The position numbers and the translations under genes are program-made. A DNA stretch of 39,026 bases from Gammaproteobacteria bacterium (GTDB taxonomy: Bacteria > Pseudomonadota > Gammaproteobacteria > Burkholderiales > Sulfuricellaceae). The stretch covers positions 1-39,026 of the forward strand of contig JAHJGO010000014.1 in the NCBI GenBank assembly GCA_018824405.1, read 5' to 3'. How positions within the stretch are numbered: the first letter of the stretch is position 1; each line of letters starts with the position of its first letter. Shown here one piece after another: positions 1 through 39,026 of the stretch. The notes below the pieces were generated by a model that was not told where the DNA came from, ran no database searches, and was given only the letters and a program-made list of their open reading frames with translations.

Positions 1-2154
1 CATTTCAACGGGAAATTCTGCTCCATCCCGGCGCAAGGCCATCAACTCGTTCGTTCTGCCTACGGCCGCACCTTCGCCGGTCTGGGTGAAACGCGCCAGG
101 CCAGCGTATGCCGCCTCGTGAAAACGGGGCGGTACAATGAGATGGTGCATCGGCTGGCCGATGATTTCTTCCTGGCTATAACCGAACATTTCCTCAGCGG
201 CAGGATTCCACAGCAAGATTCTTTCATCTTCGCCGTTGATGAGGACGAAGGCGTCGCGGATATTTTCTATGGTGACGCGGAAGCGCTCCTCGCTATCGTG
301 CAGGATTTGCTCCGCCTGTTTGCGTGCGCTGATGTCGGTGAAGCTCACCACCGCGCCTGTCAAAACGCCCTGGTCGTCAAAGATGGGCGTGCTGACATAT
401 TCGACCGGGAAACTGGTGCCGTCATTGCGCCAGAAAACCTCGTTGTCCACGCGGTGGACTTTGCCGTCCCGATAAGCTTCATAGATGGGGCATTCTTTGC
501 CCGGATAAGGCGTGCCGTCGGCCCGCGTGTGATGATGCAGGGCGTGCATGGGCTGGCCGACCAGCTCTTTTTCTGACCATTGCAGCATCGCCGTGGCCGC
601 CGGATTGACGAAGGTGGCGCGGCCTTCGGTGTCCAGACCGAAGATGCCCTCGCCCACCGAGCTCATGATCTGCTTTCTGAGTTTGCCCTGCCGCCGGATT
701 TCTGCGGACATCTTCTTCCACTGCGTGATGTCGCGCGAGGAAATGGCAATGCCGTCGCCCACCCGCACGACCTGGTGGCGTACCCACTTGGCCTTGATCT
801 CCGGTATGTCGATGGGAAATTCTTCCTCCAGCGGTGTGCCGGTGGTCGCCACCGCGACGTACTTGTCGAAAAAGCCGCCGGTGCGATTGACTGGGAGCAG
901 CTCGCACAGCTTCTGCCCGACGACCTTGTCACGCGCCATATCCAGCATTTGTTCGGCGCGGGGGTTGAGGTCGGTAAACTCGAAATCGAGAATTTCGCCC
1001 TGTTCGCCGCGTACGCTTCTGAGGATGAACAGGGCGTCGAGGCTGGCTTCGGCCACCGCGCGGAAGCGGGCCTCGCTGGCCTGGACGGATTCGGCCATGA
1101 TATCGAAGGACTGGGCCAGCCGGCCGATATCGTCCTCGGTGCGGGGTAACCCGGTGCGGGCGGAGAGATCGCCGCTGCCGAAGCGGGTTACGGCCAGGAG
1201 AAGCCTTCGCAAAGGAAACAAAACCAGCTTTTCACCACCCCAGATCACCAACGCGATGACCAGCAGCAGCACCGTCGCGGCAACGGACAGCGAGGTGGTG
1301 AGTTCCCGCTGGGTGGACGCCTCCACGACCGCCTTCGGCACGCTCAGCCACAGTATCATCGGGCCGGAAACGGTCTCCAGCAGCGGCGTGAAGGCGACGA
1401 TGCGGGGCAATCCGTCCAGCCCCCGCTCCTCGATGGTGCCTTGATAGCTTTTGGCGGTAACGGCCTGAAACAGGGGGGTTTGCGCGATACTCTTGTCTGC
1501 GCGGTCATCATCGCCGTCTGGGTGACGTACAAGCACTATGCCGCTGCTGTCCACCGCCACCAACCGGGTGCCTTCCTGAAGCCCGTCCGTGCTCAGTTCC
1601 TGCCGCAGCCAGCTCAGGTCGAGTGATAGAAAGAGTACGCTGGTTACTTGCCCGGCATCGTTTCGCACTGCCTTGGCGAAGACGACAGTGGGCTGGTTCA
1701 CGGAGCGGCTCGTCAGTGCCCCGCTGACGACCATGTTTTCAGATTTAAGAACCGACTGAAACCAGTCCCAGTCGGCAAGGTTGACACGACCTGCGGCAGG
1801 GTGCGCCGTGCAGGCCAGATCGCCGTTGGGCAGTACCTTGCCGATCTGGAGGAACGCTGCTTCCTGTTTGGCCCGTGCTGCAAGGAATTTTTCGCAGGAT
1901 TTGATAGAAACGTCAGAACGTAATTCGGCACGTGTCATCAGATCGTTCAGGATCGCTTCGGCTCGCGTCTGTATCTGCTGCTGCCGGGCGGCGATCAACT
2001 TGGCATTGTGCAGAAGGTGCGTGGTGGCATTGGCGATCTCTTCAGCCCGATGCGCGATGGTGTGCTGTACGATCATGGCGAAGATGACGGTAAACGCCAC
2101 CACTATAAGCAGGATGAGGCGACCGCGCAGACCAAGGGTAAAAGTGGTTTTCAT
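1..2154 (-). CDS. Membrane-bound multi-PAS sensor protein, partial (runs off left edge)
   Basis: The reading frame is open from an ATG at 2154 to the window edge, giving at least 718 codons with the C-terminus missing. Residues about 8-28 form a first membrane helix. An extracytoplasmic sensing region of roughly 240 residues follows, probably Cache-like. A second helix lies near residue 285, and a HAMP-like linker at about 305-360. Three PAS-type regions then begin near 365, 495 and 623; the last ends in an RRDG-FPVE motif typical of PAS folds. The family pattern is signal detection in the periplasm passed through HAMP and PAS to an output domain. That output (histidine kinase, GGDEF/EAL or other) is outside the window, so the activity is unknown. 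The ATG overlaps the stop codon of a possible small upstream ORF, and there is no strong Shine-Dalgarno directly before it. Confidence 0.85.
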   Translation of the reverse strand, partial: MKTTFTLGLRGRLILLIVVAFTVIFAMIVQHTIAHRAEEIANATTHLLHNAKLIAARQQQIQTRAEAILNDLMTRAELRSDVSIKSCEKFLAARAKQEAAFLQIGKVLPNGDLACTAHPAAGRVNLADWDWFQSVLKSENMVVSGALTSRSVNQPTVVFAKAVRNDAGQVTSVLFLSLDLSWLRQELSTDGLQEGTRLVAVDSSGIVLVRHPDGDDDRADKSIAQTPLFQAVTAKSYQGTIEERGLDGLPRIVAFTPLLETVSGPMILWLSVPKAVVEASTQRELTTSLSVAATVLLLVIALVIWGGEKLVLFPLRRLLLAVTRFGSGDLSARTGLPRTEDDIGRLAQSFDIMAESVQASEARFRAVAEASLDALFILRSVRGEQGEILDFEFTDLNPRAEQMLDMARDKVVGQKLCELLPVNRTGGFFDKYVAVATTGTPLEEEFPIDIPEIKAKWVRHQVVRVGDGIAISSRDITQWKKMSAEIRRQGKLRKQIMSSVGEGIFGLDTEGRATFVNPAATAMLQWSEKELVGQPMHALHHHTRADGTPYPGKECPIYEAYRDGKVHRVDNEVFWRNDGTSFPVEYVSTPIFDDQGVLTGAVVSFTDISARKQAEQILHDSEERFRVTIENIRDAFVLINGEDERILLWNPAAEEMFGYSQEEIIGQPMHHLIVPPRFHEAAYAGLARFTQTGEGAAVGRTNELMALRRDGAEFPVEM

Positions 2155-2228
2155 GAATTTTCCGACTTCAGGGGAAGGGCTGCCAGCAGACGTTGAAACA
2201 CTGTGGGGGAAGAATCAGAAGTCATCAT
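2151..2228 (-). CDS. Possible 25-residue upstream ORF coupled to the PAS sensor gene
   Basis: An ATG-ATG start at 2228 is preceded by GGAG five bases upstream. The ORF encodes 25 residues, with a short leucine-rich stretch (FQRLLAALPL), and its TGA overlaps the sensor ATG as ATGA. The sensor ATG itself has only weak ribosome-binding sequence. This arrangement would let translation of the small ORF feed the sensor by coupling. No known leader-peptide family is recognised, and the ORF could be chance. Confidence 0.35.
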   Translation of the reverse strand: MMTSDSSPTVFQRLLAALPLKSENS

Positions 2229-2499
2229 GGTTGCTCCATTGCTAGCCGATCTCGGTATGCAAGATTAAGAATATTTCACGAGTATGTATATAGATAAATT
2301 AAAGATTTATTTCTAGAGCATATTACCTCCAGGCAAACGCAAGTAAGCTGCAAAGAATTGGTGGTCCGCTTTTGGCACACAGTTATCATAGAGGGTTACA
2401 AACTGCCTGCCATAAAGCCGCCGTTTGCAGAAAATATTTGCATCAGGCAGCCCCGCTACTGGGTGCCGCAATCAGCGCAATGGCGATGAGATAGTCGCA
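2229..2499. other. AT-rich intergenic region upstream of the sensor gene
   Basis: No gene is supported here. The part at 2260-2330 is distinctly AT-rich and is the likely promoter region for the minus-strand sensor transcript, although no convincing -35/-10 pair could be fixed. A weak inverted repeat (CTGCCTG at 2403, CAGGCAG at 2444) lies downstream of the next minus-strand gene and has no T-run. Confidence 0.4.
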
Positions 2500-2904
2500 T
2501 CAGCTAGCCCTCGGCCTACCCTTGGCGGTGGCCTCCTCAAATTTCAGCGCGGTCAGGCAGGTGTTGACGTGGGCCACCAGCTTGTCGTGCCGCACCAGTA
2601 GTCCGGGCTTTGCTTCCTCGAATGCCGCCCTCAACGCTGCGGCAGCCTGATCGGCGGCCTTGCTTGTCACTACATTCTGCGCGCGCATCGCGGTCTCGAC
2701 AGCGCTGACCGCATCTCCCTTGGATTCATCGGTTGTGAGGTAGACCGCCGACCGAGTTTCCCTAAGGTCCCCGGCCGGGATCTTCATCCGGTTCCCGGCA
2801 GTCCAGGGGATGCCTTTCGTGATGTGAATTTGCAGTAGTATCGCGTCCGTCGCGGACAGTTTCCCGAACACTCGCTCGACGGTGCCACGGGCCGCGAAGT
2901 TCAT
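2500..2904 (-). CDS. Hypothetical protein with RelB/DinJ-like N-terminal half
   Basis: The ORF encodes 134 residues from the only ATG in frame. The N-terminal third, from FAARGTVERVFGKL through LQIHITKGIPW and on to a KIPAGDLRETRSAV-type segment, resembles RelB/DinJ antitoxins. Those have a ribbon-helix-helix region, then an AI-L-Q---KGIPF motif and an IPN-ET-like motif. In-frame residues upstream of the ATG, back to the stop at 2974-2976, look as if they continue the fold, so the true start may be a rare non-ATG codon or the 5' end may be damaged. The C-terminal 70 residues are alanine- and lysine-rich and go beyond a normal antitoxin length. No RelE/YafQ toxin gene is adjacent. The assignment is by pattern only. 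Confidence 0.5.
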   Translation of the reverse strand: MNFAARGTVERVFGKLSATDAILLQIHITKGIPWTAGNRMKIPAGDLRETRSAVYLTTDESKGDAVSAVETAMRAQNVVTSKAADQAAAALRAAFEEAKPGLLVRHDKLVAHVNTCLTALKFEEATAKGRPRAS

Positions 2905-3132
2905 GCGCTCATCGGCTTCAATGATGGATTTGGACGAGGCCTTGACGCTCGCATTCGCGCGGGTTGCGGCGTTGCCTACGGGTAACGGGGAGTATTGCGA
3001 AGACAGGCCCTCGAAAACAACTAAAAGCTGCCTGGATGGAACAAAAAGGCGCCGTTCGCGCGGGGTGGCTCGCTATACGAACAAGGAGCGGCGCCACTTC
3101 CGGCGACGCAAGGTTACGAAAGGAGCATCCAT

Positions 3133-3357
3133 TTGAGACGAAACACAACGAGAACCACCGCCTACCGATTGCTCATCGCGATTGCCGCGGTCGAACAGAG
3201 CGAGCGCGTGCTGCGCGACACGATAGCCGACCTGAGCGAACTGATGCAGGGCGAGGCAGACCCTACAAGCGACCCGCTGTGGGATGAAGTGCGGGCTAGG
3301 TTGCAGCGACTTAGCTACCGGACCGCGGCAGCGCAACCCCAGGCAATTGCAGGGTAA
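3133..3357 (+). CDS. Small hypothetical protein, first of three clustered genes
   Basis: Starts at TTG (3133), seven bases after a clear AGGAG at 3121-3125, which is why this start is preferred. The product is 74 residues, mostly helical in appearance (RLLIAIAAVEQSERVLRDTIADLSEL), soluble and with no signal peptide. The family is not recognised. Two further small plus-strand genes follow at 3413 and 3784, and all three look like accessory genes of the integrated element. A role in plasmid maintenance or conjugation is possible but nothing in the sequence shows it. Confidence 0.5.
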   Translation: MRRNTTRTTAYRLLIAIAAVEQSERVLRDTIADLSELMQGEADPTSDPLWDEVRARLQRLSYRTAAAQPQAIAG

Positions 3358-3412
3358 GTAGGCACAAAACGACAAAGCAACCCCGGATTCCGGGGAAATC
3401 AGGAGAAAAGGA

Positions 3413-3787
3413 ATGAGATACATGGGAATGACGAATACATCGAATCGCAAAGGCCTGCCGGTGAAAACAAAAGGTCCCGATCAGAGCGCGGTGCGCGTTG
3501 CTGAAGACTTGGTCAAAACGCTCCAGGTCCTGGATGCCACAAGGGTTAGCTTACGCAAGTATGTTTTGAAGCAGGCGACACCTCACTCTCAAGCGCCGGC
3601 GCTTGCGGCAGTGGACAAGCTGATTGCGGAGGGGGCCCGGGGCTTACTTCAGGCGACTGAGCACGTGTGTGCGATCGATGGAATTCCGTTGAAATTGCGG
3701 CGCGAGCATGTGGCAGTGGCCGAGATGTTTGATCGGATTTTGGCGGATTGCGGGGACATATTCAAGAGTGTGGGAGAGCGGCAATGA
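3413..3787 (+). CDS. Hypothetical protein of 124 residues in the element
   Basis: The ATG at 3413 is preceded by AGGAG at 3401-3405 and an AAGGA nearer the start. The product appears helical, soluble and basic at the N-terminus. It has no membrane segments and one cysteine pair too scattered to suggest a metal site. No family is recognised. Its stop overlaps the start of the next gene as ATGA, so the two are probably translated together. Confidence 0.55.
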   Translation: MRYMGMTNTSNRKGLPVKTKGPDQSAVRVAEDLVKTLQVLDATRVSLRKYVLKQATPHSQAPALAAVDKLIAEGARGLLQATEHVCAIDGIPLKLRREHVAVAEMFDRILADCGDIFKSVGERQ

Positions 3788-3999
3788 GCGAGATCGAGCA
3801 GTTAAGCGAGGCGCTGTCGGAGCTGGAGCAAGCGAGATTAGCTGCGGCGGGTGCGCTGTTTCGGGTGATATGCCTGCGAGGGCAGGGTGGCACGAACGAC
3901 AACCCCGCCTGGGCGCCACTGGATAGCAGGCTGAGCAACTTGGGGATGCCTGGGACGGGAACGCCAAGTGACGAATTTTTAGGAAGATGCTGTTTCTAG
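3784..3999 (+). CDS. Small hypothetical protein coupled to the preceding gene
   Basis: The chosen ATG at 3784 overlaps the upstream TGA by the ATGA arrangement, and GAGAGCGGCA just before it gives a modest ribosome site. An in-frame upstream start at 3748 is less likely because of this overlap. The product is 71 residues; its first 25 are an acidic, leucine-spaced helix (IEQLSEALSELEQARLA) suggestive of a short coiled coil. The family and function are not recognised. Confidence 0.5.
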   Translation: MSEIEQLSEALSELEQARLAAAGALFRVICLRGQGGTNDNPAWAPLDSRLSNLGMPGTGTPSDEFLGRCCF

Positions 4000-4175
4000 C
4001 GAGTTGCCACGATAAGCACCAATTCAACACCTGCCTGGAGCAATCCTCGCAGGTGTTTTTCGTCCGTGCACGGGTAGGACTGGTTGGAAAGGCGGGGTTG
4101 ACGGGCTCGGTGCGCGGCGACCGGGGCCCAGGTGAAACCTCGTTTGGTGGCGAGGATGGTGAGCCTCGGATTCTC

Positions 4176-4206
4176 ATGGGTTTTGGGAGTTTTTTCGTGC
4201 GAGAGG
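4176..4206 (+). repeat. T-tract motif, copy 1 (ATGGG...TTTTTTCGTG)
   Basis: ATGGG at 4176 is followed by a G/T-rich spacer, then TTTTTTCGTG at 4190-4199 and a G/A-rich tail. The same order of elements recurs at 4381 on this strand and at 6026-6053 on the other strand. Confidence 0.5.
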
Positions 4207-4240
4207 AAGCCGGAGGGGGGCTCAGCGAGAAAGGCACGTT

Positions 4241-4290
4241 GACGTGATAGCGCGTACATGTAATGCGCGGAGAGCGAGCACTGGCGAGTG
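4241..4290 (+). repeat. 50-bp module, isolated upstream copy (R0)
   Basis: It begins GACGTGATAGCGCGTACATG. It aligns without gaps to the B-type modules downstream of the initiator over its first 35 bases, with about five differences, while its end (GCACTGGCG) matches the A-type modules. It is therefore a mosaic relative of both types. Confidence 0.65.
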
Positions 4291-4380
4291 GGTAGGGTAG
4301 GGAAGGGTGAGCCTGGTGGTGGGCCGGTGCCACACATACAAGTAGCGGGAGGACTTGGCGGGGAGGGGAGCTGCTAAGTC

Positions 4381-4412
4381 ATGGGTTAGTGGAGTTTTTT
4401 TTCGTGCGGCGG
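4381..4412 (+). repeat. T-tract motif, copy 2
   Basis: ATGGG at 4381 is followed by GGAG and TTTTTTTTCGTG at 4395-4406, then a GCGGCGGGG tail. This is the same element order as at 4176. Confidence 0.5.
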
Positions 4413-4489
4413 GGAACGCGCTGATTACGGTTAAGTAAATACATTTGGAGGGAGGGCTGACCTTTTTTATACCGGTAATCGCCCTAAAC

Positions 4490-4520
4490 TTGGCCGTCGC
4501 GAGGGGTTAGTGTCTATACA
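4490..4520 (+). promoter_or_regulatory. Possible promoter for the copG-like/rep pair
   Basis: TTGGCC at 4490-4495 and TATACA at 4515-4520 are 19 bases apart and about 30 bases before the first start codon. The spacing is longer than ideal. TAAAAT just downstream is an alternative -10 element. Confidence 0.25.
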
Positions 4521-4550
4521 TAGGGTAATCAATTAAAATACGGACACATC

Positions 4551-4772
4551 ATGCAGCTACGCCAACAGAACCTACCCACGACCACCGGGCGACCGCGCAA
4601 CCCCGCATCCCGAAGGCTTATTCCCGCGCGGGATGAATCGGCTCTGCTCATCCGCGTCAACGCGGAGCGCATGGCCGCGCTGACCGCGCTGGCCGGGAAA
4701 TACGAAACAACGAAGCAGGCTTTGGTCACGCTGGCGCTGGATAGGCTCCTGGGGGTAAAACATGGCCACTAA
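4551..4772 (+). CDS. Small ribbon-helix-helix-like (CopG/Arc-type) protein
   Basis: The product is 73 residues. The first 25 are basic and proline-rich. From about residue 26 there is a LLIRVNAERMAAL strand-helix pattern, then a turn (GKYETTKQALV) and a final helix (TLALDRLL), the order expected of a CopG/Arc-type ribbon-helix-helix DNA-binding fold. The gene overlaps the replication initiator start by 11 bases, which implies co-translation. In plasmids, a small RHH protein encoded just before rep commonly represses rep transcription and sets copy number, and that role is inferred here. The fold is judged by eye. The nearby repeats are candidate targets. Confidence 0.6.
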   Translation: MQLRQQNLPTTTGRPRNPASRRLIPARDESALLIRVNAERMAALTALAGKYETTKQALVTLALDRLLGVKHGH

Positions 4773-5847
4773 CATCACGGTCTATCGCGACCCGGAAAAG
4801 CGCACACCCGTCACAGAGGTCGGCGCATACCCGCGAGACATTAAGGATATCTTAGCTATGCTGGACCTCCCTATATTTTCCCTATCGCTGGGCAAAGATT
4901 CCGAACCGTTTGAGTGGAATAATGCCGTTCCGTCCCGGAATATACCTGCCACGATGTCCCTGGAAGTTGATTGCAGCGGTAAGCTTGGCCGCGCGAACTT
5001 GCAGGATAAGATGATACTGGTGTACGCGGTCAGCATCCTAGCCACCGAGCGTGCACGGGGGAATCCCTGTGCGGACCGCAAAGTGCGGTTCCAAATGAAG
5101 GATTTGCTGTCCTGGATGGACCGGTCCGCCGGTGGGAAAGAGTACGCGAATATCGAACGAGGCATCGACCGGCTGCTCAGCACCACGATATTCACAAACA
5201 TACGGACCGGGGGTAAGCGGGCCACCGAAGGATTCCATTTGCTAGAATCAAAAAAAATCGTTGGGGACGACGGCGAGACCTACGCGGTCGGGGACCCTCG
5301 TCCGCGCGGAACGCAGGTCGAGCTGGTAATTTCGGAGTGGGTATTTCGCTCGATCGCGACCGTGGACAATAGCGCGTACGCCACCGAGATTTTAAAAATC
5401 GCGCCGGCGTACGTAAAGCTCAGGAGCAACCTGGAGAAGCGCCTCTACGAGATCGCGCGCAGGCATGTCGGACACAAGCAGCGAGGGTTTCTCATCGGAA
5501 TCGAGGAGCTGCGCTCAAAGTGCGGCAGCAAGGAGCCCCGGCCAGACCGCTGGAAAAAGCAGCTAAAGGCCATCATCGCCAAGGATACGCTTCCGGAGTT
5601 CTACTTCAAGATTGAGGAGGACAGGGTCGAGGGCGACAAGGTACGGTTCTTCAGGCGCATTGAGCTACCGGCCATCTCCAAGACTACCTGGTATCAAGCC
5701 GTGCGCTTCATGACCAACGAAGACGGTTCGCATAAGCACGAGTTCTTCTGGGTGGACAAGGACAATAACCCGGAATCCCTGAAGTCATATTCGCGTCTAG
5801 CCATTAGACGCCGGCGGCGCCCAAGAACGCCCAAGGAGGAGGGTTGA
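4762..5847 (+). CDS. Plasmid replication initiator, RPA (RepA) family
   Basis: The protein has 361 residues. From about residue 38 it follows the RPA family (replication initiator protein A, PF10134) in order: LPIFSLSLGK; an LQDKMILVYAVSIL helix region; a VRFQMKDLLSWM segment with GGKEYANIERGIDRL; the TTIFTNIRTGG motif; a TEGFHLLESKKI segment; and a second winged-helix-like region with LEKRLYEIARRHVGHKQRGF and an RWKKQLKAII helix. Members bind origin DNA and start plasmid replication. The last 12 residues are strongly basic. The ATG at 4762 follows a GGGGG tract and lies inside the end of the RHH-like gene. Repeats begin at the stop codon, as expected if the origin adjoins rep. The gene looks intact, so the element may still replicate when excised, though nothing here proves it. 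Confidence 0.85.
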   Translation: MATNITVYRDPEKRTPVTEVGAYPRDIKDILAMLDLPIFSLSLGKDSEPFEWNNAVPSRNIPATMSLEVDCSGKLGRANLQDKMILVYAVSILATERARGNPCADRKVRFQMKDLLSWMDRSAGGKEYANIERGIDRLLSTTIFTNIRTGGKRATEGFHLLESKKIVGDDGETYAVGDPRPRGTQVELVISEWVFRSIATVDNSAYATEILKIAPAYVKLRSNLEKRLYEIARRHVGHKQRGFLIGIEELRSKCGSKEPRPDRWKKQLKAIIAKDTLPEFYFKIEEDRVEGDKVRFFRRIELPAISKTTWYQAVRFMTNEDGSHKHEFFWVDKDNNPESLKSYSRLAIRRRRRPRTPKEEG

Positions 5848-6010
5848 CGGGTCATCATGTACACGAAATGCCCGGAGAACAAGCACTGGCGTGGGTTTCG
5901 AATATGCTTACTGGCGACGTGATAACGTGTACATGAAATGCCAGGAGAGCCCCTATCGGCGCTGGTCACCAAAACCCTAACTAAAGAAACACCCAAAACA
6001 AACCTCAACC
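5846..6010 (+). repeat. Long direct repeat, unit 1 (50-bp modules A1 and B1)
   Basis: Module A1 (5846-5895) carries ATGTACACGAAATGCCCGG. Module B1 (5916-5965), 70 bases on, carries GTGTACATGAAATGCCAGG. The eight-base cores ATGTACAC and GTGTACAT are reverse complements of each other although the flanks run in the same direction. The unit ends in a C/A-rich tail with AAAACCCTAACTAAAGAAAC. It starts at the last bases of the rep gene. Confidence 0.75.
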
Positions 6011-6025
6011 TTCCTGGCCGGTACC

Positions 6026-6053
6026 TCCCCCCCCACGAAAAAATCTCAACCAT
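6026..6053 (-). repeat. T-tract motif, copy 3, inverted
   Basis: Read on the minus strand this gives ATGGTTGAGA, then TTTTTTCGTG and a run of eight G. It matches the two plus-strand copies upstream of rep, so the motif flanks the initiator in inverted orientation. Confidence 0.5.
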
Positions 6054-6088
6054 CAGAACCCGCTGCGGCACCAGGCTAGAAAATTGAC

Positions 6089-6254
6089 AACGGGTCATCA
6101 TGTACACGAAATACCCGGAGAACAAGCACTGGCGCGGGTTTCAAATATACTTACTGTCGACGTGATAACGTGTACATGAAGTGCCCGGAGAGCCCCTATC
6201 GGCGCGGGTCTCCAAAACCCTAACTGAAGAAACATTCAAAACAAAACCTCCACC
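6089..6254 (+). repeat. Long direct repeat, unit 2 (50-bp modules A2 and B2)
   Basis: This unit repeats 5846-6010 at a constant offset of 243 bases. Module A2 is 6089-6138, module B2 is 6159-6208, and the tail again contains CCAAAACCCTAACT. The A-to-B distance of 70 bases is the same in both units, and only scattered substitutions separate them. Confidence 0.75.
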
Positions 6255-6279
6255 TGTTAAATCCGCCTCTGTGAGGGGA

Positions 6280-6320
6280 GGCTTACCCTGAAACGCTAAA
6301 AGCCAAACCAAGGGTAAGCC
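6280..6320. repeat. Inverted repeat, 10-bp arms, 21-base spacer (1)
   Basis: GGCTTACCCT at 6280-6289 is matched by AGGGTAAGCC at 6311-6320. The arms are perfect and there is no T-run, so this is not a simple terminator. Confidence 0.6.
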
Positions 6321-6627
6321 CTTGTGAGTTCCCTCGCGTCCCGGGAAACCAACCACAACCCACAAACCCAAAAGCAAAAGCGACTGGATGGAGAAGGAGC
6401 GTATGGGTTTCCATCGCGGGCTGCGATAACGGGCGCCGATCTTCAGCGTCACCCCACTCCGAACAGGCTGCACAACCTCTATTCGGCGCCGTAGAGCGCC
6501 GCTTACTGCCCCACATCCTCCCCTTCCAACTAGTCAGCTTTTAAGCAGAAGCACCCGCGACATTCCCCTTTAAACAGAATCCGGAGCCCGTCCCCGCCCT
6601 AAGGAGCCACCACGGCGCTAGGTTTTT

Positions 6628-6668
6628 GGTTAATCCTCGTTTTTCGCCTTTGAATTTCAGGATTAACC
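6628..6668. repeat. Inverted repeat, 10-bp arms, 21-base spacer (2)
   Basis: GGTTAATCCT at 6628-6637 is matched by AGGATTAACC at 6659-6668. The arm length and spacer are the same as in the pair at 6280, with a different arm sequence. Confidence 0.6.
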
Positions 6669-6847
6669 TGCGATTCACCCCTAGATTTCGCATATCCCTC
6701 GCACCACCAAAGCACGCACGCTAGCCTACGCTGTGAACCGCGACACCCGCTGGGCAACCGAAGCCGCGCAGATGCCCGAAATACCGGACCGGAGGATGCC
6801 TCACGGCGAGCGTCGTAGTGGCTTTTCGCAGGTGACTTTTCCCACGG

Positions 6848-6876
6848 TTGGCCAATGCGCTGTCCGGTGCTACCCT
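6848..6876 (+). promoter_or_regulatory. Candidate promoter giving a leaderless hicB-like transcript
   Basis: TTGGCC at 6848-6853 and TACCCT at 6871-6876 are 17 bases apart. The ATG at 6884 falls seven bases after the -10 element, where transcription would begin, and there is no Shine-Dalgarno. This suggests the TTG at 6848 is a -35 element and not a start codon. Confidence 0.45.
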
Positions 6877-6883
6877 ACACCCC

Positions 6884-7060
6884 ATGGAACGCAACCTAAC
6901 TTACGAGCTAACTCCCGAAGATGGCGTGTTCATCGCACGCTGCCTCGATGTCGAGGTGGCAAGCGACGGCCCAACCGAGGAGGATGCCGTAGTAAACCTC
7001 CAGGAAGCGCTGGAGCTGTACCTCAACGACCACGATGTCCGTTTGGCGCCGCGTGCTTAA
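6884..7060 (+). CDS. Orphan HicB-like antitoxin-fold protein
   Basis: The ORF gives 58 residues from the ATG at 6884. The sequence YELTPEDGVFIARCLDVEVASDG, then PTEEDAVVNLQEALELYL, follows the HicB fold: a strand pair with a 'dG-f-A-c-d' motif, then 't-eeA--nl-eAlelyl'. HicB proteins usually neutralise a HicA RNase encoded next to them. Here the neighbours are on the opposite strand and none resembles HicA, so this is an orphan or belongs to a regulatory branch of the family. The usual C-terminal DNA-binding domain is absent. An in-frame TTG 36 bases upstream is judged to be promoter sequence. Confidence 0.6.
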   Translation: MERNLTYELTPEDGVFIARCLDVEVASDGPTEEDAVVNLQEALELYLNDHDVRLAPRA

Positions 7061-7248
7061 CGCCTGAGCGGCCCCGCCATCGCACCGCATTCCAGCTCCG
7101 CCCACTCATCCGCTTGAGCCAGCTGCGCCATGAACGCGTCATGCGTCCGGTCCACGTAATTCCGCACACGCTCCTGCGCCGCCGCCATCTCTGCCCGGCC
7201 TGTCGACGGCCGCCGCTGCTTGATCTTGCGCTGCCACTTATTCCGCAT
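7057..7248 (-). CDS. Small hypothetical protein, downstream partner of the 7238-7735 gene
   Basis: The product is 63 residues. The first 20 are very basic (RNKWQRKIKQRRP) and the rest forms an acidic helix-like segment. Its ATG lies 11 bases inside the end of the preceding minus-strand gene, so the two are probably co-translated. It ends convergently on the hicB-like gene, overlapping by four bases. No family is recognised. Confidence 0.4.
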   Translation of the reverse strand: MRNKWQRKIKQRRPSTGRAEMAAAQERVRNYVDRTHDAFMAQLAQADEWAELECGAMAGPLRR

Positions 7249-7735
7249 TGCGGTCCCCTCCGCGCATCACCCAGCTCCTCCACTCCTCGGGCGTGAGCTG
7301 CCGGGTCTCAGCACTCGCCGAGGTATCCACCTCACCCGTGTCAATCCACCGCTCCCACCCGCCCGCAGTAAGCCGCATCTCCGGGCACCCCCCCTGCTCG
7401 CATTCCTCCGGGTACGTCTCCCACACCTGAGTCATCAGTATCCCGTACCTGAACCGCGCATACTCTGCATCCTCGTTGTGGACCTTGCCCGATGCCAGGT
7501 ACGCGCTCAACGTCAGATACTCCTCACCCAGTTGCCCACCCGCACGCTGCTCCGCCACCGCCTCCCGCGCAACCTCCAGCGCTTCAGGCTGAGCCAGCAT
7601 CTCGTCGGTCGTCCACCAGTCCACCGCCTGGCCCCGCATCTCTGCCCCACGCTTCAGCACGTACGCCCCATACCGCTCAGCTCTCTGCTGTGCCTGCATA
7701 TACCGCCAGAGCTCCGCACCCTCCGCACCTCCCAC
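7238..7735 (-). CDS. Hypothetical protein of 165 residues
   Basis: The listed start is GTG at 7735. The frame is open for 11 more codons upstream without an ATG, so the start is uncertain. The product is acidic and rich in Trp, Tyr and Glu (AVDWWTTDEML, TAGGWERWIDTGE, LTPEEWRSWV), with no signal peptide or membrane segment. The repeated W-containing acidic patches are unusual. No family is recognised. It forms an overlapping pair with the basic protein encoded at 7057, so an acidic/basic protein pair can be suspected but not shown. Confidence 0.45.
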   Translation of the reverse strand: MGGAEGAELWRYMQAQQRAERYGAYVLKRGAEMRGQAVDWWTTDEMLAQPEALEVAREAVAEQRAGGQLGEEYLTLSAYLASGKVHNEDAEYARFRYGILMTQVWETYPEECEQGGCPEMRLTAGGWERWIDTGEVDTSASAETRQLTPEEWRSWVMRGGDRNAE

Positions 7736-7741
7736 CTCCAG

Positions 7742-8024
7742 GCCATCCCTAGTTGTCGTTGACCATATTCAACTTCCTGCGAAAGTTGATGATGAAAGCA
7801 CACTTCGATATTACGAACTTGCATTCACTAGCAAGCAATATACCGCGCCATGATCCAGATGACCTGTTTGCTCACTATTTAGGGCGATCTTAGGTGGGCT
7901 TTGTGCTGAAATATTATGATATAATTTTCGAAATTAGGGGCAGGGTATACAGCCAGGGTACAAAGCAGCTGTTTAGATGCTCGTTAACGTATTGATTTTT
8001 AATTAATTTTATATTGACCGCTGT
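7742..8024. other. AT-rich right end of the element
   Basis: No gene or convincing gene remnant is seen. The AT content rises sharply compared with the preceding 3 kb, especially at 7900-8020. The segment ends at the tRNA-Asp fragment, so it is probably the right terminal region where recombination proteins would bind. No clear directly repeated binding sites were found. Confidence 0.4.
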
Positions 8025-8042
8025 GTCCCGTCCACTCCGCCA
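8025..8042 (+). other. Attachment-site scar: 18-bp 3' end of tRNA-Asp
   Basis: The 18 bases GTCCCGTCCACTCCGCCA equal the T-arm 3' strand, acceptor 3' strand and CCA of a betaproteobacterial tRNA-Asp whose acceptor would start GGAGTGG. The 70 bases before it cannot form the rest of a tRNA. This is what a tRNA-targeting integrase leaves at the distal end of its element. The neighbouring ppiD gene fits, since tRNA-Asp is known to lie before ppiD in related genomes. Confidence 0.75.
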
Positions 8043-8045
8043 AAC

Positions 8046-8075
8046 AAGGGTGAACTTCGGTTCACCCTTTTTTCT
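8046..8075 (+). terminator. Rho-independent terminator, probably of the original tRNA-Asp transcript
   Basis: A perfect 10-bp stem (AAGGGTGAAC with GTTCACCCTT) is closed by a TTCG tetraloop and followed by a T-rich run. It stands three bases after the tRNA fragment and before ppiD, so it appears to be the terminator of the tRNA gene split off by integration. Confidence 0.9.
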
Positions 8076-8135
8076 TTCTCGCAGCCAAATAAAACCGGCT
8101 TTGCCGGCTTGGCAAGCCGTTTACGGGTTAATACT

Positions 8136-10043
8136 ATGCTAGAAGCCATTCGTGTGCATGCTCAAGGCAAAATTGCCAAAGTCATTCTGGTCCTGATTAC
8201 CATTCCCTTCGCTCTATGGGGTGTCGATTCCTATATGAAGGGCGGTAGCGGTGGTCCTGTGGTAGCTTCGGTGGGCGGGATGGAGATTCTGCAAAACGAA
8301 TTTGCAAATACACTCAAGGACCAGCAGGAACGGATGCGCTCGACACTGGGGAAAAATTACGATCCCTCTGTCATGGATAGCCCGGAAATCCGTAAATCTG
8401 TACTGGACGGATTGATCAATCAACGCGTGTTGCTGGCGGATGCGACGCGGGAAGGGCTGGCTGTGTCTGACGCACAACTGGCCAAGTTTATTTCCGGGAT
8501 CGAAGCTTTCTGGGAAAATGGAACTTTTTCCCATGCGCGTTATGAATCGGTGCTGCGTCAGCAAAATATGACTCCTGGCCAGTTTGAGCAGCGTCTGCGT
8601 CAGGATCTGTTGTTGCAGACTGCTCAGGAAGGTGTGATCCGCAATGCGTTTATTCCCAAAGTGGTTGCTGACACCCTGATCCGCATTAATGAGCAAGAGC
8701 GTGAAACCAGTCAGGCCGTGATTCAGATTGAACAGTTCATGTCTCAAGCCAAGATCGAAGCCGCTGCGATCAAGGATTACTATGAAAAACATCAGGATGA
8801 ATTCAAGTTGCCGGAGCAGGCGCGCCTCGAATACGTAGTGCTGTCAGCAGAAAACTTGGCAGAGCAGGTGACTGTGAGCGAAGAAGAAGTCGCGGCTTAT
8901 TATAAAGAGCATGCTACCCAGTTCGGCCAGCCAGAAGAGCGTCAAGCCAGTCATATCCTGATTAACTTGGCAGCCAATGCCAGTGCAGCAGATAAAACGG
9001 CGGCTCTGGACAAAGCGCGCAAGGTATTGCAGGAAGCCAAAAAGAGTCCGGACAATTTTGCACAACTGGCCAAACAATATTCTCAGGATAGCGGTTCTGC
9101 CGCCCAAGGGGGCGATCTGGGCTATTTCGGTCGTGGCGCGATGGTTAAATCCTTCGAAGACACTGCATTCAAGATGGCTGCTGGCGAGATCAGTGATCTG
9201 GTGCAATCGGAATTCGGTTATCACATCATCAAGCTGACTGCGATCAAACCTGCCAAATTGCGCACACTGCAGGATGTGCACGACGAAATTTCCCTGGAAC
9301 TGAAAAAACAGCAAGCCGGCAAGAAATTTGCGGAGAATGCTGAAAATTTCAGCAACATGGTTTATGAGCAAGCAGATAGCCTCGCACCAGTTGCCCAGCA
9401 ACTCGGGCTCAAGATCGTGCAGAGTGGCTGGCTCACCCGAATGGCGAGCGATACCCCGCTGCTCAACAATCCCAAACTGTTGCAGGCAGTGTTTACTGAA
9501 GAGGTTCTGAAAAATAAGCGCAACACTGAGGCTGTCGAGGTTGTTCCCAATACGCTTGTGGCAGCCCGCTTGCTGGAATACAAGGCGGCTAGTGTCAGGC
9601 CGATGGATGAAGTGGCTGCAGCACTGGAACAGCGCCTGCAACGCCAGCAGGCTTCTGTTCTGGCTGTGAAATGGGGCAAGGATGCTTTGGCACAGTTGCA
9701 GCAGGGCAATTCGCCTGCTGGTTTGAACTGGAGCCCTTCCCAGCTTGTTAGTCGTTCCAAGCCGGCTGATCTGGCGCCGGAAGTGTTGAAAGAAACTTTC
9801 AGGGCAAAAGCAGACAAATTGCCTGCTTTTACTGGAGTGGAGAATAAGCAGGGGGGCTTCACCCTGGTCAAGGTGTCAAAGCTGGTTGAGACTGGACCCT
9901 TTGAGGAAGGTCGCAAGCAGGCCTATGCTCAACGTTTTGCCAGCATGCTGGAGCGTGAATATGCTGCGGCTTACCTCTCTAGCCTTAAGCAAAAAACTAA
10001 AGTCGAGATCAGGAAGGACGCTTTGGAGAAAACTGAGCGTTAA
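8136..10043 (+). CDS. ppiD: Peptidyl-prolyl isomerase PpiD, periplasmic folding chaperone
   Basis: The protein has 635 residues from the ATG at 8136, close to the family's usual size. The start gives the standard PpiD opening ([17 protein letters not shown]). The in-frame TTG at 8109 is rejected for that reason. A single membrane anchor lies at residues 13-32, followed by a SurA/PpiD-type N-terminal chaperone region. A parvulin PpiC domain at about 268-366 contains [27 protein letters not shown] and FGYHIIKL. PpiD is anchored in the inner membrane at the Sec exit and helps newly exported proteins fold. The gene stands alone behind the tRNA terminator and converges with serB, with five bases between them. 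Confidence 0.95.
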
Positions 10044-10048
10044 GTTTG

Positions 10049-10894
10049 TCAGGCTTGCTCGAACAGGTTGAGAACCCCGTCAAGACCAACAAAGTTCAGA
10101 GCGTGAGTCGCCTGTTTGCGAACTAATGGTTTGGCATGCCAGGCGATACTGATGCCTGCCATGTCCAGCATGGCGAGGTCATTGGCGCCATCACCGATGG
10201 CTATGACTTGTTTGTTGCTTAAGCCGAGGTTGATTCTGTACGCCTCCAGTGTGTTCGCCTTTCCCCTTGCGTCGATCAGCTTGCCGCTGATTTCACCTGT
10301 CAGACATCCATTACGAATTCTGACCCGGTTGTAAACTGCATAATCAAGCTCCAATCTTGATTTGAGCCGTTCGGCAAAATATTCGAAACCGCTGGTGATC
10401 AGCGCGGTCTTCAGACCCTGCCGTTGCACTTCCTGTATCAGACATTCAGCGCCGGGATTGAGTCGTAGGGTTTGTTCATAGACGGTTTTCAGTGTGCTTG
10501 CCGGCAGGCCCTTCAGTAGTGCAATGCGCTGGCGAAAACTGGTTTCAAAGTCGATTTCTCCGCACATGGCGCGTTCAGTGAGTTGCGCTGTCTGTTCCCT
10601 GATGCCAGCAATGCCGGCGAGTTCGTCGATGGTCTCGATGTCGATGAGTGTGGAGTCCATGTCGAAGGCCACCAACCCGAAGAGTTTGAGTTCACGGCCA
10701 GAAGGTGTCGTCGCACAGTCGAGCTGATGCTCAAGACAGAATTCCAGCAGGGCAGTGTTGATTTTCCCGTTGTGAAAGCGAAAAGCAGGGCGGTCAAAAA
10801 TACGGACATGGTCGGAGCAGCCGGTGAGTAGCGACAGCTGCTCGAGCAGGGGAGAGGGATCGGATACCCCCTGAATGACGATGTTGTCAGCCAT
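10049..10894 (-). CDS. serB: Phosphoserine phosphatase SerB
   Basis: The protein has 281 residues. It is a HAD-family enzyme that removes phosphate from phosphoserine in the last step of serine synthesis. The catalytic motif DMDST is at residues 78-82, with D78 as nucleophile and D80 as acid/base. Motif II (ITSGF) follows, and the metal-binding motif GDGANDL lies near the C-terminus. The first 70 residues form a shortened ACT-like regulatory region. It is the last gene of a minus-strand run from mfd, 17 bases after the DUF1015 gene, so co-transcription is likely. Confidence 0.95.
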   Translation of the reverse strand: MADNIVIQGVSDPSPLLEQLSLLTGCSDHVRIFDRPAFRFHNGKINTALLEFCLEHQLDCATTPSGRELKLFGLVAFDMDSTLIDIETIDELAGIAGIREQTAQLTERAMCGEIDFETSFRQRIALLKGLPASTLKTVYEQTLRLNPGAECLIQEVQRQGLKTALITSGFEYFAERLKSRLELDYAVYNRVRIRNGCLTGEISGKLIDARGKANTLEAYRINLGLSNKQVIAIGDGANDLAMLDMAGISIAWHAKPLVRKQATHALNFVGLDGVLNLFEQA

Positions 10895-10911
10895 GGCGTA
10901 TCCGCTGGAGC

Positions 10912-12156
10912 CTAGTTCAAGACATGCGAAACCAGCCCGTCAGCCAGCTTGGGCTCGAACCAGGTGGATTTTGGCGGCATGACTTCGTTGGCATCGGCCA
11001 CGGCCATCAGGTCTTCCATGCGTGTGGCAAACAGGGCGAAGGCGACCGCCATTTCACCACTGTTGACACGCTTTTCCAGCTCAGCCAGACCGCGGATGCC
11101 GCCTACGAAATCGATGCGCTTGTCGCGGCGCGGGTCGGCAATACCAAGCACCGGCGCGATCAGGTTGTTCTGCAGCAAGCTGACATCAAGACGCCCGACC
11201 GGATCCTGCGTGGGGATCAGTTCCGGTTTGATGGCGAGTCGGTACCATTGGTCATCCAGATACATGCCGAATTCGTTGGGTTTGGCAGGTTTCATCTGAC
11301 CAGCAATTTTTTCTACAGCAAAGCATTCGCCGACGCGCTGGAGAAAAGTGGCCTTGTCCAGACCATTCAGATCCTTGATCACGCGGTTGTAGTCCATGAT
11401 TTTCATCTGGTGGTGCGGGAAAATCACCGACAGGAAATAGTTGTAGCTTTCCTCTCCGTTGTGATCCGGGTTGGCGCCCTTGCGTGCGGCGCAGATGCGC
11501 GAGGCCGAGGCGGAGCGATGATGGCCATCGGCGATGTAAATGGCGTGCATGGCGTCGAAAGCGTTTGTCAGTTTGGCGTTGATGGCGGGGTCGCTCAGCA
11601 CCCAGATGGTGTGGCGGATGCCGTCATCGGCGGTCACGTCGGCATCAGGCTGCCCTGTGCTGGCCTGGGCGAGAATGGCATCGACCTCGGGTGCGCTGGG
11701 ATAGGCCAGCAGGACGGGGCCGGTCTGGGCATTGAGGGCGTCGATCTGGCGCACCCGGTCGTCTTCCTTGTCCGGGCGGGTAAATTCGTGCTTGCGGATG
11801 CGGTTGGTGTCGTAATCCGCTACCGAGGCCGCCGCCACCAGCCCGGTCTGGCTGTGCTCTCCCATTACCAGCCGGTAGGCGTAGTAGCAGGCGCTGTCAT
11901 CGCGCTTCAGTACGCTAGCATCGATCATGCGCTGCAGGTTTTCCGCTGCCTTGGCATAGACTTCCGGCGCATAGGGGTCGGTTTCCAGCGGCAGGTCGAT
12001 TTCCGGTTTCGAAATGTGCAAAAAGCTCCAGGGGCGGCCATCCGCGCGCACCCGTGCTTCTGCGGTGGAAAGTACATCATAGGGCGGCGCGGCGACTTCG
12101 GTGGCGCGCCCGGGGGCAGGGCGCAGGCCGTCAAAGGGGCGGATCAGATGGGGCAT
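10912..12156 (-). CDS. DUF1015 family protein
   Basis: The protein has 414 residues from the ATG at 12156, which is preceded by AAGGACT. A longer frame to 12363 exists but only overlaps mfd and is rejected. The N-terminus (IRPFDGLRPAPGRATEVAAPPYDVLS) is the hallmark of DUF1015 (PF06245). The interior YIADGHHRSASASRI motif, with clustered histidines, is strongly conserved in the family. Biochemical function is not established; the family is often found near serine-pathway genes such as serA/serC/serB, which fits its place ten bases after mfd and just before serB. Confidence 0.9.
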   Translation of the reverse strand: MPHLIRPFDGLRPAPGRATEVAAPPYDVLSTAEARVRADGRPWSFLHISKPEIDLPLETDPYAPEVYAKAAENLQRMIDASVLKRDDSACYYAYRLVMGEHSQTGLVAAASVADYDTNRIRKHEFTRPDKEDDRVRQIDALNAQTGPVLLAYPSAPEVDAILAQASTGQPDADVTADDGIRHTIWVLSDPAINAKLTNAFDAMHAIYIADGHHRSASASRICAARKGANPDHNGEESYNYFLSVIFPHHQMKIMDYNRVIKDLNGLDKATFLQRVGECFAVEKIAGQMKPAKPNEFGMYLDDQWYRLAIKPELIPTQDPVGRLDVSLLQNNLIAPVLGIADPRRDKRIDFVGGIRGLAELEKRVNSGEMAVAFALFATRMEDLMAVADANEVMPPKSTWFEPKLADGLVSHVLN

Positions 12157-12166
12157 GTTGGAGTCC

Positions 12167-15100
12167 TTATTGCAGTTTCTTAAATAAAAATTTGATCGTG
12201 GTGATGCGTTGTTCGACCTCGGGCAGCGGTACGCCGATGCGGATCTTGTCCGGGCCGGCCAGCTTGCAGCCGGGCTGCTTCTGAATGAATTCGATGATTT
12301 TAGCAGGGTCGATCGGCGGACTGGGAACGAATTGCACCATGATCGCATCGCTGCTGGCGTCAATTTTCATGATGCCCAGCGGCTTGGCCATGACGCGCAG
12401 GCGATGGGCTTCGAGCAGGGCATGGGCAGCAGGCGGCAGCAAGCCGAAGCGGTCGATCAGCTCTTCATGAATCAGATCGAGATCTTCCAGGCTGTCGCAA
12501 TTGGCCAGTCGTTTGTAAAGCGTCAGGCGCTGGTTGATGTCGCCGCAGTAGTCCTTGGGCAGCAAGGCCGGGGTGTGCAGATTGATTTCCGTGGTAACGG
12601 CAAGCGGCGCTGTCATATCCGGCTCCTTGCCTTCCTTGAGCGCCTTCACGGCCTGGTTGAGCATGTCGGAATAGAGGCTGAAGCCGATTTCCTGCATTTC
12701 GCCGCTCTGCGATTCGCCCAGGATCTCTCCCGCGCCGCGGATTTCCAGATCATGCATGGAAAGATAAAAGCCTGCGCCCAGGTCTTCCATCATCTGGATC
12801 GCATCCAGGCGTTTTTTCGCCTGCGGCGTGAGCGCGGCCACCTCGCCCGGCGTCAGCAGGTAGGCATAAGCCTGATGGTGCGAACGCCCGACCCGGCCGC
12901 GCAACTGGTGCAACTGGGCCAGGCCGAACTTGTCCGCGCGGTTCATGATGATGGTGTTGGCGGTGGGGATGTCGATGCCGGTTTCAATAATCGTGGTGCA
13001 CAGCAGGATATTGAAGCGCTGCTGGTAGAAATCGCGCATCACATGTTCCAGATCGCGTTCGTGCAGCTGGCCGTGGGCCACCGCGATGCGCGCCTCGGGC
13101 AGCAGCTTGGCCAGCTTTTCCTGCACGTTGAGGATGGTTTCCACTTCGTTGTGGAGAAAGTACACCTGCCCGCCGCGCTTCAGCTCGCGCAGCACCGCCT
13201 CGCGGATGATGCCTTCGGAATAGGGTGCAACAAAGGTCTTGATGGAGAGGCGTCTTTGCGGCGCAGTGGCGATGACGGAAAAGTCGCGCAAACCCTCCAG
13301 CGACATCGACAGCGAACGGGGAATCGGCGTGGCGGTCAGCGTCAGCACGTCCACCTCGGCGCGCAAAGCTTTGAGCTGCTCCTTCTGGCGCACGCCGAAG
13401 CGGTGTTCCTCGTCCACGATAACCAGCCCCAGATTCTTGAACTTGACGTCTTTCTGGATCAGCTTGTGGGTGCCGATCACGATGTCGATTTCGCCCGCAG
13501 CCAGCCCCTTGAGCGCCAGGGTCTGTTCCTTGGCGGTGCGGAAGCGGGACAGTTCGGCAATCTTGACCGGCCAGTCGGAAAAACGGTCGGAGAAGTTGTT
13601 GAAATGCTGTTCCGCCAGCAGCGTGGTGGGAACCAGGATGGCAACCTGCTTGCCGTCGGCAACCGCGACAAAGGCAGCGCGCAGGGCAACTTCCGTTTTG
13701 CCGAAGCCGACATCGCCGCACACCAGCCGGTCCATCGGCAGGCCGGAGGTCATGTCCCCGATCACGGCCTGAATGGCCGCCGCCTGATCCGGCGTCTCCT
13801 CGAAATCGAAAGCAGAGGCAAAAGCTTCGTAATCGTGATGGTTGAGCTTGAATGTATAGCCCTGGCGCGCTGCCCGCTGGGCGTATAGATTGAGCAGTTC
13901 GGCTGCGGTATCGCGCGCCTGTTGCAGCGCTCTTTTTTTTGCCTTTTCCCACTGTCCGCTGCCGAGTCGGTGCAGGGGGGCGGAATCCGGGCTGGCGCCG
14001 CTGTAGCGGCTGATGACATGCAGGTCACAAACCGGGACATAGAGCTTGTCGCCCCCGGCGTATTCCAGGTGCAGGAACTCGGTTTCGCCTTCGCCCAGGT
14101 CCATGTTCACCAGGCCCAGGTAGCGGCCGATCCCATGCTGTTCGTGCACCACCGGGTCGCCGGCCCGGAGCTCGGACAGGTCGCGCAGCATGTTCTCGAC
14201 ATTGCTCCGGCGCGTGGTGTCGCGACGCCGCGACTGGCGGACCTGGCTGGCGTAAAGCTCGGTTTCGGTGATGACGGCAAAAGCGGTGGAGAGGATGAAT
14301 CCAGTGCTTACCATCCCGGCAGCGAGCATGAGCCGTTCCGTGCCTGCTTCGAAATCGGAAAAGTTTTCGCAGATGGCCGGTTTCAGGCCGTATTCAGCCA
14401 GGTATTGCGCCATGGTTTCGCGCCGTCCCATGCTTTCTGCCAGGATCAGGACGCGGCCATCGAAGTGTTCGATGAATGTTTTCAGTTTTTCCAGCGGATC
14501 TTCGGCACGGCGTTCGACCTGTACCGGGGGGACCGGCTGGGTGATCGGTTTGTCACCCGCTTCACTGGAAATTTCGATGCGGCCAAACAGTTTGATTTCG
14601 CCGAAAAACACATCCACCGGCAGGAAAATTTCTTCCGGCGAGAGCAGGGGGCGATTGCGGTCGCCCCTGAGCAGCATGTAGCGCGAGCGGGTGTCCTGCC
14701 AGAAATGCTGTGCAGCGCCTTCCAGATCGTGGTGCAGGCACAGCAGCGCACTTTCCGGCAGGTAATCGAACAGGGTGGCGGTGTGCTCGAAAAACAGCGG
14801 CAGGTAGTATTCGATGCCCAGCGGCGCCAGTCCGTTGCTGACATCCTTGTATAGCTGGCTCTTCGATGGGTCGCCTTCGAACTTTTCGCGAAAGCTCTGG
14901 CGGAAGCGGCTGATGCCGGCTTCATCGAGCGGAAATTCGCGTGCCGGCAACAGTCGAACGTCTTTCACCGGGTAGATGCTGCGCTGGGTGTCCACGTCGA
15001 AAGTGCGGATGGATTCGATCTCCTGATCGAACAGGTCGAGTCGGTAGGGCACGGCGCTGCCCATGGGGAACAGGTCCACCAGTCCGCCGCGGATGGAGTA

Positions 15101-15577
15101 TTCACCCGGTGTCAGCACCTGGGTGACGTGGGTATAGCCTGCCTGGGTGAGTTGCTGGCGCAGCGCATCGAGGTCCAGCTTGGTGCCCTGTTTGAGGAAA
15201 AAGGCGTGGGCGGCCAGGAATTCGCGTGGCGGCAGGCGGCACAGCGCGGTGGTGGCCGGCACGATGATCACATCGCAGGCGTTGTGGGAAATCTGGTACA
15301 GCGTCGCAAGGCGTTCCGAGACCAGATCCTGGTGCGGAGAAAAATGGTCGTAAGGCAGCGTTTCCCAGTCGGGCAGGAGATGGATGGCCAGTTGCGGCGC
15401 AAAGAATGCGATCTCGTCACGCAGGCGCTGGGCATGCCAGGCGGTTTCCGCCAGAATCACCAGCGGCCGTGCTTCCTGCGCAAGCCGGGCCAGCGCCAGC
15501 GCATCGCTGGAACCGTGCAGGCCAGAATGGCGAGTGCGTTGGCCGGGTGAGGGGAGAGGCGGCGGAAGCAAGATCAT
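12167..15577 (-). CDS. mfd: Transcription-repair coupling factor Mfd
   Basis: The protein has 1136 residues (E. coli Mfd has 1148). It removes RNA polymerase stalled at DNA lesions and recruits UvrA. The N-terminal UvrB-like module is followed by the RNA-polymerase-interaction region (DPVVHEQHGIGRYLGL). The RecG-like translocase has Walker A GDVGFGKT at residues 621-628 and the DEEH box at about 722-725, with TATPIPRSL and the helicase motifs in QLRGRVGRS downstream. The C-terminal TRCF domain is present. It begins 39 bases after the ygfX-like gene on the same strand. Confidence 0.97.
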   Translation of the reverse strand: MILLPPPLPSPGQRTRHSGLHGSSDALALARLAQEARPLVILAETAWHAQRLRDEIAFFAPQLAIHLLPDWETLPYDHFSPHQDLVSERLATLYQISHNACDVIIVPATTALCRLPPREFLAAHAFFLKQGTKLDLDALRQQLTQAGYTHVTQVLTPGEYSIRGGLVDLFPMGSAVPYRLDLFDQEIESIRTFDVDTQRSIYPVKDVRLLPAREFPLDEAGISRFRQSFREKFEGDPSKSQLYKDVSNGLAPLGIEYYLPLFFEHTATLFDYLPESALLCLHHDLEGAAQHFWQDTRSRYMLLRGDRNRPLLSPEEIFLPVDVFFGEIKLFGRIEISSEAGDKPITQPVPPVQVERRAEDPLEKLKTFIEHFDGRVLILAESMGRRETMAQYLAEYGLKPAICENFSDFEAGTERLMLAAGMVSTGFILSTAFAVITETELYASQVRQSRRRDTTRRSNVENMLRDLSELRAGDPVVHEQHGIGRYLGLVNMDLGEGETEFLHLEYAGGDKLYVPVCDLHVISRYSGASPDSAPLHRLGSGQWEKAKKRALQQARDTAAELLNLYAQRAARQGYTFKLNHHDYEAFASAFDFEETPDQAAAIQAVIGDMTSGLPMDRLVCGDVGFGKTEVALRAAFVAVADGKQVAILVPTTLLAEQHFNNFSDRFSDWPVKIAELSRFRTAKEQTLALKGLAAGEIDIVIGTHKLIQKDVKFKNLGLVIVDEEHRFGVRQKEQLKALRAEVDVLTLTATPIPRSLSMSLEGLRDFSVIATAPQRRLSIKTFVAPYSEGIIREAVLRELKRGGQVYFLHNEVETILNVQEKLAKLLPEARIAVAHGQLHERDLEHVMRDFYQQRFNILLCTTIIETGIDIPTANTIIMNRADKFGLAQLHQLRGRVGRSHHQAYAYLLTPGEVAALTPQAKKRLDAIQMMEDLGAGFYLSMHDLEIRGAGEILGESQSGEMQEIGFSLYSDMLNQAVKALKEGKEPDMTAPLAVTTEINLHTPALLPKDYCGDINQRLTLYKRLANCDSLEDLDLIHEELIDRFGLLPPAAHALLEAHRLRVMAKPLGIMKIDASSDAIMVQFVPSPPIDPAKIIEFIQKQPGCKLAGPDKIRIGVPLPEVEQRITTIKFLFKKLQ

Positions 15578-15616
15578 GAACGAGGCTAAAATTGGGCGAT
15601 TATACCATCTGGCAAA

Positions 15617-16051
15617 TCAGGCCTTGCTGGCATTGCCGCATTTCCAGCGCAACAGGACGCGCAATTGCCGCAGCATTTCTGTATCGGCCGAGTCCGGGAA
15701 AATAATGGCATGGCGTGCCAGCCTTCTGTTTTCCTGAGTGAAATTGAGCACGATCAGCCAAGGTGTGACCATGCTGGAACCGTGCAGCTTTGCCTCCTGC
15801 CAAGTGTCGTTGCGGATCTGATATGAAAAATTGCACTTCTGGTCGAGGCGGAGTCCAATCATCGAATTGCCCGCGACTAGCAGACAGTCGCGCCGCAGGT
15901 GAAAGGCAAGACTGGCAGCAATCAGCAGGCTGCCGGCGATTTGTATTGACACCATCCAAGGCAGGAGCCAGACCACAAGCAGCGACAAGAGATGTGCCGC
16001 AGAGAGCAGGGCAGTCAGCGTACGCGAGGGAAAGAGTTTCAGCTCAAGCAT
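15617..16051 (-). CDS. YgfX (CptA)-like inner membrane protein
   Basis: The protein has 144 residues with two adjacent membrane helices at about 11-31 and 33-51, then a soluble C-terminal domain. The ending IIFPDSADTEMLRQLRVLLRW matches the 'lpDal--e-lRrLrvlLr' tail of YgfX/CptA proteins (PF07254). E. coli YgfX is encoded with SdhE beside ygfZ and has been described as a toxin-like protein acting on cell division and shape. Here it is divergent from ygfZ, 81 bases apart, and no sdhE gene is present. The identity rests on topology, tail motif and neighbour. Confidence 0.7.
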   Translation of the reverse strand: MLELKLFPSRTLTALLSAAHLLSLLVVWLLPWMVSIQIAGSLLIAASLAFHLRRDCLLVAGNSMIGLRLDQKCNFSYQIRNDTWQEAKLHGSSMVTPWLIVLNFTQENRRLARHAIIFPDSADTEMLRQLRVLLRWKCGNASKA

Positions 16052-16132
16052 GGTGGAGGGCTTGTAAAAATGGCCAAAGGCTACTATTTTACCCCCTAAT
16101 TAAATCACGACTAATTTGATCGGAAATAAAAC

Positions 16133-17164
16133 ATGAATTCCAACTGGCAAGACTTCTTGAGTGCTGCGGGAGCGCATATCGAAAATCAGCAGCTCGTTCA
16201 TTTTGGTCAGCCGCAAGAGGAAATCCTGGCAGCACAGAACGGCAGCATTCTTACTGACCTGTCGAATTTGAGCGTGATCCAGTTTGCCGGTGAGGACAGC
16301 GAAAACTTCCTTCAGGGGCAGTTAAGTTGCGACGTAAAACAGGCGATGCTGGAGCAGGCACGACTGGGCAGCTACTGCACGCCAAAGGGGCGGATGCTGG
16401 CGACTTTCCTGCTGTGGCGTAGCGAGGAAGGGTTTTTCATGCAGCTTCCTGCACCTTTGCGCGAGGCCATCCAGAAACGCCTTTCTATGTATGTGATGCG
16501 CTCCAAGGTGAAGGTGAGCGATGCCAGCGAGCAGATGATACGCCTTGGTATCGCCGGGGAAGCGGCACCGGCTGCACTGGCCGAACTGGGCGGCGCAGCG
16601 CCAGAGGATGACTATGCGGTGGGTAAATGTGGTCCGGCGACCCTGATCTGCCTGCCGGGGCAACGCTTTGAAATTCTCGTAGCACCTGAAGATGCCGCCG
16701 CTGTGTGGCAGACACTGAGCAAGCATTGCACTCCGGTGGGTAGTGGTCGCTGGGAGTGGCTGGAAATCCAGGCCGGTATTCCCATGGTGACTGCCGGAAC
16801 CCAAGAGCAATTCGTGCCGCAGATGGCGAATATGGAGCTGATCGGCGGCGTCAGCTTTACCAAGGGCTGCTATCCCGGCCAGGAAATCGTGGCACGCTCG
16901 CAATATCTCGGCAAGGTAAAGCGCCGCATGTATCGCGCCCACCTTCAGTCCGATGTCGCGCCTCAGCCTGGAGATGTATTGTTTGGGCAGGGCCCGTCGG
17001 AACAGTCCGGTGGCATGGTGGTGAACGCACAGCCCGCGCCTGATGGCGGTTTTGACTTACTGGCTGTGATCCTGAATGCCAGTATTGAATCCAGTGCCGT
17101 GCACTGGAAAACTCCGGATGGGCCGGTGCTGGAATTGCTGGATTTGCCTTACACTGTTGAGTGA
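16133..17164 (+). CDS. ygfZ: Folate-binding protein YgfZ, Fe-S cluster maintenance
   Basis: The protein has 343 residues. It is related to aminomethyltransferase GcvT and binds tetrahydrofolate; the family helps make or repair Fe-S clusters in enzymes such as MiaB and succinate dehydrogenase. The family signature K-G-C-[YF]-x-G-Q-E is present as KGCYPGQEIVAR in the C-terminal half, with its cysteine, and is followed by the typical LGKVKRRMYR. The N-terminal segment LTDLSNLSVIQFAGEDSENFLQGQ is also characteristic. The ATG at 16133 has only a weak ribosome site. The gene is divergent from the ygfX-like gene. Confidence 0.93.
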   Translation: MNSNWQDFLSAAGAHIENQQLVHFGQPQEEILAAQNGSILTDLSNLSVIQFAGEDSENFLQGQLSCDVKQAMLEQARLGSYCTPKGRMLATFLLWRSEEGFFMQLPAPLREAIQKRLSMYVMRSKVKVSDASEQMIRLGIAGEAAPAALAELGGAAPEDDYAVGKCGPATLICLPGQRFEILVAPEDAAAVWQTLSKHCTPVGSGRWEWLEIQAGIPMVTAGTQEQFVPQMANMELIGGVSFTKGCYPGQEIVARSQYLGKVKRRMYRAHLQSDVAPQPGDVLFGQGPSEQSGGMVVNAQPAPDGGFDLLAVILNASIESSAVHWKTPDGPVLELLDLPYTVE

Positions 17165-17300
17165 AGGATTTGTCAGGTTCGAATTGACGAGGTTCCAGCC
17201 TGAGCAGCCATTTGGCTATCCTTACGTGACTTTACTACTGCTGAATTAAGGGGCGTGCCTTAGCGCAACCCTTTTGAATGAATGCCAGGGACGGCTTGAT

Positions 17301-17332
17301 ATCACTAAATGCTCTTGAATTGTTTTAGTGAT
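17301..17332. repeat. Inverted repeat at the 3' end of the MscS gene
   Basis: ATCACTAAA at 17301-17309 pairs with TTTAGTGAT at 17324-17332 and overlaps the stop codon of the minus-strand channel gene. No T-run follows, so a terminator role is only possible. Confidence 0.35.
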
Positions 17333-18431
17333 GAGCTGATTTAGCCGCTTGCTGGGGCAATTTCGCCGGCGCGTCTTGTTCGGCAACATTTGTTTCTCCG
17401 CGCATCTTTTTTTTCGCGCCAATCTCCAGTTCGGCAAGTTGATTACGTTTCTGCTCGATCAAGTCTGCAATTTGTTGTCTTGCATCGCCTTCAGATATCT
17501 TCGCCTGACCCTCAAGTTCCTGAATCTCTTCTTGCAGATCGAATCGCGCTTTTTCTCGCTGTTCGGCCTGTTCGGCCTTGTCGAACAAAATCTCCTCGGG
17601 CTTGGATGATTCAACCGGGAGTGACTCATCGATCTCATCTGGTACGATCCTCGCGTCGTCAGCCAAATGCCGCTGGCTCATGACGGTTGGGGAGACAATC
17701 TCGATTCCGGCTTCATTAAGAGTGTCAAGAATCGTTTCATAAAAATTGGATCGTGCCGAGAGCATGCCCTTGACTTCCGTTAGCAAGCCACTGACACGAT
17801 AAGTAATCGCGTAGTTGCCAAGCTCCACTATCTTGACGAATGGTTCCTCCAGGCCTGTTTCTCGCGCGGCGGCAATCAGAAGACTCTTGACTCGGGAATG
17901 ATGGACGTCATACCCGAGAGATAACACCGCCGAGACAATCGTGCCTGATGAGCGCACAACGGAAACAGGATGAGAAATCAGAAAGGTGTTTGACAAGTAA
18001 ACAAGTTCACGCCGCTCGGTTTGAATCTCGGTATTGAATAATCCGCGGCCCGCAACACGTCCGAAATAATCCTCTACGCGAATAAAGTCGCCAGTTCGGA
18101 ATGGCTTGGTCATGTGAAGCACGAGTCCGGCCATAAGATTCGAAATAATCGTCGTGGAAGAAAATGCAACAACCCCTGAAAGAAGCACGCCGATAAGAGC
18201 GATCACCTGATTGCGTGTGCTGTCACTGACGGGCAGGGCAAGGGCAATGGCGACAGCCCCGACTGCAATTAAACCAAACATGACGAGTTGGCGTGGAAGC
18301 TTGCGTTCGCCACTGAACTCGGGATGGCGTCCCAGCAGAATCCAGTATGCTCCAGCCAGAAAGAGAGAAACGCCAGCAACTGTGCCCAGTAAAGGCATCA
18401 AAGACAGGATCAGGTCAAGCAATCGGTCCAT
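17325..18431 (-). CDS. MscS-family mechanosensitive channel with long C-terminal tail
   Basis: The protein has 368 residues from the ATG at 18431; a TTG seven codons upstream (18452) is an alternative, and neither has a good ribosome site. There are three or four membrane helices in the first 115 residues. The last (GVLLSGVVAFSSTTIISNLM) is the pore-lining helix typical of MscS, followed directly by the KPFRTGDFIRVEDYFGRV beta domain. Such channels open on membrane tension and release solutes during osmotic downshock. The last 110 residues are charged and heptad-like (EQAEQREKARFDLQEEIQEL), predicting a coiled coil not found in E. coli MscS. Confidence 0.88.
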   Translation of the reverse strand: MDRLLDLILSLMPLLGTVAGVSLFLAGAYWILLGRHPEFSGERKLPRQLVMFGLIAVGAVAIALALPVSDSTRNQVIALIGVLLSGVVAFSSTTIISNLMAGLVLHMTKPFRTGDFIRVEDYFGRVAGRGLFNTEIQTERRELVYLSNTFLISHPVSVVRSSGTIVSAVLSLGYDVHHSRVKSLLIAAARETGLEEPFVKIVELGNYAITYRVSGLLTEVKGMLSARSNFYETILDTLNEAGIEIVSPTVMSQRHLADDARIVPDEIDESLPVESSKPEEILFDKAEQAEQREKARFDLQEEIQELEGQAKISEGDARQQIADLIEQKRNQLAELEIGAKKKMRGETNVAEQDAPAKLPQQAAKSAHH

Positions 18432-18708
18432 GGGTATGCTGAGAACGTCCAAGTGGTGTTTAGAGGTTTCCGCGGTATTTCGTCGTCCAGCCGGGGATGT
18501 TTCATGCTAACAGTTTTTCTGAGTGATGAGTCTGCCGCCAAGGAGTTGTAACTTGAATTTCAAATCAAGCTTTCGAGTGCTGTCATTTCCAGTTGTGGAG
18601 CAGTTTATATATACGTTGCTCGAATGACCGCGAGAAATATCAAGCAGAAGTAACCAATAATTGCCTCATCTCTCAATATGCGTGTGATCGCAAGATTGCT
18701 TTAAACGC

Positions 18709-20295
18709 TTAATCCGGCACCAGCACCGTATTTTCCGCCGCAGGCAGCTGTTCCGGGTAATCGCGGCTGAAATGCAGGCCGCGGCTCTCGTGCCGCAGCA
18801 TGGCGCTGTGCACGATCAGCTCCGCGGTCTGAACCAGGTTGCGCAGTTCGAGCAGGTCGTTGCTGACGCGGAAATTGCTGTAGTACTCGTGGATTTCTTC
18901 CTGCAGCAGTTTGATACGTTTCAGTGCGCGCTGGAGTCGTTTGCTGGTGCGCACGATGCCGACATAGTCCCACATGAAGCGGCGCAGTTCGTCCCAATTG
19001 TGGGAGATGATGATTTCCTCGTCAGCATCGGTCACCCGGCTTTCGTCCCACTCCGGCAGGGCGGGGAGGGGCGAATCTTTCTGTTCCAGAATGTCCCGTG
19101 CCGCCGCCTGGGCGAACACGATACATTCCAGCAAGGAGTTGCTGGCCAGGCGGTTTGCGCCGTGCAGGCCGGTATGCGCCACTTCCCCCACCGCATACAG
19201 ATTGTGGATGTCGGTTCGAGCGCGCAGGTCGGTCATGATGCCGCCGCAGGTGTAATGGGCTGCAGGTACTACGGGAATGGGGTCGCGTGTGATGTCGATG
19301 CCGAGTTCCAGGCAGCGGGCATAAATGTTGGGGAAATGTTCCTTGAGGAAGGCCTCTGGTTTGTGCGAGATATCGAGATATACGCAATCCAGACCGCGTT
19401 TTTTCATTTCGAAATCGATTGCCCGCGCGACCACATCACGCGGCGCCAGTTCGGCGCGTGGGTCATGTTCGGGCATGAAGCGAGTGCCATCCGGCAATTT
19501 GAGCAGGCCTCCTTCACCGCGTACCGCTTCGGTAATCAGAAATGATTTGGCATGGGGGTGATAGAGGCAGGTGGGGTGAAACTGGATGAATTCCATGTTC
19601 GCCACCCGGCAACCGGCGCGCCAGCCCATGGCGATGCCATCGCCTGCTGCAACATCGGGGTTGGTGGTGTAGAGATAGACTTTGCCCGCCCCGCCGGTGG
19701 CCAATACAACATGCTGGGCGGCAATGGTCCTGACCCTGCCGGATTGGTTGTCGAGCGCATACAGCCCGTAGCAGCGACTGGCCTGCTCGGGTTTGCTCAA
19801 GCCCAGTTTTTTTCCGGTAATCAGGTCAATGGCGATGTGTTCTTCAAGCAGGGTGATGTTGGGATGGGCCTTGACTTGCTGCGACAGGGTCATCTGGACT
19901 GCCGCGCCGGTCGCGTCTGCAGCGTGCACGATGCGGCGGTGGCTGTGTCCGCCTTCACGCGTCAGGTGCAATTCTTCGGTATGCTGTTCATCGTGGCTGA
20001 ACTGGACACCTTGCCCGATGAGCCATTCGATGGCGGATTTGCCATGCTCTACTACGAAGCGCGTGGCTTTTTCGCCGCATAGACCGGCGCCGGCAACAAA
20101 GGTGTCCTGAATGTGGGACTGGATCGAGTCGTCGTCGCCCAGCACCGCAGCGATGCCGCCCTGCGCCCAGCTGCTTGCGCCATCGAGCAGGGCTTTTTTG
20201 GTGATGAGCCCGATTTTTTTATGCTCAGCCAGATGCAGAGACAATGTCAGTCCCGCCAAGCCGCTACCGATGATCACTACGTCAAATTGTTCCAC
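18709..20295 (-). CDS. nadB: L-aspartate oxidase NadB
   Basis: The protein has 528 residues, the family's normal length. It oxidises L-aspartate to iminoaspartate with FAD, the first step of de novo NAD synthesis. The N-terminal dinucleotide fold is [11 protein letters not shown]. The [12 protein letters not shown] flavin segment and the [12 protein letters not shown] and TCGGIMTD substrate-site motifs of the succinate dehydrogenase/fumarate reductase flavoprotein group are present. The C-terminal three-helix domain ends at residue 528. The gene is divergent from rpoE, a gene order shared with E. coli and many proteobacteria. The 209-base gap holds promoters for both. Confidence 0.96.
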
Positions 20296-20382
20296 GTTGG
20301 GTCCAGTCCAGTTTCAGGGGAGTGAAAGCGTAAAAATCATAACATGCGCATCCTCTTGTGCACGCTATCCCGGCATGTGAAA

Positions 20383-20412
20383 TGAACTAATTCGCGCGAA
20401 TACCTGTCTTTG
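20383..20412 (+). promoter_or_regulatory. Possible sigma-E-type promoter upstream of rpoE
   Basis: TGAACTA at 20383-20389 and TCTTTG at 20407-20412 are 17 bases apart and resemble the extracytoplasmic-sigma pattern GAACTT...TCTGA. Autoregulation of rpoE by such a promoter is usual. A second, housekeeping-type TATACT lies at 20458-20463. Both assignments are by eye. Confidence 0.35.
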
Positions 20413-20504
20413 TGAATGATGTAGTGCTCCAGTTATCTGGAAGGTGCGTGAAAACGCTATACTGCATACTTACAAAAATAAGCTGTTTCAGGGAGTAGGC
20501 CCAG

Positions 20505-21104
20505 ATGGGTGATCGGGAAATTGATCAGCAACTGGTCGAGCGCGCGCAACATGGTGACAAGCGTGCTTTTGAGTTGCTGGTGATTAAATATCAGCGCAAG
20601 CTCGCCCGGCTGTTGTCGCGTTTCATCCGCGATGCGGCAGAGGTTGAGGATGTGTCGCAGGAGGCCTTCATCAAGGCTTACCGCGCCTTGCCCTCGTTTC
20701 GCGGGGAGAGTGCGTTTTATACGTGGCTGTACCGGATAGGCATTAATACCGCCAAAAACTATCTGGTTGCCCAGGGGCGGCGTGCGCCTACGATTACGGA
20801 ATATAGCCCCGAAGAAGCGGAAAATTTCGAGGACGCGAGTGAGTTGCGCGATATCAACACGCCGGAACATGAGTTGATGACCAAACAGATTGGTCAGACA
20901 GTGAACTCTGCGATGGCGGAGTTGCCTGAGGAATTAAGAACAGCGATTACCTTGCGCGAAATCGAAGGGTTGAGCTACGAGGAAATCGCAGAAGTGATGA
21001 ACTGCCCGATCGGGACCGTCAGGTCACGGATATTCAGGGCACGAGAGGCAATTGCCGAGAAGTTGCGGCCCTTGCTGGATACACACAAAGATAAGAGGTG
21101 GTAA
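20505..21104 (+). CDS. rpoE: RNA polymerase sigma factor RpoE (AlgU)
   Basis: The protein has 199 residues. It is an ECF sigma factor that directs transcription of envelope-stress genes. Region 2 is at about 20-90 (AFELLVIKYQRKLARLLSRF, AEVEDVSQEAFIKAYRAL, FYTWLYRIGINTAKNYL), and region 4 at about 130-185 has LPEELRTAITLREIEGLSYEEI and IGTVRSRIFRAREAI. The sequence closely follows RpoE/AlgU of gammaproteobacteria. GGGAG lies ten bases before the ATG. It heads an operon with its own anti-sigma factor and co-regulators, with rseA starting three bases after its stop. Confidence 0.97.
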   Translation: MGDREIDQQLVERAQHGDKRAFELLVIKYQRKLARLLSRFIRDAAEVEDVSQEAFIKAYRALPSFRGESAFYTWLYRIGINTAKNYLVAQGRRAPTITEYSPEEAENFEDASELRDINTPEHELMTKQIGQTVNSAMAELPEELRTAITLREIEGLSYEEIAEVMNCPIGTVRSRIFRAREAIAEKLRPLLDTHKDKRW

Positions 21105-21106
21105 GC

Positions 21107-21592
21107 ATGAACGAACAAATTTCCGAATTCATGGACGGTGAAGTGGATGATGCCGAGGCGAAGCGATTGATAGCCATGTTGCAACATCCGGAAGCGCAAC
21201 GTGAATGGCATGCCTACCATCTGATCGGTGACGAATTGCGAGGCACAACTTCTGTGTCCAATGTTTTCATGGAGCGATTCAGTGCGCGCTTGTCCGAGGA
21301 ACCCACTGTGCTGGCGCCCAACCGGTTCACCCAGCAACGTACCCGAACTTTTGCTTTATCCGCGGCTGCATCGGTCGCCGCTGTGGGTTTCGTGGTTTGG
21401 GCTGTGATGCAGACAGGAACCGACAGCACGACTTCGGGCATGCTGGTGGCGAATGCTCCGCAGGCAGAGTTGACCAGTGCCAGCGTTAACCCCTATCTGC
21501 TGGCGCATCAGGAGTATTCGCCCAGGGTCGCACAGAGTGTGAGGCCTTATGTGCATACGGTTTCGGAAATGCGTGAGGCTGTTGCAAGATGA
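21107..21592 (+). CDS. rseA: Anti-sigma-E factor RseA
   Basis: The protein has 161 residues from the ATG at 21107, behind an AAGAGG. An in-frame GTG at 21098 overlaps rpoE and is less likely. The N-terminal domain (ISEFMDGEVDDAEAKRLI, WHAYHLIGDELRG) is the sigma-binding RseA/MucA type. One membrane helix lies at about 78-100, then a short periplasmic region. It holds RpoE at the inner membrane until regulated proteolysis frees it. It overlaps rseB by the ATGA arrangement. Confidence 0.93.
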   Translation: MNEQISEFMDGEVDDAEAKRLIAMLQHPEAQREWHAYHLIGDELRGTTSVSNVFMERFSARLSEEPTVLAPNRFTQQRTRTFALSAAASVAAVGFVVWAVMQTGTDSTTSGMLVANAPQAELTSASVNPYLLAHQEYSPRVAQSVRPYVHTVSEMREAVAR

Positions 21593-22551
21593 GGGCTGGT
21601 CGTTGTGTGGCAGTAATGATTATGGTAGGTCTGCCTGGGTTGGCTGTGGCAGAGTCATCAGGAAGTGATGGCATCGTCTGGCTGCAGAAAATCGCTTCGG
21701 CAGCGCACCGCCTCAATTACAGCGGAACTTTTGTCTATCAGCGCGGCGCCTACATGGAAACGTCAAGCATCGCCCATATGACGGATGAGAGCGGCGAGCA
21801 TGAGAAGCTGGAGGTGCTGGATGGCCCGCCACGTGAAATCATTCGCAACAATGACGATGTGTTCTGTTTTACACCTGAAAGCAAGGGCGTCGTGGTCGAA
21901 AGGCGCAGGTCGCATAAGAGTTTTCCGGCTCTTCTGCCGCTCCAGTTGTCGGGTATTGGTGAAAGCTATACGGTCAAGCTGGGGGGGGTGGAGCGTGTGG
22001 CAGGCTATGATTGTCAGAATGTCATTCTTGAGCCGCGAGACGTTTATCGATACGGTTACCGTTTTTGTGGCGAAAGCAGCAGTGGCCTGTTGCTCAAGGC
22101 CGGCATGCTGAATGAAAAAAATGAGGTGGTAAATCAGTTCTCCTTCACCTACACCCGCATAGGTGGGGCCATCAACCCTGAGCAATTAAAACCCAAGTAC
22201 GCCAAACATCAGCATGTTTTGCAGCCGCAGGCCATTCCCGCCATGGTCGAGTCGGGCTGGCAGGTGAAATCGTTACCTGCGGGATTCAAAAAGCTCATGG
22301 AACAGAAGCGGACTTTTCCCGGCAAGAAGGTTTCTGCCAACCATTTGGTATTTTCCGATGAACTGGTTGCGATCTCGGTCTTTATCGAGCCTTTGGCCGG
22401 GATGGAAAAAGCTGTTACGGGTCTCTCCAGTCAGGGCTCCATCAACGTTTACACCAAGCCGGTTGCTGAGTTTCAGGTGACAGTGCTGGGTGAGGTGCCT
22501 GCGGTGACCGTGATGCAAATTGCCAATTCCGTATTTTTTGCGGTTAGATAA
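21589..22551 (+). CDS. rseB: Periplasmic sigma-E regulator RseB (MucB)
   Basis: The protein has 320 residues with a signal peptide ending near residue 21 (GLPGLAVAES). The N-terminal lipid-sensing domain begins WLQKIASAAHRLNYSGTFVYQRG, a strong MucB/RseB signature. The C-terminal domain (MVESGWQVKSLPAGFKKL, HLVFSDELVAISVFIE) is also typical. RseB binds the periplasmic part of RseA and shields it from DegS cleavage until lipopolysaccharide or misfolded protein signals appear. Its start overlaps the rseA stop, and rseC follows after five bases. Confidence 0.94.
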   Translation: MRAGRCVAVMIMVGLPGLAVAESSGSDGIVWLQKIASAAHRLNYSGTFVYQRGAYMETSSIAHMTDESGEHEKLEVLDGPPREIIRNNDDVFCFTPESKGVVVERRRSHKSFPALLPLQLSGIGESYTVKLGGVERVAGYDCQNVILEPRDVYRYGYRFCGESSSGLLLKAGMLNEKNEVVNQFSFTYTRIGGAINPEQLKPKYAKHQHVLQPQAIPAMVESGWQVKSLPAGFKKLMEQKRTFPGKKVSANHLVFSDELVAISVFIEPLAGMEKAVTGLSSQGSINVYTKPVAEFQVTVLGEVPAVTVMQIANSVFFAVR

Positions 22552-22556
22552 ATATC

Positions 22557-23039
22557 ATGCTTGAAGCCGAGGGCGTAGTAGTCAAGTTGGGATTAGATGG
22601 TGCTTATGTCGAAACTTCACGTGCTTCGTCCTGCGGTACCTGCAGTTCCCAGAAAAGCTGCGGCACTTCCAGTTTTGGCCTGTTGCTGGGAAGTAAAGCC
22701 AAACCGTTCCGGGTGTTGAATCCAATCGGTGCCGCCGTGGGCGAACGTGTGGTGATCGGGCTGGAAGAGGCGGCTCTGCTTAGAAGTTCTTTGCTCAGTT
22801 ATGCAGTGCCTCTGATATTACTGATGGCGGGGGCGTTACTGGGCAGCCATCTGGCGCCGATTGCTGCGGAACTGGATTTGTATTCCGTGGTCGGAGCCGG
22901 TGTTGGTCTGGCGTTGGGTTTTGCTGCGCTGAAATGGGTGGCAGCGAGAACGGGTGGACAGGAGCAGTTCCAGCCGGTGATCCTGCGCCGGGTTTTTTCT
23001 TACAATATTGTCAAATTAGCTGAGGATAGCGAAGGATGA
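22557..23039 (+). CDS. rseC: RseC/MucC-type sigma-E regulator
   Basis: The protein has 160 residues. A cytoplasmic N-terminal domain carries the cysteine cluster SCGTCSSQKSCG at residues 24-35, which is typical of RseC and may bind an Fe-S cluster. Two membrane helices follow at about 80-102 and 108-128. RseC proteins modulate sigma-E activity positively; in some bacteria they are linked to the Rnf/SoxR-reducing system. The stop overlaps the mucD start as ATGA. Confidence 0.9.
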   Translation: MLEAEGVVVKLGLDGAYVETSRASSCGTCSSQKSCGTSSFGLLLGSKAKPFRVLNPIGAAVGERVVIGLEEAALLRSSLLSYAVPLILLMAGALLGSHLAPIAAELDLYSVVGAGVGLALGFAALKWVAARTGGQEQFQPVILRRVFSYNIVKLAEDSEG

Positions 23040-24415
23040 AAAGAGTAATCGCTTTTTTTGCACTATTTCTGTCTTTGACTGCATTCTCCCATGCCAGGGA
23101 GTTGCCGGACTTTACCGAGCTGGTGGAAAAACAGGGTGTGGCTGTCGTGAATATCAGTACCACGCAGACTGTACGCAATGAAAGCGTTTTTCCCCAGATG
23201 CCGGATTTGTCTGAAGATGATCCGATGTATGACTTTTTCCGGCGTTTCATGCCGCCCCGCAAGGGACAACGAGAGTATCAGTCGCGCTCGCTCGGTTCCG
23301 GCTTCATCCTGAGTGCCGATGGTTATATCTTGACCAATGCGCATGTGGTGGATGCCGCCGATGAAGTCACAGTGCGCCTGACCGATAAACGTGAATTCAA
23401 GGCCAAAGTGATTGGCAGCGACCGGCGGACGGATGTCGCGCTGGTGAAAATTGATGCCAGCGGCTTGCCCAAAGTCACGATAGGCAAGCCAGATCTGCTC
23501 AGGGTAGGTGAATGGGTGTTTGCGATTGGATCACCATTCGGCTTTGATAACAGTGTCACGGCTGGAATCGTGAGCGCCAAGGGGCGTTCGCTGCCGCAGG
23601 AAAATTACGTGCCATTCATTCAGACCGATGTGGCGATCAACCCCGGCAATTCCGGCGGGCCTCTGTTTAATATGCGGGGCGAGGTGGTTGGCATTAACTC
23701 ACAGATATATAGCCGTAGTGGCGGTTTCATGGGGCTTTCTTTCGCGATCCCGATCGACGTGGCGATCGACATCAGCGACCAGTTGAGAACGCAGGGCAAG
23801 ATCAATCGTGGCTGGCTCGGGGTGATGATCCAGGAAATGACCAAGGAACTTGCCGAATCATTTGGCCTGAGCAAGCCCATCGGCGCCCTGATCGCCAACG
23901 TGGACAAAGGTAGTCCGGCGGATAAGGCGGGCATGGCGGCAAGTGATGTGATCCTCAAATTCGACGGCAAGGCCGTGGAAAACTCCAGCGAACTGCCGCG
24001 CCTGGTTGCCGCGGTCAAGCCGGGCAAGCGGGTGGCGGTCCAGGTCTGGCGCAAGGGTGCGTACAAGGATATTTCTGTGCTCGTGGGCGAGTTGCCAGAC
24101 AAGGGAGGGCGTGCCTCCTCGAAAGGTGGCAAGATGGGAAACAAGCTTGGCCTGACCTTGAATGAGCTCAGTGAAGAGCAGAAACGAGAGCTCAAGATCA
24201 GCAGCGGACTACTGGTGGAAGATGCCGAAGGCGCCGCTGCACGTGCAGGTATTGGCCGGGGAGATGTAATCCTGTCGGTGAACAACCAGGACGTAAAAAA
24301 CATTGAGCAGTTTAATGAACTGGTAAACCAGTACGGCTCGGGACGTGTGATTGCACTGCGTATTTTACGTGGGGATCGTTCGCTTTATATTCCGATCCGT
24401 ATCAACGGAAAATAG
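23036..24415 (+). CDS. mucD: Periplasmic serine endoprotease MucD (DegP/DegQ family)
   Basis: The protein has 459 residues with a signal peptide of about 20 residues (IAFFALFLSLTAFSHA). The trypsin-like domain has the catalytic triad H103 (NAHVVD), D133 (RTDVALVKI) and S206 (NPGNSGGPLFN). Two PDZ domains follow, at about 255-345 and 365-455. It degrades misfolded periplasmic proteins, and in Pseudomonas MucD also restrains AlgU signalling. It is the last gene of the sigma-E operon, coupled to rseC. Confidence 0.95.
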   Translation: MKRVIAFFALFLSLTAFSHARELPDFTELVEKQGVAVVNISTTQTVRNESVFPQMPDLSEDDPMYDFFRRFMPPRKGQREYQSRSLGSGFILSADGYILTNAHVVDAADEVTVRLTDKREFKAKVIGSDRRTDVALVKIDASGLPKVTIGKPDLLRVGEWVFAIGSPFGFDNSVTAGIVSAKGRSLPQENYVPFIQTDVAINPGNSGGPLFNMRGEVVGINSQIYSRSGGFMGLSFAIPIDVAIDISDQLRTQGKINRGWLGVMIQEMTKELAESFGLSKPIGALIANVDKGSPADKAGMAASDVILKFDGKAVENSSELPRLVAAVKPGKRVAVQVWRKGAYKDISVLVGELPDKGGRASSKGGKMGNKLGLTLNELSEEQKRELKISSGLLVEDAEGAAARAGIGRGDVILSVNNQDVKNIEQFNELVNQYGSGRVIALRILRGDRSLYIPIRINGK

Positions 24416-24485
24416 ATTCTTAACTGACATCTAACTGGGCAGATCGGGCTGGCTTTCCCGGTCTGTATCCGGACGATCGGCGGCA

Positions 24486-27131
24486 ATGAAGATTCATCAT
24501 TTGGCCCCGGAAGCAGCACTTGCCAGTCTGCATAGCGGGCCGGATGGCCTGAGCAGTGCGGAGGCTTCTCGTCGTCTGCGTGAATACGGCCTGAATCAGG
24601 TCGAAGCACTGCCATCAGAGTCTCTCTGGCTCAGATTCCTCAAAGGTTTTACCCATTTTTTCGCGCTAATCCTGTGGTTCGCATCCATATTGGCATTTGT
24701 GGCCGAAGCAAGATCGCCAGGTGAGGGCATGGCGACGCTGGGCTACGCCATTCTGGGTGTGATCCTGATCAATGGCGTTTTCTCTTTCTGGCAGGAATAT
24801 CGTGCCGAACGGGCGCTGGCAGCCCTGCTCAAACTGTTGCCTCATCTGGTCAAGGTGCTTCGTGACGGCGCGGTAGTGCCGATGGAGGCTGCACAACTCG
24901 TTCCCGGTGACATGATTCTGTTGCAGGAGGGGGATAGTGTGCCAGCAGATTGTCGCCTGATCGAAGCATTTAGCGTCCGCGTCAATATGGCAACGGTGAC
25001 GGGCGAATCCCGCCCCAAGGCTCGTGATGCCCTGCCCAGTAACGAGGATGAGTTGCTGCATGGCCGCAATATCCTGCTTGCAGGTACGGCCGTGGTTGCA
25101 GGCGAATGCAAGGCGGTGGTGTTTTCCACCGGCATGAGCACCGAATTCGGAAAAATTGCGCATCTGACACAGATGACGGGTGAACGGCTATCCCCCCTGC
25201 AGCGTGAAATTGTCCATTTGTCACGTCTGGTTGCTGCACTGGCCATGGGGTTGGGGGTGCTGTTCTTTTTCATCGGCCAGGCGATAGGGCTGTCATTCTG
25301 GGCCAATTTCATTTTTGCAATCGGCATTATCGTCGCCAATGTGCCGGAAGGTTTGCTGCCTACCGTTACCTTGTCGCTGGCCATGGCGACCCAGCGCATG
25401 GCGAAGCGCAATGCGCTGATCCGGCACCTTCCGGCGGTGGAAACACTGGGTTCAGCCAGCGTGATATGTACTGATAAAACCGGCACACTGACGCTCAATC
25501 GAATGGCAGTGAAGCGACTGTTTGTGCATGGAGCGTACATTGCGCAGCAGGACTTGTCCGGCCCTGTTGCAGATGAGCTGCTCGCGGTTGCGCGTTACTG
25601 CCATACCCTCAAGCAAATGCAAAACCATACATGGCTGGGAGACCCGATGGAGTTGGCCCTGGTACGCATGGCTGAGCAATCGGAGCGCACATGGCAAGAT
25701 CAGCCACGTCTGGACGAAGTGCCATTCGATGCCGACCGCAAGCGCATGTCCACGCTGTGCCAGACGCAACACGGAGCAATGCTTTACACCAAAGGGGCGC
25801 TTCAGACTGTGTTGCCTTTGTGCTCGCATTTCAGCACGACGCAGGGTGCCTTGCCATTGACGCCGGAAGCCAGGGCAAGCTTACAGGAGGCTGAGCTGGA
25901 ACTGGCGCAGCAGGGCTTGCGCGTGTTGGCGCTGGCAACTCGTGAGGTGCGTGCAGGCGAGCTGCGGGAAAAGCTGGAACAAGGGCTGACCCTGCTTGGT
26001 CTGGTGGGCCTGGAGGATCCGCCGCGTCCCGAGGTGGCGCCAGCGATCCGGATGTGCCGTGATGCCGGGATCAAGGTCATTATGGTGACCGGAGATCATC
26101 CCCACACTGCATTGGCGATTGCGCGTGAAATCGGCTTGTGCCAGTCGCCCACGGTGTTGACCGGGGACGACCTGAACCGCATTTCTGCGACACAACTGCA
26201 ACTGAAGCTGGATCTGCCAGAAATTATTTTTGCCCGCCTCCGGGCTGATCAGAAAATGCGTATCGTCATTGCCTTGCAGAAAAAAGGACATGTCGTCGCA
26301 GTGACCGGAGACGGCGTAAATGATGCGCCGGCACTGAAAAAAGCAGATATCGGAATTGCCATGGGTCTGAGCGGTAGCGATGTGGCGAAAGAAGCAGCGG
26401 ACATGATCCTGCTGGACGACAATTTTGCCAGCATCGTCTTCGCGATCGAGGAAGGGCGCGCGGTATTTGGAAACATCCGCAAGTTCATGACCTATATCCT
26501 GACCTCGAACATTCCTGAAATCGTGCCTTATCTGGCTTTCGTGTTATTCAAGATTCCCCTGCCACTCACGGTCATCCAGATTCTGGCCGTGGATCTTGGA
26601 ACCGATATGCTGCCCGCTCTCGGACTGGGGGCTGAAAAGCCGCACCCGGACGTGATGCGCAAGCCACCCCGTGCGCGTCACGAGCGCCTGCTCAATGGAG
26701 GCTTGGTGCTGCGTGCCTATCTGTTTCTCGGGAGCATGGAAGCACTCGCGGCGCTGGCGGCTTTTTTCTTCGTGCTGCATGGTGGGGGCTGGCGCTATGG
26801 TGATAATTTGCTGCCGCATGATCCACTGTATCTTCAGGCTACCACCGCCACGCTGAGTGCAATCATCGTGATGCAGGTTGTGAACGTGTTCATTTGCCGT
26901 AGCAGCCGAGAATCCGTGTTCGCTCAGAAACTCTTTGGGAATCCACTGATCGTGGGAGGCGTGGTGACAGAAATCATGCTGATTCTGCTGATTGACTACA
27001 CGCCATGGGGGAATGCGCTGTTTGGTTCCATGCCGATTGGCCTGGACGTGTGGCTCTACCTTATCCCCTTTGCCTTTGCCATGCTGGCGCTGGAAGAAGC
27101 GAGAAAATGGTGGGTCAGACTTTACCGATAA
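24486..27131 (+). CDS. P-type cation-transporting ATPase, type II with Na,K-ATPase-like signatures
   Basis: The protein has 881 residues. An N-terminal cation-ATPase domain is followed by the actuator loop TGES at 172-175, the phosphorylated D330 in the DKTGTLT motif, and the hinge motif GDGVNDAPALKKADIGIAMG. In helix 4 it has PEGLL (287-291) rather than the PEGLPA of calcium pumps. Helices 5-6 carry SNIPEIVPYL and DLGTDM (D703 and D707), both very close to animal Na,K-ATPase. This places it nearest type IIC, so Na+ or K+ transport is the best guess, but the ion is unproven. It starts 70 bases after mucD, with an imperfect hairpin between them, and overlaps rsgA by 17 bases tail to tail. Confidence 0.9.
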   Translation: MKIHHLAPEAALASLHSGPDGLSSAEASRRLREYGLNQVEALPSESLWLRFLKGFTHFFALILWFASILAFVAEARSPGEGMATLGYAILGVILINGVFSFWQEYRAERALAALLKLLPHLVKVLRDGAVVPMEAAQLVPGDMILLQEGDSVPADCRLIEAFSVRVNMATVTGESRPKARDALPSNEDELLHGRNILLAGTAVVAGECKAVVFSTGMSTEFGKIAHLTQMTGERLSPLQREIVHLSRLVAALAMGLGVLFFFIGQAIGLSFWANFIFAIGIIVANVPEGLLPTVTLSLAMATQRMAKRNALIRHLPAVETLGSASVICTDKTGTLTLNRMAVKRLFVHGAYIAQQDLSGPVADELLAVARYCHTLKQMQNHTWLGDPMELALVRMAEQSERTWQDQPRLDEVPFDADRKRMSTLCQTQHGAMLYTKGALQTVLPLCSHFSTTQGALPLTPEARASLQEAELELAQQGLRVLALATREVRAGELREKLEQGLTLLGLVGLEDPPRPEVAPAIRMCRDAGIKVIMVTGDHPHTALAIAREIGLCQSPTVLTGDDLNRISATQLQLKLDLPEIIFARLRADQKMRIVIALQKKGHVVAVTGDGVNDAPALKKADIGIAMGLSGSDVAKEAADMILLDDNFASIVFAIEEGRAVFGNIRKFMTYILTSNIPEIVPYLAFVLFKIPLPLTVIQILAVDLGTDMLPALGLGAEKPHPDVMRKPPRARHERLLNGGLVLRAYLFLGSMEALAALAAFFFVLHGGGWRYGDNLLPHDPLYLQATTATLSAIIVMQVVNVFICRSSRESVFAQKLFGNPLIVGGVVTEIMLILLIDYTPWGNALFGSMPIGLDVWLYLIPFAFAMLALEEARKWWVRLYR

Positions 27132-27984
27132 GTTTCTGATAAGACGCCAGCCTGCGCGGGTTTATGCCGCCTGCCCTGACAGCCGCGAGCACCGCGCACT
27201 CCGGCTCGGAAAGGTGGCGGCAATTGTTGAATTTGCACTTCCCGAGGTAAGGGCGAAATTCAATGAAGGCGTGGTCAATGTCTTCTGGCTTGAGGTGATG
27301 CAGGCCAAATTCCTGCAAGCCAGGAGAATCAATGATGTTGCTGTCGGGATTGAGGTGATAGAGGCGGGCGTGGGTGGTGGTGTGTTTGCCCGAGTCAAGG
27401 GTGGTGGAAATCTCACGCGTTTCTATCTTCACGCCAGGCAGCAGGGCATTGATGATGCTTGATTTTCCCATGCCGGATTGGCCCACCAGCACGCTGGTTT
27501 CGCCTTGCAGAAAGGGCATGAGAGGGGAGACATCCTGGTGAGCCGAGAGTGGCAGCAAGGAGTAGCCGAGGTCACGATACAGCGCGAGCTTCTCGAGTGC
27601 CAGGGCTGTTTCGGCCTGCAGGTCAGCCTTGTTGAGCACAATCAGTGCTTTGATCTTGGCGCTTTCCGCCGCTACAAGGCACCGGTTCACCAGCTCTTCG
27701 TAGAAACTGGGTACTGCAGCCAGCACAAGAATGATTTGTGTGACATTGGCCGCGATGATTTTTTCTCGAAAAGCATCCGAGCGATAGAGCAGGGAGCTGC
27801 GTGGCAGATTTGCTTCGATTACGCCCTGATCCGGACCGGTAATCTTGATTTGAACCCGGTCGCCGCAAGCTATGCCGCCTTTTTTGCCTCGGGTAACGCA
27901 GGCGATAAGGGACCCATCCGCAAGTTCAACAGTGAACCGACGGCCGTAGCTTGCTGTGATTTGTCCTTCTGGCAATGTTTGCAC
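27115..27984 (-). CDS. rsgA: Ribosome small-subunit maturation GTPase RsgA
   Basis: The protein has 289 residues from a GTG at 27984. TTG codons at 28002 and 27975 are alternatives, but 28002 sits inside a terminator. All lack a good ribosome site. The N-terminal OB-fold (ITASYGRRFTVE) precedes a circularly permuted GTPase with motif order G4-G1-G3: LNKADL, then GQSGMGKSS, then DSPGLQEFG. The C-terminal zinc finger is CKFNNCRHLSEPEC. RsgA helps late 30S assembly and dissociates with GTP hydrolysis. It is convergent with the ATPase gene and lies near orn, as in other proteobacteria. Confidence 0.93.
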   Translation of the reverse strand: MQTLPEGQITASYGRRFTVELADGSLIACVTRGKKGGIACGDRVQIKITGPDQGVIEANLPRSSLLYRSDAFREKIIAANVTQIILVLAAVPSFYEELVNRCLVAAESAKIKALIVLNKADLQAETALALEKLALYRDLGYSLLPLSAHQDVSPLMPFLQGETSVLVGQSGMGKSSIINALLPGVKIETREISTTLDSGKHTTTHARLYHLNPDSNIIDSPGLQEFGLHHLKPEDIDHAFIEFRPYLGKCKFNNCRHLSEPECAVLAAVRAGGINPRRLASYQKLIGKV

Positions 27985-28000
27985 GGCTGCAAGGATAAAC

Positions 28001-28029
28001 AAAAAACGCCCGCAAGCGGGCGTTTTTTT
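28001..28029. terminator. Strong bidirectional rho-independent terminator
   Basis: An eight-base stem, ACGCCCGC with GCGGGCGT, is closed by an AA turn and flanked by A6 on the left and T7 on the right, so it can act in both directions. It lies just downstream of the minus-strand barrel gene and immediately upstream of rsgA. Confidence 0.9.
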
Positions 28030-28049
28030 AGCGGTAAGTGAAAAACAAT

Positions 28050-28604
28050 TTAGAAATTGATACCCACTTTGGCGCTCAGAAGCCAGTTGTCCATGCCTTT
28101 TACACCCGGGACGATTTCCTTGTTAAGCGTGTCCTGATAGCGGGCGCCCGCACCAGCAAAGAAATGGCCTTTACGGTAGTTGACGCTGGCGGAGACCTGA
28201 ATGCTGGACATGTCGGTTTCCTTGTTATTAACGTAACCATGTACATATCCAATACCTGGACCGGCGCCGATGCTCCAGCCCGGAGCTACGGAAACGTAGT
28301 AATGCGGGTTCATTTCGAAACTGGTCAGTGAAGCATTGCCATTCTCGTAGGTGCCGATATTGAATTGTTGGCGGATGGATCCGGTGGGCGGCTGGAACCA
28401 TGGGCAGTTGAGAGAAAGTTCTGCGCCCTGATAATCACTGGTGCCAATGTCTTTAACATCCATCGAGCCGACTACTGCTGCCAGCGTTATTTCAGGCTTC
28501 CAGCCATCTTTTGAGACGGGGAACATTGTCCATCCGTCGGCCAGCGCTGAACCGGAAATGGCCAGGGTGGAGAGGAGGGCGAGTGTACTGAGCTTACGAT
28601 TCAT
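28050..28604 (-). CDS. Exported outer-membrane beta-barrel-like protein
   Basis: The protein has 184 residues with a clear signal peptide (LSTLALLSTLAISGSALA, cleavage near residue 22). The mature part consists of alternating polar/aromatic strands (PHYYVSVAPGWSIGAGPGIGYVHGY, FFAGAGARYQD) and ends with the phenylalanine typical of outer-membrane barrels (KVGINF). No specific family is recognised; it resembles small eight-strand barrels in size. AGGAGACCTCC lies upstream of the ATG, a very strong ribosome site. The following terminator suggests a monocistronic transcript. Confidence 0.75.
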   Translation of the reverse strand: MNRKLSTLALLSTLAISGSALADGWTMFPVSKDGWKPEITLAAVVGSMDVKDIGTSDYQGAELSLNCPWFQPPTGSIRQQFNIGTYENGNASLTSFEMNPHYYVSVAPGWSIGAGPGIGYVHGYVNNKETDMSSIQVSASVNYRKGHFFAGAGARYQDTLNKEIVPGVKGMDNWLLSAKVGINF

Positions 28605-28698
28605 TATGAGGAGGTCTCCTGAGCTATTGAACAGAACAATAAAGTAACGCGGCCACTTTAAACCAACTGGGAGGCAATATCAATTGGCAAGCATCTGT

Positions 28699-29058
28699 TT
28701 ATTTGGGCTTATTGCCCAAAGCTTCCATAGTGACGGTGATTTCGCTGAAATAACGAATCGCGAGTGGGTCGCCATTCAGGGAATCGATCTGACTCCAGTC
28801 CACGGCCTGTACCTGTTTCTGGAAAGATTTATATCCTGCGGCCTGACATGACAGGGTTCCAGGTGCATTCTTCGGCATGCCGTCCACATTCCCCGGAGCA
28901 TAGAATTCACGCAGGCCAGCCTTGTCCTCAAATGTGCAGTCCACGGGGATGCTGGAATTGACTTTGATGTGGCTGTTGGCAGGTCGGCTATTGCAGGCCA
29001 CCATGCAGCAGCCTCCCAGAGAAGTGGCGATCAGGCCCAGCGCCAGTAGTCGTTTCAT
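28699..29058 (-). CDS. Small predicted lipoprotein
   Basis: The ATG at 29058 is chosen for its GGAGGG ribosome site and because it gives a standard lipoprotein signal. The lipobox is LGGC, with Cys17 to be lipidated. The mature protein is about 100 residues with several further cysteines (C18, C23 and two later ones) that could form disulphides. It contains VDCTFEDKAGLREFYAPGNVDG and ends in a basic tail. No family is recognised. It lies among other small exported proteins on the same strand. Confidence 0.7.
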   Translation of the reverse strand: MKRLLALGLIATSLGGCCMVACNSRPANSHIKVNSSIPVDCTFEDKAGLREFYAPGNVDGMPKNAPGTLSCQAAGYKSFQKQVQAVDWSQIDSLNGDPLAIRYFSEITVTMEALGNKPK

Positions 29059-29146
29059 TGAAGTCCCTCCGATCAAAACGGTGATTGCATGAGGGGTGAT
29101 TGTGGGCCTGCTTTTTCAGTTTGACAAGAAACTTATGATCTTATGA

Positions 29147-29452
29147 TCACTTCAAATGATAGAAGGTGGCATTGAGGTAAGCTGCGACATGGGCTTCTTC
29201 TTCAGGGAACCAGCCGGAGCCAACGTTGTTATTGCAAGCTTTGACGCGGGAGCTGAGTTGTTGTTGGCTGGAAACCTTGCGGTCGGCGCGGGTGTACATC
29301 TTGCTGCCATCGCCGCCGAATTTGGAAGCGTGACAGGCGATGCAGGATTTGTCGTGCAGCGTTTTGCCAATCTTGGCATCACCCATGGACTCGGCAATGG
29401 CAGGGGTGGCTACCATCAGGGCCAGACTGAGACTGGTGAGAAAGTTTTTCAT
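29147..29452 (-). CDS. Periplasmic monohaem cytochrome c
   Basis: The protein has 101 residues from the ATG at 29452, behind GGAGAACCT. A signal peptide ends at about residue 20 (VATPAIA). The haem-attachment motif CIACH is at residues 37-41. A methionine at SKMYTRADR could be the sixth ligand. A further cysteine lies at VKACNNN. The order GKTLHDKSCIACH and the C-terminal EEAHVAAYLNATFYHLK helix are typical of class I cytochromes c. It is a small electron carrier; its partner is not shown by neighbouring genes. Confidence 0.9.
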   Translation of the reverse strand: MKNFLTSLSLALMVATPAIAESMGDAKIGKTLHDKSCIACHASKFGGDGSKMYTRADRKVSSQQQLSSRVKACNNNVGSGWFPEEEAHVAAYLNATFYHLK

Positions 29453-29520
29453 AAGGTTCTCCAAATAGATATCAATGATTGATTTAAATACTCTAACAAA
29501 AAACTCGGGTATTGTGCAAA

Positions 29521-30771
29521 TCAGGTGTTATTTCTGAGCGATCTCAGATACGCGACCCTTTGGGCGGCGGCTGGATGCGAATCATAGAAAACAGAGTGTA
29601 GCGGATCAGGTGTAAGCGTGGCTGCATTGTCATTATACAGTTTGACCAGTGCCTGAATCAGCGCTTCCCCGCTTGCATTTTCTGCCGCGTAGCGGTCAGC
29701 CTCGAATTCGTGTTTACGTGAGTAGAGACTGGCGAGTGGATGAAACAGGAAGGTGAAAACGGGGCTTGCCAGCATGAATAGCAATAATGCCGTGTCTGTA
29801 CCCTGAGTCATGACGCCCAGGCCATGATAAAACCATTCCTGTGGCATAAGCCAGCCCAGCAGCCACAATCCAGCAAGGCTGAGAATGAACATGGAAGCAA
29901 TGCGTTTGATGACATGACGACGTTTGAAATGTCCCAGTTCATGGGCCAGTACTGCTTCGATTTCGTCGTGATTGAGGCGTGCCAGCAGAGTGTCAAAGAA
30001 CACGATGCGCTTGGAGGCGCCCAGACCGCTGAAGTAGGCGTTGCCCTGGCTACTGCGTTTTGAGCCGTCCATGACAAATAACCCTTGGGACTTGAAGCCG
30101 CATTTCTGCAGCAAGGCTTCAATGCGCGTAGCGAGCGTTTGGTCCTCCAGCGGGGAAAATTTGTTGAACAGTGGCGCAATCACGGTGGGATAGAGGGTCA
30201 GGATCATCAGATTGAAGCCCATCCAGGCAAACCACACGTAAAGCCACCAGTATTCGCCCATTTGTGTCATCAGCCACAGTACACCCAGAAGCAGGGGGAT
30301 GCCGAGTGCAAAAAGAAGTAGCGTCTGTTTAAACATATCAGCCAAAAACAGGCTAAACGTCATTTTGTTGAAACCAAATCGTGCATCAATGACAAAGGTG
30401 CGATACAGGCTGAGTGGCATTTCAAACAGGCTGGAGATGATGAGTACGGATGTAATGAGCGCCACTCCTCGCCACAAGCCATCACCAAGATTGATTTGCC
30501 AATAGTCCGTCAGCATCTGGATGCCGCCGCCCAGGGTAAAGGCAAGCAAAAGCAGCACGTCCAGCAGGGTGTGAAAAATGCCAAGACGGGTTTTGCTGCT
30601 GGAGTAATCCGCTGCCTTGTGGTGCGATTCGAGAGTGATGCGATCAGCAAAGTCCTGTGGCACGGCATGGCGATTCAGTTGAATATGACGCAGATGCCGT
30701 TGCGCCAGCCATAACCGGGTCGCAGTGGTCAGCAGTAAAGCAAGAATGAAAATCAGGGTAAAAACCGGCAT
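29521..30771 (-). CDS. M48-family zinc metalloprotease, Ste24 type
   Basis: The protein has 416 residues and several membrane helices in the N-terminal M48_N region. The zinc-binding motif HELGH is at 277-281 and the third ligand is in FEADRYA about 75 residues later. This is the CAAX-prenyl-protease (Ste24/HtpX-like) group of integral-membrane peptidases, which in bacteria cleave membrane or misfolded proteins. It is divergent from orn, with 97 bases between them. The natural substrate is unknown. Confidence 0.92.
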   Translation of the reverse strand: MPVFTLIFILALLLTTATRLWLAQRHLRHIQLNRHAVPQDFADRITLESHHKAADYSSSKTRLGIFHTLLDVLLLLAFTLGGGIQMLTDYWQINLGDGLWRGVALITSVLIISSLFEMPLSLYRTFVIDARFGFNKMTFSLFLADMFKQTLLLFALGIPLLLGVLWLMTQMGEYWWLYVWFAWMGFNLMILTLYPTVIAPLFNKFSPLEDQTLATRIEALLQKCGFKSQGLFVMDGSKRSSQGNAYFSGLGASKRIVFFDTLLARLNHDEIEAVLAHELGHFKRRHVIKRIASMFILSLAGLWLLGWLMPQEWFYHGLGVMTQGTDTALLLFMLASPVFTFLFHPLASLYSRKHEFEADRYAAENASGEALIQALVKLYNDNAATLTPDPLHSVFYDSHPAAAQRVAYLRSLRNNT

Positions 30772-30868
30772 GTAGGAAATTCCAGCGCACCAGGTCGGGG
30801 CGCACTAAAGGTGACGAGTGAATGGGGGCATGCCACAATGTGTGGCTTGATTTATATGGAACAATATT

Positions 30869-31417
30869 ATGGCACAAGAAAACAACCAGAATCTGATCTG
30901 GCTGGATATGGAAATGAGTGGGCTCAGTCCGGAAACGGATACTATTCTCGAGGTTGCACTGGTGGTGACTGATGCGCAGCTCAATACAGTCGCTGAGGCA
31001 CCCGTGCTTGTCGTGCACCAATCTGATGCGGTGCTGGACGGCATGGACAACTGGAATAAGGGCACTCATGGGAAGTCCGGCCTGATCGACAAGGTCAAGG
31101 CTTCCCTGCTGGGCGATGCCGCGGTCGAAGCGCGCATGATTGGTTTCTTGCAGCAGCATGTTGGTGCGGGCAAGTCCCCCATGTGTGGCAATTCCATCTG
31201 CCAGGACCGACGCTTCCTCGCCAGATATATGCCCAAACTGGAAGCCTATTTCCACTACCGCAATCTGGATGTAAGCACCATCAAGGAACTGGCACGCCGC
31301 TGGCGGCCAGAGCTTTATGATGGCTTCAAAAAAGAAAACCGGCACGAAGCGCTGGCGGATATTTATGAGTCAATCAACGAGCTGAAATATTACCGTGAGC
31401 ATTTCATGAAGGGATAG
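30869..31417 (+). CDS. orn: Oligoribonuclease Orn
   Basis: The protein has 182 residues, the family length. It is a DEDDh 3'-5' exonuclease that degrades two-residue RNAs, including pGpG from cyclic-di-GMP breakdown. The opening motif [11 protein letters not shown] holds D13 and E15. [10 protein letters not shown] carries the third acidic site and NRHEALADI the catalytic His and last Asp. Only a weak GGAAC precedes the ATG. It is divergent from the M48 gene and followed 54 bases later by glgP. Confidence 0.96.
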
Positions 31418-31471
31418 TGGCATGGGATTTGCTGCGTAAGCGGGTAGGTCGCGTCAATTCAAAGGATTTCC

Positions 31472-34033
31472 ATGAAACAGGGCACTACGTTCACTCTTGA
31501 AGTTAACCCCAAAATTCCGCGCAAGCTGATCCGCCTGGAGGAGCTTGCCAATAATTTATGGTATAGCTGGGACAAGCCGACCCGCACTCTGTTTGCTCGT
31601 CTGCATCCGGGTTTGTGGGATGCCGTGGGGCATAACCCGAAAGTCTTTCTGCGTCGGGTGGATGAACAGCGTTTGCTGGATGCAGTAGAAGACCAGGTTT
31701 TTCTGGCGACCTACAACCGTGTCCTGTCCGCCTATGATACTTATCATCATGAGATGGGACACCGCAATGGCGAGGTTCCGCTCAATGACCGCGACCTGGT
31801 GGCTTATTTCTGCGCCGAATTCGGCTTTCATGAAAGTTTTCCGATCTATTCCGGCGGTCTTGGCATTCTGGCCGGCGATCACTGCAAGGCGGCCAGTGAT
31901 ATGCGCGTGCCTTTCGTGGCGGTGGGCCTGCTGTATCGCCAGGGATATTTCTCCCAGACCATAGAATGCGACGGCGGCAAGCAGATTGCCAACTATGCGG
32001 ATTCCGACTTCAACGATCTGCCTGTTACCCCCGCATTGCGGGATGATGGCGGGGAGATTCACCTGACGGTTGATTTTCCAGGGCGGGAAGTGACGGTAAA
32101 AGTCTGGCAGGCCATTGTGGGCCACGTCCGTCTTTATTTGCTGGATACCGATCTGGAAGGAAATACTTCAGACGATCGCAATATTACCCACCAGCTTTAC
32201 GGTGGGGACCGCACCCTGCGCCTGAAGCAGGAAATCATTCTCGGAATTGGTGGGGTGCGGGCATTGCAGGCGCTGGGCATTAAGCCCACGGTTTGGCATA
32301 TCAACGAAGGCCATGCTGCTTTCCTGATTCTGGAAAGGGTGCGTCATTTGATGGCTGAATACCAGCTGGATTTTGCCAGCGCGCTGGAGGCTGTCGCAGT
32401 CAATACAGTATTCACGACCCATACGCCAGTTCCTGCCGGGCACGATCACTTTTCGGATGGCATGATTGCCGAGTATTTTCAGCACTTTTGTCAAGGCATC
32501 AAGGTCAGCGTGGGTGATGTGATGCAACTGGGCTTGACCCCGGAGAGCCCCGAATTCAACATGACGGCCCTGGCGATTCGCGGTTCCCGTCACCAGAACG
32601 GTGTGAGCCGGATTCACGGCAGTGTTTCCTCGCGTATCTGTTCCACATTATGGCCGGAAGTGCTGCCAGAAGAAAATCCCATGGCTTATGTCACCAACGG
32701 GGTGCATATGCAGACATTTCTGGCGCAGGAATGGGCCGACCTGTTCGACAATGTGTTCGGTTACGAGTGGCGACACCGTCTGTCGGAGCCGGATTTCTGG
32801 AGCCGGATTGATGAAATTCCCGATCAGTTGTTCTGGAGCGTGCGGCAGTCGCTCAAATCCCAGATGCTTCAACTGGTTCATTTTCGCAAGAGCGCGCAGC
32901 ATTTCCGCAGCCATGGCAGTGAGTCCCACCTGGACCGTATGCTGAAGTTTGTGGACAGTTATAACCCCAACGTCCTGACCATCGGTTTTGCCCGCCGCTT
33001 TGCCACTTACAAGCGTGCCACCTTGCTGTTCGAAAACCTCGACTGGCTCAAGGAGATTCTTTCCAATGAAGAAAGGCCGGTGCTATTCCTTTTTGCCGGC
33101 AAGGCGCACCCAGCAGATCAACCGGGGCAGGACCTGATCCGTCAGGTGCAGGGAATCGCCAACATGCCTGAGTTTGAAGGCAAGGTCATGCTGGTGGAGG
33201 GCTATGACCTCGGCTTGGCCAGACGTCTGGTTTCCGGGGTGGATGTGTGGCTCAATAACCCGGTTTATCCGCTAGAGGCAAGCGGTACTTCGGGCATGAA
33301 AGCCGGCATGAATGGTGCGATCAACCTTTCAGTTCTCGATGGCTGGTGGGGCGAGGGCTACGATGGTACCAACGGCTGGGCTATCAAGCCGGCTCCGACC
33401 TGGATGGAGTCCTATCGGCGTGACAGGGAAGAGTCCCAGACTCTGTATGAGATTCTCCAGGATAAAGTCATTCCAGCCTATTACGAGCAAGGGAAGATGG
33501 GCTATTCGCCGGAATGGGTGAAAATGTCCAAGCGTTCCATGGCGACCATACTGCCACGCTTTAACTCCGGACGCATGGTGGATGAATATGTTTCCAGGTT
33601 TTATGCGCCAGCTAGCCAGCAGGGGCGTCGTTATGAACAGGATGAATTTGCCGGGGCGAAGCGACTTTCTGCGTGGAAAAAGAAAATCCGTTTCGCTTGG
33701 CAGGGCCTCACGCTGCGAAGAGTGGACACACCCTTAAAGCGCATCAGCTTTGGCGAGGCTGTGCGCCTGGAGGTGGCGCTGAATATGAACGGCCTCGCGC
33801 CAGAAGATGTTCTGGTGGAATTGTTGATTCGCCGCTCCAGTAGACGGGATGGTCAGGATTACCTGCATTTCAATTTCAGCTTTCATGGCATGAGCGCAGA
33901 TGGCAAGGAGCATCTGTTCGCGCTCGACCAGTCCCCTGGATTATGTGGGCGGCTGGATTACAAGATCAGGGTTTATCCCTTCCATGAACTGTTGACCCAT
34001 CCCCTGGAAATGGGCTTGATTCAGTGGTTATGA
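31472..34033 (+). CDS. glgP: Alpha-glucan (glycogen/maltodextrin) phosphorylase
   Basis: The protein has 853 residues. It is a GT35 enzyme that releases glucose-1-phosphate from alpha-1,4-glucans using pyridoxal phosphate. The N-terminus (PRKLIRLEELANNLWYSWD) is the DUF3417 region of the long bacterial/archaeal phosphorylase subgroup, not the E. coli GlgP type. YSGGLGILAGDH is the glucan-binding start. The cofactor lysine is K610 in EASGTSGMKAGMNGA. An extra beta-rich C-terminal part of about 120 residues follows the catalytic core. The gene converges with glgA, leaving seven bases between the two stop codons. Confidence 0.94.
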   Translation: MKQGTTFTLEVNPKIPRKLIRLEELANNLWYSWDKPTRTLFARLHPGLWDAVGHNPKVFLRRVDEQRLLDAVEDQVFLATYNRVLSAYDTYHHEMGHRNGEVPLNDRDLVAYFCAEFGFHESFPIYSGGLGILAGDHCKAASDMRVPFVAVGLLYRQGYFSQTIECDGGKQIANYADSDFNDLPVTPALRDDGGEIHLTVDFPGREVTVKVWQAIVGHVRLYLLDTDLEGNTSDDRNITHQLYGGDRTLRLKQEIILGIGGVRALQALGIKPTVWHINEGHAAFLILERVRHLMAEYQLDFASALEAVAVNTVFTTHTPVPAGHDHFSDGMIAEYFQHFCQGIKVSVGDVMQLGLTPESPEFNMTALAIRGSRHQNGVSRIHGSVSSRICSTLWPEVLPEENPMAYVTNGVHMQTFLAQEWADLFDNVFGYEWRHRLSEPDFWSRIDEIPDQLFWSVRQSLKSQMLQLVHFRKSAQHFRSHGSESHLDRMLKFVDSYNPNVLTIGFARRFATYKRATLLFENLDWLKEILSNEERPVLFLFAGKAHPADQPGQDLIRQVQGIANMPEFEGKVMLVEGYDLGLARRLVSGVDVWLNNPVYPLEASGTSGMKAGMNGAINLSVLDGWWGEGYDGTNGWAIKPAPTWMESYRRDREESQTLYEILQDKVIPAYYEQGKMGYSPEWVKMSKRSMATILPRFNSGRMVDEYVSRFYAPASQQGRRYEQDEFAGAKRLSAWKKKIRFAWQGLTLRRVDTPLKRISFGEAVRLEVALNMNGLAPEDVLVELLIRRSSRRDGQDYLHFNFSFHGMSADGKEHLFALDQSPGLCGRLDYKIRVYPFHELLTHPLEMGLIQWL

Positions 34034-34040
34034 GGCGTGT

Positions 34041-35513
34041 TCAGAAGCTTTTCAGGATCATCTCGTAAAGCGCCAGATACTCCTCGGCACTCTTGTTCCA
34101 GCCAAAGTCGCGTCGCATGCCATTGGACTGGAGTTTTCGCCAGGTAGGTTGGTCACGGTAGATATCCAGCGCACGGTGGATACATTCGTTCAGACCATGA
34201 GTGGTTGCGTGCGTAAAAATGAAGCCTGTGGCAGTACCGTTGGCAATATTCTCGGGTGTGGCATCAACTACCGTGTCAACCAGCCCCCCCGTTGAATGCA
34301 CGATTGGTGGCGTACCATAGCACTGGCTGTACATCTGGTTCAGTCCGCAAGGCTCGAAACGTGACGGCATGAGGAAAATATCCGCACCTGCTTCAATCTG
34401 GTGGGAAAGCGCTTCATTAAAGCCGATAACCGTGGCTACCTGGTCCGGATGATTTTGTGCCAGTTGCAGGAACGAGGCTTCCAGCCCCGCTTCGCCACTA
34501 CCCAGAATGACGATTTGCACCGGATATTCAAGCAGAAAGGATGCGATGGTGGGCAACAGATCCAGTCCTTTCTGATGTGTCAGGCGGCTGATTACGCCCA
34601 GCAAAGGAATATCCGGATTTTCCGTTAATCCGAGTTTGTTCTGCAAGGCGCGCTTGTTGGCGGCTTTCCCCGCCAGATTGTCGACGCTGTAGTTGTGATC
34701 CAGCAATTTGTCCGCGGCAGGGTTCCATTCATTTATATCAATACCATTGACGATGCCAGTGAGGTCAAGGTAGCGGTGAGCCAGCAGACCTTGCATGCCG
34801 AAGCCCAGCGGTGCCTGCTGGATCTCTTCAGCGTAGGTAGGACTGACGGTAGTAATGTGGTTGGCATAAAACAGCCCGGCTTTAAGGAATGAGAGCTGTC
34901 CATAATATTCCATACCGTTGATGTTGTAGCTTGAAGCAGGCAGGCCGAGAGGCGTGGTCAGTGAGGCGGGGAAAGTGCCCTGAAAAGCCATGTTATGTAT
35001 GGTCATGATGGTGGCGGCGTTGGGTGCCGGACTGAAGTGCAGGTAGGCGGGGGTCAATCCGCTTTGCCAGTCGTTGCACTGCACAATATCCGGGCGCCAT
35101 CCTAGTGGGGATTTTGTGCTGCCCAGGATGGCTCCGACCTTGGAGAGCAGTGCAAAACGGTGTGCATTGTCGACCCAGTCAAGGCCATTGTGGTCTAGGT
35201 AGGGGCCGCCATCGCGTTCATAGAATGGGGGATAGTCAATCACCAGTAGCGGTACACCGCTTCCCGGCAGCTCAGCTTCCAGCAGTTTGACTTCGCCATG
35301 CACTCCCGTATCTGTAAGGGTAGCGAGCAAGCGCTTGTGTTTGAGGCCGTCCATGACTCTTGGATAACCCGGCAGAAGCACCCGCACGTCAACCTTGTGA
35401 TCCCGTAATGCGGCGGGAAGTGCTGCACTGACGTCAGCGAGTCCGCCGGTTTTGAGCAGGGGGGTGATTTCAGGTGTGATGAACAGAACTTTGATTGATT
35501 GATTAAGCGACAT
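34041..35513 (-). CDS. glgA: Glycogen synthase GlgA
   Basis: The protein has 490 residues. It is a GT5 enzyme that adds glucose from ADP-glucose to glycogen. The substrate-binding motif KTGGLADV begins at residue 21. Later motifs are VQCNDWQSGL, THQKGLDLL, and the C-terminal PSRFEPCGLNQMYSQCYGTPPIVHSTGGLVDTV, the nucleotide-sugar site. The start is a single ATG at 35513. The gene is convergent with glgP, so synthesis and breakdown of the polymer lie side by side but on separate transcripts. No glgC or glgB is in the window. Confidence 0.95.
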   Translation of the reverse strand: MSLNQSIKVLFITPEITPLLKTGGLADVSAALPAALRDHKVDVRVLLPGYPRVMDGLKHKRLLATLTDTGVHGEVKLLEAELPGSGVPLLVIDYPPFYERDGGPYLDHNGLDWVDNAHRFALLSKVGAILGSTKSPLGWRPDIVQCNDWQSGLTPAYLHFSPAPNAATIMTIHNMAFQGTFPASLTTPLGLPASSYNINGMEYYGQLSFLKAGLFYANHITTVSPTYAEEIQQAPLGFGMQGLLAHRYLDLTGIVNGIDINEWNPAADKLLDHNYSVDNLAGKAANKRALQNKLGLTENPDIPLLGVISRLTHQKGLDLLPTIASFLLEYPVQIVILGSGEAGLEASFLQLAQNHPDQVATVIGFNEALSHQIEAGADIFLMPSRFEPCGLNQMYSQCYGTPPIVHSTGGLVDTVVDATPENIANGTATGFIFTHATTHGLNECIHRALDIYRDQPTWRKLQSNGMRRDFGWNKSAEEYLALYEMILKSF

Positions 35514-35557
35514 GACAAATTCCTGATATTTCAGCCTAAATTATAGCTAGGCAGGGT

Positions 35558-36013
35558 TCAAGGCCGGATGTAAGCGTAGCCTTCCTTCTGTTTTTTCATG
35601 AGATAAACCACCCCAGTCCGAGTGTAATGTATGTCAGGCAGCATATCTGCGGCAGTAATATGCAGGCCGCGCATGGTGTTTCCACAGGCAACAACTTTGA
35701 CTCCGCTAGAAATGACCTCGTCAACTCTTGGGGCGACTTCAGACTCAAGTTTGAGCATGTCAATCGCAGGGCCATAGACAACAATTTCAATGGCAACATT
35801 CTGTTTGCCGAGTTCGGCGATGACATTTATGGCATTCACTAATGTCAAATTCCACTTCTGAGTATCGCCATCCGTCACCTGGAAAACAATTTTGTTAGGT
35901 GCTTTTGATGTCCTCGGCGAGAGTGTCTGATTAGCCATGACAGACGAATTGCCGACCATGAAAAAACCAAGGGAACAAATGGCGAAATATTGACTGAAAG
36001 ATATTTTGCTCAT
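35558..36013 (-). CDS. Periplasmic DsrE-family protein
   Basis: The protein has 151 residues. A signal peptide ends near residue 27 (GNSSVMANQ). The mature part has the DsrE/DsrF-like fold order: KIVFQVTDGD strand, NLTLVNAINVIAELG helix, AIEIVVYGPAIDML, then GVKVVACGNTMRG with the conserved cysteine, and a final TGVVYLMKKQKEGYAYIRP segment. Cytoplasmic DsrE proteins move sulphur as persulphide; exported relatives are common in sulphur-oxidising betaproteobacteria, where their role is not settled. It stands alone. Confidence 0.8.
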   Translation of the reverse strand: MSKISFSQYFAICSLGFFMVGNSSVMANQTLSPRTSKAPNKIVFQVTDGDTQKWNLTLVNAINVIAELGKQNVAIEIVVYGPAIDMLKLESEVAPRVDEVISSGVKVVACGNTMRGLHITAADMLPDIHYTRTGVVYLMKKQKEGYAYIRP

Positions 36014-36252
36014 GAAAAAATATTCTGTGGATTGCTGAGTCCTCTAATCATGCGGGATAACACACCCAATCTCAAGCCGAAAAAGTGCACTGCAATGAGA
36101 TAAAAATACGGAAGGGCAGGACAAAATCAGATTTGATTTGCATTTCAGCCATGGTTACGATGGTTCAATATTCTTGACAAAGTCAAGGCGTGTTAGGCTT
36201 TGCAATTCAAAATTGTCTTGAAATTAATCTGCGCACTCATTCGGGAGGAAGT

Positions 36253-37169
<917 letters not shown>

Positions 37170-37173
<4 letters not shown>

Positions 37174-38654
37174 ACCAGGATCAAAAGCTTCACCCGTGCA
37201 GCTTTGTCATTTTTGGTGCAACCGGCAATCTTTCGTCGAACAAGCTGTTGCCCGCTCTGTATCACCTGGAACTAAAGAAACGCATGCCGGAGAATATGAG
37301 CTTCATCGCTTTCTCCCGCCGCAAATGGGGGCAGGACGAATGGTTCGAGCATATGAAATTAAGTTTGGAGAGCAAGCTTGGCGAGCATTTTGATGCCGAA
37401 ATATTCAAACTTTTTGCTGCGCGTTTCAGCTATGTACAGGGCGAGCTTCACGATGAGGAAGCATATCGACGTCTCCAGCAGGAAATCAGCTGTCAGAAGG
37501 GTGGCGTGTGTTCCCATGTGGTGTTTTATCTTGCCATCAAACCCACCGAGTTTGGTGCTGTAATTAATCACCTCGATGCTGTCGGCCTCAACAAGCCGCG
37601 TGGACTGCACCGTATGGTGGTGGAAAAGCCCTTTGGCGAGGATATTGAAAGCGCACGCATGCTGAATGAACTGTTACATCGTCATTTCGACGAGGAGCAG
37701 ATTTTTCGCATCGACCATTATCTGGGCAAGGAAACCGTGCAGAACCTGCTGGTGTTCCGTTTTGCCAATACGCTGATCGAGCCTTTGTGGAACCGGAATT
37801 TCATTGATCATGTGCAGATTACGGTGGCTGAAGATGTGGGAATCGAAAAGCGTGCCGATTATTACGATAAGGCAGGGGCGTTGCGCGACATGTTGCAAAA
37901 CCATCTCATGCAACTCCTCACTGTGGTGGCGATGGAGCCACCGCCAGAACTGGAAGCAGATGCGTTGCGAGACGAAAAGGTCAAGGTTTTGAGGTCAATA
38001 CGGCCTATCGCGAAGCGCGCAATACACGCGCACGCTTTTCGTGCTCAGTACGCCTCCGGTTTCATAAATGGGGAGCCGGTGCAGGGATATCAGCAAGAGG
38101 AGGGGGTGGAGCACAATTCCGCCACGGAAACATTTGTCGCAGCAAAGTTCTATATAGACAACTGGCGCTGGCGCGGAGTGCCATTTTATCTGCGAACCGG
38201 TAAACGGATGCCGAAGTCGATGTCAATGATTGCAATCCGTTTCCGCCATCCGCCACAGCAGCTATTTCGTGAAACGGCAGTGGAAACCATTGAGCCGAAC
38301 TGGGTGCTGCTTTCGATCCAGCCATCCGAAAGCATGCACATGGAAATACACGTCAAGCAGCCTGGTTTGGGGATGGATACGCGCGTTATTCAGATGAATG
38401 CTTCCTACCGCAAGGCGCATGAGGCTCCGCTGGATGCATACGAGGCATTACTTCTCGATGTGATCGAAGGCGACCGCACCCTGTTTATCCGTTTTGATGA
38501 AGTGGAATGGTCTTGGAGGGTGGTTGATCCAATTCTCAAATATTGGGAACAGGAACGCGAGTTCATTCATACCTATGCAGCTGGTAGCTGGGGGCTGCAC
38601 GAAGCCAATCGTCTTTTTGACAGTGAAGACCAGGAATGGCGCAACGAGCTTTGA
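37170..38654 (+). CDS. zwf: Glucose-6-phosphate 1-dehydrogenase
   Basis: The protein has 494 residues. It oxidises glucose-6-phosphate to 6-phosphogluconolactone with reduction of NAD(P). The nucleotide-binding motif is [17 protein letters not shown]. The active-site motif RIDHYLGKE has D182 and H183. The C-terminal part ([12 protein letters not shown]) is standard. Its ATG lies within the gnd stop region, so the two are translated together. No pgl gene for the intermediate lactonase is present in the pair. Confidence 0.96.
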
Positions 38655-38703
38655 TTAACGAGCGCATGGCTACGTTGAATATTGAAATCGGTCGGTAATG
38701 TGC

Positions 38704-38733
38704 TTGACTGCTGGCGATCTATTTTGCTATAGT
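38704..38733 (+). promoter_or_regulatory. Promoter of the tRNA-fMet gene
   Basis: TTGACT at 38704-38709 and TATAGT at 38728-38733 are separated by 18 bases. The mature tRNA begins 13 bases after the -10 element, followed by a short GC-rich discriminator typical of stable-RNA promoters. Confidence 0.7.
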
Positions 38734-38745
38734 TCTCCTTCTCGG

Positions 38746-38822
<77 letters not shown>

Positions 38823-38894
38823 AACAAATCTGGTTCATCGAAAAGATGGGTCTGGCAAGTTAAAACGAGTGGTTAAGCGGTTTTAAAAAACGAT

Positions 38895-38922
38895 TTGACA
38901 GGGTGAGCGGGTTCTGTATAAT
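38895..38922 (+). promoter_or_regulatory. Ribosomal RNA operon promoter
   Basis: Consensus TTGACA at 38895-38900 and TATAAT at 38917-38922 are 16 bases apart. An AT-rich stretch before the -35 could serve as an UP element, and a GC-rich discriminator follows. Confidence 0.85.
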
Positions 38923-38958
38923 GCGCACCTCTCGCTACGGCGGGGAAGAGAAGTAAAC

Positions 38959-39026
38959 GTTCTTTAACAATATACAGCCAATAAGTGTGGGCACTTGTCG
39001 GATGGGTAGACTGAGATGCTGGGCGA
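38959..39026 (+). promoter_or_regulatory. rRNA leader with boxA-like and boxB-like antitermination signals
   Basis: GTTCTTTAACAA at 38959-38970 is the boxA-type element typical of rrn leaders. A small stem AAGTG-TGGG-CACTT at 38983-38996 follows, in a boxB-like position. 16S rRNA should start shortly beyond the right edge. Confidence 0.8.

Follow-up and report, generated by a model that had tools for sequence, protein, structure and literature searches.

Right end of an element probably integrated in the 3' end of a tRNA-Asp gene, beside a ppiD-like gene

The window, that is, the whole stretch of 39,026 nucleotides analysed here, very probably begins with the right part of an element that integrated site-specifically in the 3' end of a tRNA-Asp gene. 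Positions 1-8024 would belong to the element and positions 8025-8043 would be its attR (probability about 0.93). The integration site, the duplicated tRNA end, the integrase gene and empty sites in relatives were all found, and we infer that the integrase drove the entry. Specifically, the integrase encoded on contig C26 would have recombined the chromosomal tRNA-Asp with an attP that itself carried the final bases of this tRNA. The tRNA would have been rebuilt at the left junction, and the original last 18 bases with the terminator would have been left at the right junction, beside ppiD. The event itself is ordinary and clearly illustrates a familiar type; what began as a guess from the sequence is now a mapped integration site, seen empty, occupied, decayed or in tandem among relatives. 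Three features make up the right junction.

8025 to 8043, plus strand: probable attR core, the displaced tRNA-Asp 3' end of 18 bp with one further shared base (pattern search and alignment to relatives).
8046 to 8079, plus strand: displaced tRNA-Asp terminator, with a stem at 8046-8069 and then a T-rich tail (scan and conservation in relatives).
8136 to 10043, plus strand: ppiD-like host gene adjoining the element, its start chosen within the open reading frame 8109-10043 (SurA_N_3 and Rotamase domains).

The sequence-only reading had noticed an 18-bp tRNA-Asp 3' end standing without the rest of the tRNA, and this proved correct. The 18-mer, GTCCCGTCCACTCCGCCA, lies at window positions 8025-8042 without a tRNA body, and AT-rich DNA unrelated to that body stands 5' of it. 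ARAGORN found no tRNA at this position, the sole tRNA of the window being a tRNA-Met at 38746-38822. With up to two mismatches allowed, the 18-mer had two matches in the genome (3,028,462 bases in 29 contigs), both of them exact: the window site, on contig C21, and C26:5253-5270 on the minus strand. The latter is the end of an intact tRNA-Asp(gtc) with a tRNA-Val(tac) upstream. That the 18 bases match by chance has practically no probability left and is, on these sequence comparisons, already excluded: the genome held only the two matches, the reversed control pattern gave 0 in the same search, and the sequence after the 18-mer agrees with the post-tRNA sequence of relatives.

The same reading had fixed the end of the element to the base. 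The border itself stood; its single-base precision did not, because the two junctions have 19 bases in common (GTCCCGTCCACTCCGCCAA), which locates the border to a 19-bp overlap. GC content was considered as a marker and rejected: it is 0.598 at 7001-8000 and falls to 0.501 at 8001-9000, yet it does not mark the border, because host DNA from 11001 is again at about 0.60.

A UUCG-loop terminator and then ppiD had been read past the orphan tRNA end, and both were recovered. The terminator begins three bases past the 18-mer and consists of a 10-bp stem with a 4-base UUCG loop (8046-8069), followed by TTTTCTTTCT. It was the only terminator-like site in 7700-8200 (mean of shuffles, 0.6), and it came up once more in a scan of the 90 bases past the core, where 10 of 200 shuffles contained a site of this kind. 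Stronger evidence than these shuffle scans comes from conservation, as the same terminator follows tRNA-Asp in five relatives (G001, G002, G004, G005 and G007) and follows the orphan in a sixth (G006). Among eight right ends of related elements, the scan found a terminator 3' of the orphan in the window, G006, G192 and G164 (10, 7, 30 and 23 of 200 shuffles, respectively, also held one) and none in Rhodocyclus tenuis, G086, G466 and G253.

The same-genus set comprised eight genomes including that of the window, and the junction region was matched in seven of them; G003 gave no match in either junction search and is hence uninformative. As anticipated, tRNA-Asp joins the terminator and ppiD directly in five of the six other matched genomes. 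In these empty sites, tRNA-Val and tRNA-Asp lead straight into the terminator. In the alignment, the window joins the empty-site sequence at the 18-mer, and C26 departs from it just after the 18-mer. No orphan end occurred in an element-free relative: the only relative with an orphan, G006, has an element of its own. On one contig of that genome, tRNA-Asp (64-140) and the orphan 18-mer (6010-6027), which is followed by the terminator and ppiD, enclose an occupant of 5.9 kb (L015:141-6009). Its cargo includes an erythromycin-esterase-like gene, a PCMT gene and a weak spermidine-synthase-like match. The integrase search gave no match in G006 at E<=1e-30; a relic of 77 bp, 78% identical, is present. 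Additionally, an intrinsic terminator (12-bp stem and T-run) was observed in G006 where the leader hairpin would stand.

An intact tRNA-Asp with an integrase gene beside it had been predicted at the other end of the element, to the left of the window. Both genes were found together on C26, the tRNA ending in the same 18 bases; that they lie left of the window, which starts at base 1 of C21, and that C26 and C21 carry one continuous element is what we infer. The orientation of the fragment and the tRNA is consistent if the reversed C26 precedes C21, these being two separate contigs. The frame of this tyrosine integrase is intact (C26:3530-5152, 540 aa) and matches DUF6538 (PF20172, 1.5e-15) and Phage_integrase (PF00589, 2.8e-08). 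It begins 100 bases downstream of the tRNA-Asp, in the same direction and on the element side. Its start was placed at the second ATG because the R. tenuis homologue aligns from there, and the distance from CCA to ATG is 100 bases in R. tenuis too. The tRNA pair on C26 is preceded by genes that, judged from their translations, are hupB-, lon-, clpX- and clpP-like. The integrase is followed by IS21 genes and then by the contig end.

No exact overlap of 16-200 bp joining C21 or C26 to another contig end was found among the ends examined. The left part of C26 matches, as repeats, the ends of C14 (88.9%, 826 bp) and C5 (91.8%, 244 bp). Moreover, window positions 1-1075 share 96% identity with the C22 contig end; because the C21 start resembles the C22 end and both tips are identical, the assembly breaks in a repeat. 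An inversion or translocation could also have parted tRNA-Asp from ppiD, leaving the stub as a by-product with no inserted element, and the location of the two halves on different contigs with no linking overlap found would suit such an event. It is nevertheless very improbable: the 18-19 bp occur in two copies, more than a simple break would leave, the integrase adjoins the intact copy, and in G006 an insertion is seen at the same place on a single contig. Integration in tRNA-Asp is the preferred reading, and the window part of the element carries the following cargo.

1 to 2154, minus strand: Cache-HAMP-PAS sensor gene, truncated where the contig starts (domain match; near-copy at the end of C22).
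4238 to 6204, no strand assigned: five iteron-like repeats of about 49 nt, at 4238, 5843, 5913, 6086 and 6156 (repeat search).
4762 to 5847, plus strand: gene, in the right part of the element, for a plasmid replication initiator of RepA type (PF10134, 1.5e-47).

The repeats flank the RepA gene on both sides and include a 156-bp duplication of 92% identity. Together they look like an iteron origin, and replication of the element is suggested. RepA relatives of 29-38% identity were found in three other genomes of 22 in the family, and 1070 plasmid records had RepA matches, all below 60% identity. The sensor gene is duplicated at the C21 start and the C22 end, and its copies break the assembly.

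For the working of the two ends, we propose, at about even odds, a scheme of arm sites, an integrase gene (int) read from the tRNA promoter, a damping hairpin, a right-end promoter and a shield for ppiD. The integrase would bind repeated arm sites at both ends. In the integrated state, int, 100 nt downstream of a tRNA operon without its terminator, would be read from the tRNA promoter through the damping hairpin. The right-end promoter would run into the displaced terminator and be stopped there, and ppiD would therefore be shielded. After excision, the right-end promoter would drive int across attP. The candidate sites at the right end are as follows.

7917 to 7925, plus strand: extended -10-like TGATATAAT, a putative right-end promoter reading towards ppiD (motif; no -35 partner found).
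7943 to 7951, plus strand: GGGTATACA, another putative arm site, lying 13 bp ahead of the one at 7956 and differing from the left-arm motif at 2 positions.
7956 to 7964, plus strand: GGGTACAAA, a putative arm-type site for the integrase at a distance of 69 bp from the core (none of 500 shuffles matched as well, and the window contains no other exact copy).

At the left ends, two similar 9-mers stand about 50-75 nt past the CCA, with a spacing of 13 bp in eight of ten and 12 bp in two (counted without a shuffle control). Left motifs were picked by hand for each element and then sought in its own right end; for G006, in which the left arm is lost, the motif of the window's genome was used. The set of right ends contained neither G355, whose right end was not found, nor the G192 tRNA-Asp element, and the arm-site and -10 tests did not include the G253 right end (L102), in which just 26 bases precede the core. 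The left-arm motif recurred in all seven right ends, namely, the window, G006, R. tenuis, G192, G086, G466 and G164, where 0, 11, 0, 1, 1, 3 and 0 of 500 shuffles, respectively, were as good. In six of them one site is 69-73 bp and the other 82-86 bp away from the core, and the poorer site has 1-4 mismatches; in G164 the distances are 92 and 115 bp.

Five motifs were also cross-matched against the seven right ends, and the result favours a match within each element. GGGTACAAA had 0 mismatches in the window, 1 in G006 and 0 in R. tenuis, and 3 or 4 elsewhere, and CTGTAGCTA and ACCGTACCA each had 0 mismatches in their own element only. One result speaks against it: the G192 motif GTGGTACAC fits the G466 right end (0 mismatches) better than the motif of G466 itself (1 mismatch), so the G192 and G466 motifs are not told apart. 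The end repeats agree inside a given element and in part vary from one element to another, the pattern to be expected of arm-type integrase sites.

An extended -10 was located 107-108 bp from the core in three of the seven right ends (window, G006 and R. tenuis), reading TGATATAAT twice and TGCTATCAT once. The TATAAT at the window -10 was matched by 10 of 500 shuffles, and a -35/-10 scan gave no promoter at 7917. A -10 hexamer within one mismatch was present in four of the seven (10, 8, 15 and 58 of 500 shuffles as good) and absent from the other three (328, 344 and 365 of 500). A strong -10 in every right end was rejected on this count.

The element may instead have entered in the same way and since become immobile, its ends no longer having a function, a possibility that we rate clearly below even. 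The IS21 genes and other repeats behind the integrase, the same-site G006 element with only an integrase relic, the broken second copy in R. tenuis and the absence of the integrase from all other genomes of the 22 in the family are what such decay would lead one to expect. However, the element's own integrase frame is intact at 540 aa, and both of its ends retain arm sites.

The leader between the tRNA and int was folded for ten left ends (70 nt past the CCA), comprising that of the window's genome, two from R. tenuis and seven distant ones; the G533 integrase (L085/L109), at which ARAGORN gave no tRNA, was left out. Predicted folds reached z -3.3 or stronger in six, -2.5 in one and chance values in three (-0.34, -0.86 and -1.27). 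The leader on C26 had z -5.4, with 0 of 500 shuffles predicted to be as stable, and was more stable than each of 82 other segments of its locus; in six of the ten cases, at least one in four of the other segments of the locus was equally stable. By eye, and in three sequences, the stem is apparently kept with altered bases in the C26 leader and both R. tenuis leaders. As a standard intrinsic terminator, the C26 hairpin was rejected, the scan finding none there. In the ten left ends scanned, with G006 taking the place of the second R. tenuis copy, intrinsic terminators were found in two, G164 and G006. Rfam at its gathering cut-offs recognized only tRNAs in L002, L003, L015 and L018.

Rather than attenuating int, the hairpin might be bound, as DNA, by the integrase or a helper protein, or might signal tRNA 3' processing. 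The C26 hairpin has no T-run, and it is positioned between the core and the arm sites, where recombination proteins could bind; still, we lean against this explanation. G006, with int reduced to a relic, has a proper terminator at the same place, and in ICEKp1 the leader stem-loops lower int transcripts, according to the available text of that study (PMC13023037).

A tRNA gene paired with a displaced tRNA fragment is an established mark of islands, as set out in the available text on Islander (PMC4383910). The islands described there share with the present element a restored tRNA, a displaced 3' fragment and a tyrosine integrase between them, and tandems occur among them. Unlike in those islands, the pair here lies on two contigs, presumably of one replicon. 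The displaced terminator is documented here as well, whereas the word 'terminator' is absent from the Islander main text (PMC4383910). For ICEKp1, the available text reports experiments showing that the tRNA-asn terminator is displaced, that stem-loops reduce the tRNA-int transcripts and that the excised element uses a promoter in its 3' end (PMC13023037). As far as that text goes, ICEKp1, ICEclc and ICEEc1 share with our element the displaced tRNA terminator at the 3' end and the stem-loops in the int leader, which here are predicted; the candidate -10 at 7917-7925 may be the counterpart of their 3'-end promoter. The int gene is likewise co-directional with and close to the tRNA, at 161 bp in ICEKp1 and 100 here. 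In contrast, those elements use tRNA-Asn or tRNA-Gly (PMC13023037), and the element described here uses tRNA-Asp and is known from its sequence alone. The terminator, hairpin and arm sites offer a cheap test of whether the ICEKp1 promoter switch holds for a DUF6538-type integrase at tRNA-Asp.

The family-level search found the integrase in its own genome only (1 of 22), and distant relatives were found in three other genomes of 200 in the order (E<=1e-30) and four other genomes of 369 in the class (E<=1e-40). Viral contigs held no stretch matching the integrase patterns. Fifty plasmid records had integrase matches, all below 60% identity, and among the 20 matches listed identities were 22.8-31.9%. 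ARAGORN scanning of nine integrase loci, that of the window's genome included (L046-L050 and L084-L087), found a tRNA at eight, six of them tRNA-Ser and two tRNA-Asp. The integrase relative at L050 has a stop within its frame.

The integrase of R. tenuis strain 2761 (NZ_JACIGE010000008.1) is 69% identical and directly follows tRNA-Asp. Its element resembles ours in integrase type, use of tRNA-Asp, hairpin and arm-site layout; it differs in having its first right junction 10.9 kb away, a reverse transcriptase gene and a second, broken copy behind. The 18-mer copy at that junction, with one mismatch, is both the right end of the first element and the left end of the second, forming a tandem, and the second element has the leader repeats and a broken integrase start. 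The reverse transcriptase (L018:2798-3979, 393 aa; PF00078, 6e-16; best PADLOC model RT_V, 1.7e-110) is perhaps a defence-type enzyme carried as cargo.

We tentatively suggest, at somewhat less than even odds, that DUF6538-type tRNA integrases have one grammar of ends: a hairpin after the tRNA, paired arm sites that stand at similar distances in the two ends and agree in sequence inside an element while varying between elements, an outward right promoter and the displaced tRNA terminator of the host reused as insulator for the adjoining host gene. If this is true, the arm motif would follow integrase specificity and could be read from sequence. The literature search found nothing joining a DUF6538 integrase with a tRNA, or tRNA-Asp and ppiD with a genomic island. 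Two things are fresh as far as the literature was searched: arm motifs matched between elements of the DUF6538 type, and a site documented as empty, occupied, holding a relic and in tandem.

Two further loci were observed in distant genomes. In G533, an integrase of the same type lies beside a tRNA-Ser 3' end (C100:38165-38180, L109) where ARAGORN found no tRNA, and contig C63 of that genome has an intact tRNA-Ser with an identical end. In G466 (C1:102870-103063, L107), two tRNA-Ser 3' ends, separated by 178 bp and both continuing into an identical stretch of 26 bases, are perhaps the remains of stacked integrations.
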